A DNA stretch of 44,502 nucleotides from an uncultured Candidatus Poseidoniales archaeon (GTDB lineage Archaea > Thermoplasmatota > Poseidoniia > Poseidoniales > Poseidoniaceae): NCBI GenBank assembly GCA_905182635.1, contig CAJJCM010000019.1, forward strand, positions 1-44,502. The letters are read 5' to 3'. A program made the translations under genes and the position numbers. Positions 1-44,502 of the stretch are shown here, piece by piece. Below the pieces are notes generated by a model, which ran no database searches, was not told the origin of the DNA, and saw only the letters and a program-made list of their open reading frames with translations. Position 1 is the stretch's first letter, and every line of letters begins with the position of its first letter.

Positions 1-1161
1 TCCGATGCCACAGCAATTTCACTCACTCCAGAACAATCAGCACATATCCTCTACCATCCAGTTCTTGGATTGACAACCGCATCTGGAGCTGCCCTGTTCA
101 TGTATGGTGAATTGAGTGGAATGACGACGCCTCCATACAACACCACTACAAAGGAAGCTGGTGAACCAATGCCTTGGAACAACGCAACCATTGGCGCACT
201 GTATGGGATTGATGCGAATGCAGCAGATGCATTGAGTTACTTTGTATCTTCTCCGATCTTTGGAGAATTCGTCCCAGAATACTTGATGAGTTCATTTGGA
301 ACAACCCCTTATCTCACCCAAGAGTTCAACAATTGGTTGCTCGGATGGCATGACCCAGTCAGCGCTTACTTAGAATCTGGAAATCCAATGGACATGTCTG
401 TCGGATGGACCAGTCTTGAATCCAATGCCACCTTCTACGGCTCTGGCGATATTGTCAGTGACACAGGAACGGATTACACCATCTGTACCGGAGAAGTCTC
501 TTCTTGCGATAAAGGCGAGATGATGGCTGTTGATGGAAGTGAATACTTCGCTTGGAAGGATGGCGTGAAGATGCAAAGCACATTCGGATTGATCACCGCA
601 GAATCTCGTATTGGAACCACCGGTGGCTTCCTTACAATGGATGGCGACATGATTGACCTTTCTGGTTACGCTACTACCGCAATCGCATGCGATGGAACTT
701 CAACTTTGAAAGATATCGAAGTCAATGATTGTTCAGCATCTCTTGACCCATTGTCACGTTCTATTCAAGCGAAACTCTTGGATACCGGCACATTGCTTGA
801 CGCAATGCCAGGTGCTCTTCCAGTTTACTTCGGTAGTGAAGTGACTCTACAGTCTGAAGCACTCAGTGGTGCAATCATCGCTGGTTCTTCGGAATCAACC
901 TTCTGGTTGGACATGCGCCCAATTACCGAACAACATACCGCACCAACTGTAGATGATTTGCAAGCGGTTTTCTCGATTGAATCAAGTTCCGTTATTGGTG
1001 ACTCCGATGCTGAAGACCTTGCATCCAGTGTCACAACCAACCAAAAGTCGCTCACCTACTGGACTAACTTCGATGTTCCAACTGACTTCTTAGCACCACT
1101 TCTCTACCTCGGTGCAATCGTATGTCTTGGAATAGCGGCTCGAAAGTCGATGGATGAATAA
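1..1161 (+). CDS. Secreted/membrane-anchored protein with CD36-like motifs, C-terminal TM helix; 5' end truncated by window
   Basis: Frame is open from position 1 (SDATAISLTPEQSAHILYHPVLGLTTA...); C-terminal hydrophobic segment FLAPLLYLGAIVCLGIAARKSMDE; motifs LLGWHDPVSAYL, YTICTG, FWLDMRPITE. Confidence 0.75.
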   Translation, partial: SDATAISLTPEQSAHILYHPVLGLTTASGAALFMYGELSGMTTPPYNTTTKEAGEPMPWNNATIGALYGIDANAADALSYFVSSPIFGEFVPEYLMSSFGTTPYLTQEFNNWLLGWHDPVSAYLESGNPMDMSVGWTSLESNATFYGSGDIVSDTGTDYTICTGEVSSCDKGEMMAVDGSEYFAWKDGVKMQSTFGLITAESRIGTTGGFLTMDGDMIDLSGYATTAIACDGTSTLKDIEVNDCSASLDPLSRSIQAKLLDTGTLLDAMPGALPVYFGSEVTLQSEALSGAIIAGSSESTFWLDMRPITEQHTAPTVDDLQAVFSIESSSVIGDSDAEDLASSVTTNQKSLTYWTNFDVPTDFLAPLLYLGAIVCLGIAARKSMDE

Positions 1162-1241
1162 TCCTTCTCGGTTGAAAGCGTGAATGAGGGCATACAACGT
1201 CTGTAGATGCAGAAATTGTTGTTTGTGTGAACTACACACGC

Positions 1242-2366
1242 CTAGTAATGGGTGAACTCGACGCCTTCAAGGGCGTGGGTGACTTTGTGACCTTGGTCAT
1301 TGACAGAACCGATGATTCTGGTGCCGACCATACGTTCTTTCAACCAAGCACAGACCGTTTCTGCGTGTTTCTTTGAGACAGCAAGAATCATTCCAGTTCC
1401 CATGTTGAAGGTGCGATACATCTCTCGAGTTTCGATACCACCGACTTCTTGCAACCATTCAAATTCTGGATGAGGTGCAAGAGGTGAATCAATATGCCAG
1501 CCTAAAGAGCCGTGGAGACGGAGAAGGTTGGAGAGCCCACCGCCAGTTACGTGACAGATAGCACGAATGTCCGAGAGTGCAAACTCAGCGTCAGTGGATT
1601 CAGCATGATGCAATAAGTCAACAATTGGGTCACAATAGATCCGTGTTGGATTAAGGAATACTTCACCAAGGGTAAATTGTGCATCGTCATTTCCTTTGAA
1701 ATGCATAACACTGCGGCCAATACTTGCGACATTGAATGGAGCATCATCGGTATATTGATGCCCGGTATGTTCCATGACACGACGAACTAAAGAGTAGCCA
1801 TTGGAATGGACACCAGATGATGGAAGTCCAATGAGAACATCTCCAGGTTCCAAATGTTCACCGGTGATTGCATTGCCTTTTTTGACATAGCCAAGGGCAG
1901 TTCCCGATAGGTCGAGTTCAGTCACGATACCAGGGAGAGATGCGGTCTCTCCACCAGCTAGCGTCACCCGTGCCAATCGACAAGCCTCAGCCAGCGATGC
2001 TCCAAGGGCTGCATGAATTTCCGGGTCGGGCTTTGGTACAGCGACATAATCAACGAAAGCAATTGGTTCAGCCCCAACGCACAATAAATCGTTGACGTTC
2101 ATGGCCATACAATCAATTCCAACTCCGCCCCATTGTTTGAGTAAAGAAGCGATTTGTAATTTACTTCCAACGCCATCGGTAGCAAGAGCGAGTAAAGAAT
2201 CCCCGAACTCGATTAATCCACCGAACCCACCGGGGAGGTCAACAGGTGCACCGGGTGTTCCTGCTGGTCGGGTGGATGCGCTCAGTGATGCGATAAGCGA
2301 GGCTACAGCAGCCCCTTCGAGGTCAATATCGACGCCAGCACTCGCATAGTCCATGGGTTCGGCCAT
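1242..2366 (-). CDS. purM: Phosphoribosylformylglycinamidine cyclo-ligase (AIR synthase)
   Basis: Translated motifs MDYASAGVDIDLEG, LLALATDGVGSKLQIA, GETASLPG, LPSSGVHSNGYSLVRR, HVTGGGLSNLLR typical of PurM. Confidence 0.95.
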   Translation of the reverse strand: MAEPMDYASAGVDIDLEGAAVASLIASLSASTRPAGTPGAPVDLPGGFGGLIEFGDSLLALATDGVGSKLQIASLLKQWGGVGIDCMAMNVNDLLCVGAEPIAFVDYVAVPKPDPEIHAALGASLAEACRLARVTLAGGETASLPGIVTELDLSGTALGYVKKGNAITGEHLEPGDVLIGLPSSGVHSNGYSLVRRVMEHTGHQYTDDAPFNVASIGRSVMHFKGNDDAQFTLGEVFLNPTRIYCDPIVDLLHHAESTDAEFALSDIRAICHVTGGGLSNLLRLHGSLGWHIDSPLAPHPEFEWLQEVGGIETREMYRTFNMGTGMILAVSKKHAETVCAWLKERMVGTRIIGSVNDQGHKVTHALEGVEFTHY

Positions 2367-2421
2367 ACCACCTTCAAAAGAAGGCGTTTGAAGAACTCAC
2401 CGCCTCAGTAATTTGTTGGAA

Positions 2422-3444
2422 TTAGGACAAGGCCTTGGATAATTGCGAAAAACTCGAGTCTAATCTGAAGTCAATTCCAGAATGAGTCCCATCGAATTCT
2501 TCCCATGTATGAGCGACATTCAGTGCAGTTAAACGTTCAACAAACCGTCGACTTCCATACTGAATATGATATTGGTCTCTGTTGCCACAATCGATGAAGA
2601 AGCACTTCAGTTGAGCGAGTGCCTCATGCTTGGATTCAATCAGTGTTAGCGGGTCAAAGTCCATCCAACGCGCCCATGCTGCTTTTTCAATGATTGCCGT
2701 TTTCTCATCAAGTGGTAAAACGATACCAAGTGGATTGTACTGGGTTGGTGGCTGTGGGTCATAGGATGCGGCCATTGCACAAATCATCAAGGAATGAAAG
2801 TCAGGGCCTGAAAGTGAACCAGCATCGCGAACATGTTGAACATAAGCGGCAACCCCGCCAAATTTACTCACATGCGTAAGCGTTTCGGCAAAAGTTGGTA
2901 AGAACATTGCCTCAAAACCAACATCGCCTGAATGACAGGCGATTGCATCCCAAGTATTCGGTTGGAGCATGACGTTGACCAAAGCCCCATACCCGCCTGA
3001 AGACTTCCCAACCAAACCGAAGTTCCCATTGGTTGAGTAGCGCGACTCCACTGCGGGCTTCAGAGCTTCTGCAAGCCATGTTGACCATTTCCCGAGCACA
3101 GGCGTATCAACGAATTGATTGCCCCCAAGTGAGGTGAATGTATCGGGCATCACCAAGACAACCGGGTCCATTTCACCAGATTTGACCAAACGCTCATGAC
3201 GCTGGGGTAATGTTTCTGCAAATGCTTTCCAACCTGCTCGTGCAGGACCAGAGGAAGTAAATGGAGCCAAATAAATCAACACTGGTAAAGATTTACCTTG
3301 TTCCATCAACGTAATTCCCTCCGGCGAAACATGAGTGAGAATTTCACGCTCAGTGGGGTCGCCTAATCTGTTTTCCAAAAGTTTCGAGTCCAATACCCAT
3401 CGTTCCAAACGACCATGGACAGGTGCAAACGCATGCTTCGGCAT
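2422..3444 (-). CDS. Putative esterase (alpha/beta hydrolase, esterase D/PF00756-like)
   Basis: FGLVGKSSGGYGALVNVM nucleophile elbow (GKSSGG), C-terminal DGTHSGIDFR histidine region. Confidence 0.8.
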   Translation of the reverse strand: MPKHAFAPVHGRLERWVLDSKLLENRLGDPTEREILTHVSPEGITLMEQGKSLPVLIYLAPFTSSGPARAGWKAFAETLPQRHERLVKSGEMDPVVLVMPDTFTSLGGNQFVDTPVLGKWSTWLAEALKPAVESRYSTNGNFGLVGKSSGGYGALVNVMLQPNTWDAIACHSGDVGFEAMFLPTFAETLTHVSKFGGVAAYVQHVRDAGSLSGPDFHSLMICAMAASYDPQPPTQYNPLGIVLPLDEKTAIIEKAAWARWMDFDPLTLIESKHEALAQLKCFFIDCGNRDQYHIQYGSRRFVERLTALNVAHTWEEFDGTHSGIDFRLDSSFSQLSKALS

Positions 3445-3643
3445 GTCTCAAGCGACGGTCTCCCTCCTCATCTTATCTGCGGTCATGGCTCTTTGGCAGT
3501 GGACATTCATTTCCAGTGTAAACGACGACCGTCAATCCACTCATTTTCCAATGGAAACGAAGGGGTAGGATTTTCGCAAGGTTATGGCTAAATACCGTAG
3601 ACAAAATGGTTTGGAAGTCGGGAGCCTTTTCCGCGATCCATAG

Positions 3644-5773
3644 GTGTCCAAAATGCTTCAAGAATTCGACCTCCCTGCACGATGGACTTCATTGATCCAA
3701 GACCACTTTGCCGAACCGGTACACAACCTTGCCCAAATGTGGCCTGATGAGCAATCGCTTGAAGTTTCGTATCGAGTCATTGAAGGCTTTGACCACGAAT
3801 TCGCCCACGACATTGTCCAACATCCCGATCTTCATTTCCATGCATCGAACCAAGCGTTGCGGCAATTCCTTTTGGATGCAGGTCACAGTACCATGTATCC
3901 TTTCGTTCGAATCGTCCATTTGCCTGTCGACCAAGTTCGAACAGTGTCTCAATTGCGTGCTGATGATATTGGCATGATGCTTGCCATCGACGCAGTGACA
4001 ACAAAAATTTCTGGCGTCCGGCCTCGGATTTATGCAGCAACGTTCGAATGCGTTGCTTGCGGCCATTCCATGGTCATCAACCAACCGAATGAACAAGAAT
4101 TGATCGAACCAATTGAATGCCAACAATTGGACGGAGGATGCGGCCGTGCAAAACGACAAACTCGTTTTGAATTGAATCAAAAAGATTCGATACTGATTAA
4201 TTCACAATTCATGGAATTGCAAGAATTACCTGAGCAAATGAAAGGTGGAATCCAACCTGAGCGTCTCATTTGTATCGCTGAACACGACTTGGCTGGAAAA
4301 CTCAATCCTGGGGATCGTGTCAAAGCCAACGGCGTTTTATTCATCCGCTCACAAAGAAAAGGCGGAAAAGACACTCCTGTCTTCGATATTTTCCTTCGCA
4401 TCCATTCTCTCGAACGGCAAAACATACCTCTCGAAGAAATTGTCATTACCGAAGATGAAGAATTAGAAATCAAAGAATTAGCCCGCAGGCCGGATATTTA
4501 CGAGCTTTTCACCAACAGTATCGCACCTTCGATTTTTGGAATGAACGAAGTAAAACAGTCGTTGGCGTTACAATTGTTCGGCGGTGTGGCCCGGCTCAAT
4601 TCCGATGGAACTCGTAACCGTGGCGACATCCACATTTTGCTCATGGGTGATCCCGGTGTTGCGAAATCCCAATTGCTCAATTACATGTCAACCATCTCCC
4701 CACGTGGTCGTTTTACTTCAGGTCAATCTGCATCTGCTGCGGGTCTTACTGCAGCAGCAGTTCAGGATGCTGCTGCCGATGGGCGTTGGACTTTAGAGGC
4801 TGGAGCATTGGTTCTCGCCGACCTTGGATTAGCCGCAATTGACGAATTCGACAAAATGAATGAAGGCGACCGTTCGAGTATGCACGAGGCAATGGAACAA
4901 CAGAAGATATCGATATCCAAGGCAGGAATTAATGCCAGTCTTCGAACCCGTTGTGCCGTATTGGCTGCTGCTAATCCTAAGAACGGCCGCTTTGAGCCAG
5001 TTTCAGAAGTTCCATTCACTGCCCAAATCAATCTCGCACCGCCTTTGGTTTCTCGATTCGATATCATTTGGTTGTTGACCGATTCCCCTGAAACTGAAAA
5101 GGATGCAAAGATTGCCCACCACATCATCAATAATCGTTTGCAGGGTATTAGTGAATTACTGGTCCATGAAGGCAGTGCCCCAGACCCAACCAAAACCTCA
5201 ACCCGCACCGGTGTTGAAAAAACTTCAGAACATGACGAAGTGCTCTCTCGAGATTTGATTCGGAAATACATTGCGTATTCCAAGCGAACCGTCCATCCGC
5301 TCCTTGAGCAAGATGCGCGTGACGCCATCGTCAATTTTTACGTTGAAACGCGAAAGCAAATTGGCGACTCGAACGATAGCGTTGCCATCACAGCCCGTTC
5401 TCTCGAGGCTTTAGCACGTTTAGCGGAAGCCAGTGCACGTATTCGTTTATCTCAAGTGGCTACGCTTGATGACGCACAAAGGGCGATTCGAATGACACGA
5501 CTGTGGCGAGAAGATCTTATGGGCGGTAATTTCGATGAAACGACGCTCGTTACCGGCAAGAAGGGGACCGTTCGTAATCGAGAGAAAGCCATTATGGAAA
5601 TTGTTGCCTCCTTGGCTGCGAACAATGGCGGTGTGGCCCAATTGGTTGATGTATTCAATGAAGCAGAACGATACGACATCGACCGAGCAACTGCAGAAGA
5701 CGTTATTGACAAACTTTGCCAACATGGAAGAATGCTTCGGCCATCGGGTTACGAGACCTTGCAAATTGCTTGA
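3644..5773 (+). CDS. mcm: MCM family replicative DNA helicase (start GTG 3644 or ATG 3653)
   Basis: Walker A GDPGVAKSQLLNY, SGQSASAAGLTAAAV, Walker B LGLAAIDEFDKM, arginine finger PPLVSRFDIIW; N-terminal zinc-binding CVAC...C...C. Confidence 0.96.
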   Translation: MSKMLQEFDLPARWTSLIQDHFAEPVHNLAQMWPDEQSLEVSYRVIEGFDHEFAHDIVQHPDLHFHASNQALRQFLLDAGHSTMYPFVRIVHLPVDQVRTVSQLRADDIGMMLAIDAVTTKISGVRPRIYAATFECVACGHSMVINQPNEQELIEPIECQQLDGGCGRAKRQTRFELNQKDSILINSQFMELQELPEQMKGGIQPERLICIAEHDLAGKLNPGDRVKANGVLFIRSQRKGGKDTPVFDIFLRIHSLERQNIPLEEIVITEDEELEIKELARRPDIYELFTNSIAPSIFGMNEVKQSLALQLFGGVARLNSDGTRNRGDIHILLMGDPGVAKSQLLNYMSTISPRGRFTSGQSASAAGLTAAAVQDAAADGRWTLEAGALVLADLGLAAIDEFDKMNEGDRSSMHEAMEQQKISISKAGINASLRTRCAVLAAANPKNGRFEPVSEVPFTAQINLAPPLVSRFDIIWLLTDSPETEKDAKIAHHIINNRLQGISELLVHEGSAPDPTKTSTRTGVEKTSEHDEVLSRDLIRKYIAYSKRTVHPLLEQDARDAIVNFYVETRKQIGDSNDSVAITARSLEALARLAEASARIRLSQVATLDDAQRAIRMTRLWREDLMGGNFDETTLVTGKKGTVRNREKAIMEIVASLAANNGGVAQLVDVFNEAERYDIDRATAEDVIDKLCQHGRMLRPSGYETLQIA

Positions 5774-5818
5774 ATGTGAAGGGTTGTAGTCTTGAAGGAT
5801 GAACGACTCCGGCATAAT

Positions 5819-7849
5819 ATGGCCGACCCCATTCACACTGAGCCAATCGGCGACGTCGATGATGCTACTGCGCTTGACCCGCCTCAATTAGGCTTCATGT
5901 GCGGTATTGAAGTTCACCAACAACTCGCTACAGGGAAACTCCATTCTCGCCAACCAGGCGTCCTTTACGATGTCACTATTGACACTGTACCCGAGCAGTG
6001 GAACCGTTACCAACGCCGCCTAAGAGCTGCCAGAGGAGAAGGCGGAGCAATCGATGTTGCTGCTCGATTTGAAACCCGTCGTAATCGTTCTTTTGTCTAT
6101 GTTCAATCACCAAACTCTGGCTTGATAGAATTGGATGAACAACCACCTCTTCCGCATGACGAAGAAGCCGTTTCGATCGCTTTAACGGTCTCTGCATTGC
6201 TTGATGCAAAGCCGGTCACCCTTCTTCAAACGATGAGAAAGACCGTCGTTGATGGTTCGAATACGAGTGGTTTTCAACGTACATCTTTAATTTCAATCGA
6301 CGGTGTTCTCCAAACTGAAACTGGCCCTGTGGGCGTTGATGTGTTGTGTCTTGAAGAAGACAGTGCACGTAAACTTGATACCATTTCAACAGGTAATGGC
6401 GAACAAGTCATCTACAACTTAGACCGATTAGGTTTGCCATTGATTGAGATCGCAACTGCACCTGATGTACTGACCCCAGAACACGCAAAAGAAACTTCGA
6501 TGGCGCTTGGAAGATGTTTGCGCCAAACACGAAAAGTTCGCAGAGGACTCGGAAGTATTCGTCAGGACCTCAATGTTTCTTTGGCCTGCGGCGACCGTGT
6601 TGAAATCAAGGGCTGCCAGGATTTATCTTGGATTCCTCGAATCATACGCCTTGAGATGTCCCGTCAATTACATTTCTACCGTCTTGCCAACGAGTTGCGG
6701 GCTCAACTTTCTTTGCCAGCCCTTCCTCCTGACCGTCGAAGTGACGATGCAGCACTCGAAGCAGAAGTCGCACAAGCGGTCGTACATCACCTTCCACTGG
6801 TTTTAGAAGATGTCAGTGAATGTTTCACTTCATGTGAATCCAAAATGGTCCAAACGGGTTTGAAACTAGGTTCAACCATGCTTGCACTCCCACTCCCAGG
6901 CCTTGCTGGGAAGTTTGGCGAAAAATCCTCCGACAAAGAAGGGGCCCAAATGCCTCGACTTGGCCGAGAATTAGCTGGGGCAGCAAAACTTGCAGGTGTT
7001 AAAGGAGTGTTTCATTCTGATGAACTACCCGCGTACGGCATTGAAACTGAGCATGTAGAAGCAGTTCGAATACAACTTTCCCTTGAGTTAAGCGACGGTT
7101 TTATTCTATGTTTAGCGCCACATTGGCAGGCTGAGTTGGCGCTTGAAAGCGTACTTACTCGAACACGCATGGCTTGGCATCGAATCGCCCAAGAAGTTCG
7201 AAATGTTGTCGTAAAGAAAGGTGCACCTGAAGATGGAACAACCACTCCAATGCGCCCTTTGCCAGGCGGTGCTCGTATGTATCCAGAAACCGATGTACCC
7301 GTGTTCATCCTCAGTCCTGAACGATGGCAAGAAACGCTTCAATCATTGCCAATGACCGATAATGAAAGAAGTGAACGTATTTCTAAATATGAAGTCTCCA
7401 ATGACCAAGCAAGCCAATTGTTGGCACGAGAGTTAGATGATATCTTTGTCGAATATGCTTCTCAATTACCACACAAAGGTTGGGCGAGTGTGTTGTTGGA
7501 AAATGATACAGCAGACCCAGAACTTTGTGCGAACATCATGGCGGTTAAGGAAGCCGGCCTCATTACTCGAGAATCAATCAATGAAATTATCGAACATTTC
7601 AAAGGTATGACTCCAAACAGTGAACAGATTGCTGAATACGGTGAAGCAAACGGTTTCAAACCCGCAGATGAAGGAGATTTAGGTGCTATAATCGAAGGCA
7701 TCGTTGCCGAACGGGCAGACTTTGTCAAAGAGCGGGGCATGGGGGCAATGGGTCCTTTGATGGGCGCTGTAATGCAAGCGGTTGGTGCTGCGGACGGTAA
7801 AGTCGTCAGCGCCCTTCTTCGACAAGCGATACAGAAAATATTGGAGTGA
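5819..7849 (+). CDS. gatE: Glu-tRNA(Gln) amidotransferase subunit E (archaeal); TTG at 5792 is an alternative start
   Basis: GIEVHQQLATGKLHSRQPG, GxxxxETDVPVFIL, GatB/GatE fold with C-terminal YqeY-like region. Confidence 0.95.
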   Translation: MADPIHTEPIGDVDDATALDPPQLGFMCGIEVHQQLATGKLHSRQPGVLYDVTIDTVPEQWNRYQRRLRAARGEGGAIDVAARFETRRNRSFVYVQSPNSGLIELDEQPPLPHDEEAVSIALTVSALLDAKPVTLLQTMRKTVVDGSNTSGFQRTSLISIDGVLQTETGPVGVDVLCLEEDSARKLDTISTGNGEQVIYNLDRLGLPLIEIATAPDVLTPEHAKETSMALGRCLRQTRKVRRGLGSIRQDLNVSLACGDRVEIKGCQDLSWIPRIIRLEMSRQLHFYRLANELRAQLSLPALPPDRRSDDAALEAEVAQAVVHHLPLVLEDVSECFTSCESKMVQTGLKLGSTMLALPLPGLAGKFGEKSSDKEGAQMPRLGRELAGAAKLAGVKGVFHSDELPAYGIETEHVEAVRIQLSLELSDGFILCLAPHWQAELALESVLTRTRMAWHRIAQEVRNVVVKKGAPEDGTTTPMRPLPGGARMYPETDVPVFILSPERWQETLQSLPMTDNERSERISKYEVSNDQASQLLARELDDIFVEYASQLPHKGWASVLLENDTADPELCANIMAVKEAGLITRESINEIIEHFKGMTPNSEQIAEYGEANGFKPADEGDLGAIIEGIVAERADFVKERGMGAMGPLMGAVMQAVGAADGKVVSALLRQAIQKILE

Positions 7850-9534
7850 TCATTGTGCTCCGACGCTTGATAGCGTTGTTGTTCGTCACCCTTCTTCTCG
7901 TTCCGCCAATCGCCGCCCAAGAAAATCCAACCACTTGGAATGAAACGAATTCGCTTTCTTGGGAGTATGATTTTGAAGCGGGTTATATTTCGACATCACC
8001 TTTGTTTGACGGTGAACGTATTCTCGTTCGAACATCAGGACAAAGTGAACCAGCAGTTACTGCTTTTGATGTATCTGGAAACAAAATCTGGCAGCATACC
8101 AACAACGCCTCGACCAATAATGATATGTCGCCACTTCTCTATGTTCAAGCAGGACAAGGGCAGTGCGGTTCATGGCCAGAGATGGTATTGGTTGGATGGA
8201 CCAGCGGCCTTGTTGAAGCGCTCAACTCCTCAAATGGCGATGTGCTTTGGTCGACTCAATCCGAAGTTCTTGGATGGGGTGTGACTGGTCAGTTTGCTCT
8301 GGATGGTGAATTTGTTCTTGTCCCAACACGGCAAGGTATTGGCCAGTATTGCCTTGCTGACGGCCAACAACAATGGTGGACCCAAACAGGATTGGGTTGG
8401 AGAAATGGAGTCACAGTTGGAGAAACGGGTTATTTCTTGGGCGATGAATCCGGTCAACTTTGGCACGTTGACCGAACAGGTATTGCAACACCTCATGCCC
8501 TTGAACTTGGAAAAATCCGACATGCTCCTTTGCTTACAGATGCTGGAATACTCATTCACGGACAGGCGGATTCGGGCAGTACTCTAGCGATTTTCAATCC
8601 AGTAAATGCTACACTTCTCCAGCAGATCCCAGCCGGCCACTCACCTGCAATCCCTCTTTTGCGAGGCGATTACGTCGTTACAGGAGATTCTTCAGCGATT
8701 CGAATTCTTCAATGCTCAAGCCTGTGCGTTGTTGTTGACGAAATTCCATTTCATACGAATGGAGAAATTGGCTGGTTTGATGATGGGCAAATTTTAGCAC
8801 CATCGAACACCCTTGAATCAAACTGGGGTCTTTTTACCTTCGATGGGCAAGAAAACTTGACGTATTCACCCATTGATGTGGGTCTTCATGGCTACGGTAC
8901 TGCTGCACCGCTCCAATTTTCAGTAGGGACGACTACGTTCACGGTCTTCGGAAACGACCAGGGAGTCGTTCGAGCATACAGCAATCTTGGTGAAGAGCAA
9001 ACTGTTCCTGCCGATGATTTTGATTGGGGCGTACAAGGGCTAATTTTTGTGATGTTTGTATTGTTGGGTTCATCCAGCGCTTTCCTGTTAAGTGGGAAAC
9101 GAGAGTGGTTTTTACGAACTTCAAGTATGTTGCTTCTCATCTTAATGCTGCTTATTATCCCAGATTTGTCATCACAGTGGTCGAAAGCTTTCGATAAACA
9201 ATTCCCCGAAACTTCATCTTCGGAGGAATGGAACGAACAGTGGCCCGATGCATGGCTCGGTACACAAATTGTCATTTTCGAACTCAACGGCGAAGAGCAT
9301 TCAATTGGAGGTTTAGTCGGACATGATGACGTCCTTTCATTGACTCAATCAGCTTGTGAAAAATTAGATTTTGACCTTACGGGCGAATCGACAGAATTTG
9401 GATGGTATGTCGATTCAATAGATGGCATTGGGGGGGAAGGGTGGGAATTCTCAATCGATGGCTCGAAAGGCATCATATCTGCCGACCATTCAGATGTCAC
9501 CACCACCTCAATAGTCCGTTGGACACCTGTGTAA
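7846..9534 (+). CDS. Secreted PQQ-like beta-propeller protein with TM segments and a C-terminal DUF4430-like (transcobalamin-like) domain
   Basis: N-terminal signal peptide (LRRLIALLFVTLLLVPPIAAQE), WxxG/W propeller repeats, two TM helices, C-terminus GWYVDSIDGIGGEGWEFSIDGSKG...SIVRWTPV; 4-nt overlap with gatE. Confidence 0.75.
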   Translation: MIIVLRRLIALLFVTLLLVPPIAAQENPTTWNETNSLSWEYDFEAGYISTSPLFDGERILVRTSGQSEPAVTAFDVSGNKIWQHTNNASTNNDMSPLLYVQAGQGQCGSWPEMVLVGWTSGLVEALNSSNGDVLWSTQSEVLGWGVTGQFALDGEFVLVPTRQGIGQYCLADGQQQWWTQTGLGWRNGVTVGETGYFLGDESGQLWHVDRTGIATPHALELGKIRHAPLLTDAGILIHGQADSGSTLAIFNPVNATLLQQIPAGHSPAIPLLRGDYVVTGDSSAIRILQCSSLCVVVDEIPFHTNGEIGWFDDGQILAPSNTLESNWGLFTFDGQENLTYSPIDVGLHGYGTAAPLQFSVGTTTFTVFGNDQGVVRAYSNLGEEQTVPADDFDWGVQGLIFVMFVLLGSSSAFLLSGKREWFLRTSSMLLLILMLLIIPDLSSQWSKAFDKQFPETSSSEEWNEQWPDAWLGTQIVIFELNGEEHSIGGLVGHDDVLSLTQSACEKLDFDLTGESTEFGWYVDSIDGIGGEGWEFSIDGSKGIISADHSDVTTTSIVRWTPV

Positions 9535-9575
9535 CTTAGGTAAGCCTCAAATCATCAACCCTCTTGGGTCGAATC

Positions 9576-10235
9576 ATGTTCCAAGCAATGGGCGTACACG
9601 GCCCCACTCTCTCACCCCTTGCGAGCCTGTTACTGGATGTTGTTTTGCTTGGCTGTGCCTTTTGGTTATTGGCCAAACCAACCAAACGCCCAATTTTCGA
9701 TTCATTGTTCATGCTGAGTTTGGTCCTTTCCGTCTCTTTACTTCGAGTTGTAATGCAACCGATTCCAAACGTTCAGCCCGTCACAGTTGCTGCACTTTTG
9801 GTAGGGGCGCAATTGGGTGCTCGTCGTGGTGCTGCCTTTGCCGTGCTTGTCGCGATGATTTCGAATATCTTCATCGGTGACGGCTGGTGGACTGTATTCC
9901 AAGCAGCAGGATGGGCAAGTATTGCAATTGCCGGTTCCCGATTATCACTGGTTACATCGACAGGTTTCAATCTTGGTCGAGCATGCATGGCATCACTTGT
10001 AGCCGCATTTTGGTTTGATTTCATCGTCTCGTTCTCGATACTTGATGGCACAATTGGTTTTACCGAATTTATCGTGTATCTTGGCCATGGACTACCGTTT
10101 GACTTCCTTCACATGGTTGGAAATCTGACCTTTGTCATCTGGATGGGTGGCTGGTTTACCCAGTTACTTGAAGAAGAATCAAGTATTGAAGAAATCAAAT
10201 TTGCGGTGGTGAACAGCCATGGTATCGACGGTTGA
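9576..10235 (+). CDS. Polytopic membrane protein resembling ECF transporter S component
   Basis: Hydrophobic throughout; PIPNVQPVTVAALLVGAQLGARRGAAFAVLVAMISNIFIGDGWWTVFQAAGW is ECF-S like. Confidence 0.65.
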   Translation: MFQAMGVHGPTLSPLASLLLDVVLLGCAFWLLAKPTKRPIFDSLFMLSLVLSVSLLRVVMQPIPNVQPVTVAALLVGAQLGARRGAAFAVLVAMISNIFIGDGWWTVFQAAGWASIAIAGSRLSLVTSTGFNLGRACMASLVAAFWFDFIVSFSILDGTIGFTEFIVYLGHGLPFDFLHMVGNLTFVIWMGGWFTQLLEEESSIEEIKFAVVNSHGIDG

Positions 10236-10587
10236 TGAGCCTTCGATGGTTTTTGTTGCACGTCACGATTTGAAAATGTCAGCAGGCAAACTTGCTGTTC
10301 AATGTTCTCATGCTGCGGTTTCTTGCACCCTGAATGCTCGGAAAACACACGCCCGCCTTGTCGAGCGCTGGACAAATGCCGGCGCTCGGAAGATTTGCTT
10401 ACGCGCTGATGACTTAGCAACCTTACAACGCCTTGCTGGACAGGCCCAAGTCGCCGGTCTTGTCACTTATTTAGTGAAAGATGCCGGCCATACCGAAGTC
10501 CCGCCGGGAACAGTAACAGTACTCGGTATTGGTCCCGCACCGCGCCGAGCGATTGATGCACTGGTTTCTGAATTGAAACCGTACTAG
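10219..10587 (+). CDS. pth2: Peptidyl-tRNA hydrolase, Pth2 family (copy 1; ATG 10246 is an alternative start)
   Basis: RHDLKMSAGKLAVQCSHAAV and KDAGHTEVPPGTVTVLGIGP. Confidence 0.93.
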   Translation: MVSTVDEPSMVFVARHDLKMSAGKLAVQCSHAAVSCTLNARKTHARLVERWTNAGARKICLRADDLATLQRLAGQAQVAGLVTYLVKDAGHTEVPPGTVTVLGIGPAPRRAIDALVSELKPY

Positions 10588-10595
10588 GTGTTCGT

Positions 10596-11012
10596 ATGGG
10601 TTTTCGTTCTTTCTTACATCGAATCACCGCACCGGCACCTTCTGGAGAAAGGCCCACCGGACCTTGTAAAATGGTCTGTGTTGTGAACCAAGGATTGAAA
10701 ATGGGCAAGGGGAAAATTGCCGCTCAAGTAGGGCATGGAGCAGTCATGGCAACGATGAAAGCAGGGGCAGAGAAACCGATGAACCTCGAACAATGGTTCT
10801 CATCAGGGCAAAAGAAAGTCTGTCTCAAGGGACGTGATGCCGAACATCTTCTCGCACTCGAAAAACAAGCAAAAGCAGCAGGGATTCTGACGACCCTCGT
10901 CCACGATGCTGGCCATACCCAAATCCCGAGCGGCTCACTCACCGTATTGGCGCTTGGGCCAGAAACTGAAACGACCCTCGAAGAGATTACTGGTGAATTG
11001 AAATTACTCTAA
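10596..11012 (+). CDS. pth2: Peptidyl-tRNA hydrolase, Pth2 family (copy 2)
   Basis: [22 protein letters not shown] and [20 protein letters not shown]. Confidence 0.92.
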
Positions 11013-11056
11013 GGCGACTCCATCGAATTGAAGCCGAGAGGCGCTTTGCGAGTGGT

Positions 11057-12097
11057 ATGCGTGACTATCCATCAGACCGCGTTGACCTTCGTTCAGATAC
11101 GGTAACCCAACCGACACCACCGATGCGTGAAGCAATGAATCGGGCTGTTGTAGGGGACGACGTACTTGGGGATGACCCGACTGTGACTCAATTGGAACAA
11201 CGCCTTGCGGCACTGTGTGGTAAAGAGGCGGGTCTGTTCGTACCCTCGGGTACTATGTCGAATGCAATTGCACTTCGAGCGCACACCGCACCCGGTGATG
11301 AAATAATCACGGCAAAAAACAGCCATATCTATCTCTATGAAGGCGGCGGTTATGCAGCATTATGTGGAGCATCTATTGCTTTGGTTGATGTGTATGGCGG
11401 TTTGATGCGAGTCGAAGATGTCGAACTCGCCATTCGAAAGCAATCCGGTTCACTGTCCCACTACCCAGATGGTTCACTTGTCTGTGTTGAAAACACTTCC
11501 AACAGAGGTGGAGGTGCTTGCTATCCTCAAGACACCCTTGATGCGATCGCTGCTCTTGCCAAAGCCAACGATTGCGCCACTCACATGGACGGAGCCAGAA
11601 TCTTCAACGCTGCTGTCGCAACACAGACTCCAGTTGACCGCATGGTTCGAGATTATGATTCAGTTTCAATTTGTTTTTCCAAAGGCTTAGGGGCGCCTGT
11701 GGGTTCAGTTCTCGTTGGTTCTACAGCCTTCATCGCACGTGCCCATCGCTGGAGGAAAATGTTCGGTGGCGGTATGCGTCAGGCAGGAATCCTTGCCGCA
11801 GCTTGTTTGTATGCACTCGACAACAATATTGACCGTCTTGAAGAAGACCACAGAAGAACGAAAGTATTGGCGGAAGCAATTAATGAAATCGAAGGGTTTG
11901 ATGTGGATATGCAAACGGTAGAAACAAACATGGTTTATTTTGAATCCAAGGTTCCAGCTACCCAAGTGATGGAGCAATTGCGAGTATCTGGTATTGACGT
12001 CATGGATATTCAACCACACGCATGCCGTATTGTTGTTCATTTACATATTACCGATGAAGATATTCAGCGCATATTGGATACCTTTGCCGCTCTGTGA
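11057..12097 (+). CDS. ltaE: Low-specificity L-threonine aldolase
   Basis: [66 protein letters not shown] (PLP lysine). Confidence 0.95.
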
Positions 12098-12100
12098 TAG

Positions 12101-12109
12101 TTATATATT
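12101..12109 (+). promoter_or_regulatory. TATA-box-like element (ttatatatt) about 25 nt upstream of GTG 12129
   Basis: AT-rich TATA motif directly after the ltaE stop, at archaeal TATA-to-TSS spacing from a candidate start codon. Confidence 0.45.
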
Positions 12110-12128
12110 CTCGATTACGAATCATTGT

Positions 12129-14501
12129 GTGGCGAGTCATACTCACAACACCATCTGTTCAGTGTGTGAGCACCAATCATCCGTTAACCCGTGCCATCTT
12201 TGCGCCTCATTGATTGTGAGTAAAAAAGGTCAGAAATGGTCTCATAAAATCAATCCCTCGCTCCATGACCAATCCGAAGAACTTCTCGGAGGCCCGAACC
12301 AAACAGCTCAACAACGCTGGCGGAACTTGCAAAGAAATTCCAGCCACTTCAAAGATGTACAATGGGCAAGATTGCCAGACGAAACGCTTGACCCTGTTCT
12401 GACATCACCTTGCAGTGCCGGAGAATTGAACGATATTATCACACGAATATCTGATGGTGTTCGCCTTAGCACATTACAACGTCTCCATCTGCATGGGGGC
12501 TTCATGCTTCATGACGGCGTTCAAATTTCATTCATCGGAGGGCGCCTACTTGTCAACGGTCGAACCATGCCAGCAGAAATTCCAATCGTTTCATTTCTCA
12601 ATGTACTTTCATCGAAATCGGCCCGTATAGGTTGGGATTTGACCAAATTATTGGTCGCATTCGGCTCGTTAAATACCACCAACATCGAAGCATTCGATCA
12701 GCGTCAAGTACCAAGACGTATCTTACGCCGTCACCACTTCCGTAACTCGCTTCAGAAACCAGGTGCTTCAGCACTGTTTACTTGGATTGAATGGATGGCC
12801 GAGGAACACCTCACCCCTCCTGAAAATTATTCCCTGAATCCAATCGGAGTATGGGCGCGTGATGTCCGCCAACGGCTCGGTACTCCGAAGAGTAAAAAGT
12901 TCGATGAGTATATTGTTGAAGCATTCAAACACCACCCCCACGGCCTCAACGAATTACATGCCTTTCCTTGGGTTGAGCGATGGAATACTTATTTGGCAAC
13001 CACTCAACATGATTCTCAACGGTCGTGGCCATTTGCCATAGAGGGGGGGAGATTCAAGTTCATAGTCCGCACGAAGAACAACGCATCGAGGAAAACAGGT
13101 GTTCCCGATAAGCCAGGGGTTTGGGCCTTCCTACTTGCCAACGCACTCTCGCCAATCACTTCGACTGCGGGTGAACTGCTCTATGCTTTGCAGTACAATT
13201 GGACCTGTCAAAACCTCGCCGATCAACAAATCGGAGCGCCATTACGTCGTTCAATACAATTTTTACGAGAGGTGATTGATGGAAATTCAGACCGCGTTTT
13301 TATTCACGCTGAACACATATTGGTCATCGGCCGCCTTGGTCATTTTTATGAAGTTCGAGTTGGTAAAGGGGCGCACGGCGCCCCCTTTATCATACAATCA
13401 ATCAATTCACTTGAAGCACGTCAAACCCATCCTCTCTGTATTCACGATGGTACTTTTCATTCTGCAGTTCCTTTGGGCGATACACTTGTCTCGGTACTGC
13501 TCGCCCTCCTTGATGATATCAATACCTCGGCTCAAGTCGAGAGCCTTTTACAACACATCGCATCCCATTCACCATTGGGTTTTCCGACGAGAATTACTGA
13601 CAAGCATCTCTGTTTTTTCAATAATAAAGACCTTCAGCGGGTCAAAAAAATCGTTGCAAAGCACTCTTACCGAGGCGTAATTGGAATTGAATGGTTGCCT
13701 CAGAGCAACCCACCGAGTAGAGAAGCGCCACATGAAGGTAATAATCAAAACATGATGCATTTGTTTCGCAGAAACATCGTATATAATCGACGAAGATGGC
13801 AAAACAATGGTGATGAATCAAAACAAAGTTCTCGAACTGATTTATTGATTGAACACGCTCTGGCGGCCAATTCTGCTCTCCCTCACCCACAATTCATTGA
13901 ATTATGGCACAAATCGTGTGATGAACTACCTGAAGAACGCGCAGGCGAAAACCTTCACCATCTCTACAATCATTTTCGTGGTCGAGATGAGTGGATGTAT
14001 ATTCGTAACTTTGGACATGAAGAGAACGAACTCCCCATCGGTGATATACGGAACGGAGAACGAAGATATTGCGAAGTATTTCCGCGGATATGGGATGCTC
14101 TCATGCAGCATCCAATTGGTGCAACTTTCAGAATGAGCGTTCTTGATAGAGGGGAACTCGCATTCGAAAACTGCCATCTTGCGGTAACGATACGAAATGC
14201 GCAAGAACGCAGAATAATCCGTAGGTTTTCGACCGTCTTGGGTTTTGTTGAGCAAGGCCGGCATGGCGATGCAATTGTCTTTGTCCGAAGAGACCATCCT
14301 CGCCCCCACGCTCGACGTGAACTTACACAACTCCTCAATAGAGCCCAAGAGACACTCGGGGCACGCGGCGCTCCACCTTGGTGGTGGCATTTTGGTGAAG
14401 TATGCGAAGCACCAAGAGAGGTGCCGGCCTTTCGGTGGGAACTTGAGCAAGACTTACGTGACCAGAATAACCGCAACGGACCCGATGAATACATTCCTTA
14501 G
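12129..14501 (+). CDS. Uncharacterised ~790-aa protein with N-terminal RecR-like Cys4 zinc-finger motif
   Basis: Long uninterrupted ORF; the called ORF start (11994) lies inside ltaE, so GTG 12129 is preferred; N-terminus CSVCEHQSSVNPCHLC. Confidence 0.75.
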   Translation: MASHTHNTICSVCEHQSSVNPCHLCASLIVSKKGQKWSHKINPSLHDQSEELLGGPNQTAQQRWRNLQRNSSHFKDVQWARLPDETLDPVLTSPCSAGELNDIITRISDGVRLSTLQRLHLHGGFMLHDGVQISFIGGRLLVNGRTMPAEIPIVSFLNVLSSKSARIGWDLTKLLVAFGSLNTTNIEAFDQRQVPRRILRRHHFRNSLQKPGASALFTWIEWMAEEHLTPPENYSLNPIGVWARDVRQRLGTPKSKKFDEYIVEAFKHHPHGLNELHAFPWVERWNTYLATTQHDSQRSWPFAIEGGRFKFIVRTKNNASRKTGVPDKPGVWAFLLANALSPITSTAGELLYALQYNWTCQNLADQQIGAPLRRSIQFLREVIDGNSDRVFIHAEHILVIGRLGHFYEVRVGKGAHGAPFIIQSINSLEARQTHPLCIHDGTFHSAVPLGDTLVSVLLALLDDINTSAQVESLLQHIASHSPLGFPTRITDKHLCFFNNKDLQRVKKIVAKHSYRGVIGIEWLPQSNPPSREAPHEGNNQNMMHLFRRNIVYNRRRWQNNGDESKQSSRTDLLIEHALAANSALPHPQFIELWHKSCDELPEERAGENLHHLYNHFRGRDEWMYIRNFGHEENELPIGDIRNGERRYCEVFPRIWDALMQHPIGATFRMSVLDRGELAFENCHLAVTIRNAQERRIIRRFSTVLGFVEQGRHGDAIVFVRRDHPRPHARRELTQLLNRAQETLGARGAPPWWWHFGEVCEAPREVPAFRWELEQDLRDQNNRNGPDEYIP
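13365..13388 (+). repeat. Strong intragenic inverted repeat (aaaggggcgc-acg-gcgcccccttt, one bulged C)
   Basis: 7-bp perfect GC-rich stem plus a bulge and 3 A-T pairs, read directly. Confidence 0.6.
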
Positions 14502-14503
14502 GC

Positions 14504-15448
14504 TCAATCTCTACGCACAAGAGCTGCCCCAAAAACAACACAGAGGCTGGCAATGAATGGGGCTGCAGGTAGTCCTTCTCTTACGCCTTCCTCTTTTTCA
14601 CAGTCAGCATTCATGTCGCATTCTTCGTCTCCCAATATAATTGGCCCATCAACTTCTATTGGTAAATTGAATTGGTAGATGAGATGGATTGACAAATCAT
14701 TTCCATCATATGCTGGAGGGAGTGTGATATTCAAACTCCCTGAGGTCACTTGTGGATTCGAAGTCATGTTGATTTCACCAAGTTCAATGATGCCTCGAAC
14801 AACATGCGGGTAATCTCCAAGGCCGTTTGATCCTTCTTCGAAAGAGGCCGAATCTTCAACAATCCAAGCGTAGGCGGAAAGCGAAGCCCCAGCAGGAAAT
14901 GTCAAATTAAGAGGTTCTATTGCCCATGTAACTCTCCCCGTCGAATCACTTGTCGAGTTCCAAGTAAAAGTTGAAGTGCCAGAAATATCCATATTTTCTT
15001 GAGCGAGTTCAGTAAATTCACTTTCCAGCGAGTCATATTCCGTCACACTTCCAATCTTGATGACTGAGCCATTAAACACAACGACTGGTGGCGGAGATAC
15101 GCCGTATCGGTCATAGAACCGTTGGTCGAGTTCAATACTCCCGAGAGGGTCTTGTGGTTCATTGATCGCTCGATGAATGTGATATTGTTGCAGACCGGTT
15201 TCATTCATAATGGCATCAAGAGCGTGCTCGACATCTACACAGTTCGAACACCATGTGGCGGTATACACTTCCAGGATTGGAGGCATTTCGCTGAAGTTGA
15301 CCGTCGATTCACCTGACTGATTGGCTTCAAACCACTGCCCACCAAACATGATCCCAGCATCGGTAGAAGTAGCTGGCGCAGCAACACTCGTCGCAGGGCC
15401 AAGTGCAGTCAAAACTAGGATTCCGAAGAGGAGAAACGCTTTCCGCAT
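14504..15448 (-). CDS. Secreted thioredoxin-fold protein with C-terminal TM anchor
   Basis: Signal peptide MRKAFLLFGILVLTALGPATSVAA; TATWCSNCVDVEHAL CxxC active-site motif; C-terminal FIASLCVVFGAALVRRD. Confidence 0.8.
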   Translation of the reverse strand: MRKAFLLFGILVLTALGPATSVAAPATSTDAGIMFGGQWFEANQSGESTVNFSEMPPILEVYTATWCSNCVDVEHALDAIMNETGLQQYHIHRAINEPQDPLGSIELDQRFYDRYGVSPPPVVVFNGSVIKIGSVTEYDSLESEFTELAQENMDISGTSTFTWNSTSDSTGRVTWAIEPLNLTFPAGASLSAYAWIVEDSASFEEGSNGLGDYPHVVRGIIELGEINMTSNPQVTSGSLNITLPPAYDGNDLSIHLIYQFNLPIEVDGPIILGDEECDMNADCEKEEGVREGLPAAPFIASLCVVFGAALVRRD

Positions 15449-16620
15449 ACTCTTCCGAGTCGGAACTTGGCTATCAAAGCATTCTGCTCTTGAGATTCAT
15501 TCAACAAGTCGCCACAGAGTTGACTCATGTCGAAAGCACCGTTGTCTTGGAACTCACCTGAAGCGGATTCAGTTACCAATGCGTCATATCGAGAACGAAT
15601 TCCGCTGCTGGTCGAACCAAAGACGCCAGCGAGGAGGTCAGCAGCACCAGATTGAAGTCCAAAGGCGGTGAGGCTGGCATACACGGAAACAGAAACAAGC
15701 ATACGCTCTTCAACATTGATTGAGAGTGCTTCACTTGTGCCCTCTTTCAAGAGTGCAAGACGTGCTTCAGTCTCATACAGAATCCGGTTAAAGTCTCCCT
15801 CATCATGATGATCTCCAAGCATATCAAAGACATGTTCCATTGCTTGTACAATTGCATCTTCTCGCCGGTCGCCGGCACTTTTGCGAGGTGGCATTGCAGC
15901 CCAACCCATTGTAGCACGCGCTTTCCAATGATTGAAAATCCTGATGCGTGCGCTTGAGATTTGCTTTGGAACGATACCGGCCTGTTCCATTGTAGATCGT
16001 CGGTCGAACTTGGGCATGATGCCCAACTCTCCAGCAAGTTCAACGATGGCAGCTGCAATGATGACTGCATTCTGTTCATCAGAACTACCTTTGATTCCCT
16101 TTTTCTTTCGGCAAATTGATTGCTTCGGCATACCCAGGCGTTTGTTCATGGACTTATCTTGCTTCTTTCGAATCATCCCTTGCTCACCTGTCAAAGGTCG
16201 GCAGGACATCTCGACCAGGAACTCAAGGATATGCAGGGCATGGCGGCCGTACAATGTCTCGATGTTGCTCTTGACGCGTTGTGCAAAGGGGTGAGGGTTG
16301 CGTACAGAACTGCGGTCAATTTTCTCAAGCAAACGGTATTTACTTGCGTTTACTACGCCGCGTGAACCAAACTTCATCTTAGGGCCTGTTCCACCAAGTC
16401 GGCGGTTGACATCCTTGTCGTTTCGAACAGCTTGGTAGTGGGCACCTTCGCCAAACAGAGCGGCTCCGTTGTCGTTGGCTTCGATTTCTTGGTCCTTGTG
16501 AACAAGTCCGCATGGGATACACCAAGTTTCACCTTTCTCAGGGACGTGCTTGAGGTCCTTGCTGCTACATTCATCGCACTGTGTTAGTTCTCGCTTCTCT
16601 ACATTCTTATTATCTATCAT
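15415..16620 (-). CDS. tfb: Transcription initiation factor TFB (TFIIB homolog), divergent
   Basis: N-terminal TFIIB zinc ribbon CDECSSKDLKHVPEKGETWCIPCGLV, then cyclin-like helices; start set to MIDNKNVEKREL preceded by aaaggag. Confidence 0.8.
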   Translation of the reverse strand: MIDNKNVEKRELTQCDECSSKDLKHVPEKGETWCIPCGLVHKDQEIEANDNGAALFGEGAHYQAVRNDKDVNRRLGGTGPKMKFGSRGVVNASKYRLLEKIDRSSVRNPHPFAQRVKSNIETLYGRHALHILEFLVEMSCRPLTGEQGMIRKKQDKSMNKRLGMPKQSICRKKKGIKGSSDEQNAVIIAAAIVELAGELGIMPKFDRRSTMEQAGIVPKQISSARIRIFNHWKARATMGWAAMPPRKSAGDRREDAIVQAMEHVFDMLGDHHDEGDFNRILYETEARLALLKEGTSEALSINVEERMLVSVSVYASLTAFGLQSGAADLLAGVFGSTSSGIRSRYDALVTESASGEFQDNGAFDMSQLCGDLLNESQEQNALIAKFRLGRVCGKRFSSSES

Positions 16621-16681
16621 CTTAATTAACTCCTTTCTTGTTTTTCTTGTTGAGGGCGAATAGGGCGGCGACTCCAACTTC

Positions 16682-16694
16682 AGGCGAAGCGCCT
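16682..16694. repeat. Small inverted repeat (aggcg-aag-cgcct) in the region upstream of tfb
   Basis: Read directly; lies in the putative 5' leader of tfb. Confidence 0.35.
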
Positions 16695-16834
16695 AAATGT
16701 CGCAGTTTCCGCTTTTTTGCGCCAACATATCTATGAGGTAAGCCATACTATTTAAGTCCACCGGTCATCAAGAGCATTTTTTACAGAATAAGAATGCTTC
16801 ATGTTTTTGCACAACACTAACTATTCCTTTCTAC

Positions 16835-16845
16835 AGTATATAAGC
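16835..16845 (+). promoter_or_regulatory. TATA-box-like element (agtatataagc)
   Basis: TATA motif in the divergent intergenic region upstream of the AddB-like gene. Confidence 0.35.
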
Positions 16846-16894
16846 AAAGTAAATTTGAAGCCAAAACCCACCCCTAAAAACACCTCGACCATAT

Positions 16895-19800
16895 ATGAAT
16901 GGCACGACGGCTTTTCTGAGGATTCACCGAGAGGCTTCAAGAACAGTCGACGGATGTAGTGGCGTTGAGGCGGCGAAGATGAAGGAGGGAAACGTTGTAT
17001 CACTTACGCTTGAAGCGATTGGTACGGGAGATAATATTCCGCCTTGGTTCTTTGCCGCACTTGAAAACGGTTCTGCTGAGAACATTTTAGTCCTCCATCC
17101 AAATGAAGCGAGCCGTAATCAAACATTGCTTCGACTTGCACAAACCAATTCGCCAATTGACACCACTCATCATTTGACCACAGTAAGGTTGCTCCAATTA
17201 CTAACACTTGACCTTGGCTTACCACCGTTGTTTGGAAGCGATGCAGGCTTGTTTTCAGTGATCCATGCCCATACCAAACAAGCGGCTGAAAGTGGAGAGT
17301 TACCGTTGTTGTTCTCAGCCATCGAAGGGAGGAAGTGGTCACCCTATCAAACAGAGCGGATTCTTACTTTACATCGAACTTTACATCAATTAAAGAATCC
17401 TTGGTCGTGGGAAGGTGACCCGGGTGCTAAAGATTTTGACACGCTCCTCCTTGCTCTCGAAGAAAAATTAGGCGGCACCCACCCCCATCATGCGTTTACT
17501 CGTTTGATGAAGGCCCTTGAAACAAGTTCTGAGGTTCCATTTACACTGAATGATGTACGGGGTATCGTGATCCTCGATACTGCGCCTGATTACTCAGAAA
17601 TCGAACGCTGTTTCTTTACAGCGCTTTCAAAAGCACGTCCTATACACCAACTTTGTTCAGCGGGTTCTTTCCGTCTTGGTTACCATGGCGCCTACCTCTT
17701 TGACGCTGAGTGGGACTATGTGACGCAGTCAAACCTCCCTGAGTGGGTTCCCGAGCATGAAGTGTGGTCTCCACCGAATGAAATCCACTGGCGTTCAGAA
17801 CGAGGCGATGAGAATAACACTTCACTTCACCGCATCACGCTGGAACGGGGAGCACATTCGATGGATGCTGCAATTGAATTGTTACGTTCGTATGGACTCC
17901 ACACGAAGGGGCGTGTACTCATTGTTGATGGGGCTGCAGATGCTAAGCAAGAACAATGGCTCAAGCGTCTTGAATCACTTGGCTATCAGTGTGGGATCGG
18001 ACAGAAAAGTCTTGAAGAAATACCCGCAGTAGCTGGGTTGGCACGAGCGATGAAACTCGGCATTGGCATGGATGCATGGTCACTTGAGCATCTTCGGGGA
18101 TTGTATGAGCATCAAAGCCTCCCTTTGGAGAACGGTGGAATAGAGGAACTCAGCCACCCAGATGAACCTTCATGGAAACCACGCCCACATTCGGATATCC
18201 TTGAAAAAATTGCCCGCTCATTCCACGTACGAGGGGGCCAAGGTTCACTCTTGCGTTGGCTTGCAACACTAGCGCAAGCAACCCCACAACTCGGAGAAAA
18301 CAAAAAGCATGCACGCCAAGCCCTGGAAGAAACCCAATGGTGGCTGCACTGCGTTGCAGAAACATGGGCCCCGTTATTGGACCAAGACACGCTTTCCAAA
18401 ATCCCAAAGCGACCATTCGGTTGTTCGACCCAAACTCCTCTCCCACTTCCATCACGTCCGGAATCAGGAATTGAATGGCTCGATACAATCTACAGCCGCA
18501 TCAATTGGAGTGAACTCTCAACTCGAACAGCAAAGCATGACCGGTCTCTCGCAGGATTACAAATGGTCAGAGAATCTCATGAATCAACACAAGCATTGCT
18601 TGAAAAAGCGGGCTATTCGATTCCGGAAACAGGTACACATTTCATCGAGTATTTCGATCATATCCTTGCCTATACCTCTTTGCCGCGTTCACGTTCCCGC
18701 GGGAAGGATATTCAAGTTCTCACACCCGAACAAGCCCACGGCGTTCAAGCCGATTTGATTCTCTTAGCAGGTCTGGATGTCAATTCATGGCCAATGAAAA
18801 CTTCGAAAGTACCATGGCTTGATGCACCTGCACAAATCCATCTTGGGTTATTTAATTCCGATATTGCCATCCGTCGAGGCAGACATCATCTCCGCCATCT
18901 ACTCAATGCCGCACCAGAAGTCGTATTCTTTGACACCAGTGCCGAAGAAGGCGGTGGTCCAAGCGCGCCCTTATCTGAATGGTTAACAGAAACTCGCCAT
19001 GAGGGTTCACTTGCATCATTCCAACCTGCTCCATCTTTTCTTGCGGACTTTGAACATCAAGAGGGCCGGCTTCATCGAAGTTGGCACTGGACAAAGGATG
19101 AACACGGCGGCGGTTTAGTTTGGCTTACGCCGCGCCCCTTTACGATGACAATGGTCGATGGAAAAGCAGTTGGAGAACGCGCAGGCCATCGAGGAAGAGA
19201 TGAACGGCAACGACTCGGACTCGAATTACTTGATGGAGGTAGACCCGAAGGCACAGTGCTCTCACAAACCGCCTTAGCAATGGCACACGAACTCCCTATC
19301 CAAACAGACCGCCGCCTTCGACAACCTGTAATGAAAGACCTGGAAAACGGTGAATATTTCACTTGGGAGAGCCGGCAACATATGCTGAGTGCCGATGATC
19401 TTGTATTGCAACCCTCGAATTCCCAAGTGAGCATCGGCTCGAGTCAACAACAGCAGTGGCCCCATCTTGGTTTGAAACGTAATGGTAATTCCAAAGGTCC
19501 AGCCATTGACCCCCGCCCTCTTCCAGCGTTGAACCTGCAAAGTTCAGTGTTGAATGCAACAATTGGTTTCGTATCAACCGGCATGGAACGAGAGACTTGG
19601 TCGCAAAGCCGCCTCCAATCTTGGCTCAAATGCCCCCGAATGGCATGGATGGATAAACGATTGAAAGCGAAATCCGAAGACGTTCAAAGTGAAGATGTTG
19701 ATTCTCGAGCTCGTGGTACAATGGTCCATGATGCAGAAGCAGCCATGTTGAACGCTCACGGGGTTATAACGGCTGGTGAAGCCGTTGAAAATCCCCTCCC

Positions 19801-20737
19801 ACTCCACCGAGGACCGATGAAAACTATTCCAGAATTATGGGGCAGTGTTCTATCGTACATCGAAAGCGAAGTTCCTTGGATGGCACGAAACGATGCAGTA
19901 GCAGTACATCGCTGTAGAGAAATGCTTGGAGTCACACCAAATCAGTGGCGGATGCACATTGAAGGCGAGATTGATTTAGAACCCAGTGGCCGACTCGGGC
20001 GAATGATTTCGGCGGATATTGAGTTGACAGCATCAGCACCTATGGCCTGCGAATGGATGTTAAATGAAGGAAAGACAGGCCATGTCAAAATAAATGGCTT
20101 GGATGATTCAGGCAAACCAATTCAAATCAACCTTTCCGGTCGAATCGACCGAGTTGACGCTCTGATACTCAGCAAAGAGCACCAAGCTCAAGCGATAACC
20201 GATGGCGTCTTAGCCAACACACCCGTTTCGAAAGTGCTCCCACTCGATTTGAAACAACCCTTCCCAGCAAATCGACTTGTCATTATTCGTGACTTGAAAA
20301 CTGTAAACGGGCCAAAGTCGAAAGACAAAGGCAACCGCCATCGAAAAGGTATGTTTGATGAAGTTCAACTTGGACTTTATGCACGAGCATGGGAACAGAG
20401 CCATCCTGGTGATCGTGTGGTTGGTGTTGGTGTAACTGAAATCGGAGAATCTACAACGCATTACGTTGAACTTGATGCATCAATTCTCAAATATCTCGAC
20501 GACAGCAAACTCGGCGAGAGAACAACTTATTCTCAAACACATCATCGTAAACCAGGAGATTACTTTTCAGAACAAAACGGCTTTCGCGCCTGGATATCTG
20601 AACGTATTCGAACCGCAGGAAGAGCGATTCAAACTGCACGTCAAGGCCATGTGAATGCAACACCTGGTGCACATTGTTCCTTTTGCCCAGTAAGAAAAAT
20701 TTGCCCATCAGCATCTTTGGGAGGTGACGAACAATGA
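16895..20737 (+). CDS. addB: AddB-like subunit of helicase-nuclease: inactivated helicase-like region plus PD-(D/E)XK nuclease with Fe-S cysteines (ATG 16979 is an alternative start)
   Basis: DIQVLTPEQAHGVQADLILLAGLDVNSWP (AddB-type motif), LQSWLKCPRMAWMDK, GTMVHDAEAA, GRIDRVDAL, IRDLKTVNG, VQLGLYARA, C-terminal CSFCPVRKIC. Confidence 0.8.
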   Translation: MNGTTAFLRIHREASRTVDGCSGVEAAKMKEGNVVSLTLEAIGTGDNIPPWFFAALENGSAENILVLHPNEASRNQTLLRLAQTNSPIDTTHHLTTVRLLQLLTLDLGLPPLFGSDAGLFSVIHAHTKQAAESGELPLLFSAIEGRKWSPYQTERILTLHRTLHQLKNPWSWEGDPGAKDFDTLLLALEEKLGGTHPHHAFTRLMKALETSSEVPFTLNDVRGIVILDTAPDYSEIERCFFTALSKARPIHQLCSAGSFRLGYHGAYLFDAEWDYVTQSNLPEWVPEHEVWSPPNEIHWRSERGDENNTSLHRITLERGAHSMDAAIELLRSYGLHTKGRVLIVDGAADAKQEQWLKRLESLGYQCGIGQKSLEEIPAVAGLARAMKLGIGMDAWSLEHLRGLYEHQSLPLENGGIEELSHPDEPSWKPRPHSDILEKIARSFHVRGGQGSLLRWLATLAQATPQLGENKKHARQALEETQWWLHCVAETWAPLLDQDTLSKIPKRPFGCSTQTPLPLPSRPESGIEWLDTIYSRINWSELSTRTAKHDRSLAGLQMVRESHESTQALLEKAGYSIPETGTHFIEYFDHILAYTSLPRSRSRGKDIQVLTPEQAHGVQADLILLAGLDVNSWPMKTSKVPWLDAPAQIHLGLFNSDIAIRRGRHHLRHLLNAAPEVVFFDTSAEEGGGPSAPLSEWLTETRHEGSLASFQPAPSFLADFEHQEGRLHRSWHWTKDEHGGGLVWLTPRPFTMTMVDGKAVGERAGHRGRDERQRLGLELLDGGRPEGTVLSQTALAMAHELPIQTDRRLRQPVMKDLENGEYFTWESRQHMLSADDLVLQPSNSQVSIGSSQQQQWPHLGLKRNGNSKGPAIDPRPLPALNLQSSVLNATIGFVSTGMERETWSQSRLQSWLKCPRMAWMDKRLKAKSEDVQSEDVDSRARGTMVHDAEAAMLNAHGVITAGEAVENPLPLHRGPMKTIPELWGSVLSYIESEVPWMARNDAVAVHRCREMLGVTPNQWRMHIEGEIDLEPSGRLGRMISADIELTASAPMACEWMLNEGKTGHVKINGLDDSGKPIQINLSGRIDRVDALILSKEHQAQAITDGVLANTPVSKVLPLDLKQPFPANRLVIIRDLKTVNGPKSKDKGNRHRKGMFDEVQLGLYARAWEQSHPGDRVVGVGVTEIGESTTHYVELDASILKYLDDSKLGERTTYSQTHHRKPGDYFSEQNGFRAWISERIRTAGRAIQTARQGHVNATPGAHCSFCPVRKICPSASLGGDEQ

Positions 20738-23700
20738 TACGCTTTAATCGAAGTCAACGCCTTGGCTTGGATCTTGACAAGCACATTGCTTTGGATGCTG
20801 GAGCGGGCACTGGTAAAACAACTGTCATGGCTGAACGCTATGTTCAGCATCTTCTTTCCTCTGAACAACGCGCAACACAAATTCTCCCACACGGTCCTCG
20901 TGAATCATCGAAGGGAAGTGGGCTTTTGCGAGCACCTCCACGGCAACGAACTTCTCCGAACGAATGGAAAGGTTTGCTTCCAAGCGAAGTGGTTGCCATC
21001 ACCTTTACCAAAAAAGCAGCAGCAGAACTGAAAGCGCGAATACGCTATCGGGTCGGACAAAGTCGAGCATCTCCAGTGAAAACAGGTGACGATGAAGGAA
21101 TATTCGACCCTCGACTCCGAGAAGGAGATATTGAGACCTTGATGTCAGCCCTCGATGAAGCCCCGATTTCGACCATCGATGCGTTCCTTTCTCAACTTGT
21201 GTCACCGCATTTGGATTTGGTCGCAGTTCACCCAAGCCGAGAACAAATTTCCGAGGAACGCTCACCGCTTTTAGTCCAAGAAACGCTCCATTCTGCATGG
21301 CGTATTCGAACCATTAATGACGCACATGAAGCAGGTGTCCGAGGAAATATTGGTGCGTTTATTGAAGCCCGAAACCGCCTAGCAGTTCTTCTTGGCGGGC
21401 AGCAACATTCCGCAGTAGTACTCAGTGGAATGTTAGGCAAATCATTGTTTGTCGAAGAAGCCCATCGTGCAATGCTCACCCGCGCCCAATCGATAGGTTC
21501 TGCATGGTCAGGAGTGGGGCCAATTCCCCACGAGGTCCTCATGGACATGTTCTTGGAACCCGTTCGAGATGAAGTTGTCGCATTTGCTCAAACTCTACAA
21601 GAACTTTTGTTCCAATGGACCAATTCATATTTGGCCCATACCACTCACTATGTGATGGCATGCGAAGCTGAAATCAATACCACACTCACTCGGTTTAATC
21701 ATTTGACGGCTTTGGCTCGACAACCCTTGCCGATTGAGCCAAGTGTCTGTTTACAATGGGTTTGGCAAGTTGCAATTGCAGCAACTACGACCAACCAATT
21801 AGAAAATGAAGAACCAAACTACTTCCCGAAAGGTGGACTTCCCCAAGCCCGTTATTGCGCGGGTTGGCATCCCGGTTTACTTGGTAAATCTGCAACGAAA
21901 GGACTTTCAAAAACAGAAAAAGATAACGTAGAAATAGAGGCTTTGGAACTCACCAATTTACTCAATACTGAACTCAACGGCCGTCTTGGGCGCCTGGTTT
22001 GTTTATTGGGCAAGAGCGCTTTCTTACTCGACCCCATTTCCACCCTACCACATATGCCCGACGATTGCGAACTTCGTCACCGAGAAGTTTCAACGACGTT
22101 TAGTGACCTTGCTCCAGAAGGGCGGCTACGTATTTCGCATGAATTACAAACCAATGTTCTCAATGACTTGTTACTTGTTCATCGCGGCTGTCAAGATATT
22201 TTGACACTTCGAAAAGCCCACGAAGCGGTACATGATTACGATGACATCCAAAAACTGGTTGCTGATTTATTGCTTGCGCGGTGCCCCGATATTGTTCGCC
22301 ATGTCTATCCTTCTGCAGTCGTTCATGCACTCGACCATCTCGGAGATGAACCTTGGTCGGACCAACACATTTCACGTGCTATGAGGCTGGCTGGAGAGGA
22401 CCAAGTATGCTTCGAAGATCTCCAACGCCGCTTCTTTACACTCCAAACAATCCGACGTCAATATCGTGCTTTTATCATCGATGAATATCAAGATACCAAC
22501 CCAGCCCATTTCCGCCTTCTCGCTCGCCTTTGGGGGCACCGTAGGCTTGAATCTGACGACCCTCAACGCCCACTTGGACCCTGGGACCCAACGGTCTGTA
22601 TTGTCGGCGACATGAAGCAAAGTATCTACCGATTCCGTCAAGCAGAAGTCACCGTCATGCGACGTACTGTTGCTGCTATTAAACAAGCAAATCAACTGGA
22701 GCAAAGCGAACCTCGCTTGAGCCATTTACGAAGTGAGGGAGAAGGTCGAGACCCTCGGCCAGTTGGTGCTGGTGGGTCATTCACCAAAGGGACTGAGATT
22801 GAAGGAAAATCTGTCACATCCAAGTTATGGGAGCATGTAAGTTTCGCTTTTGAAGATGCCGAAGACGGCGAAGATGCCTTCAATCCTGTTGATTCTATCC
22901 GCCGAGAGCGTCGTACACTCGGGCATATTGACCTCACCTCAAATCACCGTTCACTGCATAATTTAGTGCGTACGATGAATGGCATGTTTGACGATGTATT
23001 CGATCCACGCCACTATGTCCTACCAGGAGACTGGCATGCTGAGCCTCAACAACTTCGACCAGCTCGCAACTCCGATGGCGTCGGGGTACTGGAATGGCTT
23101 GTTCCACTCCAAATTGGCGTAGCGGCTCCGAGCTATGATTTAGAAAAGCGAATCGATACCTTTGCTGACCCGAAAGCAAAACGCTCACATCTTGAAAATG
23201 AATTAATTGCAGCCCGTTTGCAAGCCCTCATCCAAAACGGAGACACTCAAGTTTGGAATGCTGATTCAGAGACCTATGTTAATCTGCCAAACGATGGACG
23301 AAACATACGGCCTGAAGATATCATTATTTTGGTTCATTCCCGAAAGCACATGCCTGATTTGATACAAAGATTGCAATCTCGTGGAATTCCAGTCATGGCC
23401 GACCGTCAAGGGGCATTACTTCAACGACCTGTTGTCGCCCCACTCCTTGCTTGCTTGGAATTGATTGCTTTCCCGAACTCCCGTCATGCCGCTTTATCCC
23501 TTGCCCGCTCACCTATACTGGGCTTCAATGATGCCCAAGCACATGCATTACTCACCTCCGAAGAAGAACTCTCATGGTGGAAGAAAATTCAGCAACATGC
23601 ACCGAATAATTTAGTGAAGCAATTGGCAGCGCATATTGAACGCTTGGTTCTGCAAGGGGCAATCCATGATGTATTCGATACAGTTCTCGATTGTTCAGAT

Positions 23701-25695
23701 TTACTCGTCGCCTATCCAGATGACGCTTCCCGGCAAAACGCAGAAGCATGGTGTGCACTTGCCACCTCAATTGGAAATGAATTAGGCCATGAAGCATCGG
23801 CTATTTTCAATCGAATGAAAGCCTTGAGCGGCCTTGGGAACAAAGGCCCTTCCGCGATTACGACCCCTTCAGGCGGTGCAATCCAAATCATGACCATTCA
23901 CGGTGCAAAAGGACTTCAAGCACCGGTTGTTGTCGTTGCAGGAATATTCCATGCTGGTAAATCAGATGCATCGCTTGCCGTTCGAAACAACGTGTTGGTC
24001 ACGCCCCAAGTTGTCGCCGGCCGAATCAATCCATGGACTTCACGGGAGCGACCTGACGATGGACTTTGGGAGTTTGCAAAACGAATAGATCACGCCCAAC
24101 GCCAAGCCGAACGTCGCCGAGAATTTTACGTCGCTTTGACGCGTGTAAAGGACCGATTGATTGTCGTTGGGTCACCAAGCGATACCGCTGAAATCAATAC
24201 CGATACACACCTCCTTGAATTCAAGAGTAAACCCTCTCTGAAGACGATGGGTGCGATGTGGTTGGATGGATTACGTAGCCTTTCTCATTCCAACAGCCAA
24301 GTAAATTCCCCATGGCTACTTGCAGGTGATACATTTAATGCACCACTTCCTCGATACGAAGAAACGAAACTATCACTCAACCCAAGTGCTTTGGTCGAAA
24401 ATTCTTGTCTCGGAGGTGATGCAATTAAGTCTCTCTATCTGTATCATTCACCGGATTGCTTCCCCGATTTAGATGTCCAAACGCCATTACAAAAATGGCG
24501 TAGTCTTGAGACTCAACTCAAAAAAACTCCACCATCAATCCCTCTTCCAGAGGGATATGTACAGGTGAGTGACATCATGCGAATGACGGCGCATGGATTG
24601 GATACAAGCTTTGCTTGCCCACGCCGACATTGGTTGTCAGAAATACGAGGTTGGAACCCTGAGCCACTTGAACGGTTTTCAAAACCGCCATCGAGTGAAA
24701 AACCTGCGCCCCTCTTCCCTCCAGCAACTGTTTTTGGAACCCTTATGCATCGCTTGGTCGAAATTGGATTACAAAATCCTGCACAATTGAATTCACCACC
24801 GACGATACCACTTCCCTCTGCATGGACCTATGAAGGAAAAGACCTTCTCGATGATGAAGCCACCATCAAACGCGTACTTGCAGAAGAGGGCATTGGGGAG
24901 GGGGATTTAAGTTCTGAAATCCATCAAGCAACCCTAGAACGGCTAGCACATCTCGGGGCGTTGGTTCGAAACGGACTGCTTGGGAGATTTGCCGATGGTG
25001 AAAGTCATTCGGGATATAGTGTCGAAGGATTGAGAACAGAATTGCCCTTTTATTTCAGCCATAAAGTCGCCTTTGACAGTGTAGTTCGCACCACCTTCTC
25101 GATCGATGGGCCACGTCCACAGGCGCTTGTCGACCATGTGGATGTTGTTTTTGACGGCCGAGCCGATTTAGTATTGGCCTTGCGTGATGGTGAAGGAAAA
25201 GGTTGTCTGCAAGTTGTCGACTTGAAAACCAAAGGCTGTAGAGATCAATTTAATCCAGACAATCCGAATTCGGGCAGCCCTCTTCAGAAATTCAAAGGCG
25301 ACCCACTCTCCCCTTTCCCTGCTTCCTATGCAGAACGGGCGCTCTTGGATGAGCACCGTTTACAGCTGACATTGTATTCATTGGCTCTTGAAGTCATCGA
25401 ACAGCAAAAACCTGAGCATGAGCGTCGCCGAGTATTACCTCCTTCATTGCTTATCGGTGCATCTGGGCGCATGGTACAATTATCTGTAGAGGAATTCACC
25501 GAAGCAAAAATCACCCTTTCTGAACATCTCAACTGGATGGCTCAACTGACTGCAACTCCCGATGCGCTTGAAGAACCAGCACGTTTGCCTGCTGAATCAG
25601 CACACATTTGTTCTCAATGTCCGTTTTCAAGAGGAGAAATACGCCTCTGCGGCCCAGAAGGAGTCGAACTTGGACCAATCCATTCAGATGAGTAA
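20734..25695 (+). CDS. addA: AddA-like UvrD/RecB-family ATP-dependent helicase with C-terminal PD-(D/E)XK nuclease
   Basis: Walker A DAGAGTGKTT, VVAITFTKKAAAELKARI, IIDEYQDTNPAHF, VGDMKQSIYRFRQAE, MTIHGAKGLQAPVVVV, REFYVALTRVKDRLIV; nuclease GTLMHRLVE, GRADLVLAL, VVDLKTKG, RLQLTLYSLAL; ATGA overlap with the preceding gene. Confidence 0.9.
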   Translation: MIRFNRSQRLGLDLDKHIALDAGAGTGKTTVMAERYVQHLLSSEQRATQILPHGPRESSKGSGLLRAPPRQRTSPNEWKGLLPSEVVAITFTKKAAAELKARIRYRVGQSRASPVKTGDDEGIFDPRLREGDIETLMSALDEAPISTIDAFLSQLVSPHLDLVAVHPSREQISEERSPLLVQETLHSAWRIRTINDAHEAGVRGNIGAFIEARNRLAVLLGGQQHSAVVLSGMLGKSLFVEEAHRAMLTRAQSIGSAWSGVGPIPHEVLMDMFLEPVRDEVVAFAQTLQELLFQWTNSYLAHTTHYVMACEAEINTTLTRFNHLTALARQPLPIEPSVCLQWVWQVAIAATTTNQLENEEPNYFPKGGLPQARYCAGWHPGLLGKSATKGLSKTEKDNVEIEALELTNLLNTELNGRLGRLVCLLGKSAFLLDPISTLPHMPDDCELRHREVSTTFSDLAPEGRLRISHELQTNVLNDLLLVHRGCQDILTLRKAHEAVHDYDDIQKLVADLLLARCPDIVRHVYPSAVVHALDHLGDEPWSDQHISRAMRLAGEDQVCFEDLQRRFFTLQTIRRQYRAFIIDEYQDTNPAHFRLLARLWGHRRLESDDPQRPLGPWDPTVCIVGDMKQSIYRFRQAEVTVMRRTVAAIKQANQLEQSEPRLSHLRSEGEGRDPRPVGAGGSFTKGTEIEGKSVTSKLWEHVSFAFEDAEDGEDAFNPVDSIRRERRTLGHIDLTSNHRSLHNLVRTMNGMFDDVFDPRHYVLPGDWHAEPQQLRPARNSDGVGVLEWLVPLQIGVAAPSYDLEKRIDTFADPKAKRSHLENELIAARLQALIQNGDTQVWNADSETYVNLPNDGRNIRPEDIIILVHSRKHMPDLIQRLQSRGIPVMADRQGALLQRPVVAPLLACLELIAFPNSRHAALSLARSPILGFNDAQAHALLTSEEELSWWKKIQQHAPNNLVKQLAAHIERLVLQGAIHDVFDTVLDCSDLLVAYPDDASRQNAEAWCALATSIGNELGHEASAIFNRMKALSGLGNKGPSAITTPSGGAIQIMTIHGAKGLQAPVVVVAGIFHAGKSDASLAVRNNVLVTPQVVAGRINPWTSRERPDDGLWEFAKRIDHAQRQAERRREFYVALTRVKDRLIVVGSPSDTAEINTDTHLLEFKSKPSLKTMGAMWLDGLRSLSHSNSQVNSPWLLAGDTFNAPLPRYEETKLSLNPSALVENSCLGGDAIKSLYLYHSPDCFPDLDVQTPLQKWRSLETQLKKTPPSIPLPEGYVQVSDIMRMTAHGLDTSFACPRRHWLSEIRGWNPEPLERFSKPPSSEKPAPLFPPATVFGTLMHRLVEIGLQNPAQLNSPPTIPLPSAWTYEGKDLLDDEATIKRVLAEEGIGEGDLSSEIHQATLERLAHLGALVRNGLLGRFADGESHSGYSVEGLRTELPFYFSHKVAFDSVVRTTFSIDGPRPQALVDHVDVVFDGRADLVLALRDGEGKGCLQVVDLKTKGCRDQFNPDNPNSGSPLQKFKGDPLSPFPASYAERALLDEHRLQLTLYSLALEVIEQQKPEHERRRVLPPSLLIGASGRMVQLSVEEFTEAKITLSEHLNWMAQLTATPDALEEPARLPAESAHICSQCPFSRGEIRLCGPEGVELGPIHSDE

Positions 25696-25696
25696 C

Positions 25697-26353
25697 TTAT
25701 TTTTTCTTACCAATAAGAACCAGAGTTCCAATGAAGTTCTCTTTTTGACCAACTTGATGGACTTCAACATCGACAAATCCAGCATCCAACATTGCAGTTT
25801 TCCATTGTTCAATACCGAGTGTCGTCATATGGACATTCAAGGCATCAGGCCAACTTAAACTGTCTTCATTTTCGAGGTAGTGGTCGAGACCTGCAACAAG
25901 AATCCCGCCACTGTTTAGCCACTCATCATTGAACATTTTCAACATCGATTGTGGGTCGTGTAAATAATACAGAAATTCCATGGTATGGATCAAATCGAAT
26001 GTTTGCTTAGGCGTCCAATCAGGAAGCATTGCAAGGTGGTATTCACCTTGTTCATCAATGGAGTGGGCCTTTTCAATCATACGTGCCGAACCATCGACTC
26101 CCACAACATGTGTACACATTTGGTCCTGTGCGATTCTGCGACAAACCCAGCCATTTCCACATCCAACATCAATGGCTGAATAGTGTGAATCTCGAGGGAC
26201 TCCAGCCAATTCGAGCATGGCATGAACCGAACGGGCATGGCCTTTCTCCATTCCTCCATCCTTGCCTTTGTCGGCCCATTCACTGAACACTTCAGTCGCA
26301 TCTCGCCGGCCCATAGATACAACCGAGCCGATGCATTCCAAGAAGATGTCCAT
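25697..26353 (-). CDS. Class I SAM-dependent methyltransferase
   Basis: YSAIDVGCGNGWVCRRIAQ motif I, VVGVDGSARMIEKA. Confidence 0.85.
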   Translation of the reverse strand: MDIFLECIGSVVSMGRRDATEVFSEWADKGKDGGMEKGHARSVHAMLELAGVPRDSHYSAIDVGCGNGWVCRRIAQDQMCTHVVGVDGSARMIEKAHSIDEQGEYHLAMLPDWTPKQTFDLIHTMEFLYYLHDPQSMLKMFNDEWLNSGGILVAGLDHYLENEDSLSWPDALNVHMTTLGIEQWKTAMLDAGFVDVEVHQVGQKENFIGTLVLIGKKK

Positions 26354-26391
26354 TGCGAAAGGAACATGCGTGACCGACCTTTGGAAGGTTT

Positions 26392-27354
26392 ATGCTCGAT
26401 GTAACTACGACCCTTGAGGACGTCCTTTATTCACCGATTGAAGCGTATGATATGGGCATGTTGAAGGTATCGGAATTACACACGATTGCATGGGAGAAAA
26501 GTGGAAACCCAGACGGAATTCCAGTCATTGTTATTCACGGTGGACCTGGTGGTGGTGGGCAACCCTCATACCGTCAATACTTCGACTCCGAAGTCTACAA
26601 TATCATACAATTCGATCAACGCGGATGTGGCAAATCTACTCCTTATGCTGAATTAGTTGAAAACAATACCCAAGCATCAGTTCGTGACATTGAACAACTC
26701 CGCCAATCATTTGGTATTGAGGAATGGCATGTTTTTGGTGGGTCATGGGGCTCAACTCTTGCCTTGGTCTATGCTCAAGAACATCCTGAACGTGCACTTA
26801 GTTTGATGCTTAGAGGTATTTTCATGTGCCGCAAGAGCGAATTACATTGGTTCTATCAAGATGGAGCAAGCCATATATTTCCAGATGCTTTTGAGGCTTA
26901 CCGAGAACACATTCCAAAACGAGAACAGAATGACCTCATCAAGGCCTATCACATCCGTTTAACCAGTGAAGATGCCGACATCCGGCGCGCTGCTGCAAAG
27001 GAATGGACCCGTTGGGAAATGGCCACAAGTCGCCTCTTCCCCGACGATTCGTATCTTGAAAAAGCAGAAGACCTTGATTTTGCCGTCGCTTTTGCACGAA
27101 TTGAATGCCATTACTTCATCAACGCCATTTTCCTTGAAGAAGCCCATATCCTCAATCACGTCGAATCAATCCAACACATACCGACCACTATCGTTCAAGG
27201 GCGTTATGATGTGGTTTGTCCAGCGCGCAGTGCTTGGGAATTACACAAAGCAATGCCAAACAGCACCCTCATACTCGTACCCGATGCTGGCCATTCTATG
27301 GGCGAGGTGAGTATTGCTCGAGAACTCGTTGCTCTTACCAACTCGTTCCGTTGA
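26392..27354 (+). CDS. pip: Proline iminopeptidase (alpha/beta hydrolase)
   Basis: VIHGGPGGGGQPSYRQYFD, IIQFDQRGCGKSTP, VFGGSWGSTLALVYAQEHPERA, DAGHSMGE. Confidence 0.93.
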   Translation: MLDVTTTLEDVLYSPIEAYDMGMLKVSELHTIAWEKSGNPDGIPVIVIHGGPGGGGQPSYRQYFDSEVYNIIQFDQRGCGKSTPYAELVENNTQASVRDIEQLRQSFGIEEWHVFGGSWGSTLALVYAQEHPERALSLMLRGIFMCRKSELHWFYQDGASHIFPDAFEAYREHIPKREQNDLIKAYHIRLTSEDADIRRAAAKEWTRWEMATSRLFPDDSYLEKAEDLDFAVAFARIECHYFINAIFLEEAHILNHVESIQHIPTTIVQGRYDVVCPARSAWELHKAMPNSTLILVPDAGHSMGEVSIARELVALTNSFR

Positions 27355-27433
27355 TGAAATCGCGTTCAATGGAGGACTCTTCTCAGTCCTTTCAAGCGTC
27401 GGCTTGATAGGGTGGAGGCGTGTGGCTGTTCAT

Positions 27434-27447
27434 GGAGGCTTGCCTCC
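27434..27447 (+). repeat. Inverted repeat ggagg-cttg-cctcc just upstream of the next start codon
   Basis: 5-bp perfect stem with CTTG loop, 10 nt upstream of ATG 27458. Confidence 0.5.
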
Positions 27448-27457
27448 GGGTGATACA

Positions 27458-28198
27458 ATGACTGAAGAAGAAACCATCCCCCCTGTTGCAACTACACCGA
27501 CTGAAACCGTTGAAGATTTAGAAGCAAAAATCAAAGTCCTCTACGGAGCATTTCAAGGCGCAGATAAAGATTTGACCGACGCCCTTGCAACAATTGAAGT
27601 TCTTGAAAAAGAAATAATTGAAGGTGCTGTCGAAAAAGATTCACTACGAAGTCTTCTCGATGAGAAAGATAACCGTGTTCGTGAACTTGAACTCCGGGCA
27701 GCAAAATCAAGCAAGACCGTTGAACGTCTTGAACCTGAACTCGAAAAGATGGAAGAAAAATACACCCGTGAAAAGGACCGACTTGGCCGAGTATACGGAA
27801 TCGCAGAGGAACTCGATAACGATCTCCGTCACGCTGTTACGGAAATGAAAGCCCGTGACGATTGGTATGTCGGCCACATGCAAATTTTTGAAGACCTCAA
27901 CAAAGCCATCAAGGTCCGCTATGAAATGATTGAGCGTGCTATTGAGGCAGAACGGAAATCTCAGCACATGGCTCGTGCCTTCACCGAACGTATCGATGAC
28001 TTAGTCGATTCTCGTGCGGCTGAAATGACCATGGAAGAGGCTAAAGAAATCTCTACCGCAGAAAGCACAGACTCTGTTGAAGAAGCAACTGAAGAAGCAA
28101 CTGAAGAAGCAACTGAAGAAGCAACCAAAGAACAAGCTGGCCCGGAAACGACCGGTGCTGCTACTTGGGCAGACGGCGAAGACCCTTGGGAAGAGTGA
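27458..28198 (+). CDS. Coiled-coil protein with acidic repetitive C-terminus
   Basis: Charged heptad-rich sequence (VEDLEAKIKVLYGAFQGADKDLTDALATIEVLEKE...); start set to ATG 27458 (MTEEETIPPV). Confidence 0.75.
   Translation: MTEEETIPPVATTPTETVEDLEAKIKVLYGAFQGADKDLTDALATIEVLEKEIIEGAVEKDSLRSLLDEKDNRVRELELRAAKSSKTVERLEPELEKMEEKYTREKDRLGRVYGIAEELDNDLRHAVTEMKARDDWYVGHMQIFEDLNKAIKVRYEMIERAIEAERKSQHMARAFTERIDDLVDSRAAEMTMEEAKEISTAESTDSVEEATEEATEEATEEATKEQAGPETTGAATWADGEDPWEE
28079..28126 (+). repeat. Four tandem 12-bp units (gaagaagcaact x3, gaagaagcaacc) encoding EEAT repeats
   Basis: Read directly. Confidence 0.9.
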
Positions 28199-28207
28199 GG
28201 CGATTCT

Positions 28208-29059
28208 ATGGCAGGCCTGGCCCACGGCGGTCACGCCCCCGTAATCATTCCAATATTGATGGGTGGTAGCGCCTTAATTATTGGAGCGACCATTGACTCC
28301 TTGTATGGATTAGTTCCCTTTTTCGGAATCTTTTGTTTCATGCTTTCGGCCTTTTTCGCAAATTTCTGGCGAGACCCCGACCGGCCAATCCCCCGAGATG
28401 AAGGAGTATTGGTCAGTCCTGCCGATGGCCATGTCATGTTTGTCCGTCGTGAACGCGCTGTTGGGCGGCGCCCCTCGAAAGATGAACTTGAATCCGGAGC
28501 ATGCGAATCCGATCCGTTGACGGGTGACTGGTTTCCAACCCCTCTCGCCAATCCATTATTATTTGAAACAGAGCAACGTTTTGAAGCGGTTGCCAAAGGC
28601 CAAGAATCGAAGGATGATGTGTACCGAATTGCCATCTTCATGTCGCCATTGGACGTCCATGTAAATCGGGCCCCTTTCGCTGGAATTTTACATCAAATGG
28701 AACACCGAGCCGGAAAGGGACTTCGTCGTGGACCTTTTGTCGCTGCATACAAAAAAGAGAGCCAATACAATGAAAGAGTTCGAAGCGTGTTCAAAGGCGA
28801 CAAAGATATCTTTGTTGAAGTGACACAAATATCTGGTGCACTTGCACGAACAATCGTCCCTTGGCTTCAGGTCGATTCCGAAGTCCGCCGAGGGCAACGA
28901 TACGGCATGATTCGACTTGGTTCTCGTGTCGACCTCCGTGTTCCAGCAGCGCTTTTTACACCGAATGTCTGTTCTGCAGAAGACCAAAATCCAACACACC
29001 CTAAGGGCGAATTTGTTCAGGCAGGTTCCACAATACTGTTCACTCCAGTGCGCGATTGA
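28208..29059 (+). CDS. asd: Phosphatidylserine/archaetidylserine decarboxylase-like protein
   Basis: FWRDPDRPIP, VLVSPADGHV, IAIFMSPLDVHVNRAPFAG, C-terminal GMIRLGSRVDLRVP (GS processing site). Confidence 0.88.
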   Translation: MAGLAHGGHAPVIIPILMGGSALIIGATIDSLYGLVPFFGIFCFMLSAFFANFWRDPDRPIPRDEGVLVSPADGHVMFVRRERAVGRRPSKDELESGACESDPLTGDWFPTPLANPLLFETEQRFEAVAKGQESKDDVYRIAIFMSPLDVHVNRAPFAGILHQMEHRAGKGLRRGPFVAAYKKESQYNERVRSVFKGDKDIFVEVTQISGALARTIVPWLQVDSEVRRGQRYGMIRLGSRVDLRVPAALFTPNVCSAEDQNPTHPKGEFVQAGSTILFTPVRD

Positions 29060-29122
29060 GTCGATTCTGTTGGGCGGTGGATTGAAACACCAAAGCCGAG
29101 CCACTTCACAAGGGGGAACACG

Positions 29123-30289
29123 ATGCCGGGGCCAAAATCATTGACGTTAGTTGGAGAGGGAAACAAAGGTTCCCGTATCCACGATCTGGTTAAAGCACCT
29201 GCTAATACACCCTGGGCGCTTGCTCGCCAACAATCATGGGATGCTAGTGAGCCTGCAACTGTATACTACACTCCTGAAATGCTCGCGGATGGGACGCCAT
29301 GTAGCGCAGTGACTGTTATCTTGCGCACCAAGGGTTGCCATTGGTGGTGGTCAAGCGGGTGTACTTTCTGCGGATATTTTAACGATACACGTGACGATGT
29401 TACCAATGATGATTTACATGCACAGTGGGCTTATGCAAAGGAGAAATTCAAAGATTTCAAAGATCATGCTATGGTCAAAGTCTACACGAGTGGCTCTTTG
29501 CTTGAAGACCGTGAGATTCCAGTTGAATTTCAAGAAACAGTTTTGAGAGATTGTCATGACCTCGGTAAAGAATTGATTGTAGAAAGCCGATGCGAGCAAT
29601 TGACCGAAGAAAAACTTGCTTGGGCATCACAATTGAATCAAAGTTTTGCAGTAGCGATTGGGCTTGAAGCCTATGACGATGAAGTCCTTCGATTTCATGT
29701 CAACAAAGGTTTCACGACGAAATCGTGGGACCGAGCGGTTGAAAATTTGAAGAAGTTCGATATTCGTGTCAAGACCTACTTGATGTTTAAACCACCTTTC
29801 ATGAGTGAAGCTGATGCATTGAACCATGGCGTAAAATGGATTGAAGACGTGGCGGAAAGAAGCGACGAAATCTCCGTCAATCCAATGAATATTCAGCGAG
29901 GGACGATCATTGACCGTCTTCACAGAAATAGCGAATATCGGCCTCCTTGGCTTTGGTCTTTGGTCGAAATGATTCGTCGTGCTCACCCAACCATCCATCC
30001 GAATGGTGGAAAGAACGGTGATGAAGATCAAGTTTGCCGACTCATCATCCATCCAACTGCAGGAGGAAGAGTTCGAGGTGCCCATAATTGTGGGGCTTGT
30101 GATTCAGTTGTTGTTGCTGCCATTGAACGGTATGCAGTTTCTGGTGATCTTGAAGAATTCAAAGGACTGTCCTGTTCGTGTGAACTTGCATGGAAAGAAG
30201 AGGTTCTTTTGGAACAAGCACTCCCCGTGCCATTGGGAATCTCAAAGCACCGCCGAGGTAATCTTCTCGACAGACTCCGCTCGCCTTAA
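29123..30289 (+). CDS. raSEA: Archaeosine biosynthesis radical SAM protein (RaSEA-type)
   Basis: TVILRTKGCHWWWSSGCTFCGYFNDTRDDV (atypical C-x7-C-x2-C radical SAM motif), VKVYTSGSLLEDREIP, ELIVESRCEQLTEEKL. Confidence 0.85.
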   Translation: MPGPKSLTLVGEGNKGSRIHDLVKAPANTPWALARQQSWDASEPATVYYTPEMLADGTPCSAVTVILRTKGCHWWWSSGCTFCGYFNDTRDDVTNDDLHAQWAYAKEKFKDFKDHAMVKVYTSGSLLEDREIPVEFQETVLRDCHDLGKELIVESRCEQLTEEKLAWASQLNQSFAVAIGLEAYDDEVLRFHVNKGFTTKSWDRAVENLKKFDIRVKTYLMFKPPFMSEADALNHGVKWIEDVAERSDEISVNPMNIQRGTIIDRLHRNSEYRPPWLWSLVEMIRRAHPTIHPNGGKNGDEDQVCRLIIHPTAGGRVRGAHNCGACDSVVVAAIERYAVSGDLEEFKGLSCSCELAWKEEVLLEQALPVPLGISKHRRGNLLDRLRSP

Positions 30290-30361
30290 GTCGATGTTTA
30301 CAATCGAAGAAATGCTCCTTGGTCGGAGTGAATCTTTATCACCGCAATACGAGTGGGCGGA

Positions 30362-30380
30362 ATGACCCCTATGGGGTCAT
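30362..30380 (+). repeat. Perfect inverted repeat atgacccc-tat-ggggtcat between raSEA and the small membrane protein gene
   Basis: 8-bp perfect stem, 3-nt loop, read directly; intergenic. Confidence 0.75.
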
Positions 30381-30396
30381 GCAAAGGTGAAGGCCG

Positions 30397-30669
30397 ATGA
30401 CAAATACAACAACTCTACCTGATGTGACCGTTGGAACAGGCGAACCGTCGAGCAGTCGTGTATTCTTGACTCTTTTTTCGGTTGGGCTTCTTGGCATACT
30501 TGCGCTTTTCTCAAATGTTTTCGGGTGGGACAACCTTCCTTTGCTCGGTGAACTTGTCCCTTTGATTGGAAATCTTGGTGGCAGTGGAATTTGGTATTAT
30601 CTTATTGGCATTTTGGTTGGAGTTGGAGCGATTATTGCTTCACTCATAAGCGAGGTCATTGTAGACTAA
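30397..30669 (+). CDS. Small membrane protein (2 predicted TM helices)
   Basis: 90 aa; two hydrophobic segments; 4 nt upstream of and co-oriented with the next ORF. Confidence 0.7.
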   Translation: MTNTTTLPDVTVGTGEPSSSRVFLTLFSVGLLGILALFSNVFGWDNLPLLGELVPLIGNLGGSGIWYYLIGILVGVGAIIASLISEVIVD

Positions 30670-30673
30670 GGAG

Positions 30674-32650
30674 GTGTGGTGTATGGAAACAGTATTTATC
30701 TCTGCAGCACTTTTGCTTGCTTCACTTTTCCTTGTTTCGAACTCTATGGTTCAAGGAATAGGAGGAATGGCAAGTTCTCTTCGACAAGTTGGAATGTTTT
30801 TGTTAAACAAGGCTCCAGCCGGGTTGATCGATCTCTTTAGCGACAAACCAGGAAGCGGTACCAAAACATGGCTACGTTTCGGTATGGCTTGGTTCTTCAT
30901 GGCTTGTCTCGGTATGTTCCTCGGCATCTGGCATCGTTATGACCCAACAGCCCTCAACTCTCTTTCCAGTATTGGCTGGAGTTATGATGATGGTTCAATG
31001 TTAACTGATTACACTGCAATCTTCTTCTCGACTGCATTAAATTATCTCTTAGTTGGTGCAGCACTGGTTGCGATCTCTCGTGCTTCGAAAGGCCGACTTG
31101 CAAGTGAAGCCAGCGCATCGATGGTGGCCGTTCTCCTGACGGTCTCGACCATTGTTGTGCTTCTTCTACCAGCAATATTTTCTTTCATCACTATCGGCAA
31201 CGAAGCAAGTGTTCTCGAAACTTTACAAAACATCTCAATGCTTGTTGTTGGGGCAATGCTTCACTTCGCACTTCTCATCAATGTATTCATCACTTTAGGT
31301 GACCGAGAGCACAACGACATCCCACCAACGACTTGGTTCTTAGTGCTCGCTTTGGTTGCTAAAATCATGGCAATGTTATTCATTTTCTTCGGAGAACTTG
31401 TCGATGCGACACAAACAGTTTGGATGGCAGAACGAGTCTTGACCGGATGGGTTCCTTTGGCTTTGATTTTCGCAGTTGCCTACCACGTCATTCCATTTAC
31501 GACTGGAAAACCAGTCTGGTCTGAATCGATGCAAAAAATAAGTATGTTGTTCCTTTTCATAACAATTCCACCTTTCTTCATTTCTTCAGCAGATGCTGGA
31601 GAATTATTGCAAAATGTTGGTGCTATTCTCATGACGCTCGGACTTCTCCCCTTGCTTGCGGGTTCGTTTAACATGGTTGCAACAGCGGCCTCAAACCCGG
31701 AAAAAATCATCAAGAGCCCTGGTGCTTTTGCAGCAACTGCAGCAATGTTGCTCATCCCAATATATGCCATCGGAGGTTTCTTCACAGGCATGGATACGTT
31801 TGTTGGAATGGATAAACTCGGTTCGATGGCTCATACGGTTGACACAGGCTTCATCTCCACTGTTGGAAGTTTGATGATGCTCGCAGCAATCTTCACATCT
31901 TATCCGCTGGCTGTTGGTAAGAAACTCGCTAAGGCAAGCAACGCTCAACTCGCAGTTTGGCTCACTTTGGTTGGCGGTGTTGCTTCAACCATTGCGGCTC
32001 TGATGGGGGATTTCACTGCTTACGCGGTCACAAACTCAGGTGTCGAAGACGCAGTTGCCTCAACGGAAGGATTCTTCTTGGTCTCTGCCGCTATGTTTTA
32101 CATGGTAACTATGGCAAGTATTCTTGCAGCTTTATCCATGATTCACACAGGACGCCCAAACAATGCTTCCTATTCCGATATGTCTGTCCAGAGTGATATT
32201 GATTCGTACACTTTGGTCGATGGCTCAACAACTATTCGCACCTTGCTTGGCCGAGGTGTTGGCGTCGATACTACCCTTCACATTGGAGAAATTCAAGAAG
32301 ACGAAGGTGGCTCTTCAATCATTCAAGTTTCAACTCAACTCCACAATGATGAAGTTACAGAATTCCCAGTTCCTGAAGAACTGGTCATGCTTGCTCAATT
32401 CTTGAAGCAGACGAAACAATCAATTTTCGAATTTTTCAATACCATTGATTTGGATGGCTCAGGCGAAATTGATGGATATGAATTCCAACAAGCATTAGCA
32501 AAATCAAACATTGCAAACCTTCCACCTTGGGAAATGAGCCGATTAGTTTCAGCAGTTGACCTTGATGGCGATGGCCGAATTAATCTCCCGGAGTTGGATA
32601 TTATGCTGGCTAAGATTCGAACGGAAATCCTTGAATCGGAAGAAGAGTGA
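30674..32650 (+). CDS. Polytopic membrane protein resembling degenerate heme-copper oxidase subunit I, with C-terminal EF-hand pair
   Basis: Many TM helices; GWVPLALIFAVAYHVIPFTTGKPVWSESMQKISMLFLF resembles cbb3/NorB subunit I; EF-hands DLDGSGEIDGYE and DLDGDGRINLPE; likely start ATG at MET in METVFISA. Confidence 0.7.
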   Translation: MWCMETVFISAALLLASLFLVSNSMVQGIGGMASSLRQVGMFLLNKAPAGLIDLFSDKPGSGTKTWLRFGMAWFFMACLGMFLGIWHRYDPTALNSLSSIGWSYDDGSMLTDYTAIFFSTALNYLLVGAALVAISRASKGRLASEASASMVAVLLTVSTIVVLLLPAIFSFITIGNEASVLETLQNISMLVVGAMLHFALLINVFITLGDREHNDIPPTTWFLVLALVAKIMAMLFIFFGELVDATQTVWMAERVLTGWVPLALIFAVAYHVIPFTTGKPVWSESMQKISMLFLFITIPPFFISSADAGELLQNVGAILMTLGLLPLLAGSFNMVATAASNPEKIIKSPGAFAATAAMLLIPIYAIGGFFTGMDTFVGMDKLGSMAHTVDTGFISTVGSLMMLAAIFTSYPLAVGKKLAKASNAQLAVWLTLVGGVASTIAALMGDFTAYAVTNSGVEDAVASTEGFFLVSAAMFYMVTMASILAALSMIHTGRPNNASYSDMSVQSDIDSYTLVDGSTTIRTLLGRGVGVDTTLHIGEIQEDEGGSSIIQVSTQLHNDEVTEFPVPEELVMLAQFLKQTKQSIFEFFNTIDLDGSGEIDGYEFQQALAKSNIANLPPWEMSRLVSAVDLDGDGRINLPELDIMLAKIRTEILESEEE

Positions 32651-32674
32651 ACGCGCTCACATGGCGGGATCACA

Positions 32675-33958
32675 GTGAAAATCGGATTGGTCGGTAAACC
32701 TAATGTCGGCAAATCTACCTTTTTTAGTGCAGCTACTTTAGCAAAAGTGGATATTGCAAATTATCCTTTTTGTACCATTGAACCGAACGTCGGTGTCGCT
32801 TTTGTAGCAGCCCGAATTCATTGCCCTTGCAAAGACATCCGTCAACGGCTGGAGGCCGAAGGACGAATTGAAGCCGTTACTGAGAGTGACCCACGCCAAG
32901 GAAGTTTATGTGAGCCGAGAACAGGCTCCTGTGTCGCACACCGCCGACTTGTGCCCTGCTTTTTGGTTGACATCGCAGGGCTTGTCCCTGGGGCCAGCGA
33001 AGGCAGAGGAAGGGGAAACGCTTTCCTTGCAGATTTGGCAAATTGTGATGCCCTTATCCAAGTCGTTGATGCAGCGGGAACTACTGATATTGAAGGAAAC
33101 CCTCAAGGTGCAAATCAGAGTAAAGAGATTGCTCAACAGCGCATCGGTGAAGAAATTGATTTTCTCGGAAGAGAATTAGATGCTTGGATTGCAGGATTAT
33201 TGAACGATGGTTGGATACGGGGCGTTCGTCGAGTCCAAGCGGAGGGAGAGAAAGGCTTGGTCGGCTATATACATGAGCAATTAACAGGACTTGGAGCCAC
33301 TTCACAATTGATAGCAATTTCTTTTGAAGCATTCAAAAGTGACCAAGACTCACTTGGAAGTCCCTGGGAATGGGATCAGCAGACGATTACAGCACTCGCC
33401 GTCCATGTCAGAACCGCACTGTTCCCAATTCATATTGCTGCAAATAAGTTCGATATTGCACCATCAGGAGTTCTTCAAGGCATAACCGCAAACGGTAGCC
33501 TCATGCCCTGTATGGCAGATGTGGAATTAGGCCTTCGCCGTGCCGCTGCTGCTGAATTAATCTCTTATATTCCTGGTCAAAATACATTTGAATTTACCAA
33601 TCAAGGCTCTCTTTCTGAACCTCAAATCAATGCATTGAATCACATGCTTGAACGCCTTTCAACCAACAATGGTACGGGCGTGTCAACGCTCCTCGACACG
33701 GTCTTATTTGACGAACTTGACCATATAGTCGTTTATCCAGTTCAAGACGAATCTCATTGGACAGATGGTGATGGAAAGATATTGCCAGATGCATTTGTGG
33801 TTCCTTCTGGAATTCAAGCCAAATTATTGGCATACAAAGTCCACAGCGATCTTGGTGATGGTTTTATTCGAGGCGTGGATGGAAGAACTCGGCGTGTTGT
33901 TGGAGCAGAGCACGAAATGAGTGACGGAGACGTCCTTAAAATTCACGCAAAATCGTAA
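32675..33958 (+). CDS. Archaeal YchF/Obg-type GTP-binding protein with TGS domain
   Basis: LVGKPNVGKSTFFSAAT (G1), FLVDIAGLVPGASEGRGRGNAFL (G3), HIAANKFD, C-terminal TGS DGDVLKIHAKS, cysteine-rich insert CPCKDI... Confidence 0.92.
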   Translation: MKIGLVGKPNVGKSTFFSAATLAKVDIANYPFCTIEPNVGVAFVAARIHCPCKDIRQRLEAEGRIEAVTESDPRQGSLCEPRTGSCVAHRRLVPCFLVDIAGLVPGASEGRGRGNAFLADLANCDALIQVVDAAGTTDIEGNPQGANQSKEIAQQRIGEEIDFLGRELDAWIAGLLNDGWIRGVRRVQAEGEKGLVGYIHEQLTGLGATSQLIAISFEAFKSDQDSLGSPWEWDQQTITALAVHVRTALFPIHIAANKFDIAPSGVLQGITANGSLMPCMADVELGLRRAAAAELISYIPGQNTFEFTNQGSLSEPQINALNHMLERLSTNNGTGVSTLLDTVLFDELDHIVVYPVQDESHWTDGDGKILPDAFVVPSGIQAKLLAYKVHSDLGDGFIRGVDGRTRRVVGAEHEMSDGDVLKIHAKS

Positions 33959-34345
33959 TCAGTGGCCTTTGGGGCGGTCGAAAGCAGGCGTCAAACGGGC
34001 CATGTCACCTGAGTATTGCCCACCACGATAAATGAACCAAACTGGTGCAAGTAGTGTCAAGACAATCAGTAAACCGAGAAAATACCAGCCCCAAGGGCTA
34101 ACATCACTCAAGACCAAAATCCAAAGCGCCCATAAGAATGGGATATACATGAATACGCTGTATCGGCGAGCCATAATTTGTAATCGTGCACTGCTGAGGG
34201 AATCATCATACATGTTCGCAGCATCTTCTTTTGACACCAAACCTTTCTCAAGTCCGCATCGAACACAGACGAGTGATTTTGGTCCAACACCATGAATGAA
34301 CTGTTCTCGGGAATAGGTGCTTGAACAATGTCGGCAGGTCGGCAT
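33959..34345 (-). CDS. Small zinc-ribbon protein with two TM helices
   Basis: CRHC...CVRCG zinc ribbon followed by two hydrophobic segments. Confidence 0.7.
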   Translation of the reverse strand: MPTCRHCSSTYSREQFIHGVGPKSLVCVRCGLEKGLVSKEDAANMYDDSLSSARLQIMARRYSVFMYIPFLWALWILVLSDVSPWGWYFLGLLIVLTLLAPVWFIYRGGQYSGDMARLTPAFDRPKGH

Positions 34346-34382
34346 ACTATTCCCTCATCCCTCTCCACTCGCGCACGATTCT

Positions 34383-36620
34383 TCAAGCATCCGCTTCAAG
34401 CATGAGGAAATTCTTCAGCAGCTCGAGTCCTTCTTGGGAACCAACAGACTCTGGATGAAACTGAATTCCATGAATTTGTAAGTCAGGATGTTGAATCCCC
34501 ATCACCATTTTTGTGTTGGCCTCATGTGCGGTTTCGATGTAGGGTCCATTCTCCATCGAGGCAATGCACAACGAGTTGTAACGAGTGAAAAGAGAGGGTG
34601 GCTGCAATGTAGAGAAAAGCCCTGTTTGATTATGCAAACACATACGTGGTGCACCATGAACGGGACCGTTTGGCGAACGTATCAATTCCATACCAGCAGC
34701 CAACCCAAGCGCTTGATGGCCCAAACAAATCCCCAGAATTGGAGTGGTGATTTTACCAGACAGAGCAGAACGAGCGAGTTCCATTGTCAAAGGTGAATCT
34801 GCCGGTTCCCCTGGCCCGGGTCCAAGCACAATATGCGTTGGCTGGAAGCGACGTGTGAATTCGACACACGCGTCAGCATCCCAAATGACCTCTGGAGCAC
34901 CATCTCTTGCTTTGTAAATCAGTACCTCACGCCCTAAGCCAGCGATGGCATGAGCGATATTGAGTGTAAAGGAGTCGAGGTTGTCAATCAACAAGACGCA
35001 ACCTTCAGCCACGGTATTCTTGTCGATGAACCGAACCTTCCCTTCAGCAGATGCTCTAGGAACTGCTTCCACTTCCAATTGATGAATCGTAAGTTCACCA
35101 ACAGGCAGTTCTGAGTTCTCGCCATCAATCCAGCCGCAAGCCTTTCGAAGAGCAGCCGCTTTCCATTTTGCTTCTTCAACTTCGGTTTGTGGATGAGAGC
35201 CGATGGTAATTCCACCACCTGCAGCAACACTTCCATGCCATTGTCCGCCTTGTTTTCGAGCGATTAAAGTTCGAATCAGTATGTTCCATGAACAGGCACC
35301 AGATGTGAGGTCGACCCACCCAATGGAACCCGTCCAAAAAGAACGTGGACGTTGTTCTAATTCGTCGATTGCTGCACAAACTACAGTTCGTGGACAACCG
35401 GTGATGCTCCCACCGGGAAAGACGGCTTGTAATGCATCCAAACCATTTGATTCTTCTTTTAATACTCCGGAAAGATGAGAGACAAGGTGTTGTACCTGGG
35501 CATACGCTTCAACATCGAAACGTTCAACTTGGACACTTCCAACTTCCGAAATCATCGAAATATCATTTCGCATTAAGTCAACCAACATTCGATGTTCAGA
35601 GCGTTCTTTTTCATCATTGATCATTTCATTACGCAAGTCTTTCTCCTGCTCAGGATTGGAACCACGAGGACGAGTTCCCTTTATTGGAGATGTAAATACG
35701 GATTTCCCGTCACATCTGAGCAAAGATTCGGGTGATGAACAAACTAAAGAAAAACTCAGGTCGGGTGCTTCAAGATAGGCTGAGAACGGAGCAGGATTCG
35801 TTTCATTCAAGCGCTGGAATATCTGCCGGGGATGTTCAAGAAGTTTCCCATCCCACCATCGCCCGACATTCACTTGGTACATTTGACCTGCTCGAATACT
35901 TTCACGTATCGCTTCTATCGCCTGCTCGTGTTGCTCATCCGTCATTGAACTTGTTTCAGGAGAACGAGGTGGTTCTGCAAAAGTAGGCACAACAGAAACA
36001 TATTCTGTATATTGTGAAGTTTCTTCATCCCAATTATCACCTTGGAGTGTATGACACCGAATCAAATCGGTTGCTTTTTCATGAATAATCATTCTCTCAA
36101 CAAGCCATAAAAGAGTGAGTAATTCTCCTTCATCAGGTACATGTTGGAACTGAAGAGGACGTGTCCATTGTACCATGTCATAAGCCAAAGCCCCTGCCCA
36201 AAAAGGTCCTTGAGGTAAAGAGGAATCAGGAGTCGATTTGAACAATTCTGTTGGAGTAAGTGGGCGGAGTTTTTCGAGAAGTTCAGGTAATGAAGAAGCA
36301 AAAATCGATGTTGAATGATACCAACACCCATGCTTCCATTCTTCAACTTGAGCAACGAAGGGTAGTTTTTCCTTCATTAATCGTACTTCCCCCTTCAATG
36401 GGCTGTGTTGCTCGGCGGGCGATACATTCCTTTGATTTGGTTGACGTACCAAAACACGCTTCCGAGAAGGACCGCAGAGCATTGAAAATTGAGCAAGATG
36501 GGACTGTGGCCCGCCAGAGTGAAGAAGTAATTCATCAGGTGCACCAAAATAAACTGCTTTTTCTCCAAGCAATCCAATGTCACGTAAATGTGTTTGCAAG
36601 GAAAGAAAACGTTGACTCAT
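34383..36620 (-). CDS. pabBA: Aminodeoxychorismate synthase, fused component I (PabB) - glutamine amidotransferase (PabA)
   Basis: Chorismate-binding domain with FTSPIKGTRPRG, EHRMLVDLMRNDI, FPGGSITGCPR; GATase VLLIDNLDSFTLNIAHAI, LGICLGHQALGLAAG, GIQFHPES. Confidence 0.9.
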   Translation of the reverse strand: MSQRFLSLQTHLRDIGLLGEKAVYFGAPDELLLHSGGPQSHLAQFSMLCGPSRKRVLVRQPNQRNVSPAEQHSPLKGEVRLMKEKLPFVAQVEEWKHGCWYHSTSIFASSLPELLEKLRPLTPTELFKSTPDSSLPQGPFWAGALAYDMVQWTRPLQFQHVPDEGELLTLLWLVERMIIHEKATDLIRCHTLQGDNWDEETSQYTEYVSVVPTFAEPPRSPETSSMTDEQHEQAIEAIRESIRAGQMYQVNVGRWWDGKLLEHPRQIFQRLNETNPAPFSAYLEAPDLSFSLVCSSPESLLRCDGKSVFTSPIKGTRPRGSNPEQEKDLRNEMINDEKERSEHRMLVDLMRNDISMISEVGSVQVERFDVEAYAQVQHLVSHLSGVLKEESNGLDALQAVFPGGSITGCPRTVVCAAIDELEQRPRSFWTGSIGWVDLTSGACSWNILIRTLIARKQGGQWHGSVAAGGGITIGSHPQTEVEEAKWKAAALRKACGWIDGENSELPVGELTIHQLEVEAVPRASAEGKVRFIDKNTVAEGCVLLIDNLDSFTLNIAHAIAGLGREVLIYKARDGAPEVIWDADACVEFTRRFQPTHIVLGPGPGEPADSPLTMELARSALSGKITTPILGICLGHQALGLAAGMELIRSPNGPVHGAPRMCLHNQTGLFSTLQPPSLFTRYNSLCIASMENGPYIETAHEANTKMVMGIQHPDLQIHGIQFHPESVGSQEGLELLKNFLMLEADA

Positions 36621-37411
36621 AGTTCAGACCTCACATCAAACCATGTCGTTTCATTCTGGTAATGTGCCTCTAAAATGGATTGACACTGCTTTGTAAGGGC
36701 AACACCTTCGCCAAGCATTTCATCATCGAGGGAAAGAACATGGCATGCTCCAATACCACTTCCGATGGCTATGACTTCGGCAGCTCTGGCAACCAATCGT
36801 TCGTTTAATCGTCCAAACTGAACAGGAATTCCGGCAGCTTCAAGCCCTTTTGTAAGGATCATGAGTGTGATGCTTGCAACACCTCCTTCCGCTTGTGCAG
36901 CAACCCATGCTGTACCATCATCATCGAGGACAAGAGGCATTGCCCTGTCGGCATCGACGAGTGCATAGTCATGTACGAAGAATGCAAGGTCAGCCCCACG
37001 CTTTTCTGCAACTTCACATGCGTCACGATAAGGTTTCCAATCACCGTGTTTCGTTCCATTTACTTTCGAAGACCATCGAGGGGCTGGTAGTGTAATTGCA
37101 TCGATATCTTCGTTACGGAAAGCGAGTTCACGAGATTCGATTGATACTTCGCCTGTGCGCAAGCACTCAACCCGAACCAGCCATGTCGGCTCGAAAGAAG
37201 GCGTTAATTCGTTTTTCAAATTTTCATGCTCAAAAAAGTCGAGCAGCTTTTGAGACAAATTAGAAGGGAGTTCAAGACGTAAACGCTTGGCGTGTTCAGT
37301 CAATCTTTGTACATGAAGTTCCCAATCAGCAAGAGCAAAAGCACCATTCCATAACGCAGTGGTAAAGACAGCATCACGAGGATTACCTGAATCGCCTTCA
37401 CTCATTAACAC
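36617..37411 (-). CDS. pabC: Class IV aminotransferase / aminodeoxychorismate lyase-like
   Basis: VFTTALWNGAFALADWELHVQRLTEHAKRLRLELP, NGTKHGDWKPYRDACEVAEKRGADLAFFV; 4-nt overlap with pabBA. Confidence 0.78.
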   Translation of the reverse strand: MLMSEGDSGNPRDAVFTTALWNGAFALADWELHVQRLTEHAKRLRLELPSNLSQKLLDFFEHENLKNELTPSFEPTWLVRVECLRTGEVSIESRELAFRNEDIDAITLPAPRWSSKVNGTKHGDWKPYRDACEVAEKRGADLAFFVHDYALVDADRAMPLVLDDDGTAWVAAQAEGGVASITLMILTKGLEAAGIPVQFGRLNERLVARAAEVIAIGSGIGACHVLSLDDEMLGEGVALTKQCQSILEAHYQNETTWFDVRSEL

Positions 37412-37414
37412 GCC

Positions 37415-40400
37415 TCAAAGCAAGTCATCCAAGAATGATGTATCAATGCTCGCTTGAGGGAGTTGTGGGGAAGTTGACCCGGTAAGATCGTTCAACAATG
37501 CATTGTTCTGCGTAGGTTGCATGACCGGCTGTTGGGATTGATACACAGGTCGCCCATAGTTGTCCTGATTCTCAATCCGTTGCGCTGCAGCATAGACATC
37601 ATTGCCTTGACTTTGCTCGATGTTTGGTACTGTCTTGCTTTCCATTGGAGGGGGGGCAGGGACGCCGACTGTACCCCAGCCATCGTCTTGAATGCCCCAA
37701 GTTGCTTCTTGTAATTCGATTGTTTGGTTACGGTTACGTTGTCCTCCACGTGAGCGGACAATAGCAACCAGTAAGAGAAGTGCAACGACCAACAGTCCTG
37801 CTGCCAGTATGTTCGGCGTAGTGAGAAGGGACGAGAAATCGTTTTCTTTGTTCGAATCTTGCCCATCATTTCCATTTGTGTTCTCTTTACCAAAGACATC
37901 GAGCATAACCGCATCGACTTCAGCTCTTTCAAAGAAGTCATCAAACGGTGTTACTGCGATATACCAAGCAGATGTATTGACCAGTGGGTCGTAATTGTTC
38001 GGTGTGATGAGGAACGAATTCGATGCCTTTACTTCTGCTACAAAATCAGCTTCAGAATTTGAAGAGAAATCAGTATTGGAGATGTAAACACGGTAGCCAC
38101 GGACGCTCGAGTCTGATGAATGTCCCCATTCCACCAAAATGTTTGTCTCAGAATTCCACGTCAGAACAATATCTTCAATCTCGTCGAGGTATCCACCCAA
38201 GTCATCAATTCCATCGTCAACTGATTGAGCCGAAACACTCACTAAATCAATTTCTTGAGCATTTCCAGCGGTATCTCTGACGACGACAACCACCCAGATT
38301 TCTTGTCCAGCAATCACCGGTGTATCCCCCGCAACAATCTCAATGGTTAGTGGAAGTTGAGGGAGTCGAGAGAGAATGGTAACCGGTGTAGAAGGTCCTG
38401 TGCTCCCCATACCTACCGCATCGAATGCCCATGTTGCAGCATAGACTTCGTATGTTGCAACATCGCTTTCGTCACTCAACTCAAAGTCGAGCAGTAAAGC
38501 ACTACCGTCATCATTCGGCCGGTCATAAAGTTCGATGGTTTCGAGTGGTGCAGGTGCGGTCACATCTTGCAGGTTGTTGATTGGCGTGACGGTTGCTTGT
38601 GGTAGGTCTGTGAGGTAGACATTTCCTGCAAGGTCATGAACGGTCACAACAACATAGAGTTCAATATCGGGTTTGATGAATTGCGGTAGAGAATCAACGA
38701 TTGAATCACCACCATACAATGCTGTTGAAATCGATAATTCAATAGGATTGTAATCTTCATCAATCCATTGTTTGTTAATCTTCAAACATGCGCATTGCGT
38801 TTCATCATCGCCAAAGGCAGCCCAAGCAGCCGAAAGGTCCGAGATTGGTTGGTCGGCAGCCCAGACGATGTAATACGAGAAATCATCAGCATCAGAAATT
38901 GACCAAATGACATCGATTGCAGTTCCGTCATCATCAGGATGGTCAAAGGCGTTGACAGTGCCAACTCGGTCAGGAGCTATACTTCCAGCAGTGTTGCGCA
39001 TCGGGATGACCGATAAAAGATCAACATCTTCCAAATTAACGTTCAACCAATCATCATAGGCTACAACGCCGACGTAGTACATCTGCCCATCTTGGAGGGC
39101 TACACCATCAAAACTTGTGACGACGGTCGAGGTCTCAGAACAATCGTCAATGATTTTGGCCTGCGTGAATCCATAATCTGAAAGCGGCTGCCCATTGGAT
39201 GAAAGTTGCGTATCAGCATCTTCCCAGATTCGCATGAAGATGGCATAGAAGGTGCAGTCTTCTGCAGGATTAACATCCCATGAAACGGTGATTCTTCCAC
39301 CGTCATCTTCTGGAGTATCGATGGCCGCAACATTTTCCATTTTCGGAGGAGCGGTGTTATCGTTCAATCCGCCTGTTGGGACGACTGGTCCAATGATGAG
39401 TGGATTCATCAAATCTTCTTGGCCTGATTCATCGGCACATGTGAGGGCAAGCCAGTATGGCTGACCGGCATCAAGTGACAAGACTGTTGTGTTTCCTTCT
39501 GTCCTCATGACTTCAGCTTCTGGTGTCAATCCCAAAACATCAGTCATTGAATTTGTAGAGGCATAGATAATGGTACTTGCCAAATCGATAGAAGTGCAGC
39601 GAGCCCATTCAACTTCCAGGTCACCATCAGCACCACCATCATGAGGTCCAGCATTCGCCCATATTGGTGATAGCGGGATTTCATTGGTCGGAGAAGCAGG
39701 ACCCATGACTGGGGATGGAGTACCCAGATGTCCATCGTCGTATTCGACAACAACGACAGCGTAGTATTCTGTACCATCAACCAATGGAACTCCATTGGCT
39801 GTTGTGACTTCACTTGAGAGTCGACTGTGCAATGAGATTGTTTTGTCTATGGCTCGTCCAGATAGGTCAGCAGCGGTGAGGGTTAAGCCACCGGTCGTAA
39901 CGAAAGGCCCTTCGTTGACATAGACCAAATACCGAGCGAAGTTCTCATCATGAATAAGACTCCAATCAGATAATAATGCTCCTCCTCCATCATCAGGTCG
40001 GTCAATGAGGTCGGTCATTGTAATCGGTGTTTCAGTTCGAACATAATCATAGATGAGGCGAACTTGTAACGAACCATTTGAAGGAGAACGTAGAGTCATT
40101 TGCAGGAATTGCGTTCCATTGATAATCATACCATTGTCAACGGCAAATTGCATTGTAGTTTCAAAACCAGGAGTATTTGCAAGTTCAATTGTAGCATTAT
40201 ATTTGAGGCTCTTGGATTGAGCCCATGTCGCTGCATTATTGACTGGAGAAGTAAAGGCCAATGGAACGGCTTGGAACAATATGCCATTGGTTCCAACAAC
40301 CCCTTGAGTTGAGTCGAGGGCAACCGTTGAAGTGAGGTCTGCGAGGGTAATACTCATGCCGGGGTGAGTCCGATCAGTGATGTCTTTGGTCACCAAATTG

Positions 40401-43400
40401 AATCCAACGTTCAAGGGGTCTGCATATCGAATCGATACGCGTTCAAGTTCGGTATATTGCGGGTTATTCTCGTAGCCATATAGCCCCTCACCATCTGTAG
40501 TGAGCCAAATATAATCTGAAGAAATTGTTCCACCGGTGAGTGATGGCATTGAAATCATCTTGAGGTTTTGATGTGAACTTGTTCGGGCTTCAACGATTGA
40601 AACACCGTTTCCTCCAAACACTAGAATGTGGTCCCCATCACTGACCATTTTTTGTACAGGCCAACCAAAGATTTGGTAGGATGGGATTCCATTTTCAAAG
40701 AAAGTGGATGTACTGTTCCAGTGCGTCATTGGTCCAATGTCTGTAGCGATGTGAACGCCCCAGAAATCACTGGCTAAAGCATCGATGTTGTTGGAAGGTA
40801 ATTGGTCAAACTCATGTCCAATAATTGTACCTGTGGTCAAACCAAGCGTGGTAACAGCAGGCCGTTCGCTCCCAGCACCATCGTGTCCAATGAACAGTGT
40901 AGTTTCAGCACCAGTTGTTGACGGCGTATAGGAAGTAAGTGACTTGGTGGAAGTCCCCATGAGGCCAGAGGCAGAGGTATAGAGGGTCGTAGCATTGGTT
41001 GTAATATTCATTCGAATTAAACCAGCAGTTGTGGCCATCCAGAGATAATTTCCTTCGACAAGAACGTCTTCAACAACATTGGTAGGGAGTCCGTCCGAAG
41101 TAGTCAGTGGATTAATCCAGTCCGAGGCAGCATAATCCCAACGACCGACTCCACCGTTGGTGGCAATGTAGAGAATATCGGTCGTTGCAGCGAAATTATT
41201 GATTGCGTTTGATGGTAATCCACCGATCAGTTTACCATTGCCGTAGCCAGTCTGAAGATCATACAATTGAACGCCAGGTGCTGAACCACCACTGCCCATC
41301 AGCCCGAGAACTAAGGTAGTGCCAACTCGAACCATTCCATCGAGGTTATTGTGCAAACCACCATTCAATCGTGTGACGATTCCAGTGGTCGTATCAAGTT
41401 TGTAAAGGCCAGTTGGTGAGGTTGTAATGTAAAGGTCGTTTCCAATAAGTTCAGTATCTTGGGCTTTACTATTTGCAGTCATAGTCCACCCATTTTGCCA
41501 TAGAATTGTCCCATCAGTTTGGCGTTCACCTTGCAATAAACCTGCTCCGCTTGATTGACCAAACCCTTGATTCGAACCTATGGTTGTAATCCACAAATGT
41601 GTACTGTTGCCAGTCATTGTTGTGACTTGCCCACTTACCAAACCTGGTAGCGTAGCAATCGTATTTTGTCCGAGAGGGCTGATGGTTTCGACCTTACTAA
41701 ATCCAGATGAACCACCAGCTTGTCCAACCAACCATTCGCTTCCGAGCCATTGGAATGAAGTGACTGAAGAGCCTGCGCCATTGACACTGGCTTGAGCATT
41801 CGAATTTCCAGATGTTGCGATGAGGGATAATCCTCCACCGATGATGTTGTTGCCCGATGTACCGATGCCATGTCCAAGAACAAGACCGCCGTTCGCGTAT
41901 CCAATTGAATCCCACCAAACGCGATCGCTTGGTAAGCCATTGGTCGCGGAGGTGATTGGTGTAATCCAAGCACTGGTCGAGTAACTGTATTTCTTAATAT
42001 CTGCTTCATCTTCGTAAAAAGCGATGTAAAGCGTATCGGTTGTATCACAGGCTACGCCTGAGACTTCGCCATAGTTTTCGTTCCAGTCAGCGCGAGTGAA
42101 TGAACCAATCATTGTGCTATTGGCAAGGTCTAAGCGAGCGACACCGCCGTTATTTGCATAAATTCCAATATGTAATACGCCGCCACACATAGCCATTGAA
42201 ATCGGGTAACCGTTTGGTGTACCGCTTTGTCCCAAATCGTATTGAGTCCAAGCGCTACCATCCCAATGAGAAACAGCACCGCCTTGGAATTGGCCAAAGC
42301 CACTGACATCTCCGCCACCGACAACAAGGTCAGTGCCATTCGTCCATAACTCATAGATATTGCTTCCAGCATTGGTTGGTAAACCAGAACCTTCTTCCCA
42401 TGTAGTGAGCCATTGGTTGCTGGATTCATTGTATCGAGCAATACCATCTTCAGTAGCGAATAAGACTTCACCGTTGAATTCGACAATTTCTCGAATTGGG
42501 AACTCAAAGTCATCGCTGTCCCATGTACCAATGGTTGTACCATTCGGTGCAATCAGTTCAAGATTACTTTCGCCCCAAGAAATCCAGAGGTTTCCAGTCG
42601 TTGATTCGTATGCAGTGACTCGGTCAACTTGCCCGATTGGTAGGATGCTTTGGCCCCAAGAACCGTTGCTGATATTCCATTGAGCAATACCTCCTGAACC
42701 ATCTGCCTGCCACCAGTTTGGTGAAGAAACACTCGCCATCAATATACCGTCGATAATACTGAGGCCATTGACATCACCGTTGTTTTCATCAACTTGTGCT
42801 CCAGCATCAAGTGAAGAAAGTGCGGTGTAATTTTGGGCATCAAACCGATAAATATTATCGCTGCTGGTGCCATCGTGGTAATACATCACATTTCCATCGA
42901 GAATCATATCCAATGGATCGCCGTTTCCGGCAAAGAGAGAACTTGACTTTTCAATATCATAGACTTCAGCACCGGTCGTAGCGTTGAGAAGTTGGAAGCC
43001 ATCAGAACCGCCAATCCAAATGTTGTTTGGGTCCAAATCAACAGAAAGTGCAGTCGCATCTTCATTACCGTCATCTAAGAAATTATCTTCGGTCCAGAGA
43101 GTCAACCACTCGTTTTGCAGCATATCGTATCGCGCCACACCAATTCCGTCGAATCCAATGAAGGCAGTATCTCCAATGACGACAACAGGGGCGTTATTTG
43201 TCTGTTCACCAGCCTCCCAATCCCCTACGACTTCGTAAGGAGATGCGGTGATGATGCCAACTCCAGAGGTAGTCCCTGCAAAGATGTAGCCGTAACTATC
43301 AGCTTCAACAGAATACGCTGCCCAATTTGGCATACCATCTTGGACATTCAGACAATCAGGGTTGGTTGAAGAGATTTGACCTGTTGACCATGCACAGACG

Positions 43401-44502
43401 CCGATATTTGTTGCAGCGTATACAGTGCCTCCTGACACAGTGAAATCAAAGTATTGTTGAGGGCGAGTGTTCCAAGAACTGCCGGTTTGGAATGATGTAG
43501 AACTTGAGCCGTCCCACTCGATTGCTCCCCCACTGGTTCCGATGTAGAGATTGCTTCCATCGGCTTCCAACGCATAGATATTATCGTTTGGAAGCACTTC
43601 AGTTGCTGAGCCTTGACCTCCACCATTTTGTCCATTCGTTTCGGTCAATGGAAGAAGCAATTCACCTGTAGAAAGGTCCTTTCGAGCGACTCCATATCCT
43701 GGAATCCCAAAGTAAAGAATGTCGCCGGTAACGGCCACAGGGACATTATTTGCACCGTTCACGCCAGTAGAAATCCATGGGGTTTGCCATGAACCGTTTG
43801 ACAGGTCATAGCGAAGAACACCGTTCCCATCTGTTGCGAGATGAACCGTATTGCTAAACAGCGTAAGGTCGACAGCAGCAGCATCATATTGAGGCGCAGA
43901 AACAGCAACGGCCCCAGAGAGGTCGATCAAAATCATTTGACCGAGGCCGGTGATTCCAACGGCAGTTGAACCATCAGAATCAACTCGAATGATACTGTCA
44001 TCATTCAAATCCGTGTTTGAAGAATCCCATGTTTGCAAGAGTGTTCCGTTGTTGTGCATTTTATGCATTCCACTTTCTGAAGCGATGAATACATGCGAGC
44101 CATCGTTCATCAAATGATTGACCGTCGTACCAAGGTATACGGGTTGGAGCCAGCGAGATGCTTGGGTATCGAAACGATTCATCCAATCATCAGCGGCAAC
44201 AAAGACAACGCCATTCAATTCAGTAGCGTCTTGCATACTGGAAGAAGTTGGACCACTTCCAATCAGCACTGTTCCAGTTTGAAGTGGTGTTGAGCCGGGA
44301 CTTAATTCAGCAAACGAGCCAAACCCATTCCCGAGCAACAACATCTCTGACGCTGGTGCACGTGAACCAAGAGCTGGCCATACAATGAGGTCTTGACCAT
44401 CTCCAGTTAATCCAAACGCCGAAATCTGTTGAGTGCCTGAAAAGACACCTACTGCGGTATCGTATTCATGAAGAGTATCGCCACTTAGAATGAACAAATC
44501 AG
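37415..44502 (-). CDS. Giant secreted/cell-surface protein: multiple regulator-type beta-propeller repeats, FN3-like repeats, single TM and Gln/Pro-rich tail; 5' end truncated by window
   Basis: Open to the window edge; recurrent LPTNxVxxVxxxGxxLWxATxxGLxR-type units; six FN3-like units with D-x-P-x-D-D-G; TM ILAAGLLVVALLLLVAIV then RSRGGQRNRN. Confidence 0.85.
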   Translation of the reverse strand, partial: DLFILSGDTLHEYDTAVGVFSGTQQISAFGLTGDGQDLIVWPALGSRAPASEMLLLGNGFGSFAELSPGSTPLQTGTVLIGSGPTSSSMQDATELNGVVFVAADDWMNRFDTQASRWLQPVYLGTTVNHLMNDGSHVFIASESGMHKMHNNGTLLQTWDSSNTDLNDDSIIRVDSDGSTAVGITGLGQMILIDLSGAVAVSAPQYDAAAVDLTLFSNTVHLATDGNGVLRYDLSNGSWQTPWISTGVNGANNVPVAVTGDILYFGIPGYGVARKDLSTGELLLPLTETNGQNGGGQGSATEVLPNDNIYALEADGSNLYIGTSGGAIEWDGSSSTSFQTGSSWNTRPQQYFDFTVSGGTVYAATNIGVCAWSTGQISSTNPDCLNVQDGMPNWAAYSVEADSYGYIFAGTTSGVGIITASPYEVVGDWEAGEQTNNAPVVVIGDTAFIGFDGIGVARYDMLQNEWLTLWTEDNFLDDGNEDATALSVDLDPNNIWIGGSDGFQLLNATTGAEVYDIEKSSSLFAGNGDPLDMILDGNVMYYHDGTSSDNIYRFDAQNYTALSSLDAGAQVDENNGDVNGLSIIDGILMASVSSPNWWQADGSGGIAQWNISNGSWGQSILPIGQVDRVTAYESTTGNLWISWGESNLELIAPNGTTIGTWDSDDFEFPIREIVEFNGEVLFATEDGIARYNESSNQWLTTWEEGSGLPTNAGSNIYELWTNGTDLVVGGGDVSGFGQFQGGAVSHWDGSAWTQYDLGQSGTPNGYPISMAMCGGVLHIGIYANNGGVARLDLANSTMIGSFTRADWNENYGEVSGVACDTTDTLYIAFYEDEADIKKYSYSTSAWITPITSATNGLPSDRVWWDSIGYANGGLVLGHGIGTSGNNIIGGGLSLIATSGNSNAQASVNGAGSSVTSFQWLGSEWLVGQAGGSSGFSKVETISPLGQNTIATLPGLVSGQVTTMTGNSTHLWITTIGSNQGFGQSSGAGLLQGERQTDGTILWQNGWTMTANSKAQDTELIGNDLYITTSPTGLYKLDTTTGIVTRLNGGLHNNLDGMVRVGTTLVLGLMGSGGSAPGVQLYDLQTGYGNGKLIGGLPSNAINNFAATTDILYIATNGGVGRWDYAASDWINPLTTSDGLPTNVVEDVLVEGNYLWMATTAGLIRMNITTNATTLYTSASGLMGTSTKSLTSYTPSTTGAETTLFIGHDGAGSERPAVTTLGLTTGTIIGHEFDQLPSNNIDALASDFWGVHIATDIGPMTHWNSTSTFFENGIPSYQIFGWPVQKMVSDGDHILVFGGNGVSIVEARTSSHQNLKMISMPSLTGGTISSDYIWLTTDGEGLYGYENNPQYTELERVSIRYADPLNVGFNLVTKDITDRTHPGMSITLADLTSTVALDSTQGVVGTNGILFQAVPLAFTSPVNNAATWAQSKSLKYNATIELANTPGFETTMQFAVDNGMIINGTQFLQMTLRSPSNGSLQVRLIYDYVRTETPITMTDLIDRPDDGGGALLSDWSLIHDENFARYLVYVNEGPFVTTGGLTLTAADLSGRAIDKTISLHSRLSSEVTTANGVPLVDGTEYYAVVVVEYDDGHLGTPSPVMGPASPTNEIPLSPIWANAGPHDGGADGDLEVEWARCTSIDLASTIIYASTNSMTDVLGLTPEAEVMRTEGNTTVLSLDAGQPYWLALTCADESGQEDLMNPLIIGPVVPTGGLNDNTAPPKMENVAAIDTPEDDGGRITVSWDVNPAEDCTFYAIFMRIWEDADTQLSSNGQPLSDYGFTQAKIIDDCSETSTVVTSFDGVALQDGQMYYVGVVAYDDWLNVNLEDVDLLSVIPMRNTAGSIAPDRVGTVNAFDHPDDDGTAIDVIWSISDADDFSYYIVWAADQPISDLSAAWAAFGDDETQCACLKINKQWIDEDYNPIELSISTALYGGDSIVDSLPQFIKPDIELYVVVTVHDLAGNVYLTDLPQATVTPINNLQDVTAPAPLETIELYDRPNDDGSALLLDFELSDESDVATYEVYAATWAFDAVGMGSTGPSTPVTILSRLPQLPLTIEIVAGDTPVIAGQEIWVVVVVRDTAGNAQEIDLVSVSAQSVDDGIDDLGGYLDEIEDIVLTWNSETNILVEWGHSSDSSVRGYRVYISNTDFSSNSEADFVAEVKASNSFLITPNNYDPLVNTSAWYIAVTPFDDFFERAEVDAVMLDVFGKENTNGNDGQDSNKENDFSSLLTTPNILAAGLLVVALLLLVAIVRSRGGQRNRNQTIELQEATWGIQDDGWGTVGVPAPPPMESKTVPNIEQSQGNDVYAAAQRIENQDNYGRPVYQSQQPVMQPTQNNALLNDLTGSTSPQLPQASIDTSFLDDLL

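Follow-up and report, generated by a model that had tools for sequence, protein, structure and literature searches.

A metal site is what defines subunit I of heme-copper oxidases (HCO). What, then, is the membrane protein encoded by a Poseidoniales archaeon within the 44,502-nucleotide stretch of DNA analysed here (the window), which a sequence-only reading took for a relative of that subunit lacking metal ligands and fused to EF-hands? The open reading frame at 30674-32650 and all segments quoted in that reading are present in the window. The likely start of the gene is the ATG at 30683, not the GTG at 30674, because GGAGGTG lies 6 nt upstream and the match to relatives begins at this ATG, with a stop codon farther upstream. 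The product (30683..32650, plus strand, as are all features of the locus given below) has 655 amino acids. AlphaFold secondary structure and a positive-inside count place an extra N-terminal transmembrane (TM) helix at residues 2-24 (30686..30754), outside a cbb3-like 12-TM core at residues 58-489 (30854..32149) that is delimited by the model, Foldseek and profile comparison. After the last TM helix, the alignment of relatives and the model place a short soluble conserved segment, TTIRxLLxxGxGxDT (32216..32272), which is common to both Poseidoniales families and has low model confidence, and the C-terminal part carries a pair of EF-hands.

Pfam, NCBIfam and the PDB, searched with single sequences or single profiles, returned only the EF-hands and nothing in the membrane part, and the protein did not reach the PF00115 gathering score in Pfam; we do not read such failures as absence of homology. 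An alignment of 35 relatives was used for an AlphaFold model of the window protein, with pLDDT of about 90 across much of the membrane part. In a Foldseek comparison of this model with the PDB, the top 48 rows were all HCO subunit I, headed by CcoN of cbb3 oxidases (best match 9g6b_A, E 5e-9, TM-score 0.74; 3mk7_D, TM-score 0.76) and followed by cNOR and ba3, then bo3/aa3. We also modelled a sister-family protein that lacks EF-hands and is 24-27% identical to the Poseidoniaceae rows; this model (pTM 0.84) again matched cbb3 first (E 1.6e-12). TM-scores of the two models against CcoN were 0.74-0.77, the models being not fully independent, as their alignments of 23-35 sequences overlap. Using hhalign, the membrane part matched a small cbb3-like profile of six sequences with a probability of 98.2% and E 3.6e-14, compared with E 0.37 for the reversed target, 0.27 for the reversed template, 0.17 for NuoL, 0.42 for NuoM and 0.64 for AtpI; the positive control, cbb3 against aa3, gave E 8e-20. 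Models of two divergent members and a controlled profile comparison thus agree with the cbb3/NorB-like shape proposed from the sequence, and the structural similarity to PF00115-type subunit I on which that proposal hung was found. It is well supported that the protein keeps the HCO fold and descends from the HCO superfamily. As part of our best explanation, it is very probably a redox-dead descendant of a C-type (cbb3-like) subunit I.

The likeness to CcoN (3mk7, 9g6b, 9g83) covers the 12-TM fold, with a TM-score of about 0.75 on CcoN length alongside the profile match, and the order of the structural motifs GRPVYS / GKPVWS and P-x6-N-x3-T. Unlike CcoN, the protein lacks all six His ligands, the cross-linked Tyr and ccoO/ccoP neighbours, and has the additional N-terminal helix and C-terminal EF-hands. 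NorB, the cytochrome c-dependent nitric oxide reductase (3o0r, 4xyd), is the next-best fold match after cbb3, but the window protein has neither heme nor FeB ligands. A search for canonical cox genes elsewhere, suggested by the earlier reading, found one separate A-type cox1 on another contig of the same genome (G000:C39, L001). This cox1 scores 465 bits to PF00115 and has the ligand motifs, and belongs with the window protein in one superfamily by fold only. Profile comparison of the membrane part with an A-type (aa3) cox1 set was not significant (E 0.16), so a direct tie to the genome's own cox1 is not detectable.

Alignment to CcoN found none of the six heme and CuB histidines (0/6) in the window protein. 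The His of TM2 that binds low-spin heme aligns with Y110, the CuB ligand His207 with R251 (E250/R251 in TM6, 31430..31435), Tyr251 with P296 and His257 with S302, the region of residues 296-302 (31568..31588) having no His at all. His258 and the two TM10 ligands align to gaps, and the window protein has no His at those positions; a gap-free count from the conserved proline after TM10 again put residues other than His at the ligand positions. The sequence-only reading had pointed to MAERV and SSADAG in place of the CuB His and the HH pair and to SMAHTVDTGF in the H-x-H heme region. These segments (WMAERVLTGW, 31421-31450; SSADAG, 31583-31600; and the TM10 region, 31823..31852, where CcoN has GHVHAG with heme b3/b ligands) hold no ligand His in the profile alignment. 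H383 lies near the TM10 ligand positions but is present only in part of the family. The loss is family-wide with one relic: the TM7 and TM10 ligand positions are gone across relatives, one stray His excepted, and 10 of 35 relatives, in the sister family, have His in the H207 column (QWLLGHMVGG; CcoN WWYGHNAVGF), which supports descent from an active CcoN-like ancestor. Intact heme/CuB histidines, which would have made this an ordinary terminal oxidase, were thus sought at all six positions and not found. The protein does not qualify as a heme-copper oxidase.

The gene is retained throughout the order. One copy each is found in nearly all Poseidoniales genomes of a class-wide sample, a few of them split over contigs; the only sampled genome without it (G030) is a draft that could lack the contig. 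It was found in 0 of 23 sister-order genomes, and elsewhere in the phylum there was a single marginal 58-residue match and nothing convincing. A scan of 85,488 species returned 197 relatives, the best 80 of which are titled Poseidoniales or euryarchaeal MAGs except for one labelled Rhodobiaceae; the matches listed include the MG-II chromosome CM001443.1 and one entry not marked as a MAG. The record labelled Rhodobiaceae bacterium (L238, CALDQY010000302.1) encodes a plainly Poseidoniales protein and is most likely a mis-binned or mislabelled MAG. Viral contigs yielded no relatives, and a PHROGs search nothing relevant. Most of these genomes are MAGs, the window's own being 66.5% complete, and absence from a single genome may be assembly loss. 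The reading frame is intact in dozens of species and pairwise dN is 0.06-0.09 against dS of 0.8-1.4 (dN/dS about 0.06-0.08): the gene is under purifying selection. With a homologous fold, lost catalytic residues and purifying selection, the protein is a pseudoenzyme.

Gene order around the locus is kept in both families: a radical SAM protein (29123..30289), a 90-aa protein with two TM helices (30397..30669), the HCO-like gene and a YchF/YGR210-like GTPase with a TGS domain (32675..33958), the first and last assigned by Pfam. No ccoO/ccoP-like cytochrome c subunits are found among these neighbours. Among these neighbours only the 2-TM protein, directly upstream, is a membrane protein, and both families conserve it; it is therefore the natural partner candidate, and from gene order we infer that the two proteins act together.

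The EF-hand module occupies about 90 residues (32360..32626). The two canonical loops noted in the earlier reading, DLDGSGEIDGYE (32447..32482) and DLDGDGRINLPE (32558..32593), match both the profiles, with scores over Pfam cut-offs (PF13499 pair), and the strict loop pattern of 12 residues with acidic residues at 1, 3 and 12; the closest solved relatives are calmodulins. The module is predicted to bind Ca2+. Unlike a calmodulin lobe, the pair is fused to a membrane protein of respiratory fold, and relatives of it sit in AtpI, NuoL and NuoJ. A survey of related genomes, as the reading had advised, found the pair on the HCO-like protein in every Poseidoniaceae genus sampled and on none of the sister-family proteins. 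The fusion is as unusual as had been supposed: only one family has it, and the same module also turns up as an addition to complex I and ATP synthase subunits.

In the window's own genus (g1), the module is inserted in subunit I of the A-type ATP synthase at the junction of cytoplasmic and membrane domains, aligned copies being 44-64% identical to the window's module; AtpI of the same genome (L032, G000:C50, 660-3030) has the pair before its membrane domain, at 63% identity. AtpI of other genera has a gap at the insertion site. In another genus (g11), a module 57-60% identical is inserted in NuoL of complex I, next to NuoM (L149, L150, L151, L155), and NuoL of the other genera checked is continuous across the site. 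In a third (g14), a split NuoJ carries a more divergent module fused to its second half (L249:1505-2080, L261:2100-2673), in L249 inside the nuo operon. Both loops fit the strict pattern in 52 of 53 HCO-like, 15 of 15 AtpI and 9 of 10 NuoL modules. All hosts scoring at least 70 bits to the module profile are HCO-like, ATP synthase or complex I proteins; these four hosts reach about 80 bits or more, and a tandem second copy in one HCO-like protein scores 74 bits. Other EF-hand proteins, at 67 bits or less, are multi-EF zinc-ribbon, propeller-like or small EF proteins. Presence in all genera of the family suggests that the HCO-like protein was the ancestral host; a tree of the module (90 columns) is too poorly resolved for the direction of transfer.

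Averaged over 35 sequences, K+R counts are 0.9-4.4 in odd loops of the HCO-like protein and 0-0.4 in even loops, an alternation that places the C-terminus and its EF-hands on the positive, cytoplasmic side. The NuoL insert separates TM11 from TM12 and precedes the GFWSKE motif, which we take to belong to TM12 (E. coli K399) from motif matching and established NuoL topology. Published accounts place the TM12b half-channel on the periplasmic side, so the TM11-TM12 loop, and the insert with it, would be cytoplasmic. A periplasmic location of the insert was rejected by this motif-based argument. The topology thus puts the EF module of the HCO-like protein, ATP-synthase subunit I and NuoL on the cytoplasmic side.

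What might such a protein do? The sequence-only reading had envisaged a non-redox, Ca2+-responsive channel, sensor or scaffold. That every redox ligand was lost under strong purifying selection indicates that the scaffold itself is useful, and our best functional clue, that the HCO-like protein shares its module with complex I and ATP synthase, would place it near the respiratory system. We consider it possible, at a little under even confidence, that it acts as a scaffold or regulator subunit of the respiratory chain. The 12-helix scaffold is retained without the heme/CuB site, and the protein and its 2-TM neighbour would probably form a small membrane complex that serves the chain non-catalytically, helping as a scaffold, in assembly or in regulation. 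Binding of Ca2+ by the cytoplasmic EF-hand pair would, in Poseidoniaceae, make the contacts or the activity of respiratory complexes depend on cytosolic Ca2+; ATP-synthase subunit I, NuoL or NuoJ acquired the same module in individual genera. A precedent for a respiratory-chain fold in another role is DAB2 (DabB), a subunit resembling NuoL that is reused outside complex I (PMC13144422); unlike the window protein, whose catalytic site is lost, DabB keeps its proton-transfer residues.

The recurrence of the module suggests Ca2+-dependent contacts or control of respiration. A bolder, joint reading is that cytosolic Ca2+ controls Poseidoniaceae oxidative phosphorylation through a single roving EF-hand module, which the order-wide pseudo-oxidase always carries and which, depending on the lineage, AtpI, NuoL or NuoJ carries too, with the pseudo-oxidase and its 2-TM partner as the coupling hub; this we hold only tentatively and think rather doubtful. 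Because the sister family keeps the same core without EF-hands, the basic function does not need Ca2+. Against a respiratory role, the conserved neighbours apart from the 2-TM gene do not resemble respiratory operons but seem to be unrelated housekeeping genes.

That last point also favours a view in which the EF module is a general structural add-on, found on respiratory subunits through a bias towards membrane proteins, and the HCO-like protein works outside respiration, for instance in membrane assembly or lipid binding. These genomes contain many further EF-hand proteins that show no tie to respiration, so EF-hand use alone is not specific, and family-specific modules with calcium-binding domains have been published for both Poseidoniales families (PMC9258230). 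The add-on view is nonetheless unlikely, given that the four hosts at 70 bits or more are all HCO-like, ATP synthase or complex I proteins and the remaining EF-hand matches stay at or below 67 bits. Zinc-ribbon-like proteins with several EF-hands and hydrophobic segments that are probably membrane-spanning (L033:3778-5947, minus strand; L253, L256, L258, L259) occur in both families, and EF-hand proteins are abundant in Poseidoniales.

HCO cores contain proton channels, as is well established, and the core might keep an H+ or Na+ path that the cytoplasmic EF-hands open and close; the protein would then be an ion channel, leak valve or transporter gated by Ca2+. A Na+-type ATP synthase has been inferred for Poseidoniales, with H+/Na+ coupling described as unclear (Tully 2019, PMC6336850), which would leave room for such a valve. 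The conserved residues point the other way: by the alignment and the AlphaFold helix map, the charges conserved in the family (R34, K43, D50, K61, D87, R133, E142, R208, D371, K413, D443, E455 and D456) lie in loops or helix ends and none deep inside a helix, and the family shows no conservation where CcoN has E323 and Y251. An ion pump or a channel with titratable residues is therefore not favoured, and we regard the channel explanation as quite unlikely.

An atypical heme or metal protein with other ligands, redox active or a gas sensor, could draw on the His of the H207 column and on family-specific histidines (H84 and H268 in one family; positions 86, 129, 173 and 482 in the other). It is improbable, since no His, Cys or Met other than Met1 is conserved across both families in the 35-relative alignment and the TM7 and TM10 ligand positions are gone. 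That the gene is a decaying pseudogene, or resembles an oxidase subunit only by chance, as the missing PF00115 match and the want of sequence matches to oxidases in the PDB might suggest, is refuted for practical purposes by the low dN/dS with intact frames, order-wide conservation and profile and fold matches significant against controls.

An abundant order of ocean archaea (Marine Group II, Poseidoniales) thus keeps a subunit I free of its metal site as a single-copy core gene, and the literature searches made for this analysis found no description of such a protein. Also new here is the presence of the same EF-hand module in AtpI of the window's genus, NuoL of another and, more divergent, NuoJ of a third. 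One module on three other energy-converting subunits in separate genera connects calcium with archaeal respiration directly and in a way that can be tested; for these organisms, H+/Na+ coupling has been described as unclear (PMC6336850). The hosts of the module hint that calcium controls energy metabolism.

The C-termini of the family vary further. Some HCO-like proteins (L015, L102, L034), from part of Poseidoniaceae and one sister-family genus, terminate in a SAP-like domain, an uncommon feature of membrane proteins, and in two (L102 and L104) the C-terminus is extended by a long region whose repeats look like helix-hairpin-helix segments (DDLQAIKGVGPFIEEKLNALGI). Elsewhere in the window, 37415-44497 on the minus strand encodes a large propeller-like protein of 2360 aa with a hydrophobic C-terminal segment, probably located at the cell surface.
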